A program made the translations under genes and the position numbers. A stretch of 64,000 bases of DNA from Cryobacterium sp. Lineage in GTDB: Bacteria; Actinomycetota; Actinomycetes; Actinomycetales; Microbacteriaceae. The stretch covers positions 18,791 through 82,790 of the forward strand of contig JAHBSS010000003.1 of the NCBI GenBank assembly GCA_019639015.1, read 5' to 3'. Numbering within the stretch: the first letter of the stretch is position 1; every line of letters starts with the position of its first letter. Under the pieces are notes generated by a model that worked only from the letters and a program-made list of their open reading frames with translations, did not search any database and was not told the origin of the DNA. Below, in pieces: positions 1-64,000 of the stretch.

Positions 1-290
1 TAGCCAATCACGACACTCGGGTTTGGCTCTCTCTTAACGAGGTATGCCGCAAGTCCTGCAGCTGCTTGAGAGACAAGTACGCGGTTCATCCGATTTGGTC
101 CGGCAGCTAATTCTCCGCGAAGTCCCGCGGTACCGAACTCAAGTCTGGAATCGAAGCGTGAATGCAATTCCGCTTGTGCGTTGGAATCCCCACCTTTTGC
201 TGCAGCGATCAACCGAGCTAGTTCAGACTGAGTTTCTTCATCCGGATCTTGATTTAGCCAGGCTTGTGCGGCATCCAGCAATTCATTCAC
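1..290 (-). CDS. Phospho-sugar mutase (phosphoglucomutase/phosphomannomutase family), N-terminal part, cut by window edge
   Basis: Translating the minus strand from a GTG at 288-290 gives about 96 residues that stay open to the left edge. They contain the block EFGTAGLRGELAAGPNRMNR, typical of the N-terminal domain of phosphoglucomutase/phosphomannomutase-type phosphohexomutases, which move phosphate between C1 and C6 (or C5) of sugars. The catalytic phosphoserine would lie beyond the edge. The start overlaps the stop of the purine nucleoside phosphorylase gene (GTGA), so the two are probably translationally coupled. This pairing suggests that ribose-1-phosphate released by the phosphorylase is passed on by the mutase; that is inference. 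Which hexose or pentose it uses cannot be told from this fragment. Confidence 0.85.
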   Translation of the reverse strand, partial: MNELLDAAQAWLNQDPDEETQSELARLIAAAKGGDSNAQAELHSRFDSRLEFGTAGLRGELAAGPNRMNRVLVSQAAAGLAAYLVKREPNPSVVIG

Positions 291-1108
291 AGCGCGGTCA
301 CAATCTTTGCAAGCAGCGCGCTAATCACAGCCTCAGCGTTTTTCCCGGCCTCGATGACTTCTTCGTGGCTGAGCGGGGTCTTCTGGATGCCGGCGGCGAG
401 ATTCGTGATCAACGACATCCCAAGAATTTCCATTCCGGATTGGCGCGCGGCAATCGCTTCGAGCGCCGTTGACATGCCGACAATGTGGCCGCCGATCGCC
501 TTCGCCATTTGCACCTCGGCAGGGGTCTCGTACTGCGGACCGCGGAACTGGCAATAGACCCCTTCATCCAAATCAGGCTGGATGCTTCGGGCCAGTTCTC
601 TTAGCCGCTTCGAATAGAGGTCAGTCAGGTCGATGAATGTAGCGCCCTCAAGCGGGGACGCCGAAGTCAGGTTGATGTGGTCGCTAATCAGTACGGGGGA
701 TCCAGGTTTCCAATGCTCCTTGATCCCACCGGCACCATTGGTCAAGATCATGATTTTGGCACCTGTCGCGGCGGCGGTTCTTACGCTGTGTACCACGCGG
801 CGCACCCCGTGGCCCTCGTAGAAATGCGTGCGGGCTCCAATGACGAGCGCTCGTTTGCCGTTCGCTAGCTGAATCGAACGAATGAGCCCCGTATGGCCTT
901 CGAGCGCCGGTTTGCTGAAGCCCGGTATTTCAGTAGCCGGGATGGTCGCGGTCGTCTCGCCGATCAGCTCGGCCGCTTTCGCCCACCCACTACCAAGAGT
1001 GAGGGCAATATCGTGTCGCTCTACCCCGGTTTTCTCCGCGATCTCCTTCGCGGCCGTTGCGGCCACTTCGAACGGGTTTGCGGATGCATCGTCAAGCGGA
1101 TTCGTCAT
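287..1108 (-). CDS. punA: Purine nucleoside phosphorylase (trimeric PNP/MTAP type)
   Basis: 273 residues, the usual length for the low-molecular-mass trimeric PNP family, which splits purine nucleosides with phosphate into base and ribose-1-phosphate in the cytoplasm. Family motifs are in order: LGSGWAKAAELI near residue 38, the phosphate-binding THFYEGHG near 113, ILTNGAGGI near 142, CQFRGPQYETPAE near 205 and GMSLITNLAAG near 250. The ATG at 1106-1108 is preceded directly by GGAGGG and, 6 nt upstream, by TAGAGT, so it may be read either from a leaderless mRNA or with a very close Shine-Dalgarno. It ends by overlapping the phospho-sugar mutase start. Purine preference is inferred from the family. 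Confidence 0.93.
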   Translation of the reverse strand: MTNPLDDASANPFEVAATAAKEIAEKTGVERHDIALTLGSGWAKAAELIGETTATIPATEIPGFSKPALEGHTGLIRSIQLANGKRALVIGARTHFYEGHGVRRVVHSVRTAAATGAKIMILTNGAGGIKEHWKPGSPVLISDHINLTSASPLEGATFIDLTDLYSKRLRELARSIQPDLDEGVYCQFRGPQYETPAEVQMAKAIGGHIVGMSTALEAIAARQSGMEILGMSLITNLAAGIQKTPLSHEEVIEAGKNAEAVISALLAKIVTAL

Positions 1109-1114
1109 CCCTCC

Positions 1115-1120
1115 ACTCTA
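1115..1120 (-). promoter_or_regulatory. Putative -10 box of the PNP gene
   Basis: On the minus strand TAGAGT lies exactly 6 nt before the ATG. It follows the TANNNT-N6-start pattern seen before several other genes of this window, so the transcript may start at or next to the start codon. No good -35 was recognised. Confidence 0.35.
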
Positions 1121-1143
1121 ATTGCGATACCCCGTCCCCGTTC

Positions 1144-1375
1144 TTGTTCGTAATTCAGGCAATCCGGTTTCGCTGCGGAAGCCGGTCACAGTCCTGAACC
1201 CTTCAGTTGTGTTCGTAATTCAGGCAATTTGAGTGGTGAGCCGGATGAATTGCCTGGCATTTCGGGCATCCGACGGCCTTGACACCTCGAATTGCCTGAG
1301 TTACGAACAACGGATGCCCAACCTGCTTTGGCCGTATCCGGAACTCATCGGGGCAAATTGCCTGAATTGTGAACA
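1144..1375. repeat. Four copies of a GTTCGTAATTCAGGCAATT-like repeat arranged as nested inverted pairs
   Basis: The intergenic stretch between divergent punA and lpdA carries two forward copies (1144-1163 and 1211-1229) and two reverse copies (1290-1310 and 1355-1375). The inner pair matches over about 29 bp with few mismatches and would enclose a loop of about 60 bp. The loop holds a further partial copy (gaattgcctgg, 1247-1257) and a GGATG/CATCC pair. The outer pair matches over about 20 bp. No ORF with coding character was found from 1109 to 1455. Possible roles are paired operator sites, a REP-like element or remnants of a mobile element; the sequence does not decide. Confidence 0.75.
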
Positions 1376-1455
1376 GAACCGAAGGCGCTGAATGTCGAAT
1401 CGTGTGTCGAAGGCAAACGGATAGACCCCAACGGTCTGCGTGAAAGAATGGTGCG

Positions 1456-2889
1456 GTGGATTTCCAGTTCGAGCGTAGGCAACGAATCGCGATAATTGGC
1501 GGCGGCCCCGGTGGCTACGAAGCGGCGCTTACTGGAGCGCAACTCGGCGCCGAAGTGACCTTGGTTGAGCGAACTGGAGTCGGTGGGTCGGCGGTTCTAA
1601 CGGATGTTGTTCCATCCAAGACGCTAATTGCGACCGCAGAGGCGGCGAGTTCGATTAGCGAAGCCGCCGAACTTGGGGTGCAGTTTTTCGTGAAAGAGGA
1701 CGGCAAGGCATCCAAACCCGAAGTTGCCGTAATTCTTAAGGCCGTCAACACGAGACTGCTTGGGCTCGCCCAGAAGCAGTCCGAGGACATGCGCGGCGCC
1801 CTCGACCGAGCCGGCGTGAAAATAGTTACGGGTGATGGCCGGCTCGATGGAGTTCACAAGGTTGTGGTTTCAACAGGCACTGGTTCCAAGCGCACCGATT
1901 TCGAAACGATAGAAGCGGACACCGTTATCGTCTCGGTCGGCGCAAGCCCGAGAATGCTCGAATCTGCCATGCCCGACGGTGAACGCATCCTCACTTGGAC
2001 ACAGTTGTATTCCCTCGAATCGGTTCCCGAGCACCTCATCGTTGTTGGGTCGGGTGTTACCGGCGCCGAGTTCGCATCCGCCTACACCGCTTTGGGCGCG
2101 AAAGTCACCCTGATTTCGAGCCGTGACACCGTGCTCCCTGGCGAGGATGCCGATGCCGCAAAGGTCATAGAAACAGTCTTTAAACGCAATGGCATGACTG
2201 TGCTTTCTAAGTCGCGCGCCGAACGCGTCGAACGAACAGCCGACGGGGTGACCGCAACCCTCACCGACGGTCGCACGATTGAGGGTTCGCATTGCCTCAT
2301 GGCGGTTGGCTCGGTGCCGAACACTCGTGGACTCGGGCTTGAGGATGCCGGGGTGCAGCTCACAGCATCCGGCCACATCCGCGTGAATCGAGTTGCCCGC
2401 ACGTCAATGCCGTCGATTTATGCTGCTGGCGATTGCTCTGATTTTCTGCCGCTCGCTTCGGTCGCCTCGATGCAGGGTCGCACCGCGGTATTCCACGCGA
2501 TGGGGGATGTCGTAAACCCGACCGAGATTCGAAACGTGACCTCGAACATCTTCACTCAGCCCGAGATCGCGAGAGTCGGGTGGTCGCAAAAGCAAGTCGA
2601 GGACAAGGTCGTGCCGGGCCGCATCCACAAGATTCCGCTTTCGCAAAACCCGCGAGCAAAAATGCTCGGCATCAAGGATGGCTTCGTGAAACTCATTTCG
2701 AGTGTCGGCTCCGGCACCGTGATCGGCGGTGTCGTCGTGTCACCGAAAGCCTCGGAGCTGATTCTCCCCATTGCAATAGCAATCGAGCACCGCCTCACTG
2801 TCGACGAACTGGCCGAAGCCTTCAGCGTCTACCCGTCGCTCTCCGGTAGCATCACGGATGCCGCCCGAGCCATGCACATAGTCCGCTAG
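1456..2889 (+). CDS. lpdA: NAD(P)H-quinone dehydrogenase of the LpdA (Rv3303c-like) group, FAD flavoprotein
   Basis: 477 residues with the two-dinucleotide-binding-domain flavoprotein layout: FAD-binding GGGPGGYEAAL near residue 16, NAD(P)-binding VVGSGVTGAEFASAY near 196, the FAD motif YAAGDCS near 325 and a C-terminal dimerisation domain from about 350. At the position of the redox disulfide of lipoamide dehydrogenases the sequence reads GVGGSAVLTDVVPSK, with no cysteines. That is the signature of mycobacterial-type LpdA quinone reductases rather than E3 subunits. The GTG at 1456 fits the start of the FAD fold. AAGAAT 6 nt upstream could be a weak -10. It is monocistronic. Confidence 0.88.
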   Translation: MDFQFERRQRIAIIGGGPGGYEAALTGAQLGAEVTLVERTGVGGSAVLTDVVPSKTLIATAEAASSISEAAELGVQFFVKEDGKASKPEVAVILKAVNTRLLGLAQKQSEDMRGALDRAGVKIVTGDGRLDGVHKVVVSTGTGSKRTDFETIEADTVIVSVGASPRMLESAMPDGERILTWTQLYSLESVPEHLIVVGSGVTGAEFASAYTALGAKVTLISSRDTVLPGEDADAAKVIETVFKRNGMTVLSKSRAERVERTADGVTATLTDGRTIEGSHCLMAVGSVPNTRGLGLEDAGVQLTASGHIRVNRVARTSMPSIYAAGDCSDFLPLASVASMQGRTAVFHAMGDVVNPTEIRNVTSNIFTQPEIARVGWSQKQVEDKVVPGRIHKIPLSQNPRAKMLGIKDGFVKLISSVGSGTVIGGVVVSPKASELILPIAIAIEHRLTVDELAEAFSVYPSLSGSITDAARAMHIVR

Positions 2890-2951
2890 TGTTCTGCGCC
2901 ACTGGAGAGGGCGGCGCGCACTGAATCGGCGGTTAGGTCATCCGACTGAAA

Positions 2952-2980
2952 TTGAGAAGTATTCGACATTGGAGCAATAT
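2952..2980 (+). promoter_or_regulatory. Putative promoter of the beta-helix surface protein
   Basis: TTGAGA (2952-2957) and CAATAT (2975-2980) are separated by 17 nt, resembling a housekeeping sigma-70 promoter, about 70 nt before the start codon. A GGGAG ribosome-binding site follows at about 3037. Called by eye only. Confidence 0.35.
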
Positions 2981-3048
2981 ATCGGTATTGTGGGACAGTC
3001 GATCGAATTGGGTACCCGTCCTAATTCGGATTCGAGGGAGTCTCAAAG

Positions 3049-4305
3049 ATGCTTAAATCCAAAATTCAACGCATTCTCGCCTTTTCTTCCGCGGCTGCGA
3101 TTGCAACCGGTGGATTGGTGCTCGGCACAGCCACAGCGGCGTCCGCGGCAACAATAGCCGTCCCCGGCGACTATGCCACGATTCAACTCGCTGTTAACGC
3201 TGCTACTCCGGGCGACACGATTAATGTTGCCGCTGGTAGCTACACCGAAAACGTCAATATTCCGGCTGCCAAGAATCTGACTCTCACGGGTGCAGGCAGT
3301 GCCACAACGACCGTGACTGGCCGCCTCACTCTAGGTGCTGCAACAACAGTTTCCGGTTTTACACTTCAGGGCCAAACCGCGGCCCCTTACGCTCAAGATC
3401 CGATCTGGATTACAAGCACGGGTGCTGGCTCGATTGTTGAAAACAACGTGATTCAAAATGGCCTTCGCGGGGTTTACATCGATCACGCTGTCGGCACCTC
3501 GGCGTCTCACACAATTGTAAGAAACAACACAATTTCAGAGGCTGGATTTGGAAACACCGGGGCAGTCTGGATCGCCAGTTCAGACTATGTCGACGTATTG
3601 AACAATGTATTTGCGAACACAACAGCCGGTGGCGTCGGAGTGAACTTGGTGGGCGGTTCCTCAAACGTATTGATCGATCACAACTCGTTTGACAATTTCG
3701 GAAATGTCATGGTGCTCATCGCAAACTCGAGCGGATTCCCGAGTACGCCACAAGGACACGACGTTACGTTCTCAAATAACACAATTACGAACTCGACTGG
3801 AACGCCGTTATACATCGGTGGCAACAACTTGAAGGATGTTTCTATCCTCAACAACTCGATCACCGATACTGCAGGCGCATCCACAGCTGCGATCTTCATC
3901 ACCCCGGGATATTCACCAAGTTATGACCAGTGGTTAGAGCCGAGCAATAGGCCTTTGGAGGGATTTGTCATTGAAGGAAACTTGGTCGATAACGCGGCTT
4001 ACGGCGTGAATGTACGCTCAGGATCCCAGCTTGCGACGTCTGATGCAGTCCAAATCATTGAAAATAGGTTCTGCACTGTCAACGTTGCGGCGATCAACAA
4101 CACCAACACAACTTCGTTGCTAGCAATTGACAACGATTTCTGTGGATCTACCACGATTGGTCCGGTGGAAATCAGAAACACGCCAGTCCTTGCTAACACG
4201 GGAACTCAGGATGCGCTCCCACTCGGGCTCGGAGCGTTCGCGGTCCTCCTTCTTGGCTCCGCTCTAGTCTTCTGGCGCAAGCGAACCTCCACCCCTCGCC
4301 CCTAA
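3049..4305 (+). CDS. Secreted right-handed beta-helix protein with C-terminal LAxTG sortase anchor
   Basis: 418 residues. An N-terminal signal peptide (basic MLKSKIQR, hydrophobic stretch, cleavage near ASA-AT at about residue 35) is followed by about 330 residues of imperfect beta-helix repeats rich in N and I, such as NNVIQNG, NNTISEAG, NNVFANT and NNTITNS. These are typical of the pectate-lyase/NosD-like parallel beta-helix fold. The C-terminus has VLANTGTQ, a hydrophobic helix and the basic tail WRKRT, a complete wall-sorting signal. LAxTG is the motif known for class E sortases of high-GC Gram-positives. The protein is therefore predicted to be wall-linked. No catalytic residues could be assigned; polysaccharide binding or cleavage is possible but unproven. 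It has its own RBS (GGGAG) and its stop touches the repeat at 4305-4413. Confidence 0.85.
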   Translation: MLKSKIQRILAFSSAAAIATGGLVLGTATAASAATIAVPGDYATIQLAVNAATPGDTINVAAGSYTENVNIPAAKNLTLTGAGSATTTVTGRLTLGAATTVSGFTLQGQTAAPYAQDPIWITSTGAGSIVENNVIQNGLRGVYIDHAVGTSASHTIVRNNTISEAGFGNTGAVWIASSDYVDVLNNVFANTTAGGVGVNLVGGSSNVLIDHNSFDNFGNVMVLIANSSGFPSTPQGHDVTFSNNTITNSTGTPLYIGGNNLKDVSILNNSITDTAGASTAAIFITPGYSPSYDQWLEPSNRPLEGFVIEGNLVDNAAYGVNVRSGSQLATSDAVQIIENRFCTVNVAAINNTNTTSLLAIDNDFCGSTTIGPVEIRNTPVLANTGTQDALPLGLGAFAVLLLGSALVFWRKRTSTPRP

Positions 4306-4413
4306 CTTTCATCATTCAGGAGTTTGTGGTGCGGTTGTGACTATTGGGGCGGATGTTGTGCGATTTTGGCACTTTCGTCACACCCGCCACACCAACTCCT
4401 GAATGATGAAAGT
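4305..4413. repeat. Hairpin-forming inverted repeat, left of the DUF559 gene
   Basis: A perfect 20-bp inverted repeat (ACTTTCATCATTCAGGAGTT at 4305-4324 and its complement at 4394-4413) extends inward imperfectly for another 17 bp, 13 of which match, around a loop of about 35 bp. The outer ends are identical to those of the element at 5345-5451, while the interiors differ. It begins on the last base of the upstream stop codon. It may be a non-autonomous mobile element, a REP-like unit or a protein-binding site. Confidence 0.85.
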
Positions 4414-4469
4414 GCACAGGAGCGGGTGCGGGTGTGGAGTGGTAACGGGGGCGCGGGCATCATGGCTGG

Positions 4470-5441
4470 ATGCCAGAGCCAGTACAGATCATCGACTCGC
4501 TAGGCGGGATTGCCACTAGACAGCAGTTGATCTCTAAGGGGTGCAGCGGGTTCGACCTCACGATTGCGGTTCGCAAGGGGTTGATTCGTCGGGTAAGGCA
4601 AGCACGATATTCGACCCCCATTGCAAGCGCTGACGCGATAGCAGCGGCACGCGTCGGGGGTTTGCTCGCGGGCCCCAGCGCTGCGAAGAGTTACGGGTTT
4701 TGGTCGGGGCCGGATCGCAAGCTACACATTTCGATAGGCGTGAACAGTTCTAGGCTCCGAACGAACAAAGCGCCAAGCCTGAAACCTCTGCCACTTACCC
4801 CAGACCGTTTCGATCGCGAGGTGGTTTTGCATTGGCTGAAGGGCGGTGCAGTGCCTGAACGCGGGCCTGATTGTTGGCGGGTCGATCCGATCACGTGTTT
4901 GCGCCAGGTGATCGCCTGGTCGGATGCCGAAACAGCAGTCGCGTGCCTAGATTCTGCCCTAACAAAACTTCGCATCAGTTCGCGCAGGCTCGCGAACGAG
5001 TTCGTTGAGCCGACTATTCGCGAACAACTGATCCTGCAGACGTTGAGGCAGGGGAGTGATTCCGGACTCGAATCCATTGTTCGACAGCGCTTGGCGGCAT
5101 CCGGGATTGTTGTCGATCAACAAGTGAAGTTCCCGTTTGGACGAGTTGATATGCAGATTCCGGGTACGAAACTAATCATCGAAGTCGATGGCGAAAGTTT
5201 CCACGGTCTGGACCAAATCGAGACAGACCGTCGCCGAGATGCCGAACTTGTCGCACTTGGGTTTTCGGTCATCCGCCTTGGTTACACGCGAATCATGCAG
5301 GACTGGCCCGATTGCCTGCGCGTGATCCGATCCTCCCTCACGCGCTTTCATCATTCAGGAGTTTCTGTGACCAATGTTACGGATGTGACTGATGAGACCC
5401 CATTGGTCGCGAAACGGAACATCAGCCCCAAAAACTCCTGA
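4470..5441 (+). CDS. AbiEi-like N-terminal domain plus DUF559 (Vsr-like nuclease fold) protein
   Basis: 323 residues. Residues 1-60 (IDSLGGIATRQQLISKG, then VRKGLIRRVRQARYS) resemble the winged-helix N-terminal domain of type IV antitoxin AbiEi. Residues about 200-295 are a DUF559 domain of the Vsr/PD-(D/E)xK-like fold: FPFGRVDMQIPGTKLIIEVDG, then DRRRDAELVALGFSVIRLGY; the D and E-V-D pattern fits a nuclease core. The last about 30 residues are encoded by the inverted repeat at 5345-5451 and are not part of the domain. No clear RBS precedes the ATG at 4470. Such genes are common and often multicopy in Microbacteriaceae, and their function is unknown. DNA cleavage or repair is only inferred. 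The gene sits between two repeats with identical ends, which suggests that it may move or be maintained with them. Confidence 0.8.
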   Translation: MPEPVQIIDSLGGIATRQQLISKGCSGFDLTIAVRKGLIRRVRQARYSTPIASADAIAAARVGGLLAGPSAAKSYGFWSGPDRKLHISIGVNSSRLRTNKAPSLKPLPLTPDRFDREVVLHWLKGGAVPERGPDCWRVDPITCLRQVIAWSDAETAVACLDSALTKLRISSRRLANEFVEPTIREQLILQTLRQGSDSGLESIVRQRLAASGIVVDQQVKFPFGRVDMQIPGTKLIIEVDGESFHGLDQIETDRRRDAELVALGFSVIRLGYTRIMQDWPDCLRVIRSSLTRFHHSGVSVTNVTDVTDETPLVAKRNISPKNS

Positions 5442-5451
5442 ATGATGAAAG
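5345..5451. repeat. Hairpin-forming inverted repeat, right of the DUF559 gene
   Basis: Perfect 20-bp arms (CTTTCATCATTCAGGAGTTT at 5345-5364 and its complement at 5432-5451) enclose a loop of about 67 bp. Inside the loop GACCAATG occurs on both strands (5369-5376 and, inverted, about 5402-5409). The arms are the same as those of the element at 4305-4413. The element covers the 3' end of the DUF559 gene and stops 2 nt before the stop codon of the convergent carboxylase gene. Confidence 0.85.
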
Positions 5452-5453
5452 TG

Positions 5454-7199
5454 CTAGTCGAGGATGGTTAGGAGTTGGTGGCCCGAGGAGATTGTTGAGC
5501 CTACGGTCGCGTTCAGGTTTGTGACTACGCCGTCTTTGTGGGCAGTGATTGGTTGCTCCATTTTCATAGCCTCGAGTACGAGAACCAAATCGCCCTTCAC
5601 CACTTTGTCGCCTTCAGACACCGCAACTTTCACGATTGTTGCCTGCATTGGCGACTTGATCGAGTCTCCTGTCTCCGTCGAAACCGTTCCCGAAGCTCGA
5701 CGTTTCGGTGGGATGATCGCCGTCGATTGATCGCCGAGTAGCCGAGCAGGTAGCGAAACTTCAATCCGCTTTCCATCCACTTCTACAACAACGTTTTGCC
5801 GTTTCGCCGGGGCTGCGGCATCCGGCAGAGAACCCGACCAGGGTTCGATGTCGTTATAGAACTCGGTTTCGATCCACCGAGTGAACACTTTGAACGGTTC
5901 GGATGTGAAAGCTGGATCTCGCACGATCTTCCGGTGAAACGGCAACACAGTTGGTAATCCGGCAACCTCGAACTCGTCAAGAGCGCGCCTTGACCTTTCA
6001 AGCGCATCTTCGCGAGTTGACCCTGTGACTATGAGCTTTGCTAGCAGGGAGTCGAATGCCCCACCGATCACATCGCCGGTCGTTACACCACTATCGATCC
6101 GCACTCCCGGACCACCCGGGAACCGCAAGACGTTAACCGGGCCCGGTGTAGGCATGAAGTTCAATCCAGGGTCCTCACCGTTGATCCTGAACTCAATTGA
6201 ATGACCGCTGGGCACCGGGTCGTCAAAGTCGAGGAGTCCACCTTCGGCGATTCGAAACTGCTCTCGAACCAAGTCAATACCCGTGATCTCTTCGCTCACA
6301 GGATGCTCAACCTGAAGTCGTGTGTTTACCTCCAAGAACGAGACCGTACCATCGGATGCCAGCAGAAACTCACAAGTCCCCGAACCTATGTAACCGACTT
6401 CTTTGAGGATCGCTTTGGACGAAGTGTATAGAGCGTCGCGTTGCGAATCGGTCAGGAATGGTGCCGGAGCCTCTTCCACAAGCTTTTGGTGCCGCCGCTG
6501 CAAAGAACAGTCGCGGGTTGAGACAACAACAACTTTGCCGCTCTTGTCAGCCAGGCACTGAGTTTCGACGTGCCTCGGCCGATCAAGATACTTCTCAACG
6601 AAACACTCGCCTCGCCCGAACGCAGCGATAGCTTCACGGGTTGCTGATTCGAAGAGTTCTGGAATCTCCTCACGGGTTCGTGCGATTTTCAGCCCGCGGC
6701 CGCCCCCACCAAATGCCGCTTTGATTGCAACCGGCAATCCGAACTCATCAACAAACTTAAGAACTTCCGATGCGTCAGCTACGGGATTTAGAGTGCCGGG
6801 CGCAAGCGGCGCTCCCACCTTCTCCGCGACATGCCGGGCCGATACTTTATCGCCAAGCCGTTCAATGGACTCCGGAGGTGGCCCGATCCAAATCAGTCCC
6901 GCGTTGATGACAGCCCGTGCAAACTCCGCATTCTCTGCAAGGAACCCGTAACCAGGGTGCACTGCGTTCGCTTCTGAACGCCTAGCGATGGAAAGTACTT
7001 TGTCGATTACCAGGTAGGTTTCCGCGCTCGTCGTTCCTTCTAGAGCGTATGCTTCGTCGGCTAACCTCACATGGCGGGCGTCTCGATCCTGGTCGGCGTA
7101 AATTGCGACGGTGGAGATTCCGGCATCCTTTGCGGCCCTGATTATTCGAACTGCGATCTCACCACGGTTGGCAATCAGGACCTTGGAAATTCGAGCCAT
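5454..7199 (-). CDS. Acyl-CoA carboxylase alpha chain: biotin carboxylase fused to biotin carboxyl carrier protein
   Basis: 581 residues in the actinobacterial AccA3-type order: biotin-carboxylase N domain ([20 protein letters not shown] at the start), ATP-grasp domain (about 115-310, with the GGGGRGLK glycine loop and [16 protein letters not shown]), C-terminal carboxylase domain to about 440, a linker, and a biotinyl domain ending the protein. The biotin-accepting lysine is K546 in EAMKMEQP. It carboxylates biotin with bicarbonate and ATP and serves acetyl- and propionyl-CoA carboxylases. The beta and epsilon chains are encoded at 14.5-16.4 kb and the biotin ligase at 22 kb, not next to it. 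TAGGCT 8 nt before the ATG suggests a leaderless or nearly leaderless mRNA. Which acyl-CoA is used depends on the beta chain. Confidence 0.95.
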
Positions 7200-7207
7200 A
7201 GTTGTTT

Positions 7208-7213
7208 AGCCTA
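7208..7213 (-). promoter_or_regulatory. Putative -10 box of the carboxylase alpha-chain gene
   Basis: TAGGCT on the minus strand, 8 nt before the ATG. The same hexamer at the same distance precedes the glycosyltransferase at 34417. No convincing -35. Confidence 0.35.
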
Positions 7214-7284
7214 TTGCGCTTTCTGAGTTGAACATTGGACCAAACCAACAAAAACACTCGGAAGTCCTTGTATTTCTCGGTGTT

Positions 7285-7899
7285 TCAATTGCGCTCCCAA
7301 AGTTCGTGCCATTGGACTCCGAATCCAAGCAGTAATTCGCGCAAAGCAGCCAGCGACAAACCAACTACAGTATGCGGGTCCCCTTCAACAGATTTCACAA
7401 AAGGGCCTCCAAGCGAGTCGATCGTGAATGCCCCGGCGACCTCCAGTGGTTCGCCGGTCGCAATGTATGCCTCAATCTCATCGTCGGTCGGGTGAGCAAA
7501 CTCAACGAGAGCGCTCGAAACACGTCCGTTGGATGTCGCCGCGGCACCTCTGTTATCTATGACCCAATGCCCTGTGTGCAGGGTTCCTGTTCGCCCTCGT
7601 TGGAGCGCCCAACGTGAGCGTGCAACTTCCGGCTCGTGGGGTTTGCCATAAATTACCCCGTCAAGTTCAAACACGGAATCGCAACCGAGAATGAATCCGC
7701 TCAACTCAGTGTTAGCGGCAGCGACCGCCTCGGCTTTGAGTCTGGCTAGAAGTAACACTGTATCTGCGGGTGAGAGCGGCCCGGCCTGAAGTAGTGCGGC
7801 ATCCTCGTCCACTTGCGAAGGCACCACAATGGGTTCAACCCCCGCGGCCCTGAGCGTTTTGAGCCTCGCGGGAGAGGTCGACGCAAGATAAAGCCGCAT
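7285..7899 (-). CDS. maf: Maf-family nucleotide pyrophosphatase (septum-formation inhibitor family)
   Basis: 204 residues. Maf proteins hydrolyse non-canonical or methylated nucleoside triphosphates to monophosphates and are linked to division arrest in Bacillus. Seen here: the N-terminal LASTSPARLKTLRAAG phosphate-binding stretch, VDEDAALL, the catalytic ILGCDSVFELDG with YGKP, and the C-terminal GGPFVKSVEGDPHTVVGLS. The ATG at 7897-7899 has AGGAG just upstream. It lies 20 bp from, and divergent to, the RNA methyltransferase. In related actinobacteria Maf genes often sit near carboxylase alpha-chain genes, as here; substrate is not predictable from sequence. Confidence 0.92.
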   Translation of the reverse strand: MRLYLASTSPARLKTLRAAGVEPIVVPSQVDEDAALLQAGPLSPADTVLLLARLKAEAVAAANTELSGFILGCDSVFELDGVIYGKPHEPEVARSRWALQRGRTGTLHTGHWVIDNRGAAATSNGRVSSALVEFAHPTDDEIEAYIATGEPLEVAGAFTIDSLGGPFVKSVEGDPHTVVGLSLAALRELLLGFGVQWHELWERN

Positions 7900-7907
7900 T
7901 GCACTCC

Positions 7908-7913
7908 TAAGCT
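7908..7913 (+). promoter_or_regulatory. Putative -10 box of the RNA methyltransferase gene
   Basis: TAAGCT followed by 6 nt and then the GTG at 7920, within the 20-bp gap to maf. This matches the leaderless pattern of the window and supports the GTG as the true start. Confidence 0.4.
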
Positions 7914-7919
7914 AAATCC

Positions 7920-9122
7920 GTGACTGCCGAAACAACAAAGCTAGTCGAATTGGAGATTTCCAACGTAGCGCACGGCGGAGTCATGGTTGCAAGGCACGAG
8001 GGCCGAGTCGTGTTCGTTCCCGATGTCATTCCAGGCGAACGTGTTCTGGCCGAGGTGACGGATGATTCCAAGTCCAGTTTTTGGCGAGCCGAAGCTGTGA
8101 AAATTTTGGAACCCTCAATCCATCGTCGAGAGCATATTTGGCATGAAGCTTCCATTTCACGCTCCGTTGGAGAACGCGCCGGCGGTGCAGAGTTCGGTCA
8201 CATTGATCTTGCGTTTCAACGAGAACTAAAGTCGCGAGTACTTCAGGATGCCCTAGCGCGGTTCGCAAAGATCGACCAACAAGTAGACGTGCAGGGTTTG
8301 CCGGGCGATTCGGGTATTCATTGGAGAACCCGCGTCAAATTGCATGTCGATGCAAAGGGTCGCATTGGTCCGTATGCAGCAAGAACACATGAGGTAGTCC
8401 CGGTAACATCGCTGCCGCTTGCGACCGTGGGAATCGCTGAACTCATTGATTTCGACCGAAAATACGCTGGTCGCTCGATCAGTCTTGTGGACCCTTCATT
8501 CGGGGAGCCGTTTATAGTCTCAGATCCTCTAATGGGGATCTCGGAATTGGTTGACGGGATGCGGTTTCACTTGGCGGCATCTAGCTTCTGGCAAGTGCAT
8601 CGCGAAGCGGCGAGTGCAATTAGCCAAGCAACGATCGCAATGGTTGACCGGCAGTTTTTCGATCCAAAGGCGCATAACCTCGATCTTTATGGCGGAGCTG
8701 GGCTGCTCGCCGCGAGCGTGCTGTCGAAAATAGACTTAAACGCTCGAATTGAAAGTGTTGAATATGACCGGGTTTCTAGCGGTTTCGCCACTCGGAACCT
8801 CGAACGGTTTCATCGAGCCTCAGCAATACGGGACGACGTTGAACATTACTTGCAGGGACTGAGTTTGAGTGGAAAGGATTTGGCCGGCGCGACAGTCGTG
8901 CTCGATCCTCCGCGTAAAGGTGCGGGCGAGAGCGTAATGAGGCTACTGGCGGATCTAAACCCGGCGCAAATTATTTACGTTGCGTGCGATCCGATTGCGC
9001 TTGCAAGGGATCTAGGGCTAATAAATCAGGCGGGCTTTGCTCTAAAGGAGCTTGTCGCGCTCGATCTGTTTCCGAATACTCATCATTTCGAAGTTATCGC
9101 TAGATTAGAGCCGCAACGCTAG
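7920..9122 (+). CDS. TRAM-domain class I SAM-dependent RNA (uracil-5-) methyltransferase, TrmA/RlmD family
   Basis: 400 residues. Residues 1-65 form a TRAM RNA-binding domain (LEISNVAHGGVMVARHEGRV). The methyltransferase part contains DLYGGAGLLAA (SAM site, about 262), LDPPRKGAG (about 331) and YVACDPIALARDL. Its C356 is the nucleophile that attacks uracil C6 in this family. The iron-sulfur cysteines of RlmD are absent; C356 is the only cysteine, as in many actinobacterial members. The target could be a uridine in tRNA or 23S rRNA; the sequence does not decide. The stop is part of a 12-bp tandem repeat that provides two more in-frame stops. Confidence 0.88.
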   Translation: MTAETTKLVELEISNVAHGGVMVARHEGRVVFVPDVIPGERVLAEVTDDSKSSFWRAEAVKILEPSIHRREHIWHEASISRSVGERAGGAEFGHIDLAFQRELKSRVLQDALARFAKIDQQVDVQGLPGDSGIHWRTRVKLHVDAKGRIGPYAARTHEVVPVTSLPLATVGIAELIDFDRKYAGRSISLVDPSFGEPFIVSDPLMGISELVDGMRFHLAASSFWQVHREAASAISQATIAMVDRQFFDPKAHNLDLYGGAGLLAASVLSKIDLNARIESVEYDRVSSGFATRNLERFHRASAIRDDVEHYLQGLSLSGKDLAGATVVLDPPRKGAGESVMRLLADLNPAQIIYVACDPIALARDLGLINQAGFALKELVALDLFPNTHHFEVIARLEPQR

Positions 9123-9146
9123 TCGCAACGCTAGCTGCAACGCTAA
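9111..9146 (+). repeat. Three tandem 12-bp repeats across the methyltransferase stop codon
   Basis: Units 9111-9122, 9123-9134 and 9135-9146 share NNGCAACGCTAR. Because 12 is a multiple of three, each copy places a stop in the same frame: TAG at 9120, TAG at 9132 and TAA at 9144. Slippage duplication is the simplest origin. Confidence 0.85.
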
Positions 9147-9172
9147 CCAAACTTGAAGCACCGAGCCGGAGG

Positions 9173-11074
9173 TTACCAGCTTCCGCCACCACCGCCTCCG
9201 CCACCTCCGCCTCCGCCTCCACCACTGCCCCCACTCGAGCCAGGGGTGGAAGAGAACGAAGTAGTGGCCATACTGCTGAATGAATTCACAGCCGAACCAA
9301 TTGAGGCCAGAGATGATATCCCGCCGGAGACCATGCCCGCTTGGAATCCTGAACTACCGACATACCAATCGGTGTCTGGCTGGATGTTGTGCTCGGCAAA
9401 TAGTTTCGCAAACACTTTGGACCAGCGATCGGCTTCACCAAACACCATCGCCCATGGAAGGTAGCGAGCGAAAATATCCTCGGCTTCTTCGAACCGAATT
9501 TGGTCGGCCTCAGCAGTCGAGATGTAAAGTTTGAATCCTTCCAGTTGCAAGAACACAGCGTGGCCCAGCGCGGACCGTCGAATCAATTTATGCGCTTGCA
9601 TCGCAGTTGCTACCAATCCAACATCAAGCCCAATTATCGGAATCAAGATTGGTAGAGCCAGTGAGGATGCCAATACAAAACCAAGCACACCAAGCATGAA
9701 TCCCCAAGTCACGACTGTATTTGCGCTCTTTAGCTTGTCTCGGAAATAACCCTGGTGTTCCATCCAAGTGTCGAGAGCTTTTTGGATCGCTTTCATGTCG
9801 CTTGCGAACGTGTTGGTTAGTTCAGAGAGTTTTATGTCGTTGTCGCCATACGAGAACAGCTTGCTCATCATCAACTGTTCGTGTGCCATTAGAGGCTTAA
9901 GCGTGATTCCCCTGTTTGCTGCACCCGCTTGCTTCTTTTCGAATCGCTCAGGAGTCCTGACAAGCCGGTAGTCTTTGGCCTTGTTTTTGTTACCGCCTTC
10001 GATCTCGTCGATCCTCAAATAGCCGCGCACAGCCAGATCAACAAGGGTTGCAACGGTGTCGGAGTTGGTTCGCTTTTTCTTTAGGATCGTGGTCGCAGCT
10101 CCGACCGGGAGGTCGTCTGGAGGTTGGAATCTTACGACTACGGGTTCGGATTCGTTGACATCCACAATCTGGGCAGTCTTCGTATCCGTCGGGATTTCTC
10201 CCGGTGTGACCCCAGCAAATTTCTGATCGCGTCTGGCGAATTTTGCATAGCCGAGCAATCCCAGAGGAGGGCCAAACAAGAGGACGAGTCCTGTGCCCCA
10301 ATTCCACGGACTGAAGAACGGATTTGGTCCATCATTTGATCCAGTGACGATTGGCACATAGTCGTAAGGAAGGCTTGGTTCCAGTATTGGAGCAACGTTG
10401 CTGAAGGTGCCCGCGTTCCAGCTCACCCGAACCGTAAGCCCTTGACGAGTGAGCAGTGTGTCCTGTTTGAACTCCGCCGTATTGCCTGAAGTTGCGCTGG
10501 AATCGCACGGATCCATGGTGCCGTCAAACCCTGCGTAGCAAACCGCCGCCGAGACTGCACTTGGTCCGGTAACAGTTACCTTTGTGTTCTCGATGAACGG
10601 GTCCCAGTAGCTTCCGGTTGCGTTCCAGTAGAACTCATCGACTTTGGTGCCGTCGTCCTTGGTGTAACTATTTATTGCGCCAAGGATGTCGTACTTGATG
10701 ACGTAGGTTTGCGTGCCCGAAACATTGGCATTCTTGTTACCGATTCGGATTTGAAGGGCGTTCCCGAGTGTTTGGGTGTTCAGGGCGCTCGCACCAGTTG
10801 GGCTTGAAGTCTTGACGTTCTCGATCTTGTAGACCCGATCAAGGTCTGGTTGGTCTGTCTGGAAGCGGGATGCTAAAAACCGGTCGATCCCGTGGCGGTC
10901 CTCTGATCCACCAAAGTCGTACTTGATTGTTTCCGTGACGTGGACGGTGCCGTTTGCGTCGATCTTGTATTGAATGTCAAAACCTTCAATAGTCTCGGGT
11001 CCGCTACTGCAACCGGTGAGGAACAACAAGCCAATGAACCCTATTGCGACAAGTTTCATCACCCGTGAAATCAT
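9173..11074 (-). CDS. DUF2207-domain membrane lipoprotein with polyglycine C-terminus
   Basis: 633 residues. The N-terminus has a lipoprotein signal with lipobox LTGC (C at about residue 22). Residues about 30-230 form the extracellular DUF2207 beta-sandwich (HVTETIKYDFGGSEDRHGIDR). A membrane segment lies at about 255-280 (FFSPWNWGTGLVLLFGPPLG), a cytoplasmic part follows, and a second hydrophobic hairpin at about 460-500 (VVTWGFMLGVLGFVLASS...). The tail is serine-rich and ends in GGSGG followed by about 14 glycines and SW, which is characteristic of this family. The function of DUF2207 proteins is unknown. The gene is convergent with the methyltransferase and divergent from the response regulator. 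Confidence 0.85.
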   Translation of the reverse strand: MISRVMKLVAIGFIGLLFLTGCSSGPETIEGFDIQYKIDANGTVHVTETIKYDFGGSEDRHGIDRFLASRFQTDQPDLDRVYKIENVKTSSPTGASALNTQTLGNALQIRIGNKNANVSGTQTYVIKYDILGAINSYTKDDGTKVDEFYWNATGSYWDPFIENTKVTVTGPSAVSAAVCYAGFDGTMDPCDSSATSGNTAEFKQDTLLTRQGLTVRVSWNAGTFSNVAPILEPSLPYDYVPIVTGSNDGPNPFFSPWNWGTGLVLLFGPPLGLLGYAKFARRDQKFAGVTPGEIPTDTKTAQIVDVNESEPVVVRFQPPDDLPVGAATTILKKKRTNSDTVATLVDLAVRGYLRIDEIEGGNKNKAKDYRLVRTPERFEKKQAGAANRGITLKPLMAHEQLMMSKLFSYGDNDIKLSELTNTFASDMKAIQKALDTWMEHQGYFRDKLKSANTVVTWGFMLGVLGFVLASSLALPILIPIIGLDVGLVATAMQAHKLIRRSALGHAVFLQLEGFKLYISTAEADQIRFEEAEDIFARYLPWAMVFGEADRWSKVFAKLFAEHNIQPDTDWYVGSSGFQAGMVSGGISSLASIGSAVNSFSSMATTSFSSTPGSSGGSGGGGGGGGGGGGGGSW

Positions 11075-11080
11075 GTGCCG

Positions 11081-11086
11081 ACTCTA
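11081..11086 (-). promoter_or_regulatory. Putative -10 box of the DUF2207 gene
   Basis: TAGAGT on the minus strand, 6 nt before the ATG at 11072-11074. Same hexamer and spacing as in front of the PNP gene. Confidence 0.35.
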
Positions 11087-11163
11087 CCCGTTACAAGTAA
11101 GTCAAAGCATTACGCTTGGGAGAAGTAGCTTTGATTGACTAATCGATATAGGACTTTACGATC

Positions 11164-11859
11164 ATGAGCACTGACTTGAAGAGGGCATCTGCCACTAGGC
11201 ATCGCGTCAGGGTCGGCGTGATTGACGACCATGAGGCCGTGCGATTGGGTTTGAAATCGGCTGCAATCGACAGTGGATTCGAGTTCACAGTTGCTTCCGC
11301 AACTGTACCGGAGTTCCTCGCCGAGCTTGGGGGCGCAGAGTGTGAAGTTGTTGTTCTTGATCTCTCACTCGGGGATGGGTCAACTGTTACCCAGAATGTA
11401 AAGGCATTACAGACGGCGGGCTTGGCGGTGTTGGTTCACAGCATCGCAGACCGGGTGGCTTTGGTTAGGGAAGCACTAGCGGCTGGTGCCGCGGGAGTTA
11501 TTCCCAAATCGTCGGCAACTCGAACAGTCATGTCGGCAATTGAGACGGTCGCGCGTGGAGAAGTTCTAAACAATCTTGAATGGGCGAGCGCGATCGATGC
11601 AGACGGTGAGTTTGCGCGAGCTCAACTTGGCCGGCGCGAGCGTGAGATTCTTCATCTTTATGCTTCCGGGCTTCCGCTGAAATCTGCTGCAGAGAAACTC
11701 GGGATCGGGTTCGCTACAGCTAGAGAGTATTTGGACCGAATTCGCACGAAGTATGTCGAGCTTGGGAGACCAGCGCCAACAAAAGTCGACTTGCTGCGTC
11801 GAGCAGTAGAGGATGGGATCCTTCCCGGAATCGACGCGGATGTCCTCGACGAGCAGTGA
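11164..11859 (+). CDS. Two-component response regulator, receiver plus LuxR-type helix-turn-helix
   Basis: 231 residues. The receiver domain (about 17-135) has the acidic pocket VGVIDDHEAVRLGL, the phosphorylatable aspartate in VVLDLSLGDGS (about residue 65) and the conserved lysine in VIPKSSATR. The output domain (about 158-220) is the LuxR/NarL fold (LGRREREILHLYASGLPLKSAA) with recognition helix FATAREYLDRIRTKY instead of the common TVKSHL type. This variant is usual in an actinobacterial subgroup, where it is followed by PTKVDLLRRAVEDGIL, as here. It likely activates or represses promoters in response to the kinase encoded immediately downstream, whose reading frame overlaps its own. Confidence 0.9.
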   Translation: MSTDLKRASATRHRVRVGVIDDHEAVRLGLKSAAIDSGFEFTVASATVPEFLAELGGAECEVVVLDLSLGDGSTVTQNVKALQTAGLAVLVHSIADRVALVREALAAGAAGVIPKSSATRTVMSAIETVARGEVLNNLEWASAIDADGEFARAQLGRREREILHLYASGLPLKSAAEKLGIGFATAREYLDRIRTKYVELGRPAPTKVDLLRRAVEDGILPGIDADVLDEQ

Positions 11860-13054
11860 GAGGTTTGCAACTCGTCAACCTCGTCCGATCAGTAGCGCTC
11901 GGATGGAGACTGTAACTTCGAGATCGGTTGCATTCTTTGGACTGTTATTCGGGGCCCAGACCTTGCCGGTCATGCTCAGTCAGGAATCGCAGCTAAAACC
12001 GAACTGGTTTTGGTTGTTTGCAGTTGCGGTTTACGGCAGTTTGCTACTTTGTCTGCTCAGTTCCATCATTCGCAAATTTGTTCGCACAACGTATCTGTTG
12101 GTTTCTCTAACATGGTTGGCTTCGATGGCAACTTGGCCCTTGGCTGTAGTTGACCCGAGCTCCGTGGCGACAACCAGGCCGTGGTTGTGGTTTCTTTGCA
12201 CCGTCGCAACAGCCACCGCAGCCGTAGCGTTGCCCATTTGGCCAGCAATCGGGTTTCTGATTTTGGCTCCACTTGTTTACGGTCTAGTCCGATTGACACC
12301 TTCGGCCGGTCAAGCGGGAGTCGGGCTTTCTTTACTGGATACCGTTTATGCGGTTTTGCTCGGTGGTGCCGTGCTTTTGATCCTTACGCTATTGCGAGAT
12401 GCGGCGGCCTCGGTGGATGCAGCACAAGCCATGGCGCTTAGCCGTTACGGCGAAGCGGTGAGACATCACGCAACCGAAGTCGAGAGAATTCAAGTCGATT
12501 CAATCGTGCACGACAGCGTGCTCTCGACCCTGATATCAATTGCTCGCGCGGAAACTCCCGAGGCAAGGATGCTTGCGTCAAAAATGGCAAGCCAAGCGAT
12601 CACGCAATTGGAGGGGGCGGCGGCATCCTCAAACGACGATGACACTTCGGTTAGCTTGAGCCAGTTGGTCGACAGACTCGAATCAACTTCCGCTTCGCTT
12701 TCGGGTTCGTTCCTATTTGATGCCACCAGAATCGGGATCGGATCGCTACAAATTTCGGTCGCCGAAAGCATTTACTCGGCTTCCGTGCAAGCAATGGTGA
12801 ACAGTCTTCAGCACGCTGGGAAAGCAACTCGAAGAATCGAGGTGCGCGGAATTGGCAATTCTGGAATCGAAGTCAAAATCTCCGATGACGGCCGCGGATT
12901 TGACCCGAAAGCGGTACCTGCCGAGAGGCTCGGGCTGCGAGTTTCGATCATCGAAAGGGTGAAGGCTGCAGGTGGTCAGGTAACACTCAAGACAAAACCC
13001 TTCGAAGGAACAATGGTGCTGATTCGCTGGCCCGCAAAAAAGGCAGATCAATAG
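11840..13054 (+). CDS. Sensor histidine kinase (HisKA_3-like with HATPase_c domain)
   Basis: About 404 residues. Five to six hydrophobic segments (about residues 25-190) are followed by a coiled linker, the dimerisation/phosphoacceptor helix DSIVHDSVLSTLISIA with its histidine, and an ATPase domain with N box AMVNSLQHAGKA, G box ISDDGRGFDP and LGLRVSIIERV. It would phosphorylate the preceding regulator. The start is uncertain: ATG at 11813, 11840 or 11903 are all in frame, none with a clear RBS. 11840 gives a 20-bp overlap with the regulator gene and was chosen as a compromise. There is no periplasmic domain, so the stimulus is probably sensed within the membrane. Confidence 0.85.
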   Translation: MSSTSSERFATRQPRPISSARMETVTSRSVAFFGLLFGAQTLPVMLSQESQLKPNWFWLFAVAVYGSLLLCLLSSIIRKFVRTTYLLVSLTWLASMATWPLAVVDPSSVATTRPWLWFLCTVATATAAVALPIWPAIGFLILAPLVYGLVRLTPSAGQAGVGLSLLDTVYAVLLGGAVLLILTLLRDAAASVDAAQAMALSRYGEAVRHHATEVERIQVDSIVHDSVLSTLISIARAETPEARMLASKMASQAITQLEGAAASSNDDDTSVSLSQLVDRLESTSASLSGSFLFDATRIGIGSLQISVAESIYSASVQAMVNSLQHAGKATRRIEVRGIGNSGIEVKISDDGRGFDPKAVPAERLGLRVSIIERVKAAGGQVTLKTKPFEGTMVLIRWPAKKADQ

Positions 13055-14070
13055 TGATTTCGCTCAAGCGTTACATCATTGTTTCCTTGGCCGCCGTGTT
13101 CTCGGCGTACCAGTTGCTTCTTGCCGCGTTCTCAATCAACGTTCCGGTAGATCCTGTGCCATATGTCATCGCGATGGTCCTGTATGCGTTGGCCACGATT
13201 GTGAGTCTTTGGCCATCCAAGAAAGTGAAGATGCCAATTTGGATGGCTAGCGTGAACCTGGGAGTGAGCATTGTCATCCCACCGCTCGTGAGCGCGCAAT
13301 TGGATGTAAACGGGTCCGTAGGTTCGGACTATTCGACTTGGTATTCAGCAGCGATCGGAACGCTCATGGTGATTACCTCGACCCGTCGTCGCCACTTGTT
13401 TGCGTGGCTTGGGGTCGCATTTCTGGCAGTGCACACCGTAATCTGGGCCGGACCGGGAGCGCTCGGTACCCTTGGCGTGATCGGGAGCATTGACTGGGTC
13501 GCAGTTTCGCACATCCTTTCTTGGTCGTTGCTTCGAATCGGCAAGAGTGCTGAACAATTTGTTGAAGCGGAACGCGAGGCGACCGCTTGGCAAGCAGCTC
13601 AAGAAGCTCACTTGACCGAACGTCAGGTTCGATTGAAGAAGACAATTCAGATGGCGTTGCCTTTCCTAAAGAGCGTTGCCTCTCAAGGTGAGAAGTTAGA
13701 TGAACATTCCCGACAGGAGGCTATATACCTTGAAGCTGCCGTGAGAGACGAGATCCGGGGGCGAAAGCTTCTAAGCGAGCAAGTACGCAAAGTTGTCATG
13801 CGATTGAGGCGCAGTGGGGTTGTTGTGAGCCTGCTTGACGAAGGGGGATTGGACGAGATCGACAACGACAACCTCGCTCGGATTCACGGTGAACTCGCTT
13901 CGGTCGTCTCGAAGGTTAAAGTCGATCGGCTCGTCGTTCGCACTGGAACCGAAGAGTCGGACGTGGCAGTTACCGTTGTCGGTCTGAACTTTGCGGACGG
14001 CGGGGATGCTAGTGCTTTGGGGCAGGATGATGAAGACCAAGTCGTTCTCTGGAGAGAAATCCCGCGCTAG
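13054..14070 (+). CDS. Polytopic membrane protein with degenerate kinase-like C-terminus, partner of the two-component pair
   Basis: 338 residues, starting with a GTG that overlaps the kinase stop by one base (TAGTG), so the three genes form one unit. Residues 1-165 hold about five membrane segments arranged like those of the kinase. Residues 170-240 are charged and probably coiled (EREATAWQAAQEAHLTERQV). The rest (RRSGVVVSLLDEGGL, then VDRLVVRTGTEESDVAVTVVG) looks like a histidine-kinase ATPase fold that has lost its N, G and F boxes and has no phosphoacceptor histidine. I do not recognise a named family. A regulatory pseudokinase that pairs with the kinase is the likeliest role, by inference. 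Confidence 0.7.
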   Translation: MISLKRYIIVSLAAVFSAYQLLLAAFSINVPVDPVPYVIAMVLYALATIVSLWPSKKVKMPIWMASVNLGVSIVIPPLVSAQLDVNGSVGSDYSTWYSAAIGTLMVITSTRRRHLFAWLGVAFLAVHTVIWAGPGALGTLGVIGSIDWVAVSHILSWSLLRIGKSAEQFVEAEREATAWQAAQEAHLTERQVRLKKTIQMALPFLKSVASQGEKLDEHSRQEAIYLEAAVRDEIRGRKLLSEQVRKVVMRLRRSGVVVSLLDEGGLDEIDNDNLARIHGELASVVSKVKVDRLVVRTGTEESDVAVTVVGLNFADGGDASALGQDDEDQVVLWREIPR

Positions 14071-14086
14071 GTCACTATTCAATAGA

Positions 14087-14125
14087 GGAGGGCCGGAATT
14101 GCAATTCCGGCCCTCCATAATTTTC
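14087..14125 (+). terminator. Strong intrinsic-terminator-like hairpin after the two-component operon
   Basis: A perfect 15-bp-arm palindrome (GGAGGGCCGGAATTG and its complement, 14087-14116) with no loop beyond the turn, followed by ATAATTTTC. It lies 17 nt after the stop codon at 14070. The T-tract is short but the stem is very stable. Confidence 0.7.
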
Positions 14126-14160
14126 GGATCAGGGCGATAACCCGAATATCGCCCTGATCC
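14126..14160. terminator. Second hairpin in tandem
   Basis: Perfect 14-bp arms GGATCAGGGCGATA (14126-14139) and its complement (14147-14160) around the loop ACCCGAA, 9 nt after the preceding palindrome. It has no T-run after it on the plus strand, but the minus strand reads into GAAAATTATGG. It could act as a bidirectional terminator or RNA structure. Confidence 0.5.
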
Positions 14161-14507
14161 GCCCCCAAGTTACTAACCCGCTTACCCTAGTCGGCTAATA
14201 ACTGGCGGTGCCGCTTTGAGCGGAACACCCTGCAATAACCATTCTGGGTGATCAACACAGTACTGGAAAGTCATACGTTTGGGGGACGAAAGGGGTACAA
14301 ACTTTAACGCCAAATGCTCAAATCAACCGATATATCAGTGTACAGGTAGCGGAATCTATGTCAAACGGGGTACAAAATGACGGATTCCCGCGTTTAGGCG
14401 CGATTTAGTGAAGGATTGTCGCAAAATACGTCGGGCCCCGCATGAATGTAATTTGCTGAAAAACTTTGCAATTACTCTCGATTGCCTACCCCCAAAACGG
14501 GGGTGAT
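14161..14507. other. Long convergent intergenic stretch without a recognisable gene
   Basis: About 350 bp between two convergent operons with no ORF of coding character. Notable are two copies of GGGGTACAAA (14292-14301 and 14367-14376, 75 bp apart), a hairpin CCGCTTTGAGCGG at about 14211-14223, the palindrome GATATATC near 14330, and CCCCCAAAACGGGGG near 14489-14503, which could end transcripts from either side. The TACAAA motifs could be -10 elements of a small RNA; nothing matched tmRNA, 6S, SRP or RNase P RNA features that I know. Confidence 0.45.
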
Positions 14508-14741
14508 TTAGTTGAATGACCGCCAAATCGTTAGTCCGGGAAGGATTGGGAATCGAATTGGTCTTTGACTTAGTCGCCAGGCACTTGCAGCTTTTTCTGC
14601 AAGTTTGGCTCTCGTGCCTTCAAGTTCGGCCGACATGCCTTCGATGACGGCAACAACTGCAGCAAGTTCCTCAGCCGTTGGGTTACCAGCGACAACTTGA
14701 ATCTGCGCGACGATCGAGCGATCCGGCTCTTCCGCGTTCAT
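14508..14741 (-). CDS. accE: Acyl-CoA carboxylase epsilon subunit
   Basis: 77 residues. The segment IQVVAGNPTAEELAAVVAVI is the hallmark of the small actinobacterial epsilon subunit, which docks the carboxylase alpha chain onto the beta hexamer and is found only in high-GC Gram-positives. The C-terminal WRLSQRPIRFPILPG with two W residues is also typical. The ATG lies 7 nt after the beta-chain stop codon, so it is co-transcribed with it. Confidence 0.88.
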   Translation of the reverse strand: MNAEEPDRSIVAQIQVVAGNPTAEELAAVVAVIEGMSAELEGTRAKLAEKAASAWRLSQRPIRFPILPGLTIWRSFN

Positions 14742-14748
14742 AGCTGGC

Positions 14749-16356
14749 TCATAGTGGAATGTTCCCGTGCTTCTTCGGCGGTAACGAAGCCCGCTTGGTT
14801 CGTAGCGCTCGAAGCGCTTTCACTACTGTGACTCGAGTTGCGGCCGGTTCGATAACGCCGTCTAGTTCCCCGCGCTCCGCTGCAAGGAACGGGCTCGCGA
14901 CGTTGTAGGTGTATTCGTTAGCTAATCGCGTACGAACGGCAGCGACATCCTCACCGGCTTCTTCTGCTGCCTTGATTTCGCCGCGGAACAGGATGTTTAC
15001 AGCGCCTTGCCCGCCCATGACAGCGATTTCAGCGGTCGGCCATGCGTAGTTTAAGTCCGCGCCGAGTTGCTTTGAGCCCATGACAATGTATGCGCCGCCG
15101 TACGCTTTTCGCGTGATAACCGTGACCAACGGCACGGTTGCTTCCGCGTAGGCGTAAAGCAACTTTGCGCCCCGTCGGATAACGCCGGTCCACTCTTGGT
15201 CGGTTCCGGGTAGATACCCCGGTACGTCAACTAGTGTGAGAATCGGCACCGAGAACGCGTCACAGAAGCGCACGAACCTGCTTGCCTTTTCTCCAGCATC
15301 GATGTTCAATGTCCCGGCCATCGCATTTGGCTGATTCGCGATTATTCCGACCGAGTGCCCCTCGACCCTTCCGAATCCGACAACAACATTTGGAGCAAAC
15401 AGCGGTTGCACTTCGAGAAAGTCTGAGTTGTCAACGACGTGCTCAATGATTGTCTTGACGTCGTACGGCTGATTGGGTGAATCAGGGATGATCGTGTTAA
15501 GTTTTCGATCCTCGTCGGTGATTTCTAGTTCTGGTTCACTCTCGTAAATGGGTAAATCGGCGAGATTGTTATCAGGCAAGAAACTAAGCAGTGCGCGAGC
15601 AAAGTCGAGAGCATCATCCTCATCGCTTGCGAGGTAATGGGCCACGCCTGAAACCTTGTTGTGGGTCAGGGCACCGCCTAGCTCTTCCATGCCGACGTCC
15701 TCACCGGTGACGGTCTTGATGACGTCGGGCCCGGTAACGAACATCTGGCTTGTCTTGTCGACCATGATGACGAAGTCAGTAAGTGCCGGTGAGTAAACCG
15801 CGCCGCCCGCTGCTGGGCCCATGATGATCGAAATTTGCGGGATGACTCCAGACGCTTTCGTGTTTAGCCTGAAGATTTCGCCGTATTTGCCGAGCGCGAC
15901 GACGCCTTCTTGGATGCGCGCCCCGCCGGAGTCGAGCATCCCGATTATCGGTACCCCGGTCTTGAGAGCGTGCTCCATGACCTTGATGATTTTCTCGCCG
16001 GCAACCTCACCGAGGCTTCCGCCGAAAATTGTGAAGTCTTGCGCGTAAACCGCGACTTGTCGTCCATGAATCGTGCCGGTACCTGTCACGACTGAGTCGC
16101 CGTAAGGGCGGGACTTTTCCATGCCAAACGCGTGAGTGCGGTGTCGCACAAACTCGTCTAGTTCGACGAATGTTCCGTGATCAAGCAATTGCTCGATCCG
16201 CTCTCTAGCGGTTTTCTTACCGCGCTTGTGTTGCTTCTCTATCGCGGCTTCTCCACTGGCCGTAACAGCTTCGTGGTAGCGACGTTTCAAATCGGCAAGC
16301 TTGCCGGCGGTCGTGTAGAGATCGGATTGGTTGTTCTCGTCGGTCACGCCAGTCAC
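14749..16356 (-). CDS. accD: Acyl-CoA carboxylase beta chain (carboxyltransferase)
   Basis: 535 residues, the usual length for AccD5/PccB-type carboxyltransferases, which move the carboxyl group from biotin to an acyl-CoA. The N-terminal crotonase-like half has [14 protein letters not shown] and the oxyanion-hole glycines in [18 protein letters not shown]. The C-terminal half has [33 protein letters not shown] and [18 protein letters not shown]. The aspartate in the last region that selects propionyl- over acetyl-CoA was not assigned with certainty. The GTG at 16356 is used; another GTG lies 9 nt downstream. The gene sits 18 nt behind the EamA permease and directly before accE. Confidence 0.93.
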
Positions 16357-16374
16357 TTTACCGTCCCACGCTTG

Positions 16375-17220
16375 TTACTGGTGAGAGGCAGCAATCAGGG
16401 AAACACCGACGAACACCGAAATTACCCCAAATATTTGAACAGGTTTTATCGATTCGTTCAGTAAGCGCCAACCTAACAGCACCGTGACTACCGGATAAAG
16501 CGAGGCCAGAACAGCAACAACGGTGAGAGGTGCGGTTGTGCTTGCAAGCGCAAAGCACAGGTTTGCTGCGATTCCAAGTAGCCCAATCGCGATGATTCCT
16601 ACCAGACTCCAGCCACTTGCCTTTGGTATTTCTCGCAAAACCAACGCGGCGACAGCATAAATGATGAGCACAACCAAACTGTTTGAAACTAGAGTCGTCG
16701 TGACATTAAAGGCGCTACCTAGAGCGACAGACAGGTTTGCAACTCCAAACCCAAGAGCCGAAACGATTGCGAGGATGATCGGCTTGGGTCCGTGCCCTAC
16801 ACCCTTGGATTTCACCTCCGGCCCGCTCGCCATGACGGTTCCAACAATCGCGATCACTAGGCCAAGGGCGAGTAACCATCCAACCCGGTCTCCCTGAAAC
16901 AATCCAGCAACAACCGGAACAATCACGCTCAATGATGTAATCGGTGCGACCACTCCCATGGTTCCAATCGCCAACGCTTTGAACAAGCTAGAAACGGCAA
17001 TCGCGGTTGAGACCCCACCAATTACCCCCCAAAGCAATGCGGGCCCGGCATTTACTGTCGGGTCTTCGAACATCATTCTCGGGATGATTGCCAGTGTTGC
17101 AACGATCTGGGACACCAAAAGCACTGTAACGAGTTTGGTCTTTCTTGAAATTGCTCCACCTAGAAAGTCAGAGATTCCAAGCAGCCCGCTGGCTAGCAGG
17201 GCGAGTAGGCCACCAATCAT
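16375..17220 (-). CDS. EamA/DMT-superfamily transporter
   Basis: 281 residues with about ten hydrophobic segments in two five-helix halves (first half starting LLALLASGLLGISDFLGGA, second half with IILAIVSALGFGVANLSVAL). This is the layout of drug/metabolite transporters of the EamA family in the cytoplasmic membrane. The conserved LYPVVTVLLGWRLLNESIKPVQIFG near the C-terminus is the typical signature (positions about 235-260). Substrate unknown. It is 8 nt downstream of the ECF ATPase gene and may belong to the same transcript. A link to nucleobases or nucleosides is only suggested by context. Confidence 0.85.
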   Translation of the reverse strand: MIGGLLALLASGLLGISDFLGGAISRKTKLVTVLLVSQIVATLAIIPRMMFEDPTVNAGPALLWGVIGGVSTAIAVSSLFKALAIGTMGVVAPITSLSVIVPVVAGLFQGDRVGWLLALGLVIAIVGTVMASGPEVKSKGVGHGPKPIILAIVSALGFGVANLSVALGSAFNVTTTLVSNSLVVLIIYAVAALVLREIPKASGWSLVGIIAIGLLGIAANLCFALASTTAPLTVVAVLASLYPVVTVLLGWRLLNESIKPVQIFGVISVFVGVSLIAASHQ

Positions 17221-17228
17221 AAGGTTGG

Positions 17229-18035
17229 CTACCGGGACTTCGCTTCAAGGTTGTCCACGAATGCGTCCACGTTCATGGGATGCGACTTCCAACCCAGTGA
17301 GCTAGCCAGTCGCTCCAATTGCGGTGCCTCCACTCGTGCTTTTGCAAGAACTTCTGGCAAATTGAACACGTTTTCTGGAGAGGAATCAGCCAGCACTTCA
17401 CCTTGAGCCATGACGATAACTCGCTCGAAGTTCTCTGCACAAAAATCCATGTCATGAGTGATGGCAATCACCGTGCGATTAGCTTCCCGAAGCTTCTTGA
17501 CGATCGAAGCAATCATCCTCACTCCGTTGTGGTCCTGACCCGTTGTCGGTTCGTCGAGCACTACAACGGGAGTCTTCATTGCTAGCACGGCAGCCAGGGC
17601 AACCCTCTTCCGCTCCGATAGGGATAGGTGATGCGGATGCGATTGAGCCTCCTTGGTCAAGCCAGTTTCTTCTAGAGCTTCAGTGACTGCGCTCGCGACT
17701 GCTTCCTCATCAAATTTCAAGTTTCTTGGCCCAAACGCGACGTCATCAAACACCTTGCGGGCAAACAACTGCTCGTCAGGGTTTTGGAATACATAGCCAA
17801 CTCGGGCAGACAGCTCCGCAATTGTGTGCCCAGCCGTCGTCCAGTCACCAACGGTGACAGTCCCGGAGGTCGGCTGAAATATCCCGTTCAAGTGTCTTAC
17901 AAGTGTGGTCTTCCCGGCGCCGTTTTGCCCGACGATTGCGAGAGACTGACCGGTTGGCACATTGAAAGTTATACCCTTTAGAGCTTCAACCCCGCCCGGG
18001 TATGTGTACTTGACATCATTGAATGAAACCTCCAT
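17229..18035 (-). CDS. ECF transporter ATPase (second EcfA-type subunit)
   Basis: 268 residues. ABC ATPase with Walker A VGQNGAGKTTL (about 37), Q-loop YVFQNPDEQLFA, signature region LSLSERKRVALA, Walker B VVVLDEPTTGQD and H-loop ITHDMDF. The YVFQNPDEQLF segment is characteristic of energy-coupling-factor ATPases. The signature reads LSLSE instead of LSGGQ, so it may form the weaker of two composite ATP sites with its partner, which has a canonical LSGGQ. The start lies 1 nt after the stop of the partner gene. It energises uptake through EcfT and the S component. Confidence 0.9.
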   Translation of the reverse strand: MEVSFNDVKYTYPGGVEALKGITFNVPTGQSLAIVGQNGAGKTTLVRHLNGIFQPTSGTVTVGDWTTAGHTIAELSARVGYVFQNPDEQLFARKVFDDVAFGPRNLKFDEEAVASAVTEALEETGLTKEAQSHPHHLSLSERKRVALAAVLAMKTPVVVLDEPTTGQDHNGVRMIASIVKKLREANRTVIAITHDMDFCAENFERVIVMAQGEVLADSSPENVFNLPEVLAKARVEAPQLERLASSLGWKSHPMNVDAFVDNLEAKSR

Positions 18036-18036
18036 T

Positions 18037-18894
18037 TCAGCCCTTCTTCAAATTCTTAAAGCCTTTGAAGACATCGATTGAATCTTCAAGGGAAACCGGC
18101 AACTCTGTTGACTTAGGCAGTAAGGACTTCTCTTCAGCGAGAGCGGCGGCCCTCGTGTATCGAGTGGTACCTATGGCCCATTTTTCGAGCCGGGGATCTG
18201 ACAACACTTTGCGCGCCGGACCGCTAGCGACGATTTGATGGTCTGCTATCACGTGGACCGTACTGGCGTGTTCGCGAAGCAATTCAACTTTGTGTTCAAA
18301 TACGACGAGTGTGATTCCAGAGTCACGCAATTTAGACATGACGTCGAACACCATCCGAGTACCACCCGGGTCTAATTGTGAAGTTGGTTCGTCCATTACC
18401 AAGACCGGTGTTCTCATGATGATCATTGAGGCGATCGCGACGAGCTGTTGTTGGCCGCCCGACAAAGCGTATGGAGATCTATCAAGAAGTGTTTCGATCC
18501 CTAGCAGTTTTGCCACTTCTCCTACTCGTGTAGCCATTTCTTCGCGCTCGACGCCTTGGTTTTCGAGTCCGAATGCGAGTTCCTCTCGAACCGTGAACTT
18601 TGCGCCGGATATCTGGTTGAACGGGCTCTGAATTACCAATCCAACGTGAGATACCGCAATCGCCAATGTTGATTCGGGCAGATTGATTCCGTCCACTTCG
18701 ATGCGCCCACTGAGTGCTCCTCCATCGACGTGCGGGATGAAGCCCGAAATGATTTTTGCCAAGGTTGTCTTCCCGGCGCCAGAGGCCCCGACGATACCGA
18801 CAACTTCGCCTTGCGGAACGTCAAGGTCAACGTTTGTGAGTGTGTAGTGGTCGGTGTCTGGGTAAGCATACGAGACGTCGGAAAGCTTTATCAC
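18037..18894 (-). CDS. ECF transporter ATPase (first EcfA-type subunit)
   Basis: 285 residues. Walker A VGASGAGKTTLAK (about 34), Q-loop VIQSPFNQISG, signature ALSGGQQQLVAIA, Walker B VLVMDEPTSQLDPGG and H-loop VVFEHKVEL. The C-terminal about 60 residues form the usual extension of cobalt/ECF-type ATPases. The ATG overlaps the EcfT stop (ATGA). Together with the following ATPase it forms a heterodimer that powers the transporter, as is known for ECF modules. Confidence 0.92.
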   Translation of the reverse strand: MIKLSDVSYAYPDTDHYTLTNVDLDVPQGEVVGIVGASGAGKTTLAKIISGFIPHVDGGALSGRIEVDGINLPESTLAIAVSHVGLVIQSPFNQISGAKFTVREELAFGLENQGVEREEMATRVGEVAKLLGIETLLDRSPYALSGGQQQLVAIASMIIMRTPVLVMDEPTSQLDPGGTRMVFDVMSKLRDSGITLVVFEHKVELLREHASTVHVIADHQIVASGPARKVLSDPRLEKWAIGTTRYTRAAALAEEKSLLPKSTELPVSLEDSIDVFKGFKNLKKG

Positions 18895-19670
18895 AGGATT
18901 CCCATCAGGATCGGGGTCGCAATTGCGCCGAGCGCTAGCGCTACGAATACCCAGCGGAGCACTCGCTGCAAGGTAGTGTCAGGAACTGGAATTAGGGAGG
19001 TTCTCTTTGCCGGGGAGCCGAACGCGCGAGCCTCCATCGCGGTAGAGCGCTCCTCGACATCCGTGAACATTCCGAGAACCAGAGGGCTCAAAAGCGGAAG
19101 CATGACCTTGATTCTTCTAAATGGGCTGCCTTTTAGGCTTAGACCCCTGGCTTGTTGGGCAAGCAGGATGCTGTTTGCCCGATCACTGAAAGCAGGAATC
19201 AGTTGGAGAGTTGAGCTAATGATGTAGGCGAACTTCGGGGACATACCGTGTTCGCTTAGTGCGCTCATTAATTGGCCAGGATGAGTTGTCAGGACAAGCA
19301 AAATCGACGCCAAGATCAGCACAATGATTCTCGAGCCAACACCCAAAGCAAAAAGTAGTCCCTCGGTGGTTAGTTTTAGAACTCCCCATCTCCAAAGGAT
19401 CGTTTCCCCTCCAGGAAATGTGAGTCCCTGAACGATGAACAGAACCAAGAGTATTGGGATCAGGATTTTCAAACTGAGGCTTAGTAGCCTGCCGCCGGAT
19501 CCGGAGATCACGGCGGCAGGCACGATGACCACGACCAGAACGATTGCCGAAACCCACCAAACTGGTATTGCGAAAACTATGACGATTATCGCGAGTAGCG
19601 CAACGAGTTTGGTTACCGGGTTTAGTCGGTGAATGACCGATTTTCGGTTGTCGAACAAAGACGTGGGCAT
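18891..19670 (-). CDS. ecfT: ECF transporter transmembrane protein EcfT
   Basis: 259 residues with five to six membrane segments. Two coupling helices carry the Ala-x-Arg signature (LAQQARGLSL and AMEARAFGS) by which EcfT contacts the two ATPases. N-terminal VIHRLNPVTKLVAL is the family's cytoplasmic entry motif. It links substrate binding by the S component to ATP hydrolysis. The gene starts 10 nt after the S component and its stop overlaps the first ATPase gene. Confidence 0.93.
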   Translation of the reverse strand: MPTSLFDNRKSVIHRLNPVTKLVALLAIIVIVFAIPVWWVSAIVLVVVIVPAAVISGSGGRLLSLSLKILIPILLVLFIVQGLTFPGGETILWRWGVLKLTTEGLLFALGVGSRIIVLILASILLVLTTHPGQLMSALSEHGMSPKFAYIISSTLQLIPAFSDRANSILLAQQARGLSLKGSPFRRIKVMLPLLSPLVLGMFTDVEERSTAMEARAFGSPAKRTSLIPVPDTTLQRVLRWVFVALALGAIATPILMGIL

Positions 19671-19680
19671 GAACGGTTAC

Positions 19681-20559
19681 CTATTTCTTGTCAGTGGCGT
19701 CAGCAACGTCAGCTGCAACTGCGTCAGCGGTCTTTTGTGCTGGGGCAGGCAGCGTTGGCAACGCCTGGTTCTTACGACCGAAAACGTGGTATTCGCGTAC
19801 AAACGGGAAGCGATTGCGGAAGCGGCTTGGCAAAGCGGCCAAGATCAACACGACGATCGTGAAGGTTATCGCCTTGTCGAGCGGGTCAGACATTAATCCT
19901 TGCAAAGTGGTCGCCCCTAGAAGCGATTGCCCCATTGCTTGGAATGCACCAACTATTGCGCCGGTACCACCACCTGTTGCCCCACCAAACACGAATGCGG
20001 AAATCGGTGCAGAGACGATTGCACAGACCAAACCAGTAATCGCGCCAGCAATTGGTGCTAGGTAGAACAGACGGAACACACCGATGCGTGCCGCGTAACC
20101 GGCCATAACACCGATGACCACTTGTACTACCGCGTACGGCAGTGCAATTGGGCTCAGGGTCAATCCCCAAATTACGTTTGTGAGGATACCCGTGACAACA
20201 CCGGCTGCGGGTCCCGCGAGGGCTGAAACCAGAATTGTTCCGATCGAGTCTAGATAGACCGGAATTCCAATCACGGAAACAAGTTGCCCGACGACAATGT
20301 TCAGCGCGATAGCAACTGGGACCATCGCAACAGTCGCTGTCGGTAGGCGGTGGATTGCACCGACAGCTAACAGAATCGCCCCGATCACGTAGCCGGCGAT
20401 GGCGATAAGCCCCGCTTGGCTGAACGAGCTCTTTGCGATGTCAGTCGGCTGACCGACGACGAGATACAAATAGGTTGCGATGATGATAATTGTTCCGAGA
20501 GCGATGAAAATTCGATTCCGAACCTTCTTCGAATCGGCAGGTACTGCAGTACTACTCAT
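19681..20559 (-). CDS. ECF transporter substrate-binding membrane subunit (S component)
   Basis: 292 residues from the ATG at 20557-20559, chosen because AAGGAGA lies 5 nt upstream; an in-frame start 12 codons earlier lacks this. At least six hydrophobic segments are seen, including IPVYLDSIGTILVSALAGPA followed by a GVVTGILTNVIWG helix, a block typical of a large S-component group that also resembles 5TM sensor domains. The C-terminal tail is alanine- and charge-rich. The nucleoside hydrolase just upstream suggests that the cargo is a nucleoside or the like; no binding residue can be read from sequence to prove it. Confidence 0.85.
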   Translation of the reverse strand: MSSTAVPADSKKVRNRIFIALGTIIIIATYLYLVVGQPTDIAKSSFSQAGLIAIAGYVIGAILLAVGAIHRLPTATVAMVPVAIALNIVVGQLVSVIGIPVYLDSIGTILVSALAGPAAGVVTGILTNVIWGLTLSPIALPYAVVQVVIGVMAGYAARIGVFRLFYLAPIAGAITGLVCAIVSAPISAFVFGGATGGGTGAIVGAFQAMGQSLLGATTLQGLMSDPLDKAITFTIVVLILAALPSRFRNRFPFVREYHVFGRKNQALPTLPAPAQKTADAVAADVADATDKK

Positions 20560-20564
20560 TTTGT

Positions 20565-20571
20565 TCTCCTT
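20565..20571 (-). promoter_or_regulatory. Ribosome-binding site deciding the S-component start
   Basis: AAGGAGA on the minus strand, 5 nt before the ATG at 20559. It is one of the few textbook Shine-Dalgarno sites of the window and favours this ATG over the upstream in-frame start. Confidence 0.75.
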
Positions 20572-20623
20572 CATTGGTGTAACTGTTAGTTGCAACTGCG
20601 GATATTAAGTTTTAGGTATCGAG

Positions 20624-21652
20624 TCAGCCGACCCTACGTGCATAGTCTCCTACGCGCTGAGTCAGATGTTCGAAAAAGCGCGGTGGATCGACTTTGACCA
20701 CAATGTCAGCATTCGGCTCCCGGCCCCACATGCCTCGCCAATCGGCGACCGTTTGACCCCTCGTGAGGGAACCAGCAAGTTCGACATCGACGGTTGCTGC
20801 TTTCGTCTCGCCGAGTTCCGGATGGATTGCCATGGCTGCTGCAAATGGGTCATGCATGTGTGCGAGAAAGCCCTGATCATGTGAGACATGGAACTCCATG
20901 TAGAAGCGCACGGCATCCGAAAGGTACTTAACGACTTTGTTTGAAGCACTCGATAGGGTGCCGTCGACATCCGACTCGGCAATCACTTCGACTGGAGTAC
21001 TACCGGCAATCTCGGCGATTTTCGCGATGTGTTCTGGCTTCATTTCAATCTGCTCTGTCACATCCAAAGCGCAAATGATTGGTCTGCGATCTGCAGGTAG
21101 GCCCGAGAACGCATCGAAAACCATCTTCGCCGACTCCGGATCAACCGCAATATTCCACTCAGTTGTTGGGAGAGTATTGCCCGCGTGATTGAAAGCACCA
21201 CCCATTACTACGAGTCGCTTCAATAACTTGGGGAGTTCCGGTTCGATTCTTAGTGCGAGCGAAAGGTTCGTGAGCGGCCCAGTAACGAGTCCAACAATTT
21301 CTCCCGGGTGGCGGCGGGCCAAGTCGATCCAAACTTCCGTTGCATGGCGCTTTGAAAGCGAGCGCTTTGGGGCCGGCAATTCCGCATACCCGATGCCTTG
21401 CGGACCATGAGTTTCCTCAGTCGTCATGAGCGGGGCAAGTACTGGTACCTCAGAGCCAAGGGAAACCTCGATGTCAGGGGCCCCACAAAGTTCGAGCCAA
21501 GCAAGATTATTTATTGCAACCTGTTTGGCGGGAACGTTGCCGGAAGTACAAGTAATAGCAAGGATCTCTGCATCGTCGCTTGCCAAGAGGTAAAGCAGAG
21601 CGAGGGAGTCGTCGATGCCGGTGTCGACATCCATGATGATTGATTGCTTCAT
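20624..21652 (-). CDS. Nucleoside hydrolase (inosine/uridine-preferring family)
   Basis: 342 residues. The N-terminal calcium-binding DVDTGIDDSLALLYLL is the defining motif of the IunH/RihA family, which hydrolyses nucleosides to base and ribose. Further family blocks are ITCTSGNVPAKQVAINN, VGLVTGPLTNLSLAL (near 125), MGGAFNHAGN and MHDPFAAAMAI (near 265). Cytosolic enzyme. It is the first gene of a minus-strand run with the ECF transporter, so it may process what the transporter imports. Substrate range (purine or pyrimidine) is not readable. The ATG overlaps the stop of a doubtful small ORF upstream. Confidence 0.9.
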   Translation of the reverse strand: MKQSIIMDVDTGIDDSLALLYLLASDDAEILAITCTSGNVPAKQVAINNLAWLELCGAPDIEVSLGSEVPVLAPLMTTEETHGPQGIGYAELPAPKRSLSKRHATEVWIDLARRHPGEIVGLVTGPLTNLSLALRIEPELPKLLKRLVVMGGAFNHAGNTLPTTEWNIAVDPESAKMVFDAFSGLPADRRPIICALDVTEQIEMKPEHIAKIAEIAGSTPVEVIAESDVDGTLSSASNKVVKYLSDAVRFYMEFHVSHDQGFLAHMHDPFAAAMAIHPELGETKAATVDVELAGSLTRGQTVADWRGMWGREPNADIVVKVDPPRFFEHLTQRVGDYARRVG

Positions 21653-21933
21653 TGAAATTCTTTCTCAGTGACGGTGGGATTCGCTTCGTCTCTGAGTTTG
21701 GACGGATCGCTGAACTCCACCTGATGGTCTGACGTAATCAGTTGAGTGGGGTTTAGGGTCGCAGTCACTTTGAGCGCAGGAGATTGAGGTTGTCGCATCA
21801 CCTGCGGGTGACTTCGACCTATCCAGACAATGGCAATCCTTGAAGCTTGATTTGAGATATACGTTACATCCCCATCCAGACTATTCCGAAAATCAAAGCC
21901 GTGTCTAGATCGATGAAATCTATGCCACCACAC
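21649..21933 (-). CDS. Doubtful small ORF upstream of the nucleoside hydrolase
   Basis: A 94-residue ORF from a GTG, with no recognised domain. The only arguments for it are an ATGA overlap with the nucleoside hydrolase start and a hydrophilic, fairly ordinary composition. Against it: no RBS, no recognised homologue, codon use richer in A/T at third positions than neighbouring genes, and a position filling what could be a 300-bp divergent promoter region (21653-21953). If it is not coding, this stretch holds the leader of the hydrolase-transporter operon; I found no riboswitch fold in it. Confidence 0.25.
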   Translation of the reverse strand: MWWHRFHRSRHGFDFRNSLDGDVTYISNQASRIAIVWIGRSHPQVMRQPQSPALKVTATLNPTQLITSDHQVEFSDPSKLRDEANPTVTEKEFQ

Positions 21934-21941
21934 CGAGTCGC

Positions 21942-21947
21942 TAACCT
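21942..21947 (+). promoter_or_regulatory. Putative -10 box of birA
   Basis: TAACCT followed by 6 nt and the ATG at 21954. Same leaderless spacing as other genes here; the -35 is poor. Confidence 0.3.
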
Positions 21948-21953
21948 AATTCA

Positions 21954-22760
21954 ATGGAGTTCGAATTGACTCGTCAAAACTTTCCGGCGCTTATTGTGTT
22001 GGATGAAGTCGATTCGACGAACGACGAACTCTTGCGCCGCTTCGGCGCTGGTGGATTAGCTGATTTCAGCGTAGTCACAACGATGAACCAAACAGCGGGG
22101 CATGGTCGCCTTGATCGTGGATGGATTACTCCGGTTGGTAAGGGATTGGCAACATCGGTGTTTATCAGATTTGAATCGATTGTTGACAATAGCCGACTTC
22201 GACACCAAGTCGGTTGGGTTTCGCTTCTTGCGGGTTTTGCGATGGTTCGGGCGATAAACCCGTTCTTGAAGTCGGTCGATTTGAGGGCCTTCTTGAAGTG
22301 GCCAAATGACGTACTTGTTGACGGCAAGAAGATTTGCGGTGTTTTGGGTCGAGTTCTGGATGACAACTCTGGGCTCATCGTTGGTGCTGGATTGAATTTG
22401 ACATCGGAAAAGAGCGACTTGCCATTTTCAACATCCACGTCTCTTGCACAACTAGGTGTAACTGGAAACTCTATTGAGCTTGCCGACGAAGTGTTGTTGC
22501 GTTATTTGCTCGAATTGCGAGACGGGATTAGCAGACTGGCTGGCTCCAATTCAGACGATGTCGCTTCCCTAAAAAACGAGATAGGCGAAACCTGCGCGAC
22601 ATTGGGTGAAAGAGTTCGCGTGCAGAATCCGGACGGCACCGAGGATTTGGCAAGAGCACAAGCCCTTGATGATTCTGGTGGCCTAGTCGTACGTCTTGAT
22701 TCAGGACTGAAATCTAAAGTGATTTCTGCGGGCGATATCGTGCATCTAAGGTATGAATGA
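21954..22760 (+). CDS. birA: Biotin--[acetyl-CoA-carboxylase] ligase
   Basis: 268 residues, without the N-terminal DNA-binding domain of E. coli BirA, so a class I ligase that should not act as a repressor. It makes biotinyl-AMP and attaches biotin to the carrier lysine. Seen: DEVDSTNDELLRR, the biotin/ATP loop QTAGHGRLDRGW (near residue 48), KWPNDVLVDGKKICGVL (near 115) and a C-terminal SH3-like domain with LARAQALDDSGGLVV. The expected client is K546 of the carboxylase alpha chain encoded at 5454-7199, the only biotin carrier in the window. It is followed after 3 nt by the PH-domain gene. Confidence 0.93.
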   Translation: MEFELTRQNFPALIVLDEVDSTNDELLRRFGAGGLADFSVVTTMNQTAGHGRLDRGWITPVGKGLATSVFIRFESIVDNSRLRHQVGWVSLLAGFAMVRAINPFLKSVDLRAFLKWPNDVLVDGKKICGVLGRVLDDNSGLIVGAGLNLTSEKSDLPFSTSTSLAQLGVTGNSIELADEVLLRYLLELRDGISRLAGSNSDDVASLKNEIGETCATLGERVRVQNPDGTEDLARAQALDDSGGLVVRLDSGLKSKVISAGDIVHLRYE

Positions 22761-22763
22761 ACC

Positions 22764-23312
22764 ATGTCAATTCCTGAACGGCCATCAGCTGCGCAGGAAC
22801 CTGAGCATCTGGTTGCGAGCATGCATTCACATGCTCGAGCCTTGTTTTGGCCATCTTTGGCTCTAATCGCAACGGCCAGCGCAACAGCCTACTTTTATGG
22901 CAAGTTTCCAGAAACTTGGGAGAACTTGTCGATTCTTGCTGGCGGAGCACTCTTGGTTGTTCTGCTTTGGCTGCTGCCGACACTTAGTTGGCTCGCACGA
23001 AAATACACGATCACAACTAGGCGAATAATCCTTCGGCGAGGGTTTTTTGTTCGGATTAGGCAGGAGCTATTGCATTCGCGCGGGTACGACGTGACTGTTC
23101 GGAAGAACGCGCTGCAAGCAATGTTTGGGAGCGGCGACATTCGAATTAATACCGGACTCGAGCATCCGGTCGTGTTGAAGGATGTGCCAGGTGCAAACCT
23201 AGTTCAGAGTGCTCTTCATGACCTCATGGAACGCAGCGTGAACCCGGTTGCCGCCCGAAGGCAAGCCGCAGAGTCGATCCGGCCCGACGACACAATCATT
23301 TTCGGCGGCTGA
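22764..23312 (+). CDS. Membrane protein with bacterial PH (YdbS-like) domain
   Basis: 182 residues. Two membrane segments (about 30-48 and 58-76) are followed by a bPH2 domain with KYTITTRRIILRRGFFVR, the usual 'Y-x-I-T-x-x-R-I-I-x-R-x-G' start of this family, and GDIRINTG. Function unknown; the family is membrane-associated. It starts 3 nt after birA and ends 4 nt from the convergent GtrA gene. The birA-PH arrangement recurs in Actinobacteria as far as I know. Confidence 0.82.
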   Translation: MSIPERPSAAQEPEHLVASMHSHARALFWPSLALIATASATAYFYGKFPETWENLSILAGGALLVVLLWLLPTLSWLARKYTITTRRIILRRGFFVRIRQELLHSRGYDVTVRKNALQAMFGSGDIRINTGLEHPVVLKDVPGANLVQSALHDLMERSVNPVAARRQAAESIRPDDTIIFGG

Positions 23313-23316
23313 TACG

Positions 23317-23871
23317 TCAATCCCCAACCGCAACGTTCGGGATTGAACGAGTCGATTGGCTATCGGTTTCAATTCCGTTGTGGTCAGTTCCGCGCGGTCG
23401 GAACACCCAAACCCGATAAAGCCAAAACCGGAAGGCTGTACCGAGGGCTAGTCCGATAACATTCGTTGAAATGTTGTCGGCCAGTAGCGAGGTGAAACCG
23501 AGCAAGTAGTGGGAGATCCAGAGGCATGCCAGGCCAATCAGCATTCCGCCGAGACTGACCACAAAAAATTCGATCCCTTCGCGAAGAGCTTGAGCACGCC
23601 TATGTTCTCCGAACGTCCAATAGCGATTGCCTAACCAATTCAAGATGATCGCAACGGTTGTGGAGATAACTTTTGCAACCACTGGGCCTTCGTGCATTCG
23701 CTCGGGGGCAAGTACCGTGACCCTGAGTAGATTGAATAGAGCAACATCCACAACGAATCCGACGCCGCCGACTGCCGTAAACCGCACTAATTGCGTAAGA
23801 AGCGGCCGCACGGTTCCTCCATCCAATGGATTAGGCAAAGATTGACAAAGGCGGTTGGAGTCTACCGTCAC
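23317..23871 (-). CDS. GtrA-family membrane protein
   Basis: 184 residues with four membrane segments (about 27-46, 63-80, 99-120 and 130-150). GGVGFVVDVALFNLLR and NWLGNRYWTF are typical GtrA motifs. Members help flip or modify polyprenyl-linked sugars in surface polysaccharide and teichoic acid synthesis. The neighbourhood contains an LCP ligase and, 3 kb further, a polysaccharide locus, which fits. Start codon GTG; no clear RBS. Confidence 0.87.
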   Translation of the reverse strand: MTVDSNRLCQSLPNPLDGGTVRPLLTQLVRFTAVGGVGFVVDVALFNLLRVTVLAPERMHEGPVVAKVISTTVAIILNWLGNRYWTFGEHRRAQALREGIEFFVVSLGGMLIGLACLWISHYLLGFTSLLADNISTNVIGLALGTAFRFWLYRVWVFRPRGTDHNGIETDSQSTRSIPNVAVGD

Positions 23872-23912
23872 GGTACTTTGAAATTGCTGAGTTTGAAGAA
23901 CGGGGCCCTAAC

Positions 23913-25043
23913 GTGATTGTTGGAGTTATCGGCGGAGGTCAACTCGCTCGAATGTTGATTCCTCCCGCAATCGCACTCGGAGTCGAGTTACGAGTGCTTG
24001 CCGAGCAAGAGGGGATGTCGGCCCGGCTTGCGTCAACGAACATCGGCGACTACAGAGATGAACGAGTAGTGCTTGATTTCGCGAGAGGTGTCGATGTTGT
24101 TACTTTCGATCACGAACACGTTCCGCAGGCCGTGCTTAGGGCGCTCGTGGCAGAGTCGATTGCGGTTCGACCGGGACCTGAAGCTTTACAGTTTGCCCAA
24201 GACAAATTGCTGATGCGTCAACGCCTCAGTGAACTCGGCAGCCCTACTCCTGAGTGGGCTGCCGTGAGCGACAAGCGTGAACTTGAACAATTCATCAACT
24301 CGAACGGCGGTGTCGCAGTTGTGAAGACTGTCAGAGGTGGTTACGACGGTAAGGGCGTAAGAGTTGTTCGCTCAAGTAGTCAAGTCGAAGACTGGTTTGA
24401 TGCTCTTGACGAAGACGGGCACGGGGGAGTCTTGCTGGCTGAGGAGTTTGTCGATTTCAAGCGAGAACTTGCGCAGTCCATCGCTAGACGGCCATCGGGA
24501 GAAACCGCGACTTGGCCGGTCGTTGAGAGCATCCAGAAGGACGGAGTTTGCGCCGAAGTAATTGCACCCGCACCTAATCAGGTGCCAAGGCTCGCGGAAG
24601 TTGCCTCCGAGATAGCGACCTCTATTGCGGAAGGATTAGGCGTTACCGGTGTACTTGCGGTTGAGATGTTCGAAACCACTGATGAGAGGATTTTGGTAAA
24701 TGAACTGGCGATGCGGCCCCATAATTCTGGGCATTGGAGTATTGAAGGATCGACGACGAGTCAGTTTGAGCAGCATTTAAGGGCCGTGCTCGACTTACCC
24801 CTTGGTCCAACCGGCACCCGTTCGCCCTGGACGGTCATGGTCAATGTCTTTGGGGGAGCGACCTCGCGACCCCTTGAGCAAAGCTATAGAGCCGTTTTGC
24901 AGGAGTTTCCATTCGCAAAACTTCACAATTACGGTAAGCCTCCGCGGCCCGGTCGAAAGGTTGGCCACGTTACAGTGTGCGGTGATGACTTGGATGACGT
25001 GACCTTTGACGCGCGTGCCGCAGCGGCTGCCTTGAGTAGTTGA
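23913..25043 (+). CDS. purK: 5-(carboxyamino)imidazole ribonucleotide synthase
   Basis: 376 residues of the ATP-grasp superfamily. It carboxylates aminoimidazole ribonucleotide with ATP and bicarbonate in de novo purine synthesis. Seen: N-terminal [22 protein letters not shown] (near 70), [15 protein letters not shown] (near 135), [31 protein letters not shown] (near 255) and a C-terminal domain with [19 protein letters not shown] start without an obvious RBS. The stop codon lies 17 nt before the purE ATG. Confidence 0.95.
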
Positions 25044-25060
25044 CAAATACCATTAGAGAC

Positions 25061-25555
25061 ATGCCAGAACTGCTAGTGGGCATAGTCATGGGTTCCGACT
25101 CAGACTGGTCAGTAATGCAGGAAGCCGCTGCTGCGTTGAAACAGTTTGAGGTTCCATTCGAAGTCGAAGTGCTTTCGGCGCACCGCACACCGGAGCGGAT
25201 GATCGAGTGGGGTAAATCTGCGGCCTCACGTGGCTTGCGTTGTGTTATTGCTGGAGCCGGTGGCGCAGCGCACCTTCCCGGAATGCTCGCATCGGTTACT
25301 GTGCTACCAGTCATTGGCGTGCCGGTCCCGTTGGCAAAGCTTGACGGTCTCGATTCGTTGCTGTCAATCGTCCAAATGCCAGCAGGAGTGCCTGTTGCAA
25401 CTGTGTCTATTGGTGGTGCAAAGAACGCTGGGATCCTTGCCGTTCGCATCCTCGCAACATCCGATACGGCGCTTGCAATCAAGCTCGAATCCTTTGCGAA
25501 AGAGCTACAGGCTTCGGTTGAAGCGAAAAATGCTGCATTGAAGTCGGGACTGTGA
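25061..25555 (+). CDS. purE: 5-(carboxyamino)imidazole ribonucleotide mutase
   Basis: 164 residues, class I PurE, which moves the carboxyl of the PurK product to carbon 4. Seen: [13 protein letters not shown] at the start, [10 protein letters not shown] (near 41) and [15 protein letters not shown] (near 69). The ATG at 25061 is preferred because the conserved sheet begins right after it; an in-frame TTG at 25040 that overlaps purK is possible. The stop overlaps the following LCP gene (GTGA). Confidence 0.94.
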
Positions 25556-26895
25556 GTAGACCGAGCCCGATCCGTAATCCGGATTTCTCTTCCCCGAAAG
25601 TCATGACGAAAAGAGCTTGGTGGCTCGTCATCCTGAACCTAATTCTTCCGGGAAGCGCGCAGCTAATCGCGGGAAATCGCTTCATTGGCAAGGTTGGCAT
25701 TTGGGCAACCCTTGGAGCATTGATTGCAATAGGGCTTGGGTTGCTGATCAATTGGATTTCGCCAGCGACGATGATCGGCCTTCTAACAAATCCGATGAGC
25801 CTCACGGTGCTTCAATCGGTCTTGATCGCCTATTGCATCTTGTGGGTAGTTCTCACGCTCGACACCTTGAGACTCGTGAGAATCGTGAAACTTTGGCCAA
25901 GCGCAAGATGGGCGGTTTCGATTCTTGCGATAACGGGGCTTGTCATTGGACTTGGCGGTGCCGGTTACGCTGCAACGGTTGCCGGCAGCGCGCGCGGGGC
26001 AATATTGAAGATCTTTGAAAGTCAAAAACAAATAGAGCCACCCGTCGACGGGCGCTACAACATCCTGCTGCTTGGAGGGGATGCCGGACCAGATCGTTTG
26101 GGGCTTCGACCTGACAGCATTTCCGTTGCAAGTATCGACGCGAAGACTGGTCAGCTTGTGTTGATCGGAGTGCCGAGAAATACGGAACGTGCGACTTTCG
26201 CAAAAGGTTCACCGTTGTACGGGCCCTTCCCGAACGGTTACGACTGTGGTGACCTTTGTCTTATCAGTTACCTTTACACCTACGGTCAGGAGCATCCCGA
26301 GCTGTACCCAAATGCCGTAAAAGAAGGTTCGCAACCGGGCATTGAGGCGATGCGCGACGCCGTTGAGGGGCTACTCGGTTTGAAGCTCCAATACTTTGTG
26401 CTCATCGACATGCAAGGCTTTGCGGATTTAATCGACGCTTTGGGCGGAATAACTTTGGATGTCCCACAACGAACCCCGCTAGCTGCAGCAATTCCCGGAT
26501 CGAAACCGTTTGGTTGGGTTGAAGCTGGCACTCAACACCTGAACGGTGAAACAGCGCTTTGGTACTCACGCTCGCGCTATGAAAGCACGGATTATTCCCG
26601 AATGAGCAGACAGCGAGACGTGCAAGAAGCAATTCTGAGACAGTTCACTCCGCAAAATGTGATCTTGCGATTCCAAGCTGTGGCCGCCGCGGGAACGCAA
26701 GTGGTAAAGACAGACATTCCGGCGACGATGCTTGGACCGCTTGGGGATTTGTCGATCAAGGCAAAGAAGTTGCCGGTAACGAGACTCGAATTGGTGCCAG
26801 AAGAGTTCAATCCTGCTTATCCGGATCTTAAAAAGATCTCTGCGGCAATCAAGGACGCTTTCAACCCGAAAGCTACCTCGAAGCCAACTCCTTGA
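25552..26895 (+). CDS. LCP (LytR-CpsA-Psr) family cell-wall glycopolymer ligase
   Basis: 447 residues. A basic N-terminus and about four membrane segments (about 20-150) precede the extracytoplasmic LCP domain (about 165-380). It has [21 protein letters not shown], where the arginines and aspartates bind the pyrophosphate-lipid donor, [21 protein letters not shown] and ALWYSRSRY with [18 protein letters not shown] enzymes attach glycopolymers from undecaprenyl-pyrophosphate carriers to peptidoglycan, the expected last step for the polymer built by the locus that follows. GTG start overlapping the purE stop. Confidence 0.9.
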
Positions 26896-26939
26896 CGTCT
26901 GCACTTTAGTCCGTCTAGGTATAGCGGCTAAAGGTCAGT

Positions 26940-27797
26940 TCAAGCCTGATCGAATAGGCCGCGTTGGCTAGCTTCAATCAGTGCTAACCGCCAGTCGCGC
27001 AATGGTGGAAGCCCGGCTTGGTTCCAATGATCGTGACCGAGCACTGAATATGCAGGTCGCGGGGCGGGTCGCACAAACTGGTCACTAGTTGTTGGTTTAA
27101 CTCTGTTCGGGTCCAATCCAGCAACTTCGAACACTGCTTTGGCGAATTCGAACCAACTCGCCTGACCACTGTTTGTCGCGTGATAGATACCGGGAGATAA
27201 ATTCTGGTCGAGTGCAAGTACTATCTGGCGGGCAACATCCGCAGTCCATGTCGGTTGCCCCAACTGATCGTCTACAACGTTTACGGTTTCAGTTTGCCGA
27301 GCGAGTCGAACCATGGTCTTCGCGAAGTTTGGGCCGTGAGCGCCGTAAAGCCAAGCTGTTCGAACGATGTATGTCGAAGGCGGACCATATTTGAGCACTA
27401 GTCGCTCGCCTTCCGCTTTCGTGCGGCCATACGCCGAGACGGGATTAGTTGGAGCATCCTCGGAATAGGGGGTAGTTGCTGTGCCGTCAAACACGTAATC
27501 CGTCGAAATGTGCACGAGTTTCGCCCCGTTATTCGCTGCCGCCTCGGCAAGGTTTGCCGCCCCAGTTGCGTTGATGGCAAGGGCGGCGTCCTCGTGCTCT
27601 TCAGCGTCATCGACCTTCGTGTATGCCGCGCAATTTATTACAACGTCGTGGCCCTCAACCGCGAGGTTCACCGCATCCGGATCGGTCACATCGAGTTGGC
27701 GCCGATCAAGAGCAGTGACATCGCGTCCAGTTAGCGCCAACTGGATGTCGTGACCGAGCATCCCAGAAGCACCCGTTACTAAATATCTGCCGTTCAC
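26940..27797 (-). CDS. rfbD: dTDP-4-dehydrorhamnose reductase
   Basis: 285 residues of the short-chain/extended reductase fold: N-terminal GASGMLGHDIQLAL, STDYVFDG, catalytic YGRTKAEGERLV (Y and K), RTAWLYGAHGPNFAKTM. It makes dTDP-L-rhamnose by reducing the 4-keto sugar with NAD(P)H. The GTG lies 1 nt behind the stop of the VapC-like toxin gene, so rfbD is transcribed with the toxin-antitoxin pair or through it from rfbB. Convergent with the LCP gene. Confidence 0.95.
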   Translation of the reverse strand: MNGRYLVTGASGMLGHDIQLALTGRDVTALDRRQLDVTDPDAVNLAVEGHDVVINCAAYTKVDDAEEHEDAALAINATGAANLAEAAANNGAKLVHISTDYVFDGTATTPYSEDAPTNPVSAYGRTKAEGERLVLKYGPPSTYIVRTAWLYGAHGPNFAKTMVRLARQTETVNVVDDQLGQPTWTADVARQIVLALDQNLSPGIYHATNSGQASWFEFAKAVFEVAGLDPNRVKPTTSDQFVRPAPRPAYSVLGHDHWNQAGLPPLRDWRLALIEASQRGLFDQA

Positions 27798-27798
27798 G

Positions 27799-28212
27799 TC
27801 AAACCTTTATGACAGTCAAGTCGCAGAGATCGGCAATAACTTCAAAGTCGTCGACTTGAGTTATCACCGGGAGGCTATTTGCAAGGGCAATGGCAGCTAT
27901 CCAAAGATCGTTCACGTTTGGACGCCTTCCCGCAAGAGAAACAACGTAACGTAATTCCCCCCAGCGGTTGGCAACTTGTGAATCAACGGGGAGCATTGAA
28001 AACCCGGCCAAGGACTCAATTGTTTCGATCCGTATAGCTCGAACTTCTGGTGATTTCGCAGCGAGAACTCCGGCAAGAAGTTCGCCTCTAGTGATAACGC
28101 TTACGAACAGTTCAACTGGCAATGCGCCAAAGTCAAGCTCGCGATGTTGTTCTAGGGCAACGAAAACACTTGTGTCCAACAGGCCCTGAAGATTGGGCAA
28201 CGTTTTTGTCAC
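27799..28212 (-). CDS. PIN-domain toxin (VapC-like)
   Basis: 137 residues. PIN-domain RNases use a cluster of acidic residues to cut RNA. Seen: LLDTSVFVALEQ (first aspartate), VITRGELLAGVLAA (glutamate near 45), and NVNDLWIAAIALANSLPVITQVDDF (aspartates near 101 and 122). The GTG overlaps the antitoxin stop (GTGA), the usual coupled order antitoxin-toxin. All expected acidic positions are present, so the toxin should be active. It is inserted between rfbB and rfbD in the same orientation. Confidence 0.88.
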   Translation of the reverse strand: MTKTLPNLQGLLDTSVFVALEQHRELDFGALPVELFVSVITRGELLAGVLAAKSPEVRAIRIETIESLAGFSMLPVDSQVANRWGELRYVVSLAGRRPNVNDLWIAAIALANSLPVITQVDDFEVIADLCDLTVIKV

Positions 28213-28460
28213 TGGATTGGCCCTAGGTCGTCAGTGGTGTCATCCCAAAGGTCGTGAGGGTGTGGTTCAGAAACAACTCGAGCAGGACGCATTGCCATGA
28301 GGTCGGCGGTGGTCAAGAACTCGCGCTTGCCTGTTTGGATCGCAACCAGTTTGGCTGCAGCAACTCCGTTAACTGTGATCGTGATGTCCTCACCGAGCCT
28401 GGCGCGTTCGATCACAGCTGCAGTATTGTTTCGCAATTCGCGCACCGGGACTAGTGACAT
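28209..28460 (-). CDS. Phd/YefM-family antitoxin
   Basis: 83 residues from the ATG at 28458-28460. VPVRELRNNTAAVIERARLG followed by EDITITVNGVAAAKLVAI is the DNA-binding fold of the Phd/YefM type; the C-terminal half (PHPHDLWDDTTDDLGP) is the acidic toxin-binding tail. A longer frame to 28538 would overlap rfbB and was rejected because TACAAT stands 6 nt before this ATG. It should neutralise the PIN toxin and repress its own promoter. Confidence 0.85.
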   Translation of the reverse strand: MSLVPVRELRNNTAAVIERARLGEDITITVNGVAAAKLVAIQTGKREFLTTADLMAMRPARVVSEPHPHDLWDDTTDDLGPIQ

Positions 28461-28466
28461 GACAGC

Positions 28467-28506
28467 ATTGTAGCAAGGTGTAGCTGAATGTAGCACGGTG
28501 GCTACA
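28467..28506 (-). promoter_or_regulatory. Promoter and phased operator-like repeats of the toxin-antitoxin pair
   Basis: TACAAT at 28467-28472 is a good -10, 6 nt before the antitoxin ATG. Upstream, three 10-bp direct repeats of plus-strand form TAGCNNNNTG occupy 28471-28480, 28481-28490 and 28491-28500, followed by the inverted GCTACA (28501-28506). One helical turn per repeat suggests a cooperative binding site for the antitoxin. The last repeat touches the rfbB stop codon. Confidence 0.6.
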
Positions 28507-29485
28507 GGGCGGCTCGTTCTTTTAGTGGCTCCCACCACGCTCGGTTATCGCGGTACCACTGCACGACATCCGCAAGCCCCTGCTCAAACGGTACTTGCGG
28601 TGCATAGCCGAGCTCGGTGCTGATCCTTGCGATATCAACCGAGTATCGCAAGTCATGGCCTTTGCGATCCTCGACCTTGTCAACGAATGACCAATCTCGG
28701 CCGGTTGCCTCAAGGAGCATGCCGGTTAGTTCCCTATTTGTCAGTTCAGTTCCACCGCCGATGTTGTAAATCTCGCCGGCGCGACCCTTCGCCAACACGA
28801 GCGCGATCCCGCGACAGTGGTCGTCAACATGCAACCAGTCACGGATGTTATTTCCAGCCCCGTAAAGCGGCACATGCTTTCCGTCGATCAAGTTTGTAAC
28901 AAACAGCGGAATCAACTTTTCCGGAAAATGGTAAGGCCCGTAATTGTTTGAGCAGCGAGTTATCGACACGTTCAAGCCATGGGTTTTGAAATAACTTCTG
29001 GCTACGAGATCACTCGAAGCTTTCGAGGCAGAATAGGGCGAGTTCGGTTCGAGAATGTGGTCCTCGCGCCAAGAACCCTCGGAGATCGAGCCGTAAACCT
29101 CATCCGTTGAAACATGCACGAACTTTTTTACACCAGCTTTAAGGGAAGCATCCAAGAGTCGTTGAGTTCCAAGCACGTTCGTCTCGATGAAAATGGATGC
29201 GTCGCGCACCGAGCGGTCGACGTGCGACTCAGCTGCGAAATGTACGACGGCGTCGAAACCTGGAAGCAACGTTTCAAGCAGGCTCGAATCACGAATGTCT
29301 CCGTGTACAAAGGAGTACTTCGGTGACGCCTCGATGGGCGCAAGGTTCGCTAGATTTCCGGAGTAGGTAAGTGCGTCGAGCACGGTAACGCTCGCACCTT
29401 CAGTGCCGGGTAGTTCACCCAAAAGAGTCCGTCGAACGAAGTTGGATCCGATAAATCCGGCACCGCCGGTGACAAGCAGTTTCAA
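28502..29485 (-). CDS. rfbB: dTDP-glucose 4,6-dehydratase
   Basis: 327 residues from a TTG at 29483-29485, chosen because GGAGG stands 6 nt upstream and the sequence begins KLLVTGGAGFIGSNFVRR. It oxidises, dehydrates and re-reduces dTDP-glucose to the 4-keto-6-deoxy sugar. Seen: NAD-binding GGAGFIGS, STDEVYG (with the catalytic T, D and E), SPYSASKASSDLVARSY (catalytic Y-x-x-x-K) and RCSNNYGPYHFPEKLIPLFV. A longer frame exists but lacks an RBS and overlaps the upstream glycosyltransferase. The TTG overlaps that gene's stop (TTGA). Confidence 0.95.
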   Translation of the reverse strand: MKLLVTGGAGFIGSNFVRRTLLGELPGTEGASVTVLDALTYSGNLANLAPIEASPKYSFVHGDIRDSSLLETLLPGFDAVVHFAAESHVDRSVRDASIFIETNVLGTQRLLDASLKAGVKKFVHVSTDEVYGSISEGSWREDHILEPNSPYSASKASSDLVARSYFKTHGLNVSITRCSNNYGPYHFPEKLIPLFVTNLIDGKHVPLYGAGNNIRDWLHVDDHCRGIALVLAKGRAGEIYNIGGGTELTNRELTGMLLEATGRDWSFVDKVEDRKGHDLRYSVDIARISTELGYAPQVPFEQGLADVVQWYRDNRAWWEPLKERAAL

Positions 29486-30393
29486 TCCGATCCTCCAGAT
29501 TTTCGAACGCGATTCGACAGTACCTTTGAGCGAATATTCAGTCCGGTCGTTAGAGCGATTCGCAGCGGCCAAAGCACCGGGCCGGAATACTTTTTACTCA
29601 AGAAACGCTTGGCGCTCTTGTGGTGCTCAGCAATCATTTTCGCAGATGCACTAATGCTTGAAGTCGTCGAGTGCGCTCCGGAGTGGGTGACTTTTGCGGT
29701 CGGCTCGTAGCGGTTGATATACCCTCGCTTACCTAATCTGTAGCCAAGGTCGACGTCTTCGAAGTACATGAAATAGCCTTCGTCGAACCCGCCAATTTCA
29801 TCAAACGCGCTTCTACGAACTAGCAAGCAAGAGCCAGAAAGCCAGCCTGTGTCTCTTGCCACTTGATCGTCATCTGAGTCGATTCTGTAGCGCCTGCTCC
29901 ACGGGTTCTTGGGCCAAATATTTACAAACATTGCGTGCCCGACACCCGTGCGAATTGACGGCACGGCTCGCGCTGACGGGTAGATCGAACCGTCTTCGTT
30001 GAAAACCGCTGGCCCTATCGCCGCAATTCGTTCGTCCTGGCTAGCAACCGCAATCAATCGATCTATTGATCCGGTTCCTAAAGTCACGTCAGGATTGCTG
30101 ATTAATACCCACTCGATTTGTTTTGGCAACGCAGCAACTGCCTGATTGCTTGCACCGCCATATCCGAGGTTTCGCGTCATCGCGAGATAAATTGCTCCTG
30201 CGGTTTTAGCGATCCTTGCGACCGAGCCGCTCGTCGGCAAATTGTCGGCGATTACTGTGACGGCTGATTGGCTTGAGGCCGCCGGTACCGAAGCGAGAAA
30301 GGCGGGTAGAACTGACTCGGAGCCGTAACTAACTGTTACCACCCCGAGGCGTCCATTAGGTTTCTCGCCCCCAGAATTCGCCATAATGCGCAC
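29482..30393 (-). CDS. Family 2 glycosyltransferase, rhamnosyltransferase (WbbL-like)
   Basis: 303 residues. GT-A fold: VVTVSYGSESVLPAFLAS at the start, VLISNPDVTLG (the D-x-D-like metal/nucleotide site near 98), DTGWLSGSCLLVRRSAFDEI and FMYFEDVDLGYRLGKRGY (the ED catalytic base near 205). This pattern fits rhamnosyltransferases such as mycobacterial WbbL, and the dTDP-rhamnose gene rfbB follows directly with overlap. Activity as rhamnosyl donor enzyme is therefore likely but unproven. Start GTG at 30393 or ATG at 30384. Confidence 0.85.
   Translation of the reverse strand: MRIMANSGGEKPNGRLGVVTVSYGSESVLPAFLASVPAASSQSAVTVIADNLPTSGSVARIAKTAGAIYLAMTRNLGYGGASNQAVAALPKQIEWVLISNPDVTLGTGSIDRLIAVASQDERIAAIGPAVFNEDGSIYPSARAVPSIRTGVGHAMFVNIWPKNPWSRRYRIDSDDDQVARDTGWLSGSCLLVRRSAFDEIGGFDEGYFMYFEDVDLGYRLGKRGYINRYEPTAKVTHSGAHSTTSSISASAKMIAEHHKSAKRFLSKKYSGPVLWPLRIALTTGLNIRSKVLSNRVRKSGGSD
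29492..29496 (-). promoter_or_regulatory. Shine-Dalgarno site for the TTG start of rfbB
   Basis: GGAGG on the minus strand with a 6-nt spacer to TTG, located within the 3' end of the glycosyltransferase gene. This decides the start of rfbB. Confidence 0.75.
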
Positions 30394-30433
30394 AATCTTA
30401 GTTCGCCGAGGTTCCTTGGGCTGAATGCTTGCC

Positions 30434-30439
30434 TAGACT
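30434..30439 (+). promoter_or_regulatory. Putative -10 box of the glycosyltransferase at 30447
   Basis: TAGACT with 7 nt to the GTG at 30447. The same hexamer and spacing precede the Wzx-like gene at 57913. It supports that GTG as the start. Confidence 0.35.
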
Positions 30440-30446
30440 TGCCCTC

Positions 30447-31463
30447 GTGCGGATGCCAAATCCAGACCATAGTTCGACATCCGAGAATCCGACAAAGATC
30501 TCGGTAGCGTTGTGCACGTTCAACGGTGAAAAGTACCTGAAGGAACAACTCGAAAGCATTGTCAAGCAGTCCCGTCCAGTAGATGAGATAGTCGTCTCAG
30601 ACGATGGATCAACCGATCGAACCCTCGAAATCGTCAAGATTCTTGCCAAGGCGAACCCTCAAATTAGTTGGAACATTCTTGAATCGAAAAGCTCGCTGGG
30701 TGTCACGGCAAACTTTGAACGGGCCATTTCGAATACGACTGGAAACTTCATTCTGCTTTCGGATCAAGACGACATTTGGCGAATCGATCGAGTGGCGGTT
30801 TCAATGATGGCGTTCGAACGGGACCCGCAAACATTGCTGTTTCACAGTGATGCGCGACTTGTAGATAGTCAAGGATCAGCTATCGGCGGCACGTTGTTCA
30901 AAGCGATTGGCTATTCGCGTAAAGAGCGTGGCTTAGTTAGCCGCGGGAAGGCACTAACGGTTCTGCTAAGAAGAAACACCGTTACCGGTGCCACAACCGC
31001 ATTTAAAAGGGAACTGTTTGAGCTTGCGAAACCGTTCCCTCCCAGTTGGGTTCACGACGAGTGGTTAACAATGTTCGCCGCAATTTTTGGGCGAATTGAG
31101 TCGTCCTTAGAAGGCTTGATCGATTATCGGCAACACGATTCCAATCAAATAGGCGCAGCGGCACCGACGATTTCTGGACGCGTGCAAAAACTAGTCGAAT
31201 CGCGAAGCAAGCGAAACGCACGGCTACTCGCGAGAGCGACAGATCTCGCAAATCGGATCAACTCACTCGGCAAGGATGTTTCGCAAGAAGTGCATCGACT
31301 TGTTGCCGGCAAATTGGAACATGAACAGTTTCGAAGCGCCCTGCCCAACTCGCGATTTAAACGAATAATCCCGATCAAGTTCGAGGCGTTGCGGGGCAGG
31401 TATTCAAGATTCGGACGGGCTCGTTTTGATATCCCGAGAGACTTGTTACAACCGCCGGACTAG
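30447..31463 (+). CDS. Family 2 glycosyltransferase
   Basis: About 338 residues. GT-A domain: KISVALCTFNGEKYLKEQL, VSDDGSTDRT, LLSDQDDIWR and HDEWLTMFAA match the rhamnosyl/galactosyltransferase group that contains the second metal site DQDD. The C-terminal about 100 residues are basic and helical and probably lie on the membrane. Start GTG 30447 or ATG 30453, both in frame; the -10-like box favours the GTG. It is divergent from the WbbL-like gene with a gap of about 50 bp. Sugar specificity unknown. Confidence 0.83.
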   Translation: MRMPNPDHSSTSENPTKISVALCTFNGEKYLKEQLESIVKQSRPVDEIVVSDDGSTDRTLEIVKILAKANPQISWNILESKSSLGVTANFERAISNTTGNFILLSDQDDIWRIDRVAVSMMAFERDPQTLLFHSDARLVDSQGSAIGGTLFKAIGYSRKERGLVSRGKALTVLLRRNTVTGATTAFKRELFELAKPFPPSWVHDEWLTMFAAIFGRIESSLEGLIDYRQHDSNQIGAAAPTISGRVQKLVESRSKRNARLLARATDLANRINSLGKDVSQEVHRLVAGKLEHEQFRSALPNSRFKRIIPIKFEALRGRYSRFGRARFDIPRDLLQPPD

Positions 31464-31521
31464 CCCTAGGTTCAACTTCTTAGCAGAGGCCCGTTTCAGC
31501 GATTCTTTTCGCACGCACCGG

Positions 31522-31527
31522 TAGGCT
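31522..31527 (+). promoter_or_regulatory. Putative -10 box of the rfbC-rfbA operon
   Basis: TAGGCT followed by 6 nt and the GTG of rfbC at 31534. The intervening CAAGGG could also serve as a weak RBS. Confidence 0.4.
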
Positions 31528-31533
31528 CAAGGG

Positions 31534-32148
31534 GTGCAGATTCGAGAGCTTTCCATACCGGATTCCTTCGAGGTGACACCCACCCAACACGCGGACGACC
31601 GTGGCGTGTTCTTGGAGTGGTATCGGTTCGACAAGCTCGAGGAACACCTCGGGCATCCGCTCACTCTTCGCCAAGCCAACACTTCTGTGTCAAGAAGGGC
31701 AGTAGTGCGCGGCATCCATTTCGCTGACGTCCCACTCGGGCAAGCCAAGTACGTCACCGTGAATTCTGGCGCAATTTTGGACTTCATCATTGACATCAGA
31801 GTTGGTTCTGAAACTTTCGGCAAATGGGAAAGCGTCTTGCTAGATGACGTTGACCGCAAGGCTGTCTATTTGGCGGAAGGGTTAGGTCATTTATTTCTCG
31901 CCCTTTCGGACAAAGCGACGGTAAGTTATCTTGTTTCTGATATTTACCGACCGGGCGCAGAACACGGGGTTAATCCGCTGGATGTCGAGATCGGCTTGAA
32001 GTTTCCCATCGATGAGGGCGACCTAATTTTCTCGGATAAGGATAAAGTCGCACCAAGTTTGAGCGAGGCGAAATCTAGGGGACTGCTTCCGACTTTCGAT
32101 GCTTGCCGCGATTTCTATGCTTCTTTAAATAGGGAGGCGAACAAGTGA
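31534..32148 (+). CDS. rfbC: dTDP-4-dehydrorhamnose 3,5-epimerase
   Basis: 204 residues of the RmlC cupin fold: IREL then [30 protein letters not shown] (substrate phosphate and catalytic histidine region, about 48-67), [19 protein letters not shown], and [26 protein letters not shown]. It epimerises C3 and C5 of dTDP-4-keto-6-deoxyglucose. The usual RG-hydrophobic-HY reads RGIHF. GTG start; its stop overlaps rfbA (GTGA). With rfbA here and rfbB/rfbD at 27-29.5 kb the rhamnose pathway is complete. Confidence 0.92.
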
Positions 32149-33014
32149 AGGGGATCATCCTGGCCGGGGGTACCGGTACAAGACTCTGGCCGATTACAAA
32201 AGGCGTATCAAAACAACTCATTCCGGTTTATGACAAGCCGATGATTTACTACCCGTTGTCGACTCTCATGCTCGCGGGAATTCGAGAAATCCTGATCATT
32301 ACGACAACGGATGACTTGCCACAATTTCAAAGACTTCTTGGCGACGGTAGTGCCATTGGACTCGACTTAAGTTACGCGATCCAACCCAGTCCAGATGGCT
32401 TGGCGCAAGCGTTCATAATTGGGGAGCAGTTCATTGGTGACTCGAAAGTGGCCCTGATTCTTGGCGACAACATTTTCCATGGAGTCGGACTCGGTTCGAG
32501 CTTGAACCAAAACACCGACGTTGAAGGCGCGGTAATTTTCGCCTACCAAGTTTCGAATCCAAAGGCCTATGGGGTCGTGGAATTTGACTCAAGTTTGAAA
32601 GCAGTCTCGATTGAGGAAAAGCCGGAAAACCCAAAGAGCCGGTTTGCTGTCCCGGGACTCTATTTTTATGACAACTCAGTCATCGAGATAGCGAAATCCA
32701 TCAAACCCAGCGCTCGCGGTGAACTGGAAATCACCGCGGTAAACGAGCACTATTTGCGCGAGGGACTCTTGAATGTGCAGGTTCTTGACCGTGGCACGGC
32801 GTGGCTTGACACCGGCACTTTCGAATCAATGATTCAAGCGACCGAATTCGTGAAAGTCGTCGAGCAGCGTCAAGGTTTCAAGATCGGTTGTATCGAAGAA
32901 ATTGCTTGGCGAGCCGGCTGGATTAGTGATACTCAATTACGATCGCTCGCAGAGCCTCTTATTAAGAGCGGGTACGGAAATTACCTTGTCGAGTTGCTAG
33001 CTCAGAAACCATGA
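32145..33014 (+). CDS. rfbA: Glucose-1-phosphate thymidylyltransferase
   Basis: 289 residues, the family's normal length. Joins dTTP and glucose-1-phosphate to dTDP-glucose. Seen: [20 protein letters not shown] (nucleotide loop), [27 protein letters not shown] (metal aspartate), EEKPENPKS and [16 protein letters not shown] start overlapping the rfbC stop, and its own stop overlaps the next glycosyltransferase (ATGA), so translation is coupled through three genes. Confidence 0.96.
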
Positions 33015-34372
33015 CCAACGTCCTAGTCATAACTGGTGATCCGATCGGGTCCAGACTTGCTGGGCCCGCTATTCGGGCATGGAACATTTCGAAAGTACTT
33101 TCAGAATCAAACGATGTTGTTTTGCTAACCACGGGAAAGCTCGACGAGGCAATCGAAGCACCGTTTGGATTGCGGTATTTGCGGCCGGGAAGTGAGAGAG
33201 AGTTCTCTGCGCTTGAACAGTGGGCCGATGTGATCCTGTTTCAAGGCTACGCATTGGAACAATTCAAGACTCTAAGGGAATCCTCGAAAATTGTTGTTGC
33301 CGATATCTACGATCCCCTACAACTAGAAGTTCTCGAACAGGGTCGGTCACTTCCCAATGCTACTTGGGAGGTAAAAGTTGCCGAAGCAAGACGCGTCATG
33401 AATCAGCAATTGATTTTCGCGGACTATTTCTTGTGTTCATCTGAGAGGCAAAAACTCTTCTACATTGGTCAACTTGCTGCACTCGGCAGGTTGAACCCGC
33501 AGAACTACGGCGCCGACTCGAGTTTGAGTCAAATGATAGAGGTTGTTCCATTTGGTTTGGATGCTGTTCCGCCAAAAATGTCTCGGGATGCGATTCGCGA
33601 ACACGCCTCCAGAATTGGCCCTGACGACAAAATACTCATTTGGGGCGGGGGAATCTATGAATGGTTTGACCCGAAAACCCTAATTCGTGCGGTTGCAAAT
33701 CTTTCAAGCTCAGGGAAACATGTTTGCCTCTATTTTCTTGGCACAAAGCATCCCCGACTAGAACCGATGGGTATCGTCGCGGAGTCGATCGCGCTAGCCG
33801 AGGAGCTTGGCGTCTTGGATCAATCAGTTTTTTTCAATGAGAACTGGGTTGATTACAGGGAGAGAGCTGACTATTTGCTCGGTGCGAACGCTGGAGTAAG
33901 CACTCACTTTTCGAGTCTTGAAACAACGCTTTCGTTTCGAACGCGAATCCTCGACTACTTGTGGGCGGGGCTTCCAATGATCGTCACTGAGGGTGATGTC
34001 TTTAGCGAATTGGTTAAGAAAGAAGAGATGGGTCAAGTCGTCAAGGAGGGTGATGTACTTGGCCTTTCGAAAGCGATTGAGTCAGTCTTGTATGACGAAG
34101 AATTGGTCGCTCGTTTTCGAAAGAACGTTAAGCGTGTTCGAGAGCAGTATTTTTGGCCGACGGTGCTTCAGCCACTTGTGGACTTCGTCGGGTCCCCAAG
34201 ACATGCGCCCGACTTTGAAAACCGTAACAGAAGGAAGGTCAGTGAACTTGCCAAATCGCAACGCGCGTACGGTATTTGGCACAACATCCGAATGACCATT
34301 CACTACCTTAAAGTTTCGGGACCAAAGGCTACAGTTTCGAGAGTCTCACGGAAGCTCAAAGACAACCCTTGA
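33011..34372 (+). CDS. GT-B glycosyltransferase (family 4-like)
   Basis: 453 residues. Begins [20 protein letters not shown], typical of a group of actinobacterial GT4 enzymes. The C-terminal Rossmann domain has [18 protein letters not shown] (about 211), [12 protein letters not shown] and [16 protein letters not shown], then [18 protein letters not shown] (the E of the donor site). Retaining sugar transfer onto a lipid-linked glycan is the likely role; the sugar is unknown. The last about 60 residues are basic. It follows rfbA with a 4-bp overlap, which hints at rhamnose use. Confidence 0.83.
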
Positions 34373-34402
34373 GTCGTCAGGGTTATCGGGATTACTGGCT
34401 AG

Positions 34403-34408
34403 TAGGCT
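34403..34408 (+). promoter_or_regulatory. Putative -10 box before the polyprenol-phosphate glycosyltransferase
   Basis: TAGGCT with 8 nt to the ATG at 34417. Same hexamer and distance as before the carboxylase alpha chain at 7199. Confidence 0.35.
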
Positions 34409-34416
34409 AAACGGCT

Positions 34417-35160
34417 ATGAGAGTGCTTGTCGCGATTCCCGCTCTAAATGAAGCGGCGGTTCTTGGCAAAGTGCTCGACTCCCTCGCCAAGAAGCATCCG
34501 CTCAAAGATGTTGTTGTTATCGATGATGGTTCGAAGGATGCGACCGCCGATATTGCGCGAAAGTCTGGGGTGCGAGTTGTCTCACATTCGATCAATCTCG
34601 GTGTTGGTGCGGCGATGGGCACGGCTTTCAAATTCGCGGCGCGAAATGGTTACGATACCGTCGTTCAATTTGACGGTGACGGCCAGCATCGACCTGAACT
34701 AATCCGCGACCTACTCAAGAATCTGGACCAAGCCGACATTGTCGTTGGAAGCCGATTCGCGAGCGGCGGCAAGTTCAAGTCTTCTGCCGCAAGACGCGGG
34801 GTTCAACGTTTCATTGCGTGGGTAGTTTCCCTTTACGCTCGAACCAAATTGACGGATGCAACTAGCGGCTTTCGAGCTGCTGGGCCACGAGCGGTCGAAG
34901 TTTTTGCCGCGCATTATCCAATCGAGTGGCTTGGCGACACTGTCGAATCCATTGTTTTGGCGACCCGACAGGGACTGACGGTTTGCGAGACTCCGGTCGA
35001 GATGAACGAACGCGCAGGAGGTAAAGCGTCTCAGTCCGTATTCCGAGCGACGCTTTACACCGGGAGAATATTGTTCATTCTGGTTTTGGCGAGCATCCGA
35101 AGTGTCCCACCCCAGTTGCGAGGGGTTTCGTTCAAGTCGAGAAGGAAGGCAAAGAGTTGA
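34417..35160 (+). CDS. Polyprenol-phosphate glycosyltransferase (DPM1/GtrB-like, family 2)
   Basis: 247 residues. RVLVAIPALNEAAVLGKVL, VIDDGSKDAT, SINLGVGAAMGTAFKFA and VVQFDGDGQHRPELI (the DGDGQ metal site) are the hallmark of dolichyl/undecaprenyl-phosphate mannose or glucose synthases. C-terminal ATSGFRA and GDTVESIVLATRQGL follow. No membrane helices are fused to it; a DUF2304 membrane protein follows with overlap and may anchor it. It would make a lipid-phosphate sugar used outside the membrane, perhaps by the DUF2142 proteins downstream. Confidence 0.9.
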   Translation: MRVLVAIPALNEAAVLGKVLDSLAKKHPLKDVVVIDDGSKDATADIARKSGVRVVSHSINLGVGAAMGTAFKFAARNGYDTVVQFDGDGQHRPELIRDLLKNLDQADIVVGSRFASGGKFKSSAARRGVQRFIAWVVSLYARTKLTDATSGFRAAGPRAVEVFAAHYPIEWLGDTVESIVLATRQGLTVCETPVEMNERAGGKASQSVFRATLYTGRILFILVLASIRSVPPQLRGVSFKSRRKAKS

Positions 35161-35498
35161 ATCCCCAAGTGCTTTCTCTTGCAATGGCGATCGTCTTGCT
35201 AATCGCCGTGATTTTGCTTTTGCGTTCGTACGTTCTACCTGAGAAATACGCCGTTCTCTGGATTCTTGCTTCAATAGTTGCCATTGTGCTTTCAGCTTGG
35301 CCTGGCCTCCTTGACGCCGTCAGCAACTTTTTTGGTATTGCCCAACCAATCAATCTCTTGTTTGTAGGCGGATTCTTTGTTGTCCTGTTGATTCTTATGC
35401 AAGTGAGCCTTGAGTTGGCTCGAACCAGGGATGAGTTGCGAAAAGTCGTTCAGAAGGTGGCACTCGAACAAGAGGAGCGGAATTTCAAGAATGACTGA
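35157..35498 (+). CDS. DUF2304 small membrane protein
   Basis: 113 residues, three hydrophobic segments (about 4-24, 32-50 and 66-84) and a charged coiled tail (LARTRDELRKVVQKVALEQE). DUF2304 proteins regularly follow polyprenol-phosphate glycosyltransferase genes and are thought to be their membrane partners. TTG start that overlaps the preceding stop (TTGA). The next gene begins 8 bp before its end. Confidence 0.82.
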   Translation: MNPQVLSLAMAIVLLIAVILLLRSYVLPEKYAVLWILASIVAIVLSAWPGLLDAVSNFFGIAQPINLLFVGGFFVVLLILMQVSLELARTRDELRKVVQKVALEQEERNFKND

Positions 35499-37008
35499 AA
35501 CGGTCGCACCTTTGACGTCTGGCTCGCGCAGGTTCAAATTCCGCTGGATTTGGCTTGCACCCCTACTTGCGCTTCTTACTTTGGCGAGTTGGGTGTTTGC
35601 TTCGCCGATCGGCGCCTCACCCGACGATGATTACCACCTAGCTAGCATTTGGTGCGCCAATTCCGCGCGCACGGATCTCTGCGCGTCCGATCCCGTGCAC
35701 GGCGAAGGCTGGAGAGTTGTTCCAAGCGGAATCATGACGGCACCTTGCTATGTAGCGGATGAAACTGCAAGCGCAGGGTGCCAGACTTGGTCGAGCGACC
35801 CCACGCCAACTGTTGCCGCCAACCACGGCAATTGGATCGGTGCATATCCACCCGTCTATTACGCGGTAATGAATGTGTTCGCTTCCGCTGATATTCAGGC
35901 GTCAGCCTTGATCATGCGGTTCGTGAATGTGATCCTGTTCGTGCTTATAACAACACTGCTAGCTTTTCTACTGCCGACAAACCTCAGAATCCCGCTCCTG
36001 GCGGGCTGGATGATCACGGTTGTCCCACTGGGTAGCTACCTAATTGCGTCAAACAATCCAGGATCTTGGGCCGTAATTGGTGTTGGGTCGTCTTGGCTTG
36101 CTGCCGTCGGTTGGTTTCGAACATCAGGCAAGCGATTTTGGGCTCTTGGGGTCCTAACTGTTGTCGCGGTGTTTATGGCCGCGGGTGCGAGAACAGACGC
36201 TGCCATATATTCAATTCTTGGTCTTGGAATAGCGTCCTTCCTTTCCTTCGAATGGAGTAAGGGATTTGGACTAAAGCTTTTGCTTCCAGTAGCGCTAGCA
36301 GTAATGTCGGTCCTGTTCTTCTTTACTTCCGGTTACTCGGATGTGGCCGAAGGGGGGCTTTCTGGAGGAATACCTGACAGTGCAGCCCGCGACCGAAGCG
36401 CGGTGCTCGCCTTCAATCTTGTTTCAATTCCACGACTTTGGACCGGAATCTTTGGGTCTTGGGGACTTGGTTGGCGAATGGAAGATTGGCCAGGGTTTCC
36501 GACTGTCGAATTTGCTTCGTTTGTAGTGTTTATTGGATTGGCATCCTTGGGGCTTCGGTCGATGCCGATCCGAAAAGCCCTAATGACTGCTGCCCTCGTA
36601 TTGACGCTGTTCGTGTTACCGCTTTATGTGCTTACGGTTGGACTCAGTGTTGTTGGCGAAAACGTTCAACCGCGCTACCTCTTGCCGTTGGTCGTAGTCC
36701 TTGGCGGTCTTCTACTGTTCTCTTTCAAGAATCGACCACTTCAACCCGGGCCGTGGCACATTATCCCCGCGATCGTCTTGCTAACCGGAGCAAATTCGAT
36801 AGCCCTTTACACAAATCTTCGCCGTTACATAACCGGATTTGACGTCCAAAAGCTAAGTCTCGATTCAAACGCTGAGTGGTGGTGGGCCGGCTTCCCGCTT
36901 GGCCCGACAACTCTTTGGATTCTTGGGAGTTTGGCGTTCGCTGCCACGGTTACAGTCCTAGGGGTTGCCTGGCTCCGTCTAGGTCGAAAGGTGGAATTGT
37001 CCGCATGA
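35491..37008 (+). CDS. DUF2142 polytopic membrane protein, first of a tandem pair
   Basis: 505 residues from the ATG at 35491 (a longer frame to 35410 lacks support). A first membrane segment (about 17-35) is followed by an external loop that starts SPIGASPDDDYHLASIWCA, whose D-D-D-Y-H resembles the acidic site of GT-C glycosyltransferases. Nine to ten further membrane segments follow, and near the C-terminus a conserved AEWWWAGFPLGP. DUF2142 enzymes are thought to use polyprenol-phosphate sugars, such as the product of the gene two places upstream. The next gene is its paralogue. Confidence 0.82.
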   Translation: MTETVAPLTSGSRRFKFRWIWLAPLLALLTLASWVFASPIGASPDDDYHLASIWCANSARTDLCASDPVHGEGWRVVPSGIMTAPCYVADETASAGCQTWSSDPTPTVAANHGNWIGAYPPVYYAVMNVFASADIQASALIMRFVNVILFVLITTLLAFLLPTNLRIPLLAGWMITVVPLGSYLIASNNPGSWAVIGVGSSWLAAVGWFRTSGKRFWALGVLTVVAVFMAAGARTDAAIYSILGLGIASFLSFEWSKGFGLKLLLPVALAVMSVLFFFTSGYSDVAEGGLSGGIPDSAARDRSAVLAFNLVSIPRLWTGIFGSWGLGWRMEDWPGFPTVEFASFVVFIGLASLGLRSMPIRKALMTAALVLTLFVLPLYVLTVGLSVVGENVQPRYLLPLVVVLGGLLLFSFKNRPLQPGPWHIIPAIVLLTGANSIALYTNLRRYITGFDVQKLSLDSNAEWWWAGFPLGPTTLWILGSLAFAATVTVLGVAWLRLGRKVELSA

Positions 37009-38543
37009 GCAAAGGCCGTATAGTTCGCAAGTTCAAGTGGCTCTACTTGTCTCCGGTACTAGCGTTCTTGGTCTTAGCGTGTTGGGCATTTGCTTCACCA
37101 ATCGGAGCAGGTCCGGATGATGATTACCACTTGACGAGTATTTGGTGCGCCTCCGGCGGGAGCCAAGAATGCCAACCCGGCAACACAGCGAACACCAGGC
37201 TCGTATCTGAGCCGCTTACCGATATAGCTTGCTACTCGCGCACTCCGGAAAAGAGCGCGGATTGCCTAGACGGCGTCATGACTAACTGGAACAAAGCAAA
37301 CGTGCAAACTGATCGAGGCAATTTCGCGGGAGAGTACCCACCGGTCTATTACGCTGTGATGCATCTTGTCGCTGGACCGGACCTTTTTGTGAGTGCCTTG
37401 ACGATGAGGCTTTTCAATGCGGCGCTGTTTGTGGCCATTGCTACAAGTCTGTTTGTTCTTCTGAAGGAAGAGCGACGAAGAACACTGTTGTGGGGCTGGC
37501 TTTTGACGCTCGTGCCATTGGGTGTGTTCTTGATTCCTTCTAACAACCCTTCAGGCTGGGCGATTACGGGTGTTGGTACTGCATTCTTGGCGACTCTGGG
37601 GTGGTATGAAGCTGTCGGAAGAAGACGGTGGCTACTTGGCTCTTTGTTGATTCTCGGAGTTGTCATCGCTGCCGGCGCCCGTGGCGATGGGGCAGTTTAT
37701 GCCGCGGGCGCGGTACTCACTGCTTCAATCCTCACTGATCACTGGAGACAGTCGAAACCCTCAAGCTGGTGGCGGGTTGCGATTATGCCGGCAATCGCGG
37801 TCGTGGTTTGCGCATTTTTCTTCGCCATAGCGGGGCAATCGGGAGTGGCGGAAGTCGGTTTTACCGGTGGGGCAGCAACAATGCCTGGCGGACCCCCAGG
37901 TTCGCCTCGAGGCTTCGCGCTTGCGGCTTACAACTTGCTAATGCTGCCATTTCTCTGGACGGGCGTGTGGGGGACTTGGCCACTTGGCTGGCTCGATACT
38001 GGGATGCCGGACTTGGTGCCGTGGGCGGCTGCCTCCGCTTTCATAGCAGTTGGCTTCGTTGCGATCGGACGACTTAACTTGCGAAAGTTGATTGCTGCTG
38101 GTGGGGTGTTCCTCGTTCTCGTGATTCTTCCGGTTTGGGTTCTAACTCGTGGCGGAAACGTTGTTGGTGAGAATCTGCAGCCTCGTTACTTATTGCCGGT
38201 AATTGTGCTGTTCGGATTGATCTTGTTTTCGATGCCAAGCGGCAAAAAGCTCGATCTAAGCCGGGTACAAATCTTGATAGTCCTTGGTGCGATTTGGGTA
38301 GCCCAATTGGTTGCGCTGCAAGTGAATCTTCGCCGCTACGTCACTGGGACTGACGAGCAAGGTTTCAACTTGGATGCTGGTGCTGAGTGGTGGTGGTCGG
38401 GATTCCCAATTGGCCCAACCGCTCTTTGGTTCATCGGGTGTCTTGCATTCGCTGGACTACTTGCCACGTTGTGGCCAATCTTGAAAACAGCTAAGAGTCA
38501 GTCCTTCACCGAAGAAAGGTTAGAGGCTGGCAGGTTCTCGTAG
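37005..38543 (+). CDS. DUF2142 polytopic membrane protein, second of a tandem pair
   Basis: 512 residues. The start overlaps the first paralogue's stop (ATGA). It has the same plan: basic N-terminus, membrane segment, SPIGAGPDDDYHLTSIWCA, GEYPPVYYAVMHL, many membrane helices, GENLQPRYLLPVIV and AEWWWSGFPIGPTALW. Similarity to the first copy runs over the whole length, so it is a tandem duplication that has diverged a good deal. Probable membrane glycosyltransferase of GT-C type by inference. Its 3' end overlaps the convergent amidotransferase gene by 46 bp. Confidence 0.82.
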   Translation: MSKGRIVRKFKWLYLSPVLAFLVLACWAFASPIGAGPDDDYHLTSIWCASGGSQECQPGNTANTRLVSEPLTDIACYSRTPEKSADCLDGVMTNWNKANVQTDRGNFAGEYPPVYYAVMHLVAGPDLFVSALTMRLFNAALFVAIATSLFVLLKEERRRTLLWGWLLTLVPLGVFLIPSNNPSGWAITGVGTAFLATLGWYEAVGRRRWLLGSLLILGVVIAAGARGDGAVYAAGAVLTASILTDHWRQSKPSSWWRVAIMPAIAVVVCAFFFAIAGQSGVAEVGFTGGAATMPGGPPGSPRGFALAAYNLLMLPFLWTGVWGTWPLGWLDTGMPDLVPWAAASAFIAVGFVAIGRLNLRKLIAAGGVFLVLVILPVWVLTRGGNVVGENLQPRYLLPVIVLFGLILFSMPSGKKLDLSRVQILIVLGAIWVAQLVALQVNLRRYVTGTDEQGFNLDAGAEWWWSGFPIGPTALWFIGCLAFAGLLATLWPILKTAKSQSFTEERLEAGRFS

Positions 38544-40351
38544 ATTCTTGGCGCCGAATTTATTGCTTGAATCGCCTTTGTGAAGTCAACGCCCACAACA
38601 TCCAGATACCATTTGAGGTTCGGGTAGCGTGGCGCATTCTCTTCTTCCACGAGACGCAAAGCTTCTTCCCGAGTTAGATCGCCTTCGCGAACCTGATTGC
38701 TTCGGAAAGTATCGTGCTCAGTGAAACCCGCGATCGTGTAATAGGCGTAGTTGTAGAAAGCCGCAGTGCCATCACCGATTCGCCAAGTCGTCTGCGTATC
38801 AGGTGCGTGTTCCCAGTCGTATTCACGATCGAGTGTGTCCTCGATTAGCTTTTCGTCCCAACGCCAATAGTCGAAAATGTGGAAGTAGTCGCTCTTGTTC
38901 GTGAAACTGCGGTAATACTCGCCGGAAAGGGTGTCCCAAATCGAACGGTTGAAGTAACCGGGGCTTTGCAGCATCGCTTTGAAACGAAGCGATTGGTAAC
39001 GCAATTGCTTCATTGCACCGTGACTGTATACGCGGCTTTCGGCGAAGTCCGGTGGTACGCCAAGGAATCCTGCTTTGAAGTGTGTGACCTCAAGAGGGTT
39101 GATGCCCCAAAGGTTCAAGCTGATTCCGGTTTGCTTTTTGATGGTTTCAATGTGACGGAAGAAGTGCTTGTCGCCTGCGGTCAGCACGCTTAGCATTCCG
39201 AGGTGTGGTGATTTGATCCAAGCTTCAAGATTGCGCCTAATGTAGTCGCGCTTTTTTGTAATGTCGGCAGCAACGATGATGTTTTCGACGCCTAGCTTTG
39301 ACGACATCCGCGAGATATTTCTGCGACCGAGGTCGGTAACCATTCCCCAGTCGTAAGTGTAAGTAATTGGCTTGAGTTTGAGTTCGTTAACAATCAGGTG
39401 CAAGCCATATGAACTGTCGCGACCGCCTGAAAATGGAACGATTACCTCGTCGCCACTCTTTCTGCGGAACGGTTCAATTAGTTTGAACAGTTCCTCTTTT
39501 GGTCTTGGTTGGTTTCTCGTTCGATAGTTCAGGCAGTAATTGCACACGCCGTTCTCATCGAATGATATGAACGGCATGGTTTCGGGGAGGATGCATTTGC
39601 TGCAACGCCGTAGAGTCGGTTTCGGATAGACGAGAAGTTTCTCTTCTTCGGCTGATACGCCAAGACCGGGAACCAAATCAATTGTGCGATTCTTCCACTC
39701 TTTGATCTCGATTTCGTTTTCTTGAGCCGGAACATCAATTACGAGTGATTCATTTCGAATTTGCCGGATGTTCGTGGCTTCAACTTGTTCAATCGGATAA
39801 AGCTCGGAGGCGAAAATTGTTCCTCCGTCTTTCTCGCCAACGTAAAGACTCCCGTTGTTTGAGAACAGTACGAGCTTTCCGAGTTTCGGAACTAGAGCGG
39901 CGCAAGCGATGATGCCTTCAGCCACCTTGAGAACCCGGTTGGCTGCAGTCTCGATTGAACCGCCCTCCGCCAGATGCGTAGCGATGATTGCTGGAATGAG
40001 TTCCGTATCGATTGTCATTGTTGGTGACTTTTTGATCGCCTTCCAAGCTGCATCCTCGTTCACGATGATGCCATTGTGGATGACGATTACACCTTCGCGA
40101 GCTATCGGCTGGTTGTTAACGGTTCCGTTTGTCACCAGCCGACTGTGACCGAAAAACAGGTTGCCAAGCGGGGGGATTCGTCTCAATAGCCAACCGATTG
40201 GATAGTCAGCCCGGTAAGCAGTGAATTCGTTTCCGTCGTAAATCACCATTCCACTCGAGTCGCGGCCACGCTGCTGCGCGTGCTTGACGATTGTGTGGAC
40301 GGAACCAGAATCAAGTTTTTGGGGTCCTACGAAGCCAAAGATTCCGCACAC
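38498..40351 (-). CDS. Glutamine amidotransferase fused to WbpG/PseA-type sugar amidotransferase
   Basis: 617 residues. Residues 1-230 are a class II glutaminase: initiator followed by catalytic C2 in MCGIFGFVG, RGRDSSG, GHSRLVTNG, IHNGIIVN and DTELIPAII. After a linker, C-S-K-C and C-N-Y-C (RRCSKCILPETMPF, CNYC, about 255-290) form a likely zinc site, followed by the PP-loop ATPase PFSGGRDSSYGL (about 315) and YDWGMVTDLGRRN. This second part matches N-acetyl sugar amidotransferases such as WbpG, which turn an acetamido group into an acetamidino group and usually get ammonia from separate HisH/HisF-like partners. Here the glutaminase is fused. GTG start with GGAGA upstream. Confidence 0.85.
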   Translation of the reverse strand: MCGIFGFVGPQKLDSGSVHTIVKHAQQRGRDSSGMVIYDGNEFTAYRADYPIGWLLRRIPPLGNLFFGHSRLVTNGTVNNQPIAREGVIVIHNGIIVNEDAAWKAIKKSPTMTIDTELIPAIIATHLAEGGSIETAANRVLKVAEGIIACAALVPKLGKLVLFSNNGSLYVGEKDGGTIFASELYPIEQVEATNIRQIRNESLVIDVPAQENEIEIKEWKNRTIDLVPGLGVSAEEEKLLVYPKPTLRRCSKCILPETMPFISFDENGVCNYCLNYRTRNQPRPKEELFKLIEPFRRKSGDEVIVPFSGGRDSSYGLHLIVNELKLKPITYTYDWGMVTDLGRRNISRMSSKLGVENIIVAADITKKRDYIRRNLEAWIKSPHLGMLSVLTAGDKHFFRHIETIKKQTGISLNLWGINPLEVTHFKAGFLGVPPDFAESRVYSHGAMKQLRYQSLRFKAMLQSPGYFNRSIWDTLSGEYYRSFTNKSDYFHIFDYWRWDEKLIEDTLDREYDWEHAPDTQTTWRIGDGTAAFYNYAYYTIAGFTEHDTFRSNQVREGDLTREEALRLVEEENAPRYPNLKWYLDVVGVDFTKAIQAINSAPRIYENLPASNLSSVKD

Positions 40352-40375
40352 AGGTAGTTCTCCAATTCCCGAGTT

Positions 40376-40405
40376 GAACCGACAAGAAAATCAATTTTTC
40401 GGTTC
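40376..40405. promoter_or_regulatory. Inverted repeat in the divergent intergenic region
   Basis: GAACCGA (40376-40382) and its complement TCGGTTC (40399-40405) with 16 nt of AT-rich spacer, between the amidotransferase fusion and the glycosyltransferase at 40483. Could be an operator for both; no partner known. Confidence 0.3.
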
Positions 40406-40470
40406 TGAGCCAATTAAGTATGCCACGGGCGGTTTGCCAATAGCTCTCAAGTCAGTCGCTGATCGAACTG

Positions 40471-40476
40471 TAGGAT
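40471..40476 (+). promoter_or_regulatory. Putative -10 box of the glycosyltransferase at 40483
   Basis: TAGGAT, then 6 nt, then GTG at 40483. Leaderless pattern; -35 not convincing. Confidence 0.4.
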
Positions 40477-40482
40477 TGACTG

Positions 40483-41667
40483 GTGCCAGCGCGTAAACAG
40501 ACTTCTGACATCCCTATTAAAAAGCGTCGCGCGTTAGTCATGTGCTATTCAGCGGTCGGTTCGGACGCGAGAGTAACAAGCCAGATTCGTTGGCTAGAGT
40601 CCGCGGGTTACACGGTGGACGTTCTTAGTAGGGGTCCGAGCCATCCGGATGCGACGGGTGATCGCTTCGAGATCGGTAGTTTGCAAAGCCGGTGGCAATT
40701 GATTTTCGCGGCGCTCATGCCGCCAAGAATTCGGTTCAACTTGACCGTCAAGAAGTTTCTTCCCACAAAAGAACTTGAAGGTAGAAAGTACGACTTGGTG
40801 GTGGTGAATGATCACCACTTGCTTCCATGGGTCGTTCGGGCCGTACCTGAGTTGGCGAGAGGTCCAGTGGTACTCGATCTTCATGAACTCTATGCAAATA
40901 ACGGAACAGATTTGGTGTACCGATTTATTGTTGCGCCATATGATGATTGGCTCTTGCGATTCATCAAATCACCCGTTTTCACTCGGCATTTGACTGTCGC
41001 TGAAGGGATAGCAGACATCTACCGCGACGAATATGGACTCGAGCGGCCCTCAGTAATAAAAAACGTCGCACCCTTCGAAGACCTTGAGCCGTCAAGTGTC
41101 GATCCGAAAAATATTCGATTGGTACATCACGGATACGCTTCTGCAGAGCGCGGAATAGATGTGATGCTTGACGCATCGTTGCTGCTTGACTCTCGATTCA
41201 AGCTTTTTCTCATGGTTTTGGGTGACGAACGTTCTTTGGCCCCTTTGAAAAGCCACCCGGCTATTGCTTCTGGTAGGGCCGAGTTTCGAGAGCCAGTTGG
41301 AGTCACCGAGGTAGCCAAGGCGCTAAACCAATATGATCTTGAATTGATTTTCTTCCCGCCCCGGTTCCCAAATAATATTCACGCACTTCCGAACAAGTTT
41401 TTTGAAGCAATCCAAGGTCGACTCGGGGTGATTATTGGCGAAAGCCCTGAGATCGTTCCATTTATTGAGGAGTATAAGTTTGGGACTATCGTTCATGGCT
41501 GGACAGCGAGCGACCTTGCCGGGGCCTTAAACAAGCTCAAAGTTGGAGACATTAATCAAATGAAATTTGCCGCAGCGAAGGCAGCGAGAAAACTATCGAC
41601 AATTGGCGAGCGCGAATTGTTTCTGAGTGCTCTCGGGATCAAAAAGGGTCAGGCGCTTAAATTCTAG
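40483..41667 (+). CDS. GT-B glycosyltransferase
   Basis: 394 residues. N-terminal domain: RALVMCYSAVGSDARVTSQI and VVVNDHHLLPWVVRAVPE; C-terminal domain: RLVHHGYASAERGIDVMLDA, LNQYDLELIFFPPR, and HALPNKFFEAIQGRLGVIIG with the donor-site E in GESPEI. It is clearly related to the glycosyltransferase at 44169-45314, with the same LPNKFFxxxQxRLG block. The sugar is unknown. Its stop overlaps the stop of the convergent dehydrogenase by a few bases. Confidence 0.82.
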   Translation: MPARKQTSDIPIKKRRALVMCYSAVGSDARVTSQIRWLESAGYTVDVLSRGPSHPDATGDRFEIGSLQSRWQLIFAALMPPRIRFNLTVKKFLPTKELEGRKYDLVVVNDHHLLPWVVRAVPELARGPVVLDLHELYANNGTDLVYRFIVAPYDDWLLRFIKSPVFTRHLTVAEGIADIYRDEYGLERPSVIKNVAPFEDLEPSSVDPKNIRLVHHGYASAERGIDVMLDASLLLDSRFKLFLMVLGDERSLAPLKSHPAIASGRAEFREPVGVTEVAKALNQYDLELIFFPPRFPNNIHALPNKFFEAIQGRLGVIIGESPEIVPFIEEYKFGTIVHGWTASDLAGALNKLKVGDINQMKFAAAKAARKLSTIGERELFLSALGIKKGQALKF

Positions 41668-42962
41668 GTATTGGCCTTTCCAATCACCCGGTAGTCGATG
41701 TTGGGCCATTTTTCCTGGGTCGAAACTCGGCGACCGTCAATAAAGGCCCGAATTCCAGGGAAGTCTGTAGGTTTTAGAGTTCTATATTCGTCGTGGTCAG
41801 CTTGAAGGATTACGGCGTCAATTGCGTCCCCAATGTGATACGGATTGAACCCCAGTTTGTTCAATTCGTCATCCGAATACATCGGGTCTTGAACTTGGAC
41901 TTTTGCACCGCGATTGGCTAGGGCCTCAACGGTTCCGAAAACTCCTGAAAAAGCAGTTTCCTTGACTCCTCCTCGGTAAGACGCACCCAGTACAGCTATT
42001 CGAAGACCGTTCAAGTCGCCGACAGCGTCTTCCAATAATCCAACGGTGTATTCGGGCATCCCGGCGTTTGCAGCCCTTGCCGCTGAAACTACGGTCGCAG
42101 CAGGGTCAGTCCAAAGGTAGAGGCGCGGGTAGACAGGAATGCAGTGTCCGCCAACTGCGATTCCGGGCTGATGGATGTGTGAGTACGGTTGCGAGTTTGA
42201 TGCCTCGATTACTTGGTAGACATCGATTCCGGCAGTTGCCGCGTATCGCGCAAACTGATTTGCAAGACCGATGTTGACATCGCGATAAGTCGTTTCGGCT
42301 AGCTTCGCAAGTTCCGCGGCTTCAGCGCTACCAAGATCCCAAACACCGTTTCCTCTCGGTAGATCCGGGCGCTCGTCAAAGTCGAGAACTGCGCGATAGA
42401 ACTCGATCGCTCTTGTCGCTCCACGCTCACTCAATCCACCTACAAGTTTGGGATACTTCCGAAGATCGGCAAAAACCCGGCCGGTGAGAACACGCTCTGG
42501 AGAAAAAACTAAGTCGAAGTCAACACCTTCTTTGAGACCGGATGCCTGCTCGAGCATTGGCTTCCATCGGTTCCGAGTTGTTCCAACCGGAAGTGTTGTT
42601 TCATACGAGACGAGTGTTCCTGGCGTGAGTACCTCCCCGAGAGATTGGGTCGCTGCATCCATCCATCCAAAGTCTGGTTCGGCGGTTTCTTCATCCACGA
42701 AAAGTGGAACAACAAGCACAACAGCATCGGCGCCGGGAACGGCTTGCGAATAGTCGGTCGTGGCGCGAAGCTTCCCCGCCGGCACAAGTTCTGAAAGACG
42801 CTCTTGTAGTTGGGCCTCGCCTGGGAAAGGTTCGATACCTTGATTTACGAGATCAACCGTGTGTTGTGCGACATCTACTCCAATTACTTCGTGCCCTTTG
42901 CTTGCGAACTGTACCGCGAGCGGGAGCCCGATTTTGCCGAGCGCAATGACGGCAATCTTCAT
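41664..42962 (-). CDS. Nucleotide-sugar 6-dehydrogenase (UDP-GlcNAc/UDP-ManNAc dehydrogenase type)
   Basis: 432 residues, the length of WbpA/WecC-type enzymes, which oxidise C6 of a UDP-HexNAc to a uronic acid with two NAD. Seen: IAVIALGKIGLPLAVQFASK (NAD site), SPERVLTGRVFADL, SAEAAELAKLAETTYRDVNI (catalytic K) and GIAVGGHCIPVYPRLYL, with the catalytic cysteine (near 265). C-terminal UDP-binding domain with VLGASYRGGVKETAFSG. This fits the first step toward the diacetamido-uronic acid whose later steps are encoded at 55-57.8 kb. ATG with AGGAG upstream. Confidence 0.9.
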   Translation of the reverse strand: MKIAVIALGKIGLPLAVQFASKGHEVIGVDVAQHTVDLVNQGIEPFPGEAQLQERLSELVPAGKLRATTDYSQAVPGADAVVLVVPLFVDEETAEPDFGWMDAATQSLGEVLTPGTLVSYETTLPVGTTRNRWKPMLEQASGLKEGVDFDLVFSPERVLTGRVFADLRKYPKLVGGLSERGATRAIEFYRAVLDFDERPDLPRGNGVWDLGSAEAAELAKLAETTYRDVNIGLANQFARYAATAGIDVYQVIEASNSQPYSHIHQPGIAVGGHCIPVYPRLYLWTDPAATVVSAARAANAGMPEYTVGLLEDAVGDLNGLRIAVLGASYRGGVKETAFSGVFGTVEALANRGAKVQVQDPMYSDDELNKLGFNPYHIGDAIDAVILQADHDEYRTLKPTDFPGIRAFIDGRRVSTQEKWPNIDYRVIGKANT

Positions 42963-42996
42963 GAGGCGTCTCCTGTTTGATATGAACGTTTCAATG

Positions 42997-44172
42997 TTAC
43001 TTGCCGTTGCCGGTATGCCGGCGAATCGTCAAGAGGCTCTCATCCACTACGAGTTTTGCAATCGCGCTAAGTGAGAATTGAGTTGCGGACCACTTCGCCA
43101 GTGCAGCTCGTTCCTTTGCCGATAGCGGGTTTGCAATTGCAGCGTTCATCGCTTCCGCCACTTGAGCAACGTCGTACTCAATCGCGACACCAGCGTTCGG
43201 GTGGTTCGAGGCATGCAGAAATTCAATGGTCGGTCCGACTCCTGTGAAAATCACTGGGCACCCTGCGGCAAGGGAGGAATATACCTTTGTTGCGAGGGCG
43301 TATTCGTTTGCGGGCACCGGCGCGAGGCTTGCTACCGAGGCAGTTGCAATAGAAAGGATTGGGGATAATTCTGCTGGAGGGATTGGCCCGTGGAATTCAA
43401 TTGAACCTTGAATACCGAGGTCTGCCGCTCTCGACCTCATTCGTTCACGTTCTTCGCCGTTTCCGTAATACAAGAGACGCGTTTCTGGATGTTCTGCCAG
43501 CACTATTGACATTGCGTCGACAAAGATCTCTGCTCCGTGCCATTCCGAGTATGTACCAGCGTAGACGAACAGCGGTGGCTTTACCGGAGATTGGCCTTTG
43601 TAGTGAAAGTCCTTAGTGTCGGCGCCAAACCCAATCGGTAGTGCAGGAGCCTTTATACCCACCTTTCGGAATCGATCGATTAACGGTTGGTGGGCGGCAA
43701 AAAGCATCTTCGCACCGTTGAGACCCCAAGTTTCAATGCGACGCAGCGGCCCAATCACAAACCTGTTTTGGGTAACAAGCTCGGCGGCTTCAGTCCAATA
43801 GTCGGCAGCTCGCACAACATATGGCGTTCGCCGTAACCATGCGACAACCCGGACGACCGCGACGGTTGTTGGTGGGGGTTCAACAACGTAAAGATCTGCC
43901 TTTCGCGAAAAGAGCAGTCTAAAAAACAGAGGAAGATCGTAACTTAGGTAACTTAAGTAACCGCGAACATAGTGCTGCTTGTCACGTTTGACTCTTGCTC
44001 TATGCACTTCTATCCCGGGAGGGTCATCAATTTTCATTCCCTTGGGTGGATTTGTCGTGAGAATTGTCACCTCGGCGCCGCGATCCCGAAACTCTTCGGC
44101 CCAGGTTCGGAGGATCGCGGAAGCTGCAGAGATCTCAGGGCCGAATATCCTTGAGGCGATTGTGATTTTCAT
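42997..44172 (-). CDS. Family 4 glycosyltransferase (WbuB-like)
   Basis: 391 residues. MKITIASRIFGPEISAASAI is the open glycine/proline loop of WbuB/PimB-like GT4 enzymes. VYAGTYSEWHGAEIFVDAM starts the donor domain, and PANEYALATKVYSSLAAGCPV carries the E-x7-E-like donor motif region. It would add a sugar to a lipid-linked repeat unit at the cytoplasmic face. The start overlaps the stop of the glycosyltransferase upstream by 4 bp. Confidence 0.85.
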   Translation of the reverse strand: MKITIASRIFGPEISAASAILRTWAEEFRDRGAEVTILTTNPPKGMKIDDPPGIEVHRARVKRDKQHYVRGYLSYLSYDLPLFFRLLFSRKADLYVVEPPPTTVAVVRVVAWLRRTPYVVRAADYWTEAAELVTQNRFVIGPLRRIETWGLNGAKMLFAAHQPLIDRFRKVGIKAPALPIGFGADTKDFHYKGQSPVKPPLFVYAGTYSEWHGAEIFVDAMSIVLAEHPETRLLYYGNGEERERMRSRAADLGIQGSIEFHGPIPPAELSPILSIATASVASLAPVPANEYALATKVYSSLAAGCPVIFTGVGPTIEFLHASNHPNAGVAIEYDVAQVAEAMNAAIANPLSAKERAALAKWSATQFSLSAIAKLVVDESLLTIRRHTGNGK

Positions 44173-45314
44173 TTGGATTCTGAGAGCAGTCTAGAAATGA
44201 TTGCTTCTTGGATCTTCCGATCGGGTTCACTGGATAATTCGTGGGCGAAAGTGTCTGATGCGACCTTGAATGCTTCAATTTGTTCCGCGGTCAAATCCTT
44301 TAGTGTTTCAACTAGCGATTCTGCACTTGTACCTGATGTGATCACCCCATTGCCGTACTTCTCAATGTAACTCTCGATTTCGGGAGCTGGTGAAAACACA
44401 AGTCCAAGCCTTGCTTGGACAAAATCGAAGAACTTGTTCGGCAAATGATAGAGGTGGCTCAGAGTCTTTAAGGGATAAAGAAAGACTCCAAGGTCATACT
44501 GGTTTAACACATTTGGTAGCGACTCTGGCGGAACTGGATCATGCACAGTAACCCCGGGGACTTTTGAGGCTCGTTCTCTAATTTCGTCAAGGTGACCACC
44601 CGGGACGCGTAGCAGATATAGATCGAGACTGAAACCGGTTCCTAGAGTTTCAACCGCATCGATCAACTCAATTATGTTTCGTTCTGCATCAGCTGTACCA
44701 CTATGGACGAGTCGAATGTGATTTCGGTCTACGGTGGTTGGCTCTTGATCTTGAAAATCAGCGGCGTTCCTAACCACTTCTGTGGTTACACCAAAGTTCT
44801 GTTGGTAAAGCCCCGCCAAGCCCGCACTTACGCTTGTTGCAGCATCGACGCGCGGCAAGTATTTTCTGCACAAATGTTGCATATACGGTCCAACAAGCCA
44901 TCTCCAGACGAAAACGGTTGCACGCTCTTCAGGCGCCCACTCGTGCATGTCTGCATAGACAGGCGTGCTCCCAGCGAGCGCAAACGCTAAGGGAAGTGCC
45001 CGAGCGTCGTTTGCAACTACAAGGTCGAAAGAACCAGCCATCTTTGACTTTGAAAGCGCGACCCGCTCTCCTGGAGACTCTAGCTCGACAGAGTTGTAAA
45101 GGCGCATGCCGAGCTTCAGTACGCCAAGTGGGGTCTGAGGCAACGATGCGGCGGAATCGGGAACTTGGATGTGTTCCGAAGATCCAAGCGGCTTCGGACC
45201 ATACCCAACGGTCGTGACGCTTCCGAACTCGCCGAGCACTTCGATTTGCCGGAGAACCCGAGAATCTGCGTGAATTGGCGAGAAAGAAATGCAGAGTATT
45301 CTTCTATTCTGCAC
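44169..45314 (-). CDS. GT-B glycosyltransferase
   Basis: 381 residues from a GTG. RRILCISFSPIHADSRVLRQ, DLVVANDARALPLAFAL, RLVHSGTADAERNIIELIDA, LNQYDLGVFLYPL and HLPNKFFDFVQARLGLVFS. The last blocks repeat those of the enzyme encoded at 40483-41667, so the two are distant paralogues facing each other across the dehydrogenase. Sugar unknown. The next gene overlaps its stop. Confidence 0.82.
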   Translation of the reverse strand: MQNRRILCISFSPIHADSRVLRQIEVLGEFGSVTTVGYGPKPLGSSEHIQVPDSAASLPQTPLGVLKLGMRLYNSVELESPGERVALSKSKMAGSFDLVVANDARALPLAFALAGSTPVYADMHEWAPEERATVFVWRWLVGPYMQHLCRKYLPRVDAATSVSAGLAGLYQQNFGVTTEVVRNAADFQDQEPTTVDRNHIRLVHSGTADAERNIIELIDAVETLGTGFSLDLYLLRVPGGHLDEIRERASKVPGVTVHDPVPPESLPNVLNQYDLGVFLYPLKTLSHLYHLPNKFFDFVQARLGLVFSPAPEIESYIEKYGNGVITSGTSAESLVETLKDLTAEQIEAFKVASDTFAHELSSEPDRKIQEAIISRLLSESK

Positions 45315-45667
45315 AGTGGCCTTTCGTCGGGTGTAGCTAAGTATCTATCAGTCTAAGCGGGCGAGTAGGAGTCGTTTCTGTTTTCGATATCGAGAGGCTA
45401 GATCAAGCCGATTGAGCGGAAGCGCGGCAGGCCGAAATGTACTTGACCGACTCTTGTGAAATTGGCAGTTCAGGTTCAAAGCCTCGGGTTCTTAGACTGA
45501 AAAGATCTTCGCCTGTTTTCGTTTACGCTGCGGAAATTGAATCGCGTATTTGGAAAAACCCATGTGGGTAGTTCGATTGAAGACTAACTTGTGCCTTCAC
45601 CTTTCGATTCCAGTTAGCTCTGATTTCTGCTCGGGTAGACTCGCACTGCTCGAAGAATGGATGCGAA
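45315..45667. other. Divergent intergenic region of about 350 bp without gene
   Basis: It separates the minus-strand glycosyltransferases from the ABC exporter. I found no convincing ORF, hairpin or strong promoter. Start of the more AT-rich part of the locus. It presumably holds promoters for both sides. Confidence 0.4.
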
Positions 45668-47443
45668 ATGAAGGCTCTCCTGAAGCTTTACCGCGAGGTT
45701 GTTGCTGTATTCCCGTTCGGCGGAGCAAAGTTCTTGAAATTATATGCGTGGTTACTTGCCTCGCTCGCGATTTTTGACGCCGGTGCACTTGGATTGTTGG
45801 CAATCATCATCGGGCCGATTGCGGCTGGTCAACCGGTCAAGTTGCCATTTTTGGGCAAGCTCGATACAGCTGGTGTTATTTGGATGATCCTTCTGATTTG
45901 TGTATTGATGGTCGTCAAAGGGGTACTGGCGACTTTGCTTACATGGTGGGCGACACGGAAGGTACCTCGTTATGAAGTAGCAATTGGTGATCGGCTTTTT
46001 AGGGCATATATCAATGCACCTTGGCGTGATCGTTTGCGCAAAAACTCTGCTGAAATCATGCGCTTTGCTGATTCGGGGGTGGATGCTACTGTCAATAGCT
46101 TCGTTTTGCCAGGGGCCACCCTTCTCGGTGAATTCGTTAGCCTCCTCGCGATTATCGTCACACTCGCCATTGTGCAACCTTTAGTAGCGGTCTCGACGCT
46201 GATTTATCTCGGTCTTCTCGGCGTAGCGCTTTTCTTTTGGGTGGCAAAGAGAGCAAGAGTGGCCGGCGAGGTTCATGTCGAAAATACGATCAAAGCATCT
46301 CGACTGGTTCTTGAAATAGTTGGAGCGATGAAGGAAGTTTCGTTACGCAATAAAGAAAACGAAGTGGCTGATGTGGTTGCGGCAACTCGGAGGTTTAGCG
46401 CGGTTGCTCGAGGGAATATGTATTTCCTGACCCAGGTCCCGCGATACGCGCTTGAGTCAGGGTTAATCGTCGGTTTTGTGGTGATTGGAGGAATAGGGTT
46501 CCTAGCGGGCGGAGTGCAACAGGCGATTTCAGCAGTTGCTCTATTTGCGCTCGCGGGCTTTCGGATGGCGCCATCGGTAATCCGGGTTCAATCGGTGCTT
46601 GCACAGATGGTGTCGATTTCGGAGTTTCCTAAGAGAGTTCTTAAGGAACTGGACGAAACAGAGGCTTCGTCAAGCGCGATCTCCAATCGGCCATCTATTC
46701 CGCTACCGAAAAAGATCGAAACGATCGAATTCAAGAGTGTCGGCTTCAAATATTCAGAAAGCGGCCAGCCTGCAATCGTTGGAGTCAATTTGTCAATAAG
46801 GCTCGGCACTTCGGTCGCGTTTGTGGGAGCCTCGGGTGCGGGCAAATCGACAATCATCGATCTCATACTTGGCTTAATCGAACCAAGCGAAGGGCAAATT
46901 TCTATTGACGGAACATCACTCTCTGACTATCGATCCTCGTGGCGGGAGCGGGTCGGCTATGTTCCTCAAGAAGTGGCGATGTTTGATGCGTCGATCGCCC
47001 AAAACGTCGCATTGACGTGGGGCAATGCGTTCGATGAAAAACGAGTGATTTCCGCGCTCAAACAGGCTCAACTTTGGGAGTTCGTAAAAAGTAGAGAAGA
47101 TGGAATTCATTCTCGCGTAGGCGAGCGGGGGTTAGCCGTATCCGGGGGTCAGCGTCAAAGGTTGGGCATAGCTAGAGCGCTCTATTCGAACCCACTAGTT
47201 CTTGTTTTAGACGAAGCGACCAGTGCATTGGACACTTCAACTGAGGCGGAAGTTACGAAGGCGATTGGTGAGGTTCGTGGGGTAACCAAGATTGTTGTTG
47301 CACATCGCTTGGCCACCATTCGACACGTCGACTGCATCTACTTTCTTCAAGGCGGTGAAGTCCTTGGTAGCGGAAAGTTTGAAGAACTCATCAACAAGTT
47401 CCCAGATTTTGCTCAACAAGCTGCGCTGGCGGGGTTGGCATAA
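45668..47443 (+). CDS. ABC exporter, fused permease and ATPase (lipid-linked glycan flippase type)
   Basis: 591 residues. Six membrane segments (about 15-310) followed by an ATPase: Walker A VGASGAGKSTI (about 384), signature AVSGGQRQRLGIARAL, Walker B LVLDEATSALD and H-loop VAHRLATI. This is the half-transporter layout of MsbA/PglK-like exporters, which work as homodimers and can flip lipid-linked oligosaccharides. Placed at the head of a plus-strand set with a glycosyltransferase and two nucleotide-sugar enzymes. A drug or peptide exporter is less likely in this context but not excluded. Confidence 0.87.
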   Translation: MKALLKLYREVVAVFPFGGAKFLKLYAWLLASLAIFDAGALGLLAIIIGPIAAGQPVKLPFLGKLDTAGVIWMILLICVLMVVKGVLATLLTWWATRKVPRYEVAIGDRLFRAYINAPWRDRLRKNSAEIMRFADSGVDATVNSFVLPGATLLGEFVSLLAIIVTLAIVQPLVAVSTLIYLGLLGVALFFWVAKRARVAGEVHVENTIKASRLVLEIVGAMKEVSLRNKENEVADVVAATRRFSAVARGNMYFLTQVPRYALESGLIVGFVVIGGIGFLAGGVQQAISAVALFALAGFRMAPSVIRVQSVLAQMVSISEFPKRVLKELDETEASSSAISNRPSIPLPKKIETIEFKSVGFKYSESGQPAIVGVNLSIRLGTSVAFVGASGAGKSTIIDLILGLIEPSEGQISIDGTSLSDYRSSWRERVGYVPQEVAMFDASIAQNVALTWGNAFDEKRVISALKQAQLWEFVKSREDGIHSRVGERGLAVSGGQRQRLGIARALYSNPLVLVLDEATSALDTSTEAEVTKAIGEVRGVTKIVVAHRLATIRHVDCIYFLQGGEVLGSGKFEELINKFPDFAQQAALAGLA

Positions 47444-47504
47444 GGTACTTGAACTCACTGAAATAGAATTAGTGGGGTCCGAAACCACGATGGAGAAACA
47501 TTAA

Positions 47505-48707
47505 ATGAAGCTTCGTCAATTCGTTGTTGCGGTGGTTCAAAGACGAACTCTTGTGCTTAGTTACAACCTGCATAGATTGCGAAGAGGGCGAAAAAAGCGA
47601 AACTCAGTCAGTTGGGTTGTTGGCCCGGACGAATGTGCTTCAATGGTCTCCCAGATTTCACGGGCAGTTGTAGGTTCATATTCAGTCAATTTTACGCAGG
47701 AAGCCGTTTACGGTTACGAATACGATTTCAGATTCTGGACCAAACCGAATTCTAGATGGCGGTGGATGGAAAGAATCATTCGAGGTCCGATCCTTCTTGG
47801 AAGACTTATGAATCAAGCCCTTGGCTTCATCTATGTAGGCGCTACGGGATTCTTATTGACCGACCCAGACGAACGTGAGTTTGAGTTCGCATATCTCAAG
47901 AAGAAGGGTTTGCCGATCGTCTGCTACTGGTGCGGTTCAGATATTCGATCAATCAAACGGATGCACGAACTTGAAAAGCAGACCGGGGTGCCAAACATAT
48001 CAACTTATATGGGTGAACGGGGTGCAATCTATGAGTCGGATGCATGGGACGATTTAAAACGCAAGATCGCAACCATTTCGAGCCGATATGCGAATGCGAT
48101 GTTCAGCAACACTGTCGATCATTTAAGCTACTTGACCTTAAAGACGGAACCCTTCCTCTACTTTTTGCCGGATAGCGAATCAGTGAATCTCTCAAAATTC
48201 GACGATTTGAAAAGGCCTGTTATCGTTCACGCTACGACTGCACCATCTATAAAAGGCACTGCGTTAGTTCGTTCTGCCATTGCAAGACTTCGCCGAGATG
48301 GTTATCAATTTGAGTATGTGGAACTTATTGGTGTTCCAAATTCAACGGTGAAGGCGGAGCTCGCTCGTGCGCATATTTCGATGAACCAGTTTTATGGTTT
48401 CTCGCCAGCTGTTTTTGGGGTCGAATCTTTGGCTGCCGGTTGTGTGGTAATGATGAGCGCTGACGAATTCGTAGAGACTGACTTGCCTAACGGCAGCAAT
48501 GAATGCTGGGTAGTGACAAAACACTACGAGGTCTATCTCAATCTCAAGAACCTTCTCGACCACCCTGAGACGCTAAAGAGCATTGCAGAACGAGGTTTTG
48601 AATGGGCGAGAGAAAATGCGATGAAAACTCGAGCTAGTGAAAAGCTCGGGCGTGTTCTGGATGCCGTGGTTGACGGTACCTACAAGACATCGGAGGTTAA
48701 CACTTGA
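47505..48707 (+). CDS. Putative GT-B glycosyltransferase
   Basis: 400 residues. The N-terminal 50 residues are strongly basic. Later blocks VIVHATTAPSIKGTALVRSA, FEYVELIGVPNSTVKAELA and AVFGVESLAAGCVVMMSADE resemble the donor-binding half of GT-B enzymes. No family could be named with confidence. GGAGAAA lies about 8 nt before the ATG. It overlaps the following CapD-like gene by 4 bp, so the product probably acts with it. The codon use is AT-richer than in the flanking housekeeping genes. Confidence 0.65.
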   Translation: MKLRQFVVAVVQRRTLVLSYNLHRLRRGRKKRNSVSWVVGPDECASMVSQISRAVVGSYSVNFTQEAVYGYEYDFRFWTKPNSRWRWMERIIRGPILLGRLMNQALGFIYVGATGFLLTDPDEREFEFAYLKKKGLPIVCYWCGSDIRSIKRMHELEKQTGVPNISTYMGERGAIYESDAWDDLKRKIATISSRYANAMFSNTVDHLSYLTLKTEPFLYFLPDSESVNLSKFDDLKRPVIVHATTAPSIKGTALVRSAIARLRRDGYQFEYVELIGVPNSTVKAELARAHISMNQFYGFSPAVFGVESLAAGCVVMMSADEFVETDLPNGSNECWVVTKHYEVYLNLKNLLDHPETLKSIAERGFEWARENAMKTRASEKLGRVLDAVVDGTYKTSEVNT

Positions 48708-50074
48708 GTGATCGCATTCTTATTGTTGGTCGCGGGAAAGCTGGATTGTCGCTCGCGGATGACATCCGACGGCGCGGTGGAGTAGTTATTGGGTTTCTTG
48801 ATGATTCTGCAAGCGGCGAGGGAGTTCTCGGCGATTTAGCTTCCGTGAACCAAGTTGTAGTTGAACACAATGTAGATCTCGTATATTTCGCAATTCCATC
48901 ATCATCTGCAAGTACAGTTCGGAATTTCATAAATTCGATTGAATCCGACAATGTGGACATCGCCATCGTTCCCCGGACCTACGAGATCCTAACGAAAGAG
49001 ACTGTCGACATTAATGACTTGACTGATGTCGATGTGCTCGATCTCGTGGGTAGGGAGCCGGTAAAGCACGACCTGCTTGCGGCTCGAGAGTTTCTTCAGG
49101 GCAAAAGGGTCTTAGTGACGGGTGCTGCTGGGTCTATTGGATCGCGACTGACTCGTCAGATCCTAGCTGCTGGACCTTCGGAAGTTATTTGCATCGACTG
49201 GTGGGAGAACGGAATATTTTTTCTTCAGCAGGATTTGGAGTCACCTAAGAACTTGACCTTTCAAATCGCCGATGTTAAAGATCTCAATCACATGGAGCAG
49301 ATATTTAGCAACTTCAATCCCCAAATTGTTTTCCATGCGGCTGCCTACAAACACGTACCTCTCATGCAGGAAAACCCAATTGAGGCAATTAACAACAACG
49401 TACTTGGGAGTTTGAATCTGATGGAACTCTCGATTCGTCACGGCGTTAGTAACTTCGTATTTGTCTCAACCGATAAAGCCGTCAATCCGGTAAATGTAAT
49501 GGGGGCTACGAAACGACTCGGCGAAATGTTGATGGAGTGTTTCTCGGGACTTTCGTCGAAAATTCGTTTTACGGCTGTGAGATTTGGAAACGTCATTGAG
49601 AGTAATGGCAGTGTGATGCAGATATTCAGATCTCAGATTTCGAAGAAGAAGGCTCTTACCGTTACCCACCCGGATGTGACTCGATTTTTCATGACAATAG
49701 ACGAGGCCAGCCAGCTAATTGTTCAAGCTGCTGCGCTTGGTGAAGATCGCGAGATTTTTGTGTTGGACATGGGTGAACCTGTAAGGATCATCGACCTTGC
49801 GAAGAGCCTGATTCGGGTAGTTGACCCAAGCCTTGAGATCGAGATCACGGGTTTGAGACCAGGCGAGAAAATGTTTGAAGAATTGAGCTATGAACCATCC
49901 AAGGTGAAACTAACTTCAAATGAGAAGATATTCGTGGTCCACGGTGAGAAGGCGTTTGATCGCGGCAAATTCATGACCGAAATGCGAGACCTGGTGCGCT
50001 TGACAAATTCATATCAGATATCAAATCGCGAGGCTATCGAACGCCTTCGAAATTTGGGATTTGCGATTCAGTGA
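48704..50074 (+). CDS. Soluble WbpM/CapD/FlaA1-type UDP-GlcNAc 4,6-dehydratase
   Basis: 456 residues, TTG start overlapping the previous stop (TTGA). Residues 1-130 are a CoA-binding-like Rossmann domain (RILIVGRGKAGLSLADDI) without the membrane helices that WbpM and CapD usually have before it. Residues about 140-420 form the Polysacc_synt_2 dehydratase: LVTGAAGSIGSRLTRQIL, AAAYKHVPLM, VSTDKAVNPVNVMGATKR and RFGNVIESNGSVM. Where the common Y-x-x-x-K stands, this protein has M-G-A-T-K, as known for the large WbpM class. It should make a UDP-4-keto-6-deoxy-HexNAc, the precursor of QuiNAc, FucNAc or bacillosamine. Confidence 0.87.
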   Translation: MSDRILIVGRGKAGLSLADDIRRRGGVVIGFLDDSASGEGVLGDLASVNQVVVEHNVDLVYFAIPSSSASTVRNFINSIESDNVDIAIVPRTYEILTKETVDINDLTDVDVLDLVGREPVKHDLLAAREFLQGKRVLVTGAAGSIGSRLTRQILAAGPSEVICIDWWENGIFFLQQDLESPKNLTFQIADVKDLNHMEQIFSNFNPQIVFHAAAYKHVPLMQENPIEAINNNVLGSLNLMELSIRHGVSNFVFVSTDKAVNPVNVMGATKRLGEMLMECFSGLSSKIRFTAVRFGNVIESNGSVMQIFRSQISKKKALTVTHPDVTRFFMTIDEASQLIVQAAALGEDREIFVLDMGEPVRIIDLAKSLIRVVDPSLEIEITGLRPGEKMFEELSYEPSKVKLTSNEKIFVVHGEKAFDRGKFMTEMRDLVRLTNSYQISNREAIERLRNLGFAIQ

Positions 50075-50937
50075 CAGACAAATCGGGAATAGTCGTTACA
50101 GGATCCACCGGCAGACTTGGAAGACGGCTTCGCAGACTATTTGAGACCCGTGCAATTCAGGGTATCTACTTGTCGAGCGTCAGAAGTACCTCAAGCGACC
50201 ATACAATTCAAGTCGATTTAACTGATCGAGCTCAAATGGAATCAACATTCGCCGAGTATCAGCCGAGCGCAGTGATCCATTTAGCCGCCTTGACAGGAGC
50301 TGAGTGTGAAATCGATCAATCTCGAACTCGAAAGATAAACGTAGAGTCCGTTCGGATGCTTCGAGAATTAAGTTTGCAATTCGGGGTTGCCAGGTTCGTT
50401 CTAGCTTCTACGGCAGGGGTGTATGGTGACAGATACAACGCCCCTGTGTCGGAAAATTCTAGCCTTGAACTTGGTTCAGCGTATGCGAAATCAAAACGAG
50501 AAGCAGAACTCGTCTTTGAGGATTCCAAGACAACGAACTTGGGTTTATCCGCGATTGCGCTTCGCATTTTTAACATATACGGACCCGGAATGACAGACTC
50601 GCTAGTGAATCGGTTGGCAGTCGCGACTTCTGAAAACCCGGTGTATCTGGCTGGTCTAGATACTTTTGTCCGTGACTACGTGCATGTTGATGATGTCGCT
50701 GAGGCATTGTTGAAAGCCTCAACTGTAAGTATCGATTCCGAATTCAAGGTCTTGAATATTGGCGCTGGAAGACCCGTTTCCAATCGAAAGCTCGTGGAGA
50801 GTATCGGAGCAAAGCATTATGCGCTCGAGCAGGAACGAATCAGTTACAGTTGTGCGAATATTTTCGAGGCAAAGCGAGTATTGGGTTTCGCGCCTAGACA
50901 AAGAATCAGATCTGCTGAAGTTTTGGGTCAAATTTGA
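50071..50937 (+). CDS. NAD-dependent epimerase/reductase of the extended SDR family
   Basis: 288 residues. GIVVTGSTGRLGRRLRRLFE (NAD site), VIHLAALTGAECEIDQSR, LASTAGVYGDRYNAPVSE, SAYAKSKREAELVFED (catalytic Y-x-x-x-K) and IFNIYGPGMTDSLVNRL. GTG overlapping the stop of the dehydratase gene. It probably reduces or epimerises the 4-keto sugar made by that enzyme, as WbpV/WbpK-type reductases do; the exact product cannot be told. It is the last gene of the set that starts with the ABC exporter. Confidence 0.83.
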   Translation: MTDKSGIVVTGSTGRLGRRLRRLFETRAIQGIYLSSVRSTSSDHTIQVDLTDRAQMESTFAEYQPSAVIHLAALTGAECEIDQSRTRKINVESVRMLRELSLQFGVARFVLASTAGVYGDRYNAPVSENSSLELGSAYAKSKREAELVFEDSKTTNLGLSAIALRIFNIYGPGMTDSLVNRLAVATSENPVYLAGLDTFVRDYVHVDDVAEALLKASTVSIDSEFKVLNIGAGRPVSNRKLVESIGAKHYALEQERISYSCANIFEAKRVLGFAPRQRIRSAEVLGQI

Positions 50938-50948
50938 TCAACCAGGGA

Positions 50949-52658
50949 TCAACGGCATTGAGCAAAACGTTCCACTGACGGACTCACGCTTGCCGGCCCG
51001 CCAAGCAGCGTCATCTCAGTCGCGCCGAAGTTCTTGATGTCTTGCAAGACATAGGACGGGACGCACGGACCAGGAATTACATACAAGGGTGCAGACTGTG
51101 CACCCGCAACCGCTGCTCCACTCAGCGCGTCAGGGTATGTAAATCCAGCCGCGACATAAACGCGAGTTGCCGTCTCAAACGCATCTCGGTTTATTTGGCC
51201 GGAAACTATAAATCGATCGGAGCCCGAAACACGCTTAACATCCTCAACGCCCGAGACTGCCGCGAGCCCGCTCTCGAGTTCGGGTGTCACACTTGCGGGA
51301 CCTCCAGCAATGATTATGTGCTTAGCGCCCAAGCTTGTTATCAGAGACACAAGTTCAGGGCTCACGCCCGTCAGCTGACCATCAACAAGTAGAACAGGTG
51401 CTTTGATTGACCCTGCAGCAGCGCTTGCCGACAGAGCATCTGGGAATGTCGCACCCGTAGCAAGGTACACGGTTTGGGATCCTGCGGTAAATGCATTTCG
51501 AATTATTGATTCCGCGACTGCATATCTATCGGGTCCGCCTTCACGTCGTATGTTGGGAGCCAGAGTTGAGAGCTGAGCGTAAACATTGTCAGACACTGAC
51601 GCTGGTCCGCCCACCACAACGATTGTGGTCGGCGCCAACCTCTGTATCTCCGATTTCACCTTCGCGGGTAGGGAGTCACTTGGGGTAAGTAGCAGCGGCG
51701 CTTTCTGAAGTGCAGCCGCTGGCGCAGCACTGAGAGCGTCCGGGAAGTTTGAACCTGTCGCTATATAGACCACGGAAGCGGTGGCCGGAAAGTTCTTTTG
51801 ACTTATCCCAATCGCAACGTCATATCGATCAGATCCACCGATTCGATCTACGGTCACGTTTTGCGGGATTATGACGTGTGTGTCACCGAACCAGTTATTG
51901 TAAAAGGCCCAAAAGTTTCTGTTGCCATATGAGGAGCACGAATCTCCGGGTCCGCCTAGATTTGCAAGTGCTGCAGCATTCGGGACATATGGAGTGTAGT
52001 TATAAAGCGCTGCGGTCGCATTGTTCTCAATGTTTACTTCCAGGGTCCCGCAGGAGGTCCCTGGCTTGTATTGGATATTTCTAATACCAGGCTGATACGA
52101 GCCCCATGGTGTAGGAGTGCTATAGCGCTTGAATTGCCATGCGGCTTGATATATCTGGTTGTAGAGTCCCCAATACTTCGCGTCGCAAGTGCCCCCAGTT
52201 GTATCTGGACAGCCGTAGCCCATGGCACGTTGAAGTTTCCCGTCCGACGGGCCTGTATTGGTTATTAGACCTTGTTCCTTCTGGAGGGTAACTATGATGA
52301 CTTTGGCGCTAATTCCACATGCCTTTTGAACTTTGAAAATAATCGTTGATGTTAGCTCTCCGTTTGCACCGACATAGTTTGTACAGATATTGCGATCGGC
52401 AGCACGGTCGTAAGTGTCGGTGCGCACTATATTCAAGCAATTGGAGTTGGAACAACTCGGGAGATTGCTGTCAAGAAACTGTTGTATCTCCTGTTCGGTC
52501 ATTGCATTGCTGTCGTAGAAAGCGTCGTCGCTAATGATATTGCCGGGCTGGAAGTCGCTTCCATTCAATGCGGTCGCATTCTGGGGGGCGAGAAATGCGA
52601 AACAACCGATCGAAAGCGCGACAATACCAGTGAGTAACTTTCGAGCATCTGGTTTCAT
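50949..52658 (-). CDS. Secreted protein with three cell-wall-binding repeats (CWB2)
   Basis: 569 residues. Signal peptide with cleavage near residue 30 (ATA-LN). Residues 30-290 form a cysteine-containing domain with FKVQKACGISAKVIIVTLQKE followed by QGL, YGCPDTTGGTCDAKYWGLYN and FWAFYNNWFGD, a segment often seen before CWB2 repeats in Actinobacteria and reminiscent of a lysozyme-like or hemagglutinin-type module. Three CWB2 repeats follow, each starting with R-x-GG-x-DRY/F and containing ATG-x-x-FPDAL and GGPASV. Known CWB2 domains bind anionic wall polymers non-covalently. The final C is two residues from the end. It is divergent from a second CWB2 protein. Confidence 0.88.
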   Translation of the reverse strand: MKPDARKLLTGIVALSIGCFAFLAPQNATALNGSDFQPGNIISDDAFYDSNAMTEQEIQQFLDSNLPSCSNSNCLNIVRTDTYDRAADRNICTNYVGANGELTSTIIFKVQKACGISAKVIIVTLQKEQGLITNTGPSDGKLQRAMGYGCPDTTGGTCDAKYWGLYNQIYQAAWQFKRYSTPTPWGSYQPGIRNIQYKPGTSCGTLEVNIENNATAALYNYTPYVPNAAALANLGGPGDSCSSYGNRNFWAFYNNWFGDTHVIIPQNVTVDRIGGSDRYDVAIGISQKNFPATASVVYIATGSNFPDALSAAPAAALQKAPLLLTPSDSLPAKVKSEIQRLAPTTIVVVGGPASVSDNVYAQLSTLAPNIRREGGPDRYAVAESIIRNAFTAGSQTVYLATGATFPDALSASAAAGSIKAPVLLVDGQLTGVSPELVSLITSLGAKHIIIAGGPASVTPELESGLAAVSGVEDVKRVSGSDRFIVSGQINRDAFETATRVYVAAGFTYPDALSGAAVAGAQSAPLYVIPGPCVPSYVLQDIKNFGATEMTLLGGPASVSPSVERFAQCR

Positions 52659-52872
52659 GGTGAATCACCCCTTCCCCCGGAGCTTGCCTCTAGAGATTCT
52701 AACAATTTGCTTGTAATAGTGATCGACAATTGATCTCGGGAGTGTTCTAACCCGTTTGTGCTACTGGGCCAAAATTCTTGAGGTGATATTTTTCAAGATC
52801 GCGACGCGCTTGTCCTAGTAACAATTCCAAAAAACATATGGTTCTACCGATTTGTCCACTACGATTTCTTAC

Positions 52873-53904
52873 GTGAAATCCAGAAATTCAATTTTCTCGA
52901 AGCGAACGACGGCTCTAGTCGTATTAGTTGGTCTTCTTTTCGGGCTTTCAAATGTTTCAAGTGCGCAGGCGACCGCCACCGTCCACTTGGAGGGGACAAT
53001 TACGATGCCTGGTGGAGGCGTACCTGATGTTCCAGTAGTTGTGACGCTCAGTCTCCAATCCATCGATTATCCTGTCACTACAGATCCAGTGACCGGCCAT
53101 TATTCACTTGACGCTCCTCCTGGCACTTACTACCTAAGTTTCGAATACATGGGCAACGAAAATATTGTTAAGAAAATTTATGAAAACGGTGCATTTGAAC
53201 CTGGAGTTCCCCATTCTCCGAGTGTCGTACTCACAGAGGGAAGCCCTCGGGTAATTGACAAGGAACTGATTTCAGGAGCTTCGATTTCGGGGACAGTCGT
53301 CGGAACGGGGAATGTGATTCTTGATTCGCTGACGGCAACAATCAGAGGGTGGGGTGTAGGTCGATCAATTGTTGATTTAGCCACGGGGGCATATCAAATT
53401 GATCAATTAGCGGCAGGTACCTACGACCTTCAATTCACATCTACAGCTCGATGGAAGCCGAAAGGAATTGATTCGGTGCATGTAAATAGTGGCGAGCATG
53501 TAACTTCGCAAGATGCGATCCTGGTTCAAACGACGACTGTTGAAGGGAAGGTTTACAATCGTGCAGATCAATCTGCACAATTACCCATAAGTTTGTGGGT
53601 TGGCCTTAGGAACCCCAATACTGGATCCGTTTCTTCATCGGTCGAAACTGCCGCAGATGGTAGCTTTCATATGTACGGTGTTGTAGCTGGTACCTACGAA
53701 GTCTGTGTTGATGCTAGCTTAATTTCAGCGCGGAGCTGTATCTTTGATGGCTCGGTGGGGTCCAACCCGACAGTGACCATTTCGGATGGGCAAATAATTT
53801 CAGACATCAATATCCCAATAGATTTTCATGGTGCTATTACCGGTCGAGTTCTGTCTCGCACCTCGCTCGAGCGCAAGTCCTGCGACGCCTCTCGCGTCTG
53901 GTGA
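52873..53904 (+). pseudogene. Frameshifted CWB2 protein, N-terminal part (signal peptide and carboxypeptidase-regulatory-like repeats)
   Basis: About 343 residues from a GTG at 52873, which has TACGAT 7 nt upstream; a TTG at 52852 is also in frame. Signal peptide (SKRTTALVVLVGLLFGLS, cleavage near AQA) followed by two to three Ig-like/carboxypeptidase-regulatory repeats (GTITMPGGGVPDVPVVVTL, DKELISGASISGTVVG and the like). The reading frame is lost at about 53850-53860: after GAITGRVL it continues with 18 unrelated residues to a stop, while frame +2 continues with LAPRSSASPATPLASGEVTVY, exactly what would be expected. An extra 4 bp (CTGTCT versus CT) or 1 bp would explain it. Sequencing error, real inactivation or phase variation are all open. 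Confidence 0.75.
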
Positions 53905-55108
53905 AGTCACTGTATATAAGTTCGACGGGACATATTTCCAAATTGAAGAAACTGTGCCGATTGTTGGTGACGGTACGTTCCAGATTACTCAACTTGAAAG
54001 TGGCGACTACGTTTTGCGCTTTTCAGACAACTATGGAGTCTTTAATTCGGAGTATTGGCAGGACCAACGATATTTCTACGACTCGACTGTGATTCACGTC
54101 GATGATGGATCGATAGTCGAATTAGCGGACTCTATTCTTGATACAAGAAGCATCGATGTTTCAAGAATCAGTGGTAATTCAAGGTTTGACGTTGGAGTCA
54201 ATGTTTCGAAACAGTTATATCCGGAAGGTTCAGTACCAACCCAAGGTATTCCCGTTGTTTACATAGCGAACGGATACAATTTTCCGGATGCACTTACGGC
54301 AAGCCCGGCAGCCGCACTTGTAGGTGGTGTCGTTCTGTTGGTTGAACCAGACTCAATTCCAAGCGAAGTTGCAGCTGAGATCCAACGTCTAAGACCCTCA
54401 AGAATTATCGTCGCCGGTGGATGGGCGTCGGTTTCACCCCGTGTTTTTGACCAACTGTCTACGTATGTTGCGTCACCCTCGGACATTTCCAGGGAAGGCG
54501 GTAGTGATCGGTATGAAGCATCGCGGTCAATCGTTCGGGACGCATTTTCTGGGACTGGTTCAGATTATGCGATCATTGCAACAGGAGCTAATTATCCGGA
54601 TGCGCTCTCCGCGGGCCCAGCTGCTAGTTCTATTGGTGCGCCGGTTATCCTTGTGGATGGGTCGGAAAGCTCTCTTGACCAGCCCACAGCACAGCTGTTA
54701 GCCGATTTGGGTGTGAAATACGTCGCAATTGCCGGCGGTACTGGCTCCGTAAATCCGGGAATTGAAGCATCCCTCAAGGGTCTTCTTGGTACAAGCAACG
54801 TCTATAGGGTCGCGGGCAAGGATCGGTTTGAGGTAGCCGTTCTAATCAGCAAGCTGTTTTTCGCCGAAGCAGATTATGCATATGTAGCTACTGGGTACAA
54901 ATTTCCAGATGCGCTGACTGGAGGTCCGCTCGCTGCGAACAATGGCGCGCCTCTTTTGCTTTCCCCGCCAGAATGCCTCCCGAATGATGTCTTTGGTGAA
55001 GTAATGGATTTGGATGCCCAATCACTAGTGCTATTGGGCGGCCCGGGTTCACTTTCAACCTCGGTCGAAAACCTCACACTTTGTAACCCTCAGGCGAACA
55101 CGAAGTGA
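53828..55108 (+). pseudogene. Frameshifted CWB2 protein, C-terminal part (three cell-wall-binding repeats)
   Basis: Continues the preceding gene in another frame. The first meaningful residues are PLASGEVTVYKFDGTYFQ, completing another regulatory-like beta-sandwich repeat to about 54130. Three CWB2 repeats follow (beginning SRISGNSRFDVGV, SREGGSDRYEAS and YRVAGKDRFEVAV), with ANGYNFPDAL, ATGANYPDAL and ATGYKFPDAL. No signal peptide or RBS of its own, so this part would not be secreted alone. Joined, the protein would have about 745 residues. It overlaps the convergent oxidoreductase gene by 19 bp. Confidence 0.78.
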
Positions 55109-56070
55109 TTCTTCCCATCAGAAAGCAGTAACTCGGCAATCTCGACGATCCGCTTTCCGTCCTCAAGGGTTACAACCCCGTTTGAGTTACCGGAAATGAC
55201 TGCGTCACGGAAGGCCTCGTGCTCGGCAAGTAGTGGCTCTTTTCGATCGAGTGCGTAGCGGGTTGAATCCCCTTCGGAGACACCTCTAAACTCGCCTGGA
55301 TCCCAAGCGACTTGAATGCGGCCGTTTTCATAAAAGGTAAGATCCGCTGTCAATGTGTCCGCGACTAGTACGCCCTTTTCACCGGTGATAATGGTTACGC
55401 GTTCCTTAAACGGGGTTAGCCAATTAACGACATGGGAAGTGATTGTTCCACCACTTAGAGTCCCAACTGCGACAACCATGTCCTCGTGAGGGCGCCCACT
55501 GCGAAGCGTAGTGCGGGCATTTACCGAAACGTAGTCTTGCTGTGCAACCCATGCAGTCAGGTCGATGTCGTGGGTTGCAAGATCTTTGATCACTCCAACA
55601 TCGGCAATGCGACCAGGGAATGGCCCCTGCCGCCTTGTTGCGATCTGGTAAATTTCACCGAGTTGACCAGCCTCAATTCTCGCTCTCGCGGCTTGAAGTG
55701 CTGGGTTGTACCGTTCAATGTGACCAACGCCACCAACTAGACCCTTTGAAGTGAACAAATCAAGCAGGATCGCCGCATCCGCGGAGGTAGAGGCAACTGG
55801 TTTCTCAATTAGGGCGTGAATTCCCGCTCCAGCTAATGTCTTACCCATTTCGAGGTGATAGATCGTCGGAGCGGCGACAACAGCATAATCAATGTTGAGA
55901 TTGAGTAATTCGTCGAGAGTGTGAAAAACAGGCCGATCGAAAACTTGATCAGGTGTCGCCGGAGCTGGATCAAACACCCCGACAAATTCGACACCCTCTA
56001 GGTTCGCTAATACTCTTGCATGGTTGCTCCCCATGACACCGAGCCCGAGCAGTCCTGCACGCAAAGCCAT
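55090..56070 (-). CDS. Gfo/Idh/MocA oxidoreductase, WbpB/WlbA-like
   Basis: 326 residues. NAD-binding RAGLLGLGVMGSNHARVL, then HALIEKPVASTSADAAIL with the catalytic EKP lysine, and GHIERYNPALQAA, a motif typical of WlbA/WbpB, which oxidise C3 of UDP-GlcNAc-uronic acid. VIKDLATHDIDLTAWV (catalytic DxxxHD-type histidine) follows. It should supply the 3-keto sugar to the aminotransferase gene just upstream in the operon. The order of transcription is acetyltransferase, aminotransferase, oxidoreductase. It starts at the last base of the aminotransferase gene. Confidence 0.87.
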   Translation of the reverse strand: MALRAGLLGLGVMGSNHARVLANLEGVEFVGVFDPAPATPDQVFDRPVFHTLDELLNLNIDYAVVAAPTIYHLEMGKTLAGAGIHALIEKPVASTSADAAILLDLFTSKGLVGGVGHIERYNPALQAARARIEAGQLGEIYQIATRRQGPFPGRIADVGVIKDLATHDIDLTAWVAQQDYVSVNARTTLRSGRPHEDMVVAVGTLSGGTITSHVVNWLTPFKERVTIITGEKGVLVADTLTADLTFYENGRIQVAWDPGEFRGVSEGDSTRYALDRKEPLLAEHEAFRDAVISGNSNGVVTLEDGKRIVEIAELLLSDGKNHFVFA

Positions 56071-57146
56071 TAGGCGCCAGCTCCTGCAACCTCGTTTACT
56101 ACCTCGACAACTCGGTCGAGTTCGTCTTGAGTTAGGGAGGGGTAGACCGGGATCGAGAGCACTTCTTTGGCAACTCTCTCTGAAATCGGAAGATCAAGTT
56201 TCAAGTTGAATGACGGCAGTCTATGAATTGGCGTTGGGTAATAGACTCCGCTTCCGACTCCACGTTTGGTCAATTCTTCTGCGAAGCGGTCGCGATCGTG
56301 GTCGATTACCTTGATTGTGTACTGGTGGTAGACGTGCACTGAGCCCGGCGCTGTCGGCGGGGTCACGACTCCGCGGAGGTTTTCGCTTAGGAAATTTGCA
56401 TTCGATTGGCGCTTCGCTGTCCACGCTGCAAGTTTCTTGAGTTGAACGCGACCGATTGCCGCGTGAATTTCGGTCATCCTGGTATTGAAACCTATTACCT
56501 CGTTTTCGTAGCGTCGCTCCATTCCCTGGTTACGAAGCATCCGTGCTTGGCGTTCTAGTTCTTTTGAAGAAGTGCTGATCAAGCCTCCTTCGCCCGAGGT
56601 CATGTTTTTCGTCGGGTAAAACGAAAAGGAACCGGCAATACCCCATGCGCCAACCGGTTTGCCATCAACCGAAGCCGCATGCGCCTGCGCCGCGTCTTCA
56701 TAAATCTGAAGCCCGTGTTTGTCAGCGATCGCGCTTATTGCAACCAAGTTTGCAGGATGTCCATACAAGTGGACCGGCATAATCGCCTTGGTCTTCGTTG
56801 TTATCGCAGCTTCAATCGCTTTTGGATCGATTGCAAAATAGTCGGGTTCAACTTCGACGAATACCGGTGTTGCACCCGTCAACGCGACGGCGTTTGCAGT
56901 TGCCGCAAAGCTAAATGAAGGGATAATCACTTCATCTCCGGAGCCAATCCCACCAGCAAGAAACGCCAAATGCAAAGCAGAAGTACCGGAGTTCATCGCG
57001 ATGCAAGCTCGGCCTTCGACCAAACTCGCGAATTCCGATTCGAAAGCTGCAACTTCTGGCCCCTGAGCTAACATGCCGGATTGCAATACCCGGTCTACTG
57101 CTTCACGTTCTTCAATTCCAATCTCGGGTCTCGCGGCCGGGATCAT
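56070..57146 (-). CDS. DegT/DnrJ/EryC1/StrS aminotransferase, WbpE/WlbC-like
   Basis: 358 residues. PLP-dependent sugar aminotransferase: MNSGTSALHLAFLAGGI, EVIIPSFSFAATANAV, YEDAAQAHAAS (aspartate and the Q-A-H motif), and SFYPTKNMTSGEGGLIST with the lysine that forms the internal aldimine (near 182). By analogy to WbpE it would convert a 3-keto UDP-sugar into a 3-amino sugar. Its neighbours on both sides are the matching oxidoreductase and acetyltransferase. Overlaps the acetyltransferase stop by 4 bp. Confidence 0.9.
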   Translation of the reverse strand: MIPAARPEIGIEEREAVDRVLQSGMLAQGPEVAAFESEFASLVEGRACIAMNSGTSALHLAFLAGGIGSGDEVIIPSFSFAATANAVALTGATPVFVEVEPDYFAIDPKAIEAAITTKTKAIMPVHLYGHPANLVAISAIADKHGLQIYEDAAQAHAASVDGKPVGAWGIAGSFSFYPTKNMTSGEGGLISTSSKELERQARMLRNQGMERRYENEVIGFNTRMTEIHAAIGRVQLKKLAAWTAKRQSNANFLSENLRGVVTPPTAPGSVHVYHQYTIKVIDHDRDRFAEELTKRGVGSGVYYPTPIHRLPSFNLKLDLPISERVAKEVLSIPVYPSLTQDELDRVVEVVNEVAGAGA

Positions 57147-57754
57147 TTGAGCTCCATTTCCACTAGCTTTTCGGGGGACTCTTCAAAATACCGTGCTTGG
57201 CTGACTGGGCACTCCCAGATTCCGTCGCCTACCTTGCGCAAAGGTTCGCCCGCTTTGCCAACCCAGCCAACCCTCCTAGCCGGGCTGCCGACTACAAGAG
57301 CAAAGTCGGGGACATCCTTCACGACAACGGAACCGGATCCAACCAGTGCCCATTTGCCGATAGTCACTGGTGCAACGCAAGTGGCGCTTGCCCCAATTGA
57401 CGCACCCTCAAGAATGTGAACGCCCACTGGCTCCCAGTCGTGAGCAGATTTGGGCGAACCGTCGGGGTTGATTGCGCGCGGAAAGTGGTCATTCGTTAGA
57501 ACTACGGCAGGTCCGATAAAAACCCCGTCTTCGAGTCTTGCCGGCTCGTAAACCAAGGCATAGTTTTGAATCTTGCAATTGTCGCCGACTTCTACTCCGG
57601 TGCCGACGTAGGCACCCCGTCCGACGATGCAATTTGACCCAATTTTGGCCCCTTCGCGAACTTGCGCGTAATGCCAAATTTTGGCGGTCGAGGCGATTTG
57701 CGAACTTGTAGCGACATCTGCGGTTTCATGAATGAATGCGCCCGGTGAGGCCAT
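57143..57754 (-). CDS. Left-handed beta-helix N-acetyltransferase, WbpD/WlbB-like
   Basis: 203 residues from the ATG at 57752-57754, which has GGAG 5 nt upstream; a longer frame to 57862 lacks an RBS. Hexapeptide repeats: AFIHETADVATSSQIASTAK, IWHYAQVREGAKIGSNCIVG, then NCKIQNYALVYEPARLEDGV and FIGPAVVLTNDHFPRA. The I-W-H and K-I-Q-N blocks and the asparagine-aspartate-histidine stretch are characteristic of WbpD/WlbB, which acetylate the 3-amino group of UDP-GlcNAc(3NH2)A. First gene of the three-gene operon. Confidence 0.9.
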   Translation of the reverse strand: MASPGAFIHETADVATSSQIASTAKIWHYAQVREGAKIGSNCIVGRGAYVGTGVEVGDNCKIQNYALVYEPARLEDGVFIGPAVVLTNDHFPRAINPDGSPKSAHDWEPVGVHILEGASIGASATCVAPVTIGKWALVGSGSVVVKDVPDFALVVGSPARRVGWVGKAGEPLRKVGDGIWECPVSQARYFEESPEKLVEMELK

Positions 57755-57899
57755 GGAAGCTCCAGAAGGATTGGTTGCAAGATTGCATTCCCATCGTAGT
57801 CGCCGATAGCGACTGGAAATGTATTCAATCAATTGGTTGCCTCCTCGACGCGTAGTTCGCACCAGCGTGCGAGTCGATCATCCTAGGGGAGTCAGTAAT

Positions 57900-57905
57900 T
57901 AGACT
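57900..57905 (+). promoter_or_regulatory. Putative -10 box of the Wzx-like gene
   Basis: TAGACT with 7 nt to the GTG at 57913, the same pair as before the glycosyltransferase at 30447. Confidence 0.35.
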
Positions 57906-57912
57906 GGCGAGC

Positions 57913-59190
57913 GTGAAACAAGGATCAAACCAGGTCGCGGTTGAGACTTCCGGGAGTTTGACGCGACGCATCCTCGGTTTCGCCGGGATTCCGTTTGTAT
58001 CGCTGTTGATTCCGTTCCTCTTCTTACCAATTCTGGCTAGAGTCGCTGGCGCAGAAGCTTGGCTCGCTATTGCTATCGGCCAATCCATCGGTGGATTCTT
58101 CGCGCTTTTTGTCGCACTCGGTTACAACACGGTTGGCCCAACCGAAGTCGCTAAGCTGCCTCCGGGACAAAGGCCTGCTTTGCTCCTAGCGAGTTTGCCT
58201 GCTCGGGCTATACTTCTACTCCCTTGTATCGCAGTGTCGCTAGTGCTTGCTCTTCTCATTTCCCCTGCAGGTTTTCGCGCGGAGGCGGGTTTGATGAGCA
58301 TCGCAATGCTCTTGGCGGGGATGTCTTCGGCTTGGTTCATGATCGGCGACGGTCGACCGGTTCAGATAATGCTGTTTGAGCTGGTGCCTAGATTGCTCGC
58401 GACCATCGTGGCGTCTGGCCTTTTGCTTTTCTTGGGTCAAGTCATTTGGTATCCAATTGCACTCATTGTCGCCGCGACTATCGGCACAGGCTGGTACGAC
58501 CTGCGGGTCTTGGCTCTTAGGTCAGATAATCGAGGACCCCGTCTCCCGGTATTTGCGACGATCAAGCAGAACGTTTCTGCGATGCTCATCGAAGTTGTTG
58601 GAGGTGCGTACAATTCGCTCGCTGTAACGTTCGTGAGTTTGACTGCTTCGTCCCCGCAAGCCGCTAACTATGTTTCAGGAGACAAGCTTTATCGAATCGG
58701 TCAGTACTCGGATTCTGCACTCGGCAACGCTCTGCAGGGTTGGGTGGTCGAGGCCGGATCCGCCAAATTCCGTGAACGGGCCAAGAAGTCCATTTTGTTA
58801 CATCTCGTTCTTGGAGCCTTGGGCCTCTTGGGATTCGCCATCCTTGGACCCTGGCTAACCTCCATGCTTTTCGGCAGCAAGGTCAGCATGGATGAACCCA
58901 CTTCTATTGGATTTGGGGTCGCGGTATTGGGGGTGGCTATCGCCACTGCTCTTGGGCGAATCACGTTAGTAGGGCTCGGCAAAAGGCTTGAGTATCTCAT
59001 TGCAGTTGGTGGAGCCGCTGTGGTTGGAGTTCCCGCAATTCTTGTACTTGCAAAGTTGTTTGGTGCGGCGGGAGGCGCATGGGGCCTCGCGGCAAGCGAA
59101 ATCGCGCTTGTTCTAGTGTTGATTGGCTTTGTCGCTCGCAGTTGGCAAAAGATCGAACCTACGTTTGACGGGGTGACTCGCAAGAACTGA
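57913..59190 (+). CDS. Wzx-like polysaccharide flippase (MOP superfamily)
   Basis: 425 residues with about twelve membrane segments spread over the whole length (first one LGFAGIPFVSLLIPFLFLPI). Matches the PST/Wzx group that flips lipid-linked repeat units across the membrane. Features: GYNTVGPTEVAKLPPGQR between helices 2 and 3 and an empty C-terminus. GTG start. This is the second candidate exporter of the locus besides the ABC protein at 45668. It is divergent from the WbpD-like operon. Confidence 0.85.
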   Translation: MKQGSNQVAVETSGSLTRRILGFAGIPFVSLLIPFLFLPILARVAGAEAWLAIAIGQSIGGFFALFVALGYNTVGPTEVAKLPPGQRPALLLASLPARAILLLPCIAVSLVLALLISPAGFRAEAGLMSIAMLLAGMSSAWFMIGDGRPVQIMLFELVPRLLATIVASGLLLFLGQVIWYPIALIVAATIGTGWYDLRVLALRSDNRGPRLPVFATIKQNVSAMLIEVVGGAYNSLAVTFVSLTASSPQAANYVSGDKLYRIGQYSDSALGNALQGWVVEAGSAKFRERAKKSILLHLVLGALGLLGFAILGPWLTSMLFGSKVSMDEPTSIGFGVAVLGVAIATALGRITLVGLGKRLEYLIAVGGAAVVGVPAILVLAKLFGAAGGAWGLAASEIALVLVLIGFVARSWQKIEPTFDGVTRKN

Positions 59191-59293
59191 AGCCTCGGCT
59201 CTAAGATCAGTTTGCAGCGCCAATGAATTAATAGAGGCGCCTTGAGAAGGTTTCTTGAGCAACCGGAACCGTGAAACTGGGATTGAAGAGGCA

Positions 59294-60274
59294 ATGAAGC
59301 GAGCACTAATCACCGGGGTTACCGGTCAAGATGGGATGTACTTGGGTGAACTTCTTGATCGTGAGGGTTACGAAGTTTTCGGTTTGGTGCGAGGTCAAAA
59401 CAATCCCAAAGTTGGCGTTGTTCAAAAGATTCTTCCAAACGCAAAATTGTTATTCGGCGACCTGACTGATCTGGGCGCGTTGCTGCGAATAATGGATGTT
59501 GCCAACCCCGACGAGGTTTACAACCTGGGAGCGATTTCGTTCGTTGCGCACTCTTGGGAAAACGCCGGAATGACGACAGACGTCACGGCGAAGGGGGCAC
59601 TCAACATGCTCGAGGCCGTACGGATCCATGCCGGATCCAAGCCTGAGAGCATTCGCTTTTACCAAGCATCCAGTTCAGAGATGTTCGGCAAAGTTCACGA
59701 GGTTCCTCAAAAGGAGTCAACCCTGCTCTGGCCGCGCTCGCCATACGGCGTCTCAAAGGTCTACGCGCACTACATGACGATCAATTATCGAGAGTCCTAC
59801 GGTATGCACGCGTCTAGCGGCATCCTGTTTAATCACGAGTCACCAAGGCGTGGGATCGAGTTTGTCACCCGCAAAGTTTCGGACGGGGTGGCGCGCATTG
59901 CCCGCGGTAAGCAAGACAAACTAACCATGGGTAACCTGGCCGCAAGTCGTGACTGGGGATTCGCCGGTGACTACGTGCGGGCAATGTGGCTCATGCTGCA
60001 ACAGCCCGTCGCTGATGACTTTGTTATCGCTACCGGCAAGACCCACACAATTCGTGACTTGCTTGACGTTGCCTTTGCCCGCATCGGAATCTCTGACTGG
60101 AGCGATTACGTCAGCTATGACAAGCAATACGAACGGCCAGCCGAAGTCGATCTTCTTATCGGTGACGCCAGTAAAGCCAAGGAGAAGCTTGGTTGGGAGC
60201 CAACAGTTCAATTTAAGGAACTCATCGAAATGATGGTGGATGCTGACCTCGCGCTTCAGGAGCAAGAGGGCTAA
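59294..60274 (+). CDS. gmd: GDP-mannose 4,6-dehydratase family protein, first copy
   Basis: 326 residues from the ATG at 59294, with GAAGAGG just upstream; the frame also reaches 59255. RALITGVTGQDGMYLGELL (NADP site), QASSSEMFGKVHEVPQKEST, SPYGVSKVYAHYMTINYRES (catalytic Y and K), GILFNHESPRRGIEFVTRKV and GNLAASRDWGFAGDYVRAM. All are hallmark GMD blocks; the total is some 40 residues shorter than typical GMD. It would make GDP-4-keto-6-deoxymannose. The second copy follows after 2 nt. Confidence 0.9.
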   Translation: MKRALITGVTGQDGMYLGELLDREGYEVFGLVRGQNNPKVGVVQKILPNAKLLFGDLTDLGALLRIMDVANPDEVYNLGAISFVAHSWENAGMTTDVTAKGALNMLEAVRIHAGSKPESIRFYQASSSEMFGKVHEVPQKESTLLWPRSPYGVSKVYAHYMTINYRESYGMHASSGILFNHESPRRGIEFVTRKVSDGVARIARGKQDKLTMGNLAASRDWGFAGDYVRAMWLMLQQPVADDFVIATGKTHTIRDLLDVAFARIGISDWSDYVSYDKQYERPAEVDLLIGDASKAKEKLGWEPTVQFKELIEMMVDADLALQEQEG

Positions 60275-60276
60275 AC

Positions 60277-61215
60277 GTGAAACGTGTCTTGATAACCGGA
60301 GTCACCGGTCAGGACGGCACCTACCTTGCTCGCGAGCTTCTAACTGAAGGAGTTGAGGTTCACGGGACTCTTCGGCCCGAATCCGTTTCACTCGTGGAAC
60401 CCGGTGTTAATTCGCACCGACTCAACTTGACGGATCGGGATGCACTCGAGCAACTCGTCAGGGACCTCAAACCAAGTGAGGTCTACCATTTGGCTGGTCA
60501 AACCTCCGTCGCTGCATCTTGGGAGGATCCGCTAGAGACAATTCAACAAACGGGCTTGCCGACTGCCGTTCTATTGCAGGCGATTGCAAAGTACAGCCCA
60601 GAAACAAGGATTGTGAATGCTTCGAGTGCTGAGATTTTTGGACTCGCAAAGGCGCCACAAAACGAATCAGCTGCCATTCGGCCCGTTTCACCCTACGGAT
60701 CGGCGAAAGCTCTCGGCTACTTTCTCGTCGAAAACTTTCGATCAAGAGGTCTTCATGCGTCATCCTGCATTCTTTACAACCACGAATCCCCACTAAGGTC
60801 AGACAGATTTGTGTCACGAAAAATCACTCGAGCGGTTGCCGAAATTTCTCAAGGACTCGCAGAGAAACTTGTACTTGGGAACCTTGAGGCTTCGCGAGAC
60901 TGGGGTTGGGCGCCCGACTATGTTCGGGCACTCCGGCTCGTTGCTGCTCAGCCTGAAGCCGCCGATTATGTGATTGGAACGGGGGAGAGCCACACGGTTG
61001 CCGAATTTGTCGAGGTGGCGTTCGAGGCCGTCGGAATTCGGGACTGGAAGTCTTATGTCACGACCGACGCTTCCCTCTTGCGCCCAAGTGATGGTGCGCT
61101 TCAATTGGCGGACTCAACTCTCGCCAACTCCAGACTTGGATGGAAGCCGACCGTGAGTTTCACGCAAATCGTAGCCAAGATGGTCCAAGCTGACTTGGCT
61201 GAATTGAAGCGGTAG
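60277..61215 (+). CDS. GDP-mannose 4,6-dehydratase-like protein, second copy
   Basis: 312 residues, GTG start. It keeps RVLITGVTGQDGTYLARELL, NASSAEIFGLAKAPQNES, SPYGSAKALGYFLVENFRS, CILYNHESPLRSDRFVSRKI and GNLEASRDWGWAPDYVRAL, so its active-site tyrosine and lysine are present. The stretch after the NADP loop is shorter and differs. It is a tandem duplicate that may act as a second dehydratase or as the partner that reduces the 4-keto product (RMD role). Deciding would need biochemical data; the dehydratase motifs favour the first. Confidence 0.8.
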   Translation: MKRVLITGVTGQDGTYLARELLTEGVEVHGTLRPESVSLVEPGVNSHRLNLTDRDALEQLVRDLKPSEVYHLAGQTSVAASWEDPLETIQQTGLPTAVLLQAIAKYSPETRIVNASSAEIFGLAKAPQNESAAIRPVSPYGSAKALGYFLVENFRSRGLHASSCILYNHESPLRSDRFVSRKITRAVAEISQGLAEKLVLGNLEASRDWGWAPDYVRALRLVAAQPEAADYVIGTGESHTVAEFVEVAFEAVGIRDWKSYVTTDASLLRPSDGALQLADSTLANSRLGWKPTVSFTQIVAKMVQADLAELKR

Positions 61216-61252
61216 AGGCGGATTTTCGTTGTAATCCCCTAACCTCCCACGG

Positions 61253-61258
61253 TATACA
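61253..61258 (+). promoter_or_regulatory. Putative leaderless promoter of the methyltransferase
   Basis: TTGTAA (61229-61234), an 18-nt gap, TATACA (61253-61258), then 6 nt to the ATG at 61265. One of the better promoter matches in the window. Confidence 0.5.
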
Positions 61259-61264
61259 CGAATT

Positions 61265-61942
61265 ATGACCGGATCAGGATCGAAGGCGTTTTGGGAGAAG
61301 GCGGCGAACGAAGATCCTGCCTGGCACATCGCAACAAAGTTCAAAACACTTGATGAAGATTTCTATGAATCGGGTCGAAAAGAAGTCAATGAATTCCTTG
61401 ACCGTGCAGGTTTAAGACTCACAAGAACCCAGGTGTTGCTTGAGCTTGGATGTGGCGCTGGGCGGATGACGAGGGAATTTGCCTCGCAAGCTTTGAGAGT
61501 TATTGCAACGGATGTGAGCCCCAAAATGCTTGAGCTCGCAAGAAAACACCTAACCAGCTTCAAGAATGTTGACTATCTGGAACTTGACGGAAACGGAAAC
61601 CTACCAGTTGAGAGTGGTTCAGTTGATGCATTGTTCTCCTACATCACGATGCAACACGTGCCGACAGCGCTCGCGCAAGAACGATATTTGGCAGAGAGTA
61701 TCAGGGTGCTAAAGCTTGGAGGATGGGGATTGCTTCAGTTTCGAAAGCCCGGGATACTGCCGCGTATCCTCGACTGGATTGGGCATATTGCGCATGCTGT
61801 TTCAGGAAAGCGCACTTTGAATGCCGCTTGGCGTGGGTCTCGAATTAAGAAACGTCGGATCGTCGAACTCGCCGCGGTGTGCCAAAAATACGAGTTCATA
61901 CCCATCGGGAGAAGACACATTTGGCTAAAGTTCGAAACGTGA
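61265..61942 (+). CDS. Class I SAM-dependent methyltransferase
   Basis: 225 residues. LLELGCGAGRMTREFAS (SAM motif I, about 59), VIATDVSPKML (motif II), LELDGNGNLPVESGSVDALF and YITMQHVPTALAQERYL belong to the Methyltransf_11 group. ATG with a leaderless-type promoter. In this locus it may methylate a sugar or the non-reducing end of the glycan, by inference. Its stop is 4 nt from that of the convergent ligase-like gene. Confidence 0.82.
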   Translation: MTGSGSKAFWEKAANEDPAWHIATKFKTLDEDFYESGRKEVNEFLDRAGLRLTRTQVLLELGCGAGRMTREFASQALRVIATDVSPKMLELARKHLTSFKNVDYLELDGNGNLPVESGSVDALFSYITMQHVPTALAQERYLAESIRVLKLGGWGLLQFRKPGILPRILDWIGHIAHAVSGKRTLNAAWRGSRIKKRRIVELAAVCQKYEFIPIGRRHIWLKFET

Positions 61943-61946
61943 TTCC

Positions 61947-63260
61947 TCAAATTGGTTGATCGTGCGTTCGTGGCAATTCCGGTTTTGAAGGCGCAACGAT
62001 GAATGCTTGACGCCAACTCATTTCGCGGGAAGCCTTCACGGTGCAAACAATAAGAGTCAGCCAGCAGAACTCCCCGAGCACACTACTCTCCGCGAGGGAG
62101 GCAATGATCAGGGCAAGCAGTATCAATGCTGGCCAGGTAAAAACTACGCTCCGGCGTTGCACTGCCAGAAGCCAGGAGCGCAAAAATGCCAGCCCGATCA
62201 ACAGTAGGAACAACGCGAATCCGACGATTCCTAATTGCAAGAGCACATCCAAATAACCGCTAGCAGCGGATGATGGTGCGCCTCCTGGCAGATTCCGAAA
62301 CCCGAGGTAAGGCACAATTTCAAGTCGCCAGGAACCGATCCAACCCCATCCTTCAATCGGATGGGCTGACAGCAAAGATCGAATTCTGCGCCAAAGATTT
62401 AGTCGGTAATCAAGCTCTTTGGTTGCATCCAGAAGTTGAATGAGAGGTGACCGGAACACCCAACCGGCGACAACTATCAAGACGGCGGTTCCAAAAATCG
62501 CAATGTTCCAGAATCTTCGATTGCTCGGTCGAACTTTTCGCAGCCCGTACAACACCGCTGCGGCTACGCCAACAACTAACGCAGTTCCGATTGCTACAGG
62601 AGATTGCGAAAGCGCGAGGGATAGCGCCGCACCGGTCAGCGAACCAATCGCCACTCCTTTTCGGATCGATTTGGTTCGAAGCTCAATCATGAATGTCACG
62701 AGAGCGATGATTGAAACTACGCCCAACTGGTTTCGAGTTCCAAATACCCCTTGGATTGGGCCCAGAGAAGCGATATTTCCAGCAATTTGAAGCAGCTTGA
62801 TTCGACTGTCAATAAGGACGCCCGCGAAAATCTCAAGCGCAAGCGAAAGCGCGATTCCAAATCTGAGCACATCCCCAAATGCCCTTACTAGTTGAATCGA
62901 ATCACGCAACAAGGAAGTCGCGATTGCAATCAACGTGAATCCACCCCAATACGCGAGACTGCCAAGGCTTGCCCACTGGTAGTTGCTCCAAAACAGCGAG
63001 AGCATCGCCCAACCAACGAAAGCGAGAAGGGAGATTGGTAGCAAGCCCGTCCATTCGATTTCGCCACGCTTGGCATACAAGACGAATCCCCAAATGAGAC
63101 TCAAGGCGCCGATCATCGTAATTAGTCCTGCCCAACCAGTGAGTTGGCGTAACGCGAATGCGAACGCGGCAACCCCAATTGAGGCACTTGCCAATACCGT
63201 TAGGAACCTTGCAGAGGATAGAAAAGCAACGATTACATCGAATTTATGAGCTCTGGACAT
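61947..63260 (-). CDS. O-antigen ligase/polymerase-family membrane protein, second of tandem pair
   Basis: 437 residues with about twelve membrane helices. The big outer loop (about 280-345) contains HPIEGWGWIGSWRLEIVPYL then GYLDVLLQLGIVGFALFLLL, matching the O-antigen ligase (WaaL/Wzy_C) pattern G-x-G-x-G...D-x-x-x-Q-x-G. In a monoderm cell this fold acts as repeat-unit polymerase or as ligase to a wall acceptor. The gene lies 7 nt behind the first copy. Start ATG. Confidence 0.83.
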   Translation of the reverse strand: MSRAHKFDVIVAFLSSARFLTVLASASIGVAAFAFALRQLTGWAGLITMIGALSLIWGFVLYAKRGEIEWTGLLPISLLAFVGWAMLSLFWSNYQWASLGSLAYWGGFTLIAIATSLLRDSIQLVRAFGDVLRFGIALSLALEIFAGVLIDSRIKLLQIAGNIASLGPIQGVFGTRNQLGVVSIIALVTFMIELRTKSIRKGVAIGSLTGAALSLALSQSPVAIGTALVVGVAAAVLYGLRKVRPSNRRFWNIAIFGTAVLIVVAGWVFRSPLIQLLDATKELDYRLNLWRRIRSLLSAHPIEGWGWIGSWRLEIVPYLGFRNLPGGAPSSAASGYLDVLLQLGIVGFALFLLLIGLAFLRSWLLAVQRRSVVFTWPALILLALIIASLAESSVLGEFCWLTLIVCTVKASREMSWRQAFIVAPSKPELPRTHDQPI

Positions 63261-63267
63261 GACTATC

Positions 63268-64000
63268 TCAAAGTAACTCGCGACGCTTCGTCTTTATTGC
63301 TATCAAGAGCAAGAGTGCTAGCCCGTACTCAGTTATGAGTCTGCTTTCCGCTAGGGATTGAACAAGTAGCGCGACAAGAATAAGCAACGGCAACAGTGTG
63401 AGAGCGCTGAACTTTTGAGTTAATCCAGGAGACGATTGGGGTCTGTCGGCCGCCAACTGCCAGGCCTTTATCAGTGCGGCCCCAACCAAGGCGATGAAGA
63501 TAACCAGACCGACAAGACCAACTTGGAATGCAACATCCAACCAAGTGTTGTGTGCTTGAAGTTGCCTAACTCCGCCTCTGAACACCAAGTTATTGAATGG
63601 TTCGACCCAAGGCACCCAATAGCTCACCCAACCCCAACCAAACGCAGGTTGCTGTTGAGTAAGCTCGATGACCTTTTGCCAAATACCGAGCCTGCCGGTC
63701 AAATCTGAACTCTTACCGAGTAATTCGAAAATTTGGGTTCGGAACACTAGCGCTGCTCCGAGCAGAATTGCCGTGATTGCCAAACTTGCCCCGTACACGA
63801 GCCACTTTCCGCCAGCGGTTTTGACGCTTCGAACCAGTAGCAAAATACAAAGCACAACTGCAGTACCGATGAGCGCAAGAGTGACGGTTGCGGATTTGGT
63901 CATGAGGATTGTCGCAAAGGCAATCACAAGCCAGAATACGGCCGAATATTTGCTCACCGCTCGCTTGGTCATTTGGATACTGATCACAATGAGCGCAAGT
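63268..64000 (-). CDS. O-antigen ligase/polymerase-family membrane protein, first of tandem pair, cut by window edge
   Basis: About 244 residues of the C-terminal half; the frame stays open to the right edge, so the internal GTG at 63987 is probably not the start. Has at least six membrane segments, the loop block FGWGWVSYWVPWVEPFNNLV and HNTWLDVAFQVGLVGLVIFI, the H-N-x-W/Y-L signature of Wzy_C. More canonical than its downstream copy, which lacks the histidine at this place (SGYLD). Likely polymerase or ligase for the polymer of the locus. Confidence 0.83.
   Translation of the reverse strand, partial: LALIVISIQMTKRAVSKYSAVFWLVIAFATILMTKSATVTLALIGTAVVLCILLLVRSVKTAGGKWLVYGASLAITAILLGAALVFRTQIFELLGKSSDLTGRLGIWQKVIELTQQQPAFGWGWVSYWVPWVEPFNNLVFRGGVRQLQAHNTWLDVAFQVGLVGLVIFIALVGAALIKAWQLAADRPQSSPGLTQKFSALTLLPLLILVALLVQSLAESRLITEYGLALLLLIAIKTKRRELL

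Follow-up and report, generated by a model that had tools for sequence, protein, structure and literature searches.

A probable nuclease gene of DUF559 type, flanked by its own dispersed inverted repeats, hints at a new kind of pairing between enzyme and repeat

Excerpts of two reports describe REPtrons as stable, mostly single-copy genes flanked by their own repeat family, the repeat being private to each gene, with sometimes several per genome, and dispersed in intergenic DNA, often as inverted pairs (PMC6006769, PMC8266576). Part of a further source outlines TIRtrons, in which terminal inverted repeats stand on both sides of a RAYT, and CGTC REPs, which lack a dedicated transposase (PMC3733652). 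Also, an excerpt on AbiEi reports 11-bp inverted repeats, separated by 27 bp, that are bound by this protein in its own promoter (PMC3985639).

The window analysed here, a 64-kb stretch of Cryobacterium sp. DNA, contains a gene with a 323-residue frame (4470–5441, plus strand) between two unstranded elements of about 107–109 bp, element 1 (4305–4413) and element 2 (5345–5451), each with inverted arms of 19–20 bp. The arm CTTTCATCATTCAGGAGTT has four exact matches, at 4306–4324 (+) and 4394–4412 (−) in element 1 and at 5345–5363 (+) and 5433–5451 (−) in element 2, and no further site with up to 3 mismatches was found in the window (shuffle mean, 0.01). The interior is variable, that of element 2 being unlike that of element 1, so that the description in the first-pass annotation of shared ends and differing interiors is borne out. 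Both elements are imperfect inverted repeats, with arms of 37 and 40 nt and 89% and 83% complementarity, respectively; the predicted fold of element 1 reaches −57.9 kcal/mol with RNA parameters, and an Rfam scan of the window gave no match. The locus is marked on one side by a conserved lpd-like gene (1456–2889, plus strand), presumably dihydrolipoamide dehydrogenase, and on the opposite side by a conserved accC-like biotin carboxylase gene (5454–7199, minus strand). Between lpd and element 1 lies a beta-helix gene (3049–4305, plus strand), also found in genome G007, whose stop codon abuts element 1.

The product of the bracketed gene matches DUF559 above the curated Pfam cut-off and MTES_1575 just below it. 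Its orthologues are 60, 55 and 56% identical, and three of them stop opposite residue ~292, so the conserved protein ends near 5345 and the last ~31 codons of the open frame, whose 3′ end element 2 overlaps, are element sequence. A Foldseek search with the protein model (mean pLDDT 56) retrieved 3hrl and 3r3p (TM-scores by target, 0.77 and 0.74), Vsr 1cw0 (0.45) and, poorly superposed, AbiEi 6y8q (0.31); a profile search gave 3hrl at E 5e-8 and 3r3p at E 5e-5. Residues D227, E238, D240, H245 and D253 are invariant across 30/30 aligned homologues, and an AbiEi_4 match at E ≤0.01 occurs in 15 of 30 homologues. These matches point to an AbiEi-like N-terminal winged helix and a C-terminal Vsr-type fold with predicted catalytic residues in this family, whose members would be probable DNA-cutting enzymes. 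The nuclease-like fold first ascribed to this DUF559/AbiEi gene thus agrees with both the Pfam and the structural matches. Annotations of such genes often go no further than a hypothetical protein, a domain of unknown function or a solitary antitoxin.

The arrangement extends to other loci. The same inverted arm pair stands on both sides of the gene at 30 of 48 homologous loci (a set that leaves out L348, L352 and L161) and at none of 114 control genes, and so the link between gene and repeat drawn in the first-pass annotation holds beyond the window. At least three 12-mers are common to both flanks at 33/45 loci compared with 0/116 controls, and at least one at 37/45 compared with 9/116, orthologues in these counts being non-independent samples. 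A common flanking arm is absent in 6 of the 45 homologues, five of them from one genus. One homologue harvest gave loci at 30 of 47 places, and in another 5 of 7 matches were read. At the Arthrobacter and Tsukamurella loci, flanking repeats occur at 4 of the 5 read, one of these being weak. Outside the 45-locus set, L287 has arrays, L285 shares three 12-mers between flanks without an evident arm pair, and no arm was found at L286. L284 is weak. Nothing was seen at the weaker PF18741 matches L145, L157, L159, L163, L166 and L169, whose gene ends were guessed and which are uncounted. The impression that most other DUF559 genes are unflanked came from searching with the window's arm only; on de novo comparison of flanks, most carry other arms. 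Genes of this probable nuclease family therefore mostly sit between inverted repeat copies in the genomes examined. Left and right elements differ in length by 0–2 bp in 21 of 30 cases, the remaining differences being 11, 12, 12, 12, 13, 13, 20, 28 and 35 bp.

Many unlike arms bracket members of this one protein family, and many of them share AGGA or CGGAG by eye. The arm differs by lineage and tracks the protein rather than the genome. For example, none of 16 same-genome paralogue pairs has arm words in common, whereas in cross-genus comparisons at 50% protein identity or more, 17 of 27 pairs do. With rising identity, cross-genus sharing runs from 1/225 (<32%) through 10/238, 3/153, 11/81 and 11/30 to the 17/27 of the top class. 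A permutation test of arm against protein gave 45.6, compared with a null of 35.4 and a maximum of 38.7 in 500 permutations. The arm is thus tied to the protein rather than placed at random with respect to DUF559 genes. The gene may, however, pass on together with its flanks, and such linked inheritance could explain part of this co-variation, which by itself is no proof of recognition; here too, orthologues count as non-independent samples.

Moreover, the repeats are dispersed. In the genome of the window, 17 sites match the arm when 2 mismatches are allowed (control with the reversed pattern, 0); they make up 8 elements with two arms and one lone arm. Of these nine sites, 5 lie between codirectional genes, 2 between divergent genes (presumably the guaB-like and tilS/ppa sites) and 1 between convergent genes; the ninth, at a contig end, is unclear. 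TTCATYATTCAGGAG has 18–131 matches in six genomes, this one included (control, 0). Among 398 genomes, GTTCAYAAAACAGGAG has 16 and 19 copies in two genomes with a gene that it brackets and 1 copy in each of six others, and GTTTCTCCGGAGGWTT reaches 88 and 19 in the pair of genomes whose gene it brackets; these two arms are thus abundant only in those four genomes and in one orphan genome. The Arthrobacter elements occupy 13, 24+20 and 6+6 places, and a search of 72,556 records found them in no strain but their own. In random own-genome stretches of 20–60 kb, copies were present for 5 of 25 arm-genome combinations and absent for 20, and the same 25 combinations run against 280–380 kb of other genomes gave 1–2 matches in 4. 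Tandem arrays of arms are also observed. An IMG/VR scan gave one match, taken as chance.

Copies of the repeat without the gene, which were expected from the resemblance to REP/RAYT, do exist. The window's arm has 30 matches in G003 and 37 in G006, and the orthologous gene was found in neither, the G006 contig ending at accC. Orphan repeat families are known in REPtron systems too. GTTTCTCCGGAGG is an orphan repeat in G155; since 13 copies of GTTTCTCCGGAGGWTT occur there, a bracketed gene was expected, but the prediction of a gene flanked by GTTTCTCCGGAGG failed, with no homologue in 7 copy-bearing stretches and other arms at the 3 homologues of that genome. Syntenic sites differ between close relatives. 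When the 7 remaining G000 element sites were looked for in the sampled G007 DNA, three turned up; G007 has no element at tilS-ppa (clean) or glyA-folD (rough alignment) and is unalignable, with similar length, at the third. Between G003 and G006, sites vary in presence and even in repeat family. At the G000/G007 and G003/G006 sites compared, neither a duplicated target site nor a precise boundary is visible.

The distances from arm to arm recur with a period of about 10.4 bp (67 non-redundant elements, all of one arm family; R 0.70; null maximum, 0.45 in 2000). The best period is 9.6 for the window's genus alone, and 11.1 for a second arm family from 20 partly redundant lengths. This result is not based on left and right lengths, because their equality says little about phasing. 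The periodicity suggests that the arms probably serve as double-stranded DNA contacted from a single face of the helix, and so, of the earlier proposal that a protein recognises hairpin ends, the pairing of gene and repeat stands and duplex binding is favoured over recognition of a hairpin.

Based on these observations, we consider likely a two-part system that pairs a nuclease gene with short repeats of a family private to it. In this system, the AbiEi-like winged helix would recognise the ~14–20 bp arm in duplex DNA, and at least two protomers would occupy arms in inverted pairs or tandem arrays which, being spaced by whole helical turns, would place them on the same side. The Vsr/homing-endonuclease-like domain would then nick or cut the DNA within the occupied element or next to it, and repair or recombination of the cut would copy, swap or remove elements. 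In this way the repeat would spread through intergenic DNA, whereas the gene would keep its home locus between copies of its own repeat. That the protein binds its arm is very probable and that it cleaves DNA is probable; that it drives the spread of the repeat is only slightly favoured.

An operator model, where an AbiEi-type regulator uses gene-side arms for autoregulation and dispersed arms to regulate or insulate, with the nuclease as a relic or a defence function and no protein-driven mobilisation, is unlikely, although it has attractive points: AbiEi represses the promoter in which it binds inverted repeats, according to part of the source (PMC3985639), helical phasing and tandem arrays fit cooperative binding, and the gene has retained a single locus in 21 of 30 loci. 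However, arms lie downstream as well as upstream of the gene, only two of the nine own-genome sites are divergent, the nuclease residues are invariant, and close relatives differ in the presence and repeat family of their sites. An ordinary MITE, in which an unrelated transposase mobilises the arms as terminal inverted repeats and the DUF559 gene hitchhikes between two copies, would account for the size of the elements, their inverted ends, the scattered copies and syntenic presence or absence. Nonetheless, the arm tracks the DUF559 protein across genera, unlike arms bracket one protein family, target-site duplications were not seen at the sites compared, and element length varies in ~10-bp steps, which makes this reading very improbable; the genome-wide transposase search covered the Y1 type. 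Even less credible are RNA-level hairpins acting as terminators or mRNA stabilisers. The strong predicted fold agrees with them, as does the position of elements in CAN_BIN33 and M. senii, often 3′ of stop codons by eye among the contexts listed; yet two own-genome sites lie between divergent gene starts, the arm sequence is conserved beyond mere pairing, helical phasing is meaningless for RNA, and a terminator scan made no call at either element, though it allowed loops of 3–8 only.

The proposed two-part system resembles a REPtron in its workings without belonging to that class. As in REPtrons, a gene, here of DUF559 type, sits between members of a dispersed repeat family that is private to each gene; in contrast, the protein combines a winged helix with a Vsr-like nuclease instead of an HUH/Y1 transposase, and the spacing keeps step with the turns of the DNA helix. 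A search of 11 genomes for RAYT (PF01797) found none, the control search being positive in 5 of 14 reference genomes, so the first-pass view of something like REP/RAYT with a different protein family is sustained. For the independent fold and GT[AG]G foot of a REP unit, the arms were judged by eye: a single one has no internal palindrome, and many share AGGA or CGGAG. TIRtrons and CGTC REPs, as far as the excerpt describes them, share inverted-repeat-flanked genes and dispersed palindromes without a known enzyme, and differ in motifs and, for TIRtrons, also in enzyme. The winged helix, with its weak match to 6y8q, recalls the AbiEi antitoxin of the type IV AbiE system, and the spaced inverted repeats reported for AbiEi in that excerpt count as a likeness to the arms; the differences are the C-terminal nuclease domain, the genome-dispersed repeats and the absence of an AbiEii (DUF1814) toxin gene beside the window gene, whose neighbours are the beta-helix and biotin carboxylase genes. 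Nuclease fold and sequence profile resemble Vsr repair endonuclease and the homing endonuclease I-Bth0305I, from which the AbiEi-type winged helix and the cognate dispersed repeat set the family apart.

Finally, that such repeat systems, selfish or domesticated, are widespread in Actinomycetota, each AbiEi-wHTH/Vsr-like nuclease binding and cutting its own phased duplex repeat and thereby copying it into new intergenic sites, seems to us an evenly balanced proposition. If true, this would set beside RAYT/REP a counterpart akin to homing endonucleases, built on an unrelated enzyme whose chemistry involves duplex DNA instead of single strands. The private pairing offers a testable substrate for each DUF559/AbiEi-type protein and could supply the enzyme for some palindromic repeat families without RAYT. 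Moreover, repeat-plus-caretaker systems could here have arisen independently for a second time, and the many naturally matched pairs of DNA site and nuclease could serve the study of recognition and co-evolution.

The DUF559/MTES_1575 gene (4470-5441, forward strand) stands alone between two imperfect inverted repeats of about 107-109 bp, element 1 at 4305-4413 and element 2 at 5345-5451, whose outer arms of 19-20 bp are identical (CTTTCATCATTCAGGAGTT) and whose interiors are unlike, just as the first-pass annotation had described; four exact copies of the arm are present in the 64-kb window, against 0.01 expected. The frame has no stop before element 2 and continues into it (5345-5441), and its last ~31 codons are repeat-encoded, because three orthologues end opposite window residue ~292. 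Elsewhere in the window (9173-11074), a long open frame, presumably DUF2207-like, has a terminal poly-glycine tail, its antisense frame being poly-proline.

In the own genome, G000 (1.88 Mb in 94 contigs, 87.9% complete), 17 matches to the arm are found with at most two mismatches, and none for a reversed-pattern control, the 17 giving eight elements with two arms and one lone arm. Of the nine sites, seven have no PF18741 gene beside them, and the neighbours of the sites presumably include guaB-like, glyA-folD, cmk-der and tilS-ppa pairs. A PF18741 search of 11 genomes matched 38 places, of which 30 loci were read; just four of these have the arm nearby (at most two mismatches), a single locus apiece in G000, the related genome G002, CAN_BIN33 and Marisediminicola senii, and at every one of the four the gene is bracketed by it. 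Whether the arm occurs alone or beside DUF559 genes, a question raised by the first-pass annotation, has the answer that it does both.

The arm is present in 5 of 99 related genomes, the own included (at most one mismatch), all five of the same genus, the remaining four members of which have 0 to 3 matches (at most three mismatches). An exact scan of the genome contig collection returned 65 stretches, 54 in this group (Cryobacterium sp. ACE_ACT7 13, CAN_BIN33 17, the CALMSL MAG 11, the JAFKIY MAG 7, M. senii 5, Lacisediminihabitans 1); the other 11 are from unrelated bacteria, each of these with a single match. Core-arm counts (at most one mismatch) are 18 in G000, 53 in G002, 30 in G003, 37 in G006, 131 in CAN_BIN33, 71 in M. 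senii and 3 in Lacisediminihabitans, the control giving 0 in all seven; among the matches listed, the arms of CAN_BIN33 and M. senii often form tandem arrays either side of a centre. On contig C13 of both G003 and G006 (L044 and L042), a gene that we take to be M20-peptidase-like has a single arm on one side and a two-armed element on the other, probably by chance proximity.

The four arm-bracketed genes are orthologues, 55-64% identical, that share a syntenic position flanked by accC and lpd. At this locus, accC directly adjoins lpd in G005, neither the gene nor lpd is found within 7.5 kb in G003, and the contig of G006 stops at accC. Moreover, G001, G004 and G007, relatives without the window's element, carry another gene there (L201, L202 and L199 among the loci), mutually homologous, not significantly similar to the window protein (best E 0.019), and resembling AbiEi solely through a sub-threshold Pfam match in one. 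This gene, too, carries repeat words of its own at either end, those on the right lying inside the end of the frame in G004.

At E 1e-45, a profile of the four proteins matched 47 places in 44 of 398 family genomes, from which 30 loci were returned and their left and right flanks compared without presupposing any arm. Arms particular to the lineage lie on both sides of most of these loci, 21 of which adjoin accC and/or lpd, the other nine being located elsewhere. Among 19 homologues (E 1e-8, six genomes picked for their arms), 15 have clear arms of their own, L284 a weak one and L287 arrays, and no flanking arm is evident by flank comparison at L285 and L286. The L287 gene (G311, contig C3, 190145-190942) is a low-scoring homologue, flanked left and right by arrays of AGCGCGGTGCGC and AGCGCGGGTCTCCGGAG palindromes. 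In the window's genus, eight paralogue loci all have arms of their own; the own genome contributes one, on contig C16, with arm GTTCGYAATTCAGGCAAA.

In counts that include close relatives and are thus not independent, at least three 12-mers are shared between the 400-bp flanks at 33/45 loci versus 0/116 control genes (200-450 aa, from twenty stretches of 20 kb picked arbitrarily in 11 of these genomes), and at least one at 37/45 versus 9/116; mononucleotide-shuffled flanks share three in 6/900. A more demanding criterion, that each flank contain an inverted pair of one common word with a single mismatch tolerated, selects 30 of 48 loci (the 45 and L349-L351) versus 0 of 114 controls, so that flanking inverted repeats do recur at DUF559-type genes elsewhere, as a link between gene and repeats predicts. 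Twelve of the 45 fall short of three shared 12-mers: five have arms by shorter words (L226, L227, L245, L248, L282), L284 has its weak arm, and six (five of genus g5, and L236) have no flanking arm by flank comparison.

No arm word is common to both members of any of the 16 same-genome paralogue pairs among the 45 loci, and cross-genus arm sharing rises with protein identity, from 1/225 pairs below 32% through 10/238, 3/153, 11/81 and 11/30 to 17/27 at 50% or above. For example, GAAATGCAGGA is common to genera g1, g33 and g105, and CCAAATGAAGG to g1 and g105. The mean identity of arm-sharing pairs is 45.6, compared with 35.4 for permuted arm sets (maximum 38.7 in 500). Linked descent of gene and flanks would contribute to this sharing, because many close cross-genus pairs are accC-lpd orthologues, and for this reason our confidence in a nuclease-repeat system is slightly lowered, to that of a reasonably probable reading.

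Other arms are dispersed as well. GTTCAYAAAACAGGAG has 16 copies in G035 and 19 in G151, the two genomes with a gene bracketed by it, and one mismatched match in each of six others (398 searched). GTTTCTCCGGAGGWTT has 88 copies in G237 and 19 in G282, both with a gene so bracketed, 13 in G155, where no gene found bears it, and 1-2 in 21 other genomes (398 searched). A homologous gene is absent from twenty 3.5-8 kb loci around such copies, which are therefore solo. Of the further arms sought in random stretches of their own genomes, three are there as two-armed copies and two as single copies, 20 of 25 arm-genome combinations being without a copy. At L256 (G237, contig C85, 80355-80921), four GTTTCTCCGGAGG arm copies are spaced 183-184 bp, a local tandem amplification. 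Outside the family, five of seven plasmid-collection matches were read, four with flanking repeats (L348 weakly) and L352 with none. The gene-flanking element of one Arthrobacter record is in 13 places there, and those of another strain, on two replicons, in 24+20 and 6+6 places; the Arthrobacter elements are in no other record of the 72,556 searched. The Tsukamurella element is in nine places, eight in seven Tsukamurella records and one in a Streptomyces record.

A comparison of G003 with G006 at sites whose flanks are 93-97% identical reveals a window-type element in G006 at one site; in G003 another palindrome stands there, immediately behind the same stop codon. The arm of this G003 palindrome is common to the repeats on both sides of the L161 gene (G003, contig C10, L161:1438-2337, reverse strand), a more distant PF18741 match (26.3 bits, below cut-off) with two nearly perfect ~60-bp palindromes around it (GCGAAACCGCAGTTTCTGC..., about 1375-1437 and 2413-2473). 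At a second site a CCCAAATGAAGG element is present in G006 only, and two of three located G000 sites are without element in G007. The element boundaries are too inexact to name the mechanism of turnover. Also, 12-mers of the L161 arm appear again at L288:12529 and L200:4593.

For innermost inverted pairs of the window's arm family (interiors non-redundant over five genome groups), outer lengths cluster near 75, 85, 95, 104, 116, 126, 137, 146 and 157 bp. The best period in a 5-20 bp scan is 10.4 bp (R 0.70, n = 67; maximum 0.45 in 2000 jittered sets), staying at 10.3-10.5 when any single genome group is omitted; taken alone, the window's genus (33 elements) gives a best fit at 9.6 (R 0.71, with R 0.64 at 10.5), and best periods of small groups spread from 9.5 to 10.4. 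Tandem spacings, homologous arrays included, are 31-34, 42-44, 54-56 and 62-66 in this family and 21-22, once 44, in another. Since the period nearly equals the helical pitch of duplex DNA, the natural reading of the spacing is that protomers would bind on one face of the helix. The resemblance to REP/RAYT systems proposed in the first-pass annotation holds for a gene amid its own dispersed repeats, whereas the single-strand hairpin recognition of RAYTs is less likely here, given this helical spacing. REPtrons are treated in the available parts of PMC6006769, PMC8266576 and PMC3733652, and AbiEi operators in that of PMC3985639.

Regarding the protein, D227, E238, D240, H245 and D253 are invariant in 30 aligned homologues, E201 being nearly so, and Pfam at E 0.01 assigns MTES_1575 to 30/30, DUF559 to 27/30 and AbiEi_4 to 15/30. 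In sequence comparison the profile hits two structures, 3hrl at E 5e-8 and, at E 5e-5, 3r3p, which is the homing endonuclease I-Bth0305I. The structure model is modest (mean pLDDT 56, the first 50 and last 90 residues mostly 63-87), with TM-scores by target of 0.77 to 3hrl, 0.74 to 3r3p and 0.45 to Vsr 1cw0 (E 0.03); AbiEi 6y8q gives the best E (1.6e-4), yet a poor superposition (0.31). The available part of PMC3710099 describes MTES_1575 as a Vsr-type REase, that of PMC12907096 concerns VsrA, and that of PMC1189080 does not mention DUF559 by name.

A search of the open-access PMC literature, bioRxiv preprints and most subscription papers lying outside it, returned no report of DUF559, MTES_1575 or AbiEi genes joined to dispersed flanking repeats. 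The association between gene and repeats is strong; the enzymology is inferred. As far as this literature goes, the nuclease-repeat system is undescribed; it is real and recurrent, and the accC-lpd locus looks as if it were a standing home for such gene-repeat systems.
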